From Chloroflexota bacterium (GTDB taxonomy: Bacteria > Chloroflexota > Limnocylindria > Limnocylindrales > CSP1-4), in assembly GCA_021812735.1 (NCBI GenBank), contig JAKAMV010000697.1, positions 1-5,491 on the forward strand: a stretch of 5,491 bases of DNA, written 5' to 3'. Below, piece after piece: positions 1-5,491 of the stretch. A program made the position numbers and the translations under genes. Position 1 is the stretch's first letter. The number at the start of each line of letters is the position of its first letter. The notes below the pieces were generated by a model, which saw nothing but the letters and a program-made list of their open reading frames with translations, searched no databases and was not told the origin of the DNA.

Positions 1-1940
1 GGCGGGCCGCGGCGCAGCGCCTCGTCCCACGCCCGCCAGCCGGGGCCGGCGCCGTGCATGCCCGGCTCGAACACACGCCCGACCTGGAACCGCTCGATCA
101 CGCTCGCGAGCCCGGCCGCGTGATCCTCGTGCGGGTGGGTCAGCACCACGATGTCGATCCGGCGGTCCCAGGGCGGGATGATCGCGTCGAGCTCGGTGAG
201 CACGCGGTCGGGGTCCGGGCCGCCGTCGACCAGCATCCGCGCGCCGTCGCGGCTCTCGACGAGGATCGCGTCGCCCTGGCCGACGTCGAGCATGACCAGG
301 CGGTCTGGCCGCCCGACCGAATCGGCCGCGGCGAGCGCCGTGACGGCCACGGCGGTGGCTGCGGCTAGGAGGGCCGCCCGCTCGAGCGCGGTTGCCGGGC
401 GGCCAAGGCGGCGGGACCCGGCCGCACGCCGCGTCGAAGGGCGTGGCGCCGTGGCCTGGCGTGGACCCGCAGGTCGAGCCCGCCGCCGACGAGCGCCCCA
501 CCGGATCGCGGCCAGCACGCCCACCACGAGACCCGCCGACGCCGCCGAGGCCGGGACGGCAAGGTCCGGCGGGAGGTTGATGGCGGCGAACGGCAGCGCG
601 GCGGCGAACCGGACCACCGCCACCATGACGTGCAGCAGCAGCCAGCCCGGGAGACCCGACACCACGCCGAGGAGGGGCGGGGCGCCCGCCTGCACGAGCC
701 ACCCGCCGACGAGCGCGACGCCGCCGCCGGCCATGGCCGCAGGCACGATCGGGACGACCAGCAGGTTCGCCGCGGGTCCCACGAGCGACAGCCTCCCGAA
801 CGTCGCCAGCACGTCCGGCAGCGTGGCGGCCTGGGCCGCGAGCGTGATCCCCAGGCCCTCGGCGAGCCAGGCGGGCAGCCGGCCGCCCCACAGCCGCCCG
901 ACCGAGGCGCCGAGCGGCGTCGCCCAGGCGAGGAGGCCGGCGGTGGCCATGACCGACAGGCGGAACCCTGCGTCGCCGATCATCGCCGGATCGACCAGGA
1001 GCAGCCCCGCCGCTGCCAGCGAGAGCGCGGCCGCCGCCCGGGCTCCCCGGCCGGACGCACGAGCGGCGAGCACGACCCCGGCCATCATGGCGGCGCGGAT
1101 CACCGACGGCGAAGCGCCTGCCGCCACCACGTACCCGGCGATCACCCCGCCCGTCACCAGCCCGACGACCCGCCGCGGGCGACCGCGCAGGAGCGCCGCG
1201 ACCACCGCAGCCACAATGGCGATGTTCCAGCCGGAGATCGCCACGACGTGGCTCACGCCCGCGGTCGTGAAGTCCGCCGCGAGGTCGCGGTCCACGCGCT
1301 CCCGGAGGCCGATGAGGATCCCCGCGGCGAGACCCGCCTCAGGCTCGGGCAGCGCCAGGCGCAGCGCGTCTCCGGCCCCGTCGCGGACGGCCTGCACCGA
1401 GGGCCATGGCGGCGCTCGGACGACCCGGGCGCTCGATGCCCGCAGGCTGCCGGAGGCGCCAGTGCGGACGAGGTACTCGCCGTACGGGTCGTCGGCGGGC
1501 GGAGGCTCGAGACGGCCATCGACCTCGACCACGGCCCCGGCTGCCACCCGTGGGAATGTGGGCAGCGTCGCCGCCAGGATCACGGGTGCGCCCGGCGCCT
1601 CGACCGCGAGGCGAGCCATCTGGGCCCCGTCCTTCGGGGAGCCCACCGAGACGACCTCGGCGGTCCACGGTCCCGGGCCCGCGCTCCCGAGCGCTGGCAG
1701 GGGGGCCGCGGCAGGCGCCAGCGCCAGCCTCAGGGCGATCAGCACCGCGCCGACCGCCGCCGCGCCGACCGCCCGCTGCACCGGTTCGCGACCGCGGTTC
1801 GCGAGCGCCTCGCTGCCAGCGAACGCCAGCAGGCCGGCGACGAGGGTGACGACCGGCCACGCCCCTGACCATCCGAGCGCAGCACCCACCGCTACACCGA
1901 CGGCGAACCACGCTGACCGCGGCAGGCGACGGAGCGACAT
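1..1940 (-). CDS. comEC: ComEC/Rec2 family DNA-uptake channel protein (C-terminus cut by window edge)
   Basis: ComEC is the inner-membrane channel that carries one strand of transforming DNA into the cytoplasm. The reading frame is open for 646 codons from ATG 1940 to the left edge, so its stop lies outside. Residues 1-75 hold N-terminal hydrophobic segments. Residues 88-175 form a small beta domain, with PYGEYLVRTG (about 152-161) matching the usual 'FDYRRYLxxxG' region. The Competence core runs from about 200 to 480, with the signature GVSHVVAISGWNIAIV (228-243), ASPSVIRAAMM (276-286) and GFRLSVMATAGLL (325-337) among many membrane helices. An Arg-rich linker (480-521) and one more helix (about 522-540) lead to a metallo-beta-lactamase domain with LDVGQGDAIL (551-560) and the metal motif THPHEDH (601-607). 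Family members usually run 700-850 residues, so perhaps 100 or more are missing. The start overlaps the comEA stop (TGATG), implying translational coupling, and only a weak GGTGGG lies upstream. Confidence 0.96.
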   Translation of the reverse strand, partial: MSLRRLPRSAWFAVGVAVGAALGWSGAWPVVTLVAGLLAFAGSEALANRGREPVQRAVGAAAVGAVLIALRLALAPAAAPLPALGSAGPGPWTAEVVSVGSPKDGAQMARLAVEAPGAPVILAATLPTFPRVAAGAVVEVDGRLEPPPADDPYGEYLVRTGASGSLRASSARVVRAPPWPSVQAVRDGAGDALRLALPEPEAGLAAGILIGLRERVDRDLAADFTTAGVSHVVAISGWNIAIVAAVVAALLRGRPRRVVGLVTGGVIAGYVVAAGASPSVIRAAMMAGVVLAARASGRGARAAAALSLAAAGLLLVDPAMIGDAGFRLSVMATAGLLAWATPLGASVGRLWGGRLPAWLAEGLGITLAAQAATLPDVLATFGRLSLVGPAANLLVVPIVPAAMAGGGVALVGGWLVQAGAPPLLGVVSGLPGWLLLHVMVAVVRFAAALPFAAINLPPDLAVPASAASAGLVVGVLAAIRWGARRRRARPAGPRQATAPRPSTRRAAGSRRLGRPATALERAALLAAATAVAVTALAAADSVGRPDRLVMLDVGQGDAILVESRDGARMLVDGGPDPDRVLTELDAIIPPWDRRIDIVVLTHPHEDHAAGLASVIERFQVGRVFEPGMHGAGPGWRAWDEALRRGP

Positions 1941-2623
1941 CAGCCGCCCACCGTCACGAGGTCGCGGATCTTCGCGAGCGTGGCCGCACCGACCACCTTC
2001 TTCGCCGCCAGGTCGTCGATCGAGGCGTACGGCCGCCCGCCGATGATCTTGGCCGCCGTCGCGGGCCCCACGCCCGGCAGCGTGTCCAGCTGCTCGGCGG
2101 TCGCGCTGTTGAGGTCCACGAGGGCGCCCGGGGCCCGGCTCTCGCCGGGCATGCTCAGTGCCGCCGACGACGGGTCATCGCGGTCCGGCACCTGCACCTT
2201 CTCGCCGTCTTGGAGCGGCGCCGCCAGGTTGAGCCCGCGCTCAGCGGCCCGGACGTCAACCCTCGGCCCGTAGCCGCCGGCCGCGTCGATGGCGTCGGCG
2301 ACGCGCGAACCCGTCGGGAGCCGGTAGACGCCCGGATGCACGACCGCGCCGCTGACCTCTACGACCAGCGGGCGTGGAGACGGCGACGGGGCCGCGACCG
2401 CGAGTCCCCCTTGGTCCGCGGCGCCCGCCTCCGTTCTGGCCTCTCCCTCGACGCCGACGCCCGGCACGGGCCTCGCCGCGGCCAGAAGGAACCCGGCGCC
2501 AACCGCAACCGCGATCGCCACGGCAGCGACGGCCAGCCAGGGCCGACCACGAGGTTCCGAGTCGGGTGGCGCAGAAGGTTCGGTTGTGTCGACGGCGCGC
2601 CACGGGGCGCTGGAGGGCTCCAC
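1940..2623 (-). CDS. comEA: ComEA family DNA-binding competence protein
   Basis: ComEA is a membrane-anchored receptor that binds double-stranded DNA outside the cytoplasmic membrane and hands it to ComEC. The 227-residue protein has a short polar N-terminus, one membrane segment (about 29-50), a low-complexity Ala/Pro linker (51-84), an SLBB domain (about 86-147, with [17 protein letters not shown]) and a C-terminal helix-hairpin-helix domain (168-227). The hairpins are [21 protein letters not shown] and the second [10 protein letters not shown]. Domain order and length are standard for the family. The start is GTG 2623, with GGGGAG nine bases upstream. The frame stays open further upstream to TAA at 2738-2740, but that stretch has no ATG or GTG with a ribosome binding site. 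The TGA overlaps the comEC ATG by one base. The 230 bases upstream hold two inverted-repeat structures, so comEA may have its own leader or be read through from the small genes at 3200-2854. Confidence 0.95.
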
Positions 2624-2665
2624 GGTGGGCAGCTCCCCGGCGGGGCAGGCGGCGGCAGCACGACA

Positions 2666-2710
2666 GGGCGGTCGGCGCGTCGGGGGGCACGTCCGGCGTG
2701 CCGACCGCCC
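2666..2710. promoter_or_regulatory. Strong inverted repeat in the comEA leader
   Basis: Perfect 11-base arms GGGCGGTCGGC (2666-2676) and GCCGACCGCCC (2700-2710) can be extended inward to a 19-base-pair stem with a loop of about seven bases (2685-2691). The inner part relies on three G-T pairs as read on the plus strand; on the minus strand these become C-A mismatches. The element sits 43 bases before the comEA GTG. Neither strand has a T-run after it, so it is not a classical intrinsic terminator. It could be a leader hairpin, an attenuator, or a protein-binding palindrome at DNA level. Confidence 0.5.
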
Positions 2711-2716
2711 TTGGCC

Positions 2717-2764
2717 CGGGATCCTAGGCCGGCTGACTTATCTCGGGCTTACGCCCCGGTCCCG
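2717..2764 (-). other. Possible nested RNA fold with a GNRA-type tetraloop in the comEA leader
   Basis: Read on the minus strand, CGGGA (2764-2760) can pair with TCCCG (2721-2717). Just inside, CCGG (2759-2756) can pair with CCGG (2732-2729), and a GGGC-GTAA-GCCC hairpin (2756-2745) lies between; the inner CCGG and this hairpin compete for one base. The GTAA loop is a GNRA tetraloop only on this strand, which favours minus-strand RNA. It matches no riboswitch or ribozyme consensus that I recognise. Short GC-rich pairings arise easily by chance here, so confidence is low. Confidence 0.25.
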
Positions 2765-2853
2765 CGAGCCGTCGGCCGCCATCGGCGCATCCGCACGAGC
2801 GCGAGCGGCGTCCACGCGCGCCGGGCGCTGGGGCTGGGCGGTCGGGGCAGCGG

Positions 2854-3090
2854 TCAGCGCGCCTGGCCCTCGATCAGGATCGCAGCCGTGCAGGCTGCCT
2901 CGGAGAGGGCGTGGCTGGCGTCGCTCAGCGCGCGGACCGGGCGGGCCGCGATCGCACGGAGACGGCTCGGCTGGCGCGGGCCTCCCGGGGCGGCCGCGGC
3001 GGCGCGTGCCGCCTGGCGGCGCTGCACAAGCTGCTGAATCTCGCGCTCCCGATCGCTCGCGATCTGGATGGCCAACGGCAAGTTCATCAC
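2854..3090 (-). CDS. Small basic hypothetical protein, 78 residues
   Basis: I do not recognise a family. The N-terminal half is predicted helical and charged (IASDREREIQQLVQRRQAARAA, about residues 10-31), followed by an Ala/Pro/Gly/Arg-rich linker and a second Ala-rich helix (about 54-74) with a single Cys (67). There is no signal peptide or membrane segment. An AGGAG (3103-3099) lies eight bases before GTG 3090 and eleven before ATG 3087. GTG gives a four-base GTGA overlap with the upstream 37-residue ORF; ATG gives a one-base TGATG overlap like that of comEA-comEC. Either start implies coupling, and I prefer GTG on spacing. It may be a small DNA- or membrane-associated accessory protein, but function is unknown. 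The good ribosome binding site, the coupled start and the upstream promoter argue that it is a real gene rather than a chance ORF. Confidence 0.62.
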   Translation of the reverse strand: MMNLPLAIQIASDREREIQQLVQRRQAARAAAAAPGGPRQPSRLRAIAARPVRALSDASHALSEAACTAAILIEGQAR

Positions 3091-3200
3091 GAGTGGTGCT
3101 CCTGGCTGTCGATCGTGAACCCGTCACGGCTCTCGGACCCGGCGGCGAAGGCAACGACCCCGAGAAGGGCGAGCAGGATGATGAGGGTGAGTACGTCCAC
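3087..3200 (-). CDS. Short single-helix membrane peptide, 37 residues
   Basis: This ORF begins at GTG 3200, ends at TGA 3089-3087, and is too short for most gene callers. The peptide starts VDVLTLIILLALLGVVAFAAG, a hydrophobic segment (about residues 3-20) suited to one membrane helix, followed by a polar tail (22-37) ending QEHHS. GGAG (3212-3209) lies eight bases before the GTG, an ideal spacing. An in-frame TGA further upstream, with no intervening ATG or GTG, makes this the only sensible start. About 33 of 37 third positions are G or C, as in neighbouring genes. Its stop overlaps the next start (GTGATG). It is first behind the promoter at 3257-3285. I recognise no family; possible roles are a membrane tether or small regulator acting with the 78-residue protein, which is inference. 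Confidence 0.6.
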   Translation of the reverse strand: MDVLTLIILLALLGVVAFAAGSESRDGFTIDSQEHHS

Positions 3201-3256
3201 GACACGAACTCCGATGGGCCGTTTCGTAACCGGCCAGGATCATCTGAACGGTTATG

Positions 3257-3285
3257 AATCTACCGCCTTGCGCGTAACCTGTCAA
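3257..3285 (-). promoter_or_regulatory. Sigma70-like promoter of the small-gene operon
   Basis: On the minus strand a perfect TTGACA -35 (3285-3280) is followed after exactly 17 bases by TAGATT (3262-3257), a four-of-six match to TATAAT. The expected transcription start near 3250 leaves about 50 bases of leader before GTG 3200. The GGTTAYG copy at 3273-3279 lies in the spacer next to the -35, and the copy at 3250-3256 lies at the start site, an arrangement typical of repression. Confidence 0.65.
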
Positions 3286-3297
3286 TAGCTGTATTGT
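3268..3297 (+). promoter_or_regulatory. Candidate promoter of the CGNR regulator gene, possibly giving a leaderless mRNA
   Basis: TTGCGC (3268-3273) and TATTGT (3292-3297) are 18 bases apart. The -10-like hexamer ends only nine bases before ATG 3307, and no Shine-Dalgarno sequence precedes that ATG. Transcription would therefore start within a few bases of the codon. The match to consensus is moderate (three and four of six). The promoter overlaps and faces the minus-strand promoter, so the two should interfere. Confidence 0.42.
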
Positions 3298-3306
3298 GGT
3301 TACGAG

Positions 3307-3930
3307 ATGAACGCTGAGCACACGCACACCGCCAGCATCGACGTGACGGCCGACTTCCTGAACACGCTCTCGATCGACGACGGTGTGCCCGTGGAGCACC
3401 TCTCGGGCGTCGAGGACGCGATCGCCTTCCTGGCCGGGCGCGGGCTGGCCCATGAGGACGCGCTCCGCGGCCAGGCGGCCACCGCCGGCGACCGCGCCTG
3501 GCTGGAGCGGGTCCGCCAGACGAGGGCCGCGCTCCGGGCACTGTGGGACGCGGAGGTCGAGCACGGCACCCCCGACGCGACGGCGATCGACACGCTGAAC
3601 GCCGTGCTCCGGGAGGCGCCGCGGATCGAGCTCGTCGTGGGCGACAGCTGCTGCGGTGTCCGTCACCGCCACACGGCCGACGACCCCACCGGCGAGGCGC
3701 TGGCGCGGCTCGTGGAGCCCTTCGTGGCTGCCGTTGCCGCCGACACGACCGATCGCCTGCGGATCTGCGCCAACGACGACTGCCGCTGGGCCTTCGAGGA
3801 CACGTCGCGCTCAGGACGACGCCGCTGGTGCGATATGACCACGTGCGGCAATGTCGCGAAGGCGCGCCGGCACCGGGCGCGCCAGAGGGCGGGCTCGGCG
3901 ATCGAGCTCGTGGACGAGGCGGCTCGCTGA
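3307..3930 (+). CDS. ABATE/CGNR zinc-finger transcription regulator
   Basis: This 207-residue protein belongs to the putative stress-induced regulators with an N-terminal ABATE domain and a C-terminal CGNR zinc finger, presumed DNA-binding. The N-terminal hallmark DFLNTL is at residues 16-21, and the ABATE region runs to about 145. The zinc finger starts LRICANDDCRWAF and continues RRRWCDMTTCGNVAKARRHRAR; its presumed zinc ligands are Cys154, Cys159, Cys175 and Cys180. The basic tail (185-194) would contact DNA. The name-giving CGNR motif reads CGNV here (180-183), an Arg-to-Val change. ATG 3307 puts DFLNT at the usual distance from the N-terminus, and there is no ribosome binding site. Length is normal for the family. 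It is divergent from the small-gene and com genes, and four GGTTAYG sites in the shared promoter suggest autoregulation and control of the divergent operon. The ligand or stress signal is unknown. Confidence 0.94.
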   Translation: MNAEHTHTASIDVTADFLNTLSIDDGVPVEHLSGVEDAIAFLAGRGLAHEDALRGQAATAGDRAWLERVRQTRAALRALWDAEVEHGTPDATAIDTLNAVLREAPRIELVVGDSCCGVRHRHTADDPTGEALARLVEPFVAAVAADTTDRLRICANDDCRWAFEDTSRSGRRRWCDMTTCGNVAKARRHRARQRAGSAIELVDEAAR

Positions 3931-3950
3931 CGGACGGCGGCCGCCGTTCG
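3931..3950 (+). terminator. Hairpin immediately after the CGNR gene
   Basis: CGGACGGC and GCCGTTCG flank a GGCC loop, giving an eight-base-pair stem (one G-T pair) that starts at the base after the stop codon. It contains the 14-base perfect palindrome 3934-3947. There is no T-run, so termination activity is uncertain, although in very GC-rich genomes such hairpins often stand at gene ends. Confidence 0.35.
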
Positions 3951-4001
3951 ACACGGGATGGTCAGGCCACCCCCGCGCCGATCGCAGGCGGCGTGCTGCG
4001 G

Positions 4002-4054
4002 CGGATGCGGACGAGGTGCCATCGCCACACGGCTGCGCGGCCAGCCCGCATCCG
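4002..4054. repeat. Long-range inverted repeat with a nested hairpin between genes
   Basis: CGGATGCGG (4002-4010) and CCGCATCCG (4046-4054) are perfect nine-base complements separated by 35 bases. Inside lies GGCTG (4031-4035) with CAGCC (4042-4046), which shares one base with the outer arm. No coding frame here looks real on either strand. It may be a terminator-like structure, part of the leader of the downstream membrane gene, or chance in GC-rich DNA. Confidence 0.3.
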
Positions 4055-4087
4055 AGCCTGCCCCGCGCGCATACTCGTCACACGGTC

Positions 4088-4128
4088 GTCACGCCGCGGG
4101 CACTGGCGTCACGCTGCGGGCGATTGGC
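4088..4128 (+). repeat. Imperfect tandem repeat before the membrane-protein gene
   Basis: GTCACGCCGCGGGC (4088-4101) recurs as GTCACGCTGCGGGC (4108-4121), matching 13 of 14 with a 20-base period, and each copy is followed by a short stretch ending TGGC. A partial GTCACAC precedes at 4077-4083. The second copy ends just before the ribosome binding site of the gene at 4143. A period of about two helical turns would suit paired regulator sites, but no clear promoter hexamers were found around it. Confidence 0.4.
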
Positions 4129-4142
4129 GTGAGGGTCGGCAC

Positions 4143-4604
4143 ATGAGCGTGTCCACAATGGCCCGGCTTGCCGAGGGCGACTCGGCCGAGCCCGATTCCT
4201 CGCTCCAGAGTGCGCTGCGGCTGCTCGCGGCCTACATCCCGTCGGAGGCGCTGGCGCTCTACATCGCGGTGCTGGGCCTGCTCAACCCGTCACCAGAGGC
4301 CACCGGGACGGACGTCATGGTCGTGCGGCTCATCTGCCTCCTGATCGGGCTGGTCGTCGCGGTGAGCCTGCCCTTCGTGACCTTCAAGGGCGGCAATCTG
4401 ACGCGGCGCGAGCAGCGCAAGCGCCAGGTGATCGTGGCCGCCCTGGCGGCAGTCGCGTTCGTCGTCTATGCCGCGACCATGCCGTCGTTCTTCTTCAGCG
4501 CCACGATCCTGACGATCGGCTTCAGCCAGTGGGCGGCCGTCGCGGCCGTCCTCGTGGCGTTGTTCCTGCCGCTCCTCGCCCGGCGTCTCGGCGTGCGCAA
4601 GTAG
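4143..4604 (+). CDS. Four-helix integral membrane protein of unknown function
   Basis: The 153-residue product has a polar N-terminus (1-24) and four hydrophobic segments at roughly 27-47, 60-80, 95-112 and 128-146. A strongly basic loop (82-94, GGNLTRREQRKRQ) lies between helices two and three. By the positive-inside rule this loop is cytoplasmic, which also puts both termini in the cytoplasm. The first helix carries AAYIPSEALALYIA, whose Pro and Glu within a membrane segment are unusual and probably functional. I cannot name the family. ATG 4143 is chosen because GAGG (4131-4134) lies eight bases upstream; ATG 4158 is a weaker alternative. The frame stays open upstream into the CGNR gene, but that extension is basic, low-complexity and out of frame with a secure gene. 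A repeat pair just upstream may regulate it. It could be a small channel or transporter-like protein; nothing in the sequence decides this. Confidence 0.82.
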   Translation: MSVSTMARLAEGDSAEPDSSLQSALRLLAAYIPSEALALYIAVLGLLNPSPEATGTDVMVVRLICLLIGLVVAVSLPFVTFKGGNLTRREQRKRQVIVAALAAVAFVVYAATMPSFFFSATILTIGFSQWAAVAAVLVALFLPLLARRLGVRK

Positions 4605-4612
4605 TCGGTCTG

Positions 4613-4658
4613 GCCCGGCGGGGCGGCGAGCCGGCGCGCGCTGCCCCGCAGTGCGGGC
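4613..4658. terminator. Hairpin between convergent genes, candidate bidirectional terminator
   Basis: An 11-base-pair stem joins GCGGGGCGGCG (4618-4628) to CGCTGCCCCGC (4639-4649) across a ten-base loop. An outer clamp GCCCG (4613-4617) pairs with CGGGC (4654-4658) across a four-base bulge. It fills almost the whole 54-base gap between two convergent stop codons (4602-4604 and 4661-4659). Position and strength argue for a terminator serving both genes despite the lack of a T-run. Confidence 0.55.
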
Positions 4659-5491
4659 CTACGACTGCTCGAGCAGAGGCTTGACCTCGGCGGCGAAGCG
4701 GGTCATCGACTCCTCGTCGTAGTCGGCCGGGACGCCGGCGATCAGGTGCCGGTAGCCGAGCCGCACCTTCGGCGCCAGCTTCTCGACCACCTGCTCCACG
4801 GTGCCCACGGGCTGGTCGGTCCACAGCCGCGGCACGCGGTTCCGCGCGAACGCCGCCTCGAACAGTCGCTGCGCCTCCTTCGGGTCGTCGCGGATGAACA
4901 CGGTCCCGATCCCCGTCGTGCGCTCGATCGTGGACGGGTCGCGGCCCACGGACTCGCAGTGGCGCAGCAGGACCTCCTCCTTGTGGCGCATCTCGTCCGG
5001 CGTCCCGCCGATGTTGTTCATGTCGCCGTACATCGCCACCAGCTTGAGCGTGACCTTCTCGCCGCCACCGCCGATGCAGATCGGCAGGTGGGCCTGGACG
5101 GGCCCCGGGAGGTTGCGGACCTGCCTCGCGCGGTAGTGATCCCCAGCGGCGGACGGCTCCTTCCCGTCGAGCATCCCGCGCATCACCGGCAGGGCCTCGC
5201 CCAGCCAGCGGAGCCGCTCCGGGAAGCCCGAGCCGAACTCGATCCCGAACGCCTCGTGCTCCTCCTCGAACCACGCCCCGCCGATCCCCAGGATGGCCCG
5301 GCCGGCGCTGATGTGGTCGAGCGTCGTCGCCATCTTCGCGGTCAGCGTGGGCGTCCGGAACGTGTTGGCGCCGACCATGAGCCCCACCCGGATGCGCCGC
5401 GTCGCGGTCGCCCAGGCGGTGATCGTCAGCCAGCCCTCGTAGTTGGGGCCGTGCGAGTCGCCGACGATCGGGTAGAGGTGGTCCCAGGTCC
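4659..5491 (-). CDS. LLM-class F420-dependent oxidoreductase, Rv1855c-like (N-terminus cut by window edge)
   Basis: This is a luciferase-like monooxygenase-fold enzyme predicted to use the deazaflavin F420 for hydride transfer in the cytoplasm; the substrate cannot be told. There are 276 residues visible from the right edge to TAG 4661-4659. Visible residues 1-20 include TWDHLYPIVGD, the first-strand region of the barrel. GRAILGIGGAWFEEEHEAFGI, a hallmark of the TIGR03560/Rv1855c group, follows at about 64-84. PICIGGGGEKVTLKLVAMYGD (about 136-156) is the glycine-rich segment near the cofactor phosphate. The usual length is near 300-330 residues, so roughly 30-50 N-terminal residues and the start are missing. 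GTG 5387 is only an internal Val codon, because homologous sequence continues upstream of it. FMN use is the alternative, but the group resemblance favours F420. It converges on the membrane-protein gene and shares a hairpin terminator with it. Confidence 0.93.
   Translation of the reverse strand, partial: TWDHLYPIVGDSHGPNYEGWLTITAWATATRRIRVGLMVGANTFRTPTLTAKMATTLDHISAGRAILGIGGAWFEEEHEAFGIEFGSGFPERLRWLGEALPVMRGMLDGKEPSAAGDHYRARQVRNLPGPVQAHLPICIGGGGEKVTLKLVAMYGDMNNIGGTPDEMRHKEEVLLRHCESVGRDPSTIERTTGIGTVFIRDDPKEAQRLFEAAFARNRVPRLWTDQPVGTVEQVVEKLAPKVRLGYRHLIAGVPADYDEESMTRFAAEVKPLLEQS

Follow-up and report, generated by a model that had tools for sequence, protein, structure and literature searches.

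What does a regularly spaced array of short inverted arms do between two diverging genes, and which protein might read it? The question is raised by a 5,491-nucleotide stretch of DNA from a Chloroflexota bacterium (hereafter the window), in which such an array occupies a 106-base intergenic stretch (3201-3306), with an ABATE-CGNR gene on one side and a divergent pair of small open reading frames (ORFs) on the other. Judged from sequence, the array is very probably an operator read by one subfamily of ABATE-CGNR proteins, with members in several phyla.

Array geometry and the adjacent CGNR protein

On the + strand, the array comprises two units of CGTAACC-N18-GGTTAYG, at 3225-3256 and 3273-3304, whose starts lie 48 bases apart. 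This pattern matches three times across both strands of the window, compared with a mean of 0.00 in 200 dinucleotide shuffles, bearing out the unit structure, 18-base spacing and 48-base offset described in the first-pass annotation; the third match, on the - strand, arises because the arms of the lower unit are perfect complements. Taken singly, the arm GGTTAYG has exactly four matches in the whole window, every one of them inside the array (shuffles: mean 0.17, largest 2). We refer to these stretches, found by pattern scan and assigned to neither strand, as putative operator units 1 (CGTAACC-N18-GGTTATG, 3225-3256) and 2 (CGTAACC-N18-GGTTACG, 3273-3304).

An arm scan places the left and right arms of upper unit 1 at 3225-3231 (arm 1, GGTTACG, - strand) and 3250-3256 (arm 2, GGTTATG, + strand), and those of lower unit 2 at 3273-3279 (arm 3, GGTTACG, - strand) and 3298-3304 (arm 4, GGTTACG, + strand); all four are conserved in relatives. 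Arm 2 lies immediately downstream of the divergent -10 element. Arm 3 sits between two opposed -35 elements, overlapping the forward one by a single base, and arm 4 falls between the probable CGNR -10 and the ATG. Over 33 loci, the spacers of units 1 and 2 have on average 6.2 of their 18 positions in common; the arms are therefore common to the units and the spacers are not, as had been noted for the window. An RNA element was also considered, and no Rfam family reaches its gathering score anywhere in the window.

The adjacent regulator gene (3307-3930, + strand) encodes 207 amino acids, with an N-terminal ABATE domain (PF07336, 54.5 bits against a cut-off of 24.4) and a C-terminal CGNR zinc finger (PF11706, 68.1 bits against a cut-off of 24). 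The CGNR motif itself is spelled CGNV in this protein, and its predicted zinc ligands, C154, C159, C175 and C180, are invariant across 37 aligned sequences. At E <= 0.001 it has 1861 relatives. Searching solved structures with Foldseek returned one match at the same threshold, 3h0n (Jann_2411; E 1.3e-06, probability 1.00, TM 0.51/0.55, rmsd 8.4), which is also the best sequence match. The AlphaFold model has a mean pLDDT of 78, with residues 11-100 mostly above 88, 101-120 near 60, 151-170 near 80 and 171-207 at 41-55, so that the model is poor for the latter half of the finger.

The window protein thus resembles Jann_2411 in carrying both the ABATE and CGNR domains, in its four cysteines and in its fold match. 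In the accessible part of their report, the authors of that structure proposed that the finger binds DNA, that the protein is likely a dimer with a cavity at the dimer interface, and that the ABATE domain binds an unidentified ligand, freeing the DNA; they cautioned that the quaternary state is hard to infer across the rest of the family (PMC2954205). By analogy, the proposed dimer would suit two half-sites read by two fingers. Elsewhere, the accessible parts of two reports place a CGNR gene among tabulated expression changes in a Bordetella pertussis culture (PMC9976334) and a COG5516 protein among the genes enriched in rapid-growing mycobacteria (PMC6985099). The literature that we searched, which mostly excluded subscription journals, holds no operator or tested target for any ABATE-CGNR protein, in agreement with the earlier remark that no described operator of this form was known for CGNR proteins.

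Conservation, promoters and the divergent operon

The first-pass annotation had named the absence of conserved arms or spacing upstream of orthologues as a refutation test, and we ran this comparison; its outcome did not refute the proposal, since nearly all related loci of the phylum keep the arms and the 18-base spacing. A profile built from 37 homologues found 483 relatives in a species-level genome collection, from which the best 80 loci were kept. Our related set consists of L001-L042, of which 41 carry the label Chloroflexi, Chloroflexota or Limnocylindrales and one (L012) that of Isosphaeraceae; the nearest named relatives of the window's organism are Chloroflexota, some labelled Limnocylindrales. 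Allowing spacers of 16-20 bases between TAACC and GGTTA, we found 66 units in 41 of the 42 related loci, all just 5′ of the CGNR match, with a spacer of 18 in 63 units, 17 in three and 16, 19 or 20 in none. Where two units are present (25 of the related loci), their starts lie 46-58 bases apart. Spacing is thus fixed inside units and loose between them, as expected from two separate dimer sites. The collecting pattern partly dictates the arm letters in the unit alignment; how many loci have units, and how these are spaced, is evidence free of this constraint.

The one related locus with no TAACC/GGTTA unit upstream at these spacers is L003, a close relative whose CGNR match begins at residue 25. 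On visual inspection, the sequence upstream of it looks like that of the window near 2600-2760, so that a deletion or an assembly fault may be involved. A further locus labelled Chloroflexi, L050, lies outside the related set and holds one GTAACT-N18-GGTTAC unit together with one unit of spacer 17.

For counts by arm and promoter element, we placed the arms with the core TAACCTGTCAA, which is present in 41 of 43 loci, the window counted. L003 and L026 were left out of these counts, though L026 holds two exact units. With at most one mismatch in the arms, the upper unit has a spacer of 18 in 31 of the 41 loci and of 17 in two, and was not located in eight; the corresponding numbers for the lower unit are 36, two and three.

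These units sit over two opposed predicted promoters. On the - strand, TTGACA-17-TAGATT (3257-3285), the predicted divergent promoter, is the sole match in 2650-4200 of a scan for sigma-70-like promoters (one found; shuffle mean 0.0), and the TGTCAA hexamer beside arm 3 is its -35. This -35 is present with at most one mismatch in all 41 loci with the core, partly by construction, because the core contains TGTCAA. A divergent -10 with at most two mismatches at 16-18 bases is found in 33 of the 41, compared with 3.9 expected from shuffles. On the + strand, we read the probable CGNR promoter from the sequence as TTGCGC-18-TATTGT (3268-3297, with TTGCGC at 3268-3273 and TATTGT at 3292-3297), which the same scan of 2650-4200 did not return; an alternative -10, TGTATT, two bases upstream of TATTGT, scores equally. 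In 40 of 41 loci, the 18-base spacer contains a forward -10 with at most two mismatches (6.2 expected from shuffles). The forward -35 is weaker, matching TTGACA with at most three mismatches in 39 of 41 loci, a raw count without shuffle control. The earlier placement of the array over two opposed promoters therefore finds support in predicted -10 matches above shuffles on both sides.

The arms of the lower unit enclose the probable core promoter of the CGNR gene. The first ATG past arm 4 is in the CGNR frame in 39 of 41 loci; its distance from the start of that arm is 6-14 bases in 37 of the 41, and in the window the CGNR ATG follows the probable forward promoter by 9 bases. With an ATG this near, the CGNR mRNA is probably leaderless, as judged from the position of the start codon. 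Paired inverted repeats thus overlap both predicted promoters of a divergent gene pair, as in autoregulated divergent operators.

On the other side of the array, the proposed first gene of the divergent operon encodes a 37-amino-acid peptide with a GTG start (3087-3200, - strand), for which hydropathy predicts a single membrane helix. Its stop is overlapped by the start of a 78-amino-acid ORF (77 from ATG; 2854-3090, - strand, from the ORF list), which has no Pfam domain and matches 17 proteins at E <= 0.001, itself included. We surveyed 42 loci for such genes (the window and L001-L042 without L003), taking in each the most hydrophobic ORF among those that start within about 230 bases across arm 3. 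In 36 of these loci, this ORF codes for a peptide of 32-52 amino acids, and 35 of the 36 peptides contain one strongly hydrophobic stretch (peak mean hydropathy at least 2.3). The sequence G-x-[DE]-[ST]-R follows the helix in 31 of the 42 loci, and a second ORF of 51-91 amino acids comes next after the peptide in 33 of the 36. The case for the small peptide, made without a chance control, rests on this recurring motif and on position.

Other genes surround this region. Downstream of the CGNR gene, a 153-amino-acid ORF (4143-4604, + strand) matches nothing in Pfam or NCBIfam and contains hydrophobic stretches. Genes in 3-2623 and 4659-5489, both on the - strand, include one with a Competence/lactamase domain (ComEC-like), one with SLBB and helix-hairpin-helix domains (ComEA-like) and a luciferase-like oxidoreductase; none has an evident link to the array.

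Motif distribution and further candidate targets

Beyond these upstream regions, we examined how the motif is distributed with respect to CGNR genes in 151 genomes from the class of L001's genome, sampled evenly from a larger group, with PF11706 called at E <= 0.001. TAACC-N18-GGTTA occurs at 90 sites in 46 of these genomes. Of the sites, 88 belong to the 76 genomes that have PF11706 and two to the 75 that do not. By genome, 44 have both the motif and a CGNR gene, two the motif only, 32 CGNR only and 73 neither (Fisher p 7.5e-15, relatedness ignored). The reversed pattern, our control, gives 20 sites, 8 of them in PF11706 genomes. At some CGNR genes from genomes without the exact motif (L121, L125, L132 and L143), the left arm is TAACT and the spacing is unchanged. 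When the motif is relaxed to TAACY-N18-RGTTA, 60 of the 76 CGNR genomes have a site, compared with 4 of the 75 others, and CGNR genomes account for 127 of 131 sites, compared with 30 of 79 for the reversed control; the relaxed motif is absent from 16 of the 76 CGNR-bearing genomes of the class. Among the 75 exact sites listed of the 90, 57 are upstream of a zf-CGNR match at a distance of 456-707 bases, and 18 lie away from CGNR, two of these in genomes without PF11706.

The association extends to other phyla, where some CGNR genes have the motif in front of them. Ten of the 38 loci L043-L080 contain the exact pattern. In a scan of ten genomes, the relaxed motif occurs at 21 sites against 25 for the reversed control (2 against 2 in Burkholderia); there is no genome-wide excess in these ten large genomes, and so only placement is informative. 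The 6.1-Mb genome of Burkholderia dolosa has just two relaxed sites (C34:22898 and C34:22935), 37 bases apart and both just 5′ of the CGNR gene at C34:22293. This genome has two more CGNR genes, of which L200 has the motif with a spacer of 17 and L181 lacks it. In the phylum of this genome, where 17 of 150 genomes have PF11706, TAACY-N17-19-RGTTA precedes 18 of 24 CGNR loci (shuffle mean 0.12), and in the phylum of a Streptomyces genome, where 35 of 80 do, it precedes 5 of the best 30 loci (shuffle mean 0.06). The suggestion that the array might be a recognition motif for the CGNR family therefore stands for part of the family and fails for the whole, since 25 of the 30 actinobacterial loci lack the motif (for one of these, L161, no upstream sequence is available).

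Many actinobacterial CGNR genes have other inverted arms, such as AACACC/GGTGTT, GCAACC/GGTTGC and TCATGA/TCATGA, which in several cases (L152, L156, L163, L165, L169 and L175) are 17-18 bases apart. In an unbiased inverted-repeat scan of 31 loci lacking the motif, spacer 18 scored highest (10 against 3.8 in 8 shuffles, with 28 spacers tried), a peak that is suggestive only, as several of the matches are G+C-rich and look like chance. A second scan, with 6-base arms, covered 33 upstream regions, namely L012 and 32 of the 38 loci L043-L080 (L059, L064, L069, L071, L077 and L078 were excluded), and gave no clean peak at spacer 18 (z 2.2, compared with 6.1 at spacer 4 and 4.3 at spacer 16). In several Burkholderia loci the arms extend inwards, so that TAACC-N18-GGTTA is also scored as a 6-base arm with spacer 16. 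The differing actinobacterial arms, which come from a weak scan, may represent subfamilies with altered half-sites.

Sites away from CGNR genes were examined in 15 stretches of the class, three of other phyla and six more. A regulon scan, as proposed earlier, brings up further candidate targets that recur in related genomes. An AzlC gene lies downstream of a single unit in five genomes (L208, L209, L210, L213 and L215), with the unit no more than about 40 bases from a possible start codon. A SnoaL-like gene follows a unit in L112 and L202 by Pfam and in L111 and L113 by reading only; in L111, L112 and L113, the single unit lies directly 5′ of the gene, over what by eye is an apparent promoter. 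A pyridoxal-dependent decarboxylase is found on the opposite side of the site in L113 and is itself preceded by the site in L201. An EamA transporter follows the unit in L116 and L203, both of which have an isochorismatase-domain gene on the opposite side, and also stands opposite CGNR in L026, L028, L034 and L040, four distant relatives in which no small peptide was found; these four cases beside CGNR and two remote from it place EamA at the array in six loci. In two actinobacterial genomes, an alpha/beta hydrolase is preceded by two sites 54 bases apart (L216) or by one (L217), away from any CGNR gene found, where the genome-wide CGNR search covers L216's genome. No recurring neighbour accompanies the sites in L114, L115, L204-L207, L211, L212, L214 and L218, which may be chance occurrences. 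With these, and with two CGNR-remote sites in genomes lacking PF11706, some of the sites are probably due to chance.

A putative autoregulatory operator and its alternatives

Taken together, we consider it likely that the array is the operator of the adjacent ABATE-CGNR protein, which would bind as a dimer to each unit and repress both its own gene and the divergent operon until a signal arrives. The arms, their spacing and conservation, the promoter overlap and the association with CGNR genes are computed, and from these we infer the binder, one dimer per unit, repression over activation and a ligand. One CGNR dimer would occupy each TAACC-N18-GGTTA unit, so that either of its treble-clef zinc fingers would contact a single GGTTA half-site, with the half-site centres 23 bases, or about two helical turns, apart. 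On unit 2, the dimer would cover the CGNR core promoter from its -35 side to just short of the start codon, and should close this promoter when bound; arm 3 of this unit abuts the divergent -35. Bound to unit 1, a dimer would cover the start region of the divergent operon. With dimers over both promoters, CGNR would repress itself and the divergent two-small-protein operon, and in relatives a few transporters and enzymes would be repressed as well. A signal, presumably sensed by the ABATE domain, would then release CGNR from the DNA.

More tentatively, and with slightly less than even confidence, we propose that the ABATE-CGNR family shares one operator geometry of short inverted half-sites 17-19 bases apart, whose letters vary by subfamily as one treble-clef dimer scaffold is retuned, and that the operon under its control in the window's lineage is an undescribed one, encoding two small proteins and associated with the membrane.

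Other readings of the array differ in which protein binds and what follows from binding. CGNR might own this operator and yet activate transcription, or switch it from one promoter to the other, rather than repress both. Repression and activation are not distinguishable from sequence, and such a role would fit both the forward -35 (TTGCGC), which is weaker than the divergent TTGACA, and the adjoining of arm 3 to the divergent -35. We nevertheless think it unlikely, since arms 3 and 4 flank the CGNR core promoter and single units lie over the apparent promoters of L111, L112 and L113, arrangements that are typical of repression. It is more doubtful still that a different transcription factor binds the array and controls the CGNR gene and the divergent operon, with CGNR a mere target. 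We infer CGNR as the binder, and the 18 of 75 listed sites away from CGNR could belong to such a factor; the near absence of the motif from genomes of the class without PF11706 (2 of 90 sites) and its marking of CGNR genes in other phyla argue against it, as the second factor would have to share a distribution computed for PF11706.

Two further readings dispense with an operator. In one, the conserved sequence is only a divergent promoter pair, with the arms as promoter parts; in its favour, TGTCAA is conserved to the same degree as the arms of unit 2, in loci and units that were partly found through TGTCAA. Arms with equal spacing recur, however, before other genes and in other phyla, and unit 1, which is without TGTCAA, keeps both its arms and its spacing, which largely refutes this very improbable reading. 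To chance or local duplication we give practically no credence: 0.00 matches are expected, the spacers differ, and arms and spacing are conserved across loci from many species, in keeping with the initial argument against duplication.

The reading of the array as a CGNR operator bears on a common family, with PF11706 found in 76 of 151, 35 of 80 and 17 of 150 genomes sampled. Because the motif occurs in several phyla, the targets of a family named from a crystal structure become predictable and testable, and the motif points to transporters (AzlC, EamA) and small enzymes as controlled by part of the family. Compared with the work on Jann_2411, we propose a specific operator, its geometry and candidate targets; the accessible part of that report contains neither an operator nor a target gene, nor any binding data (PMC2954205).

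A divergent autoregulatory operator is of a familiar kind, and the CGNR recognition motif and its wide half-site spacing appear undescribed in the literature searched. In the TetR/TetA system, regulator and target diverge over paired inverted repeats that overlap both promoters, and the array likewise has opposed genes and paired inverted repeats over both promoters, as in autoregulated divergent operators of this type. Typical TetR or MarR operators have half-sites closer together than 18 bases. In contrast, the half-sites described here, of 5-7 bases and 18 apart, form a wider arrangement, which we propose is read by a treble-clef zinc finger rather than by a helix-turn-helix.
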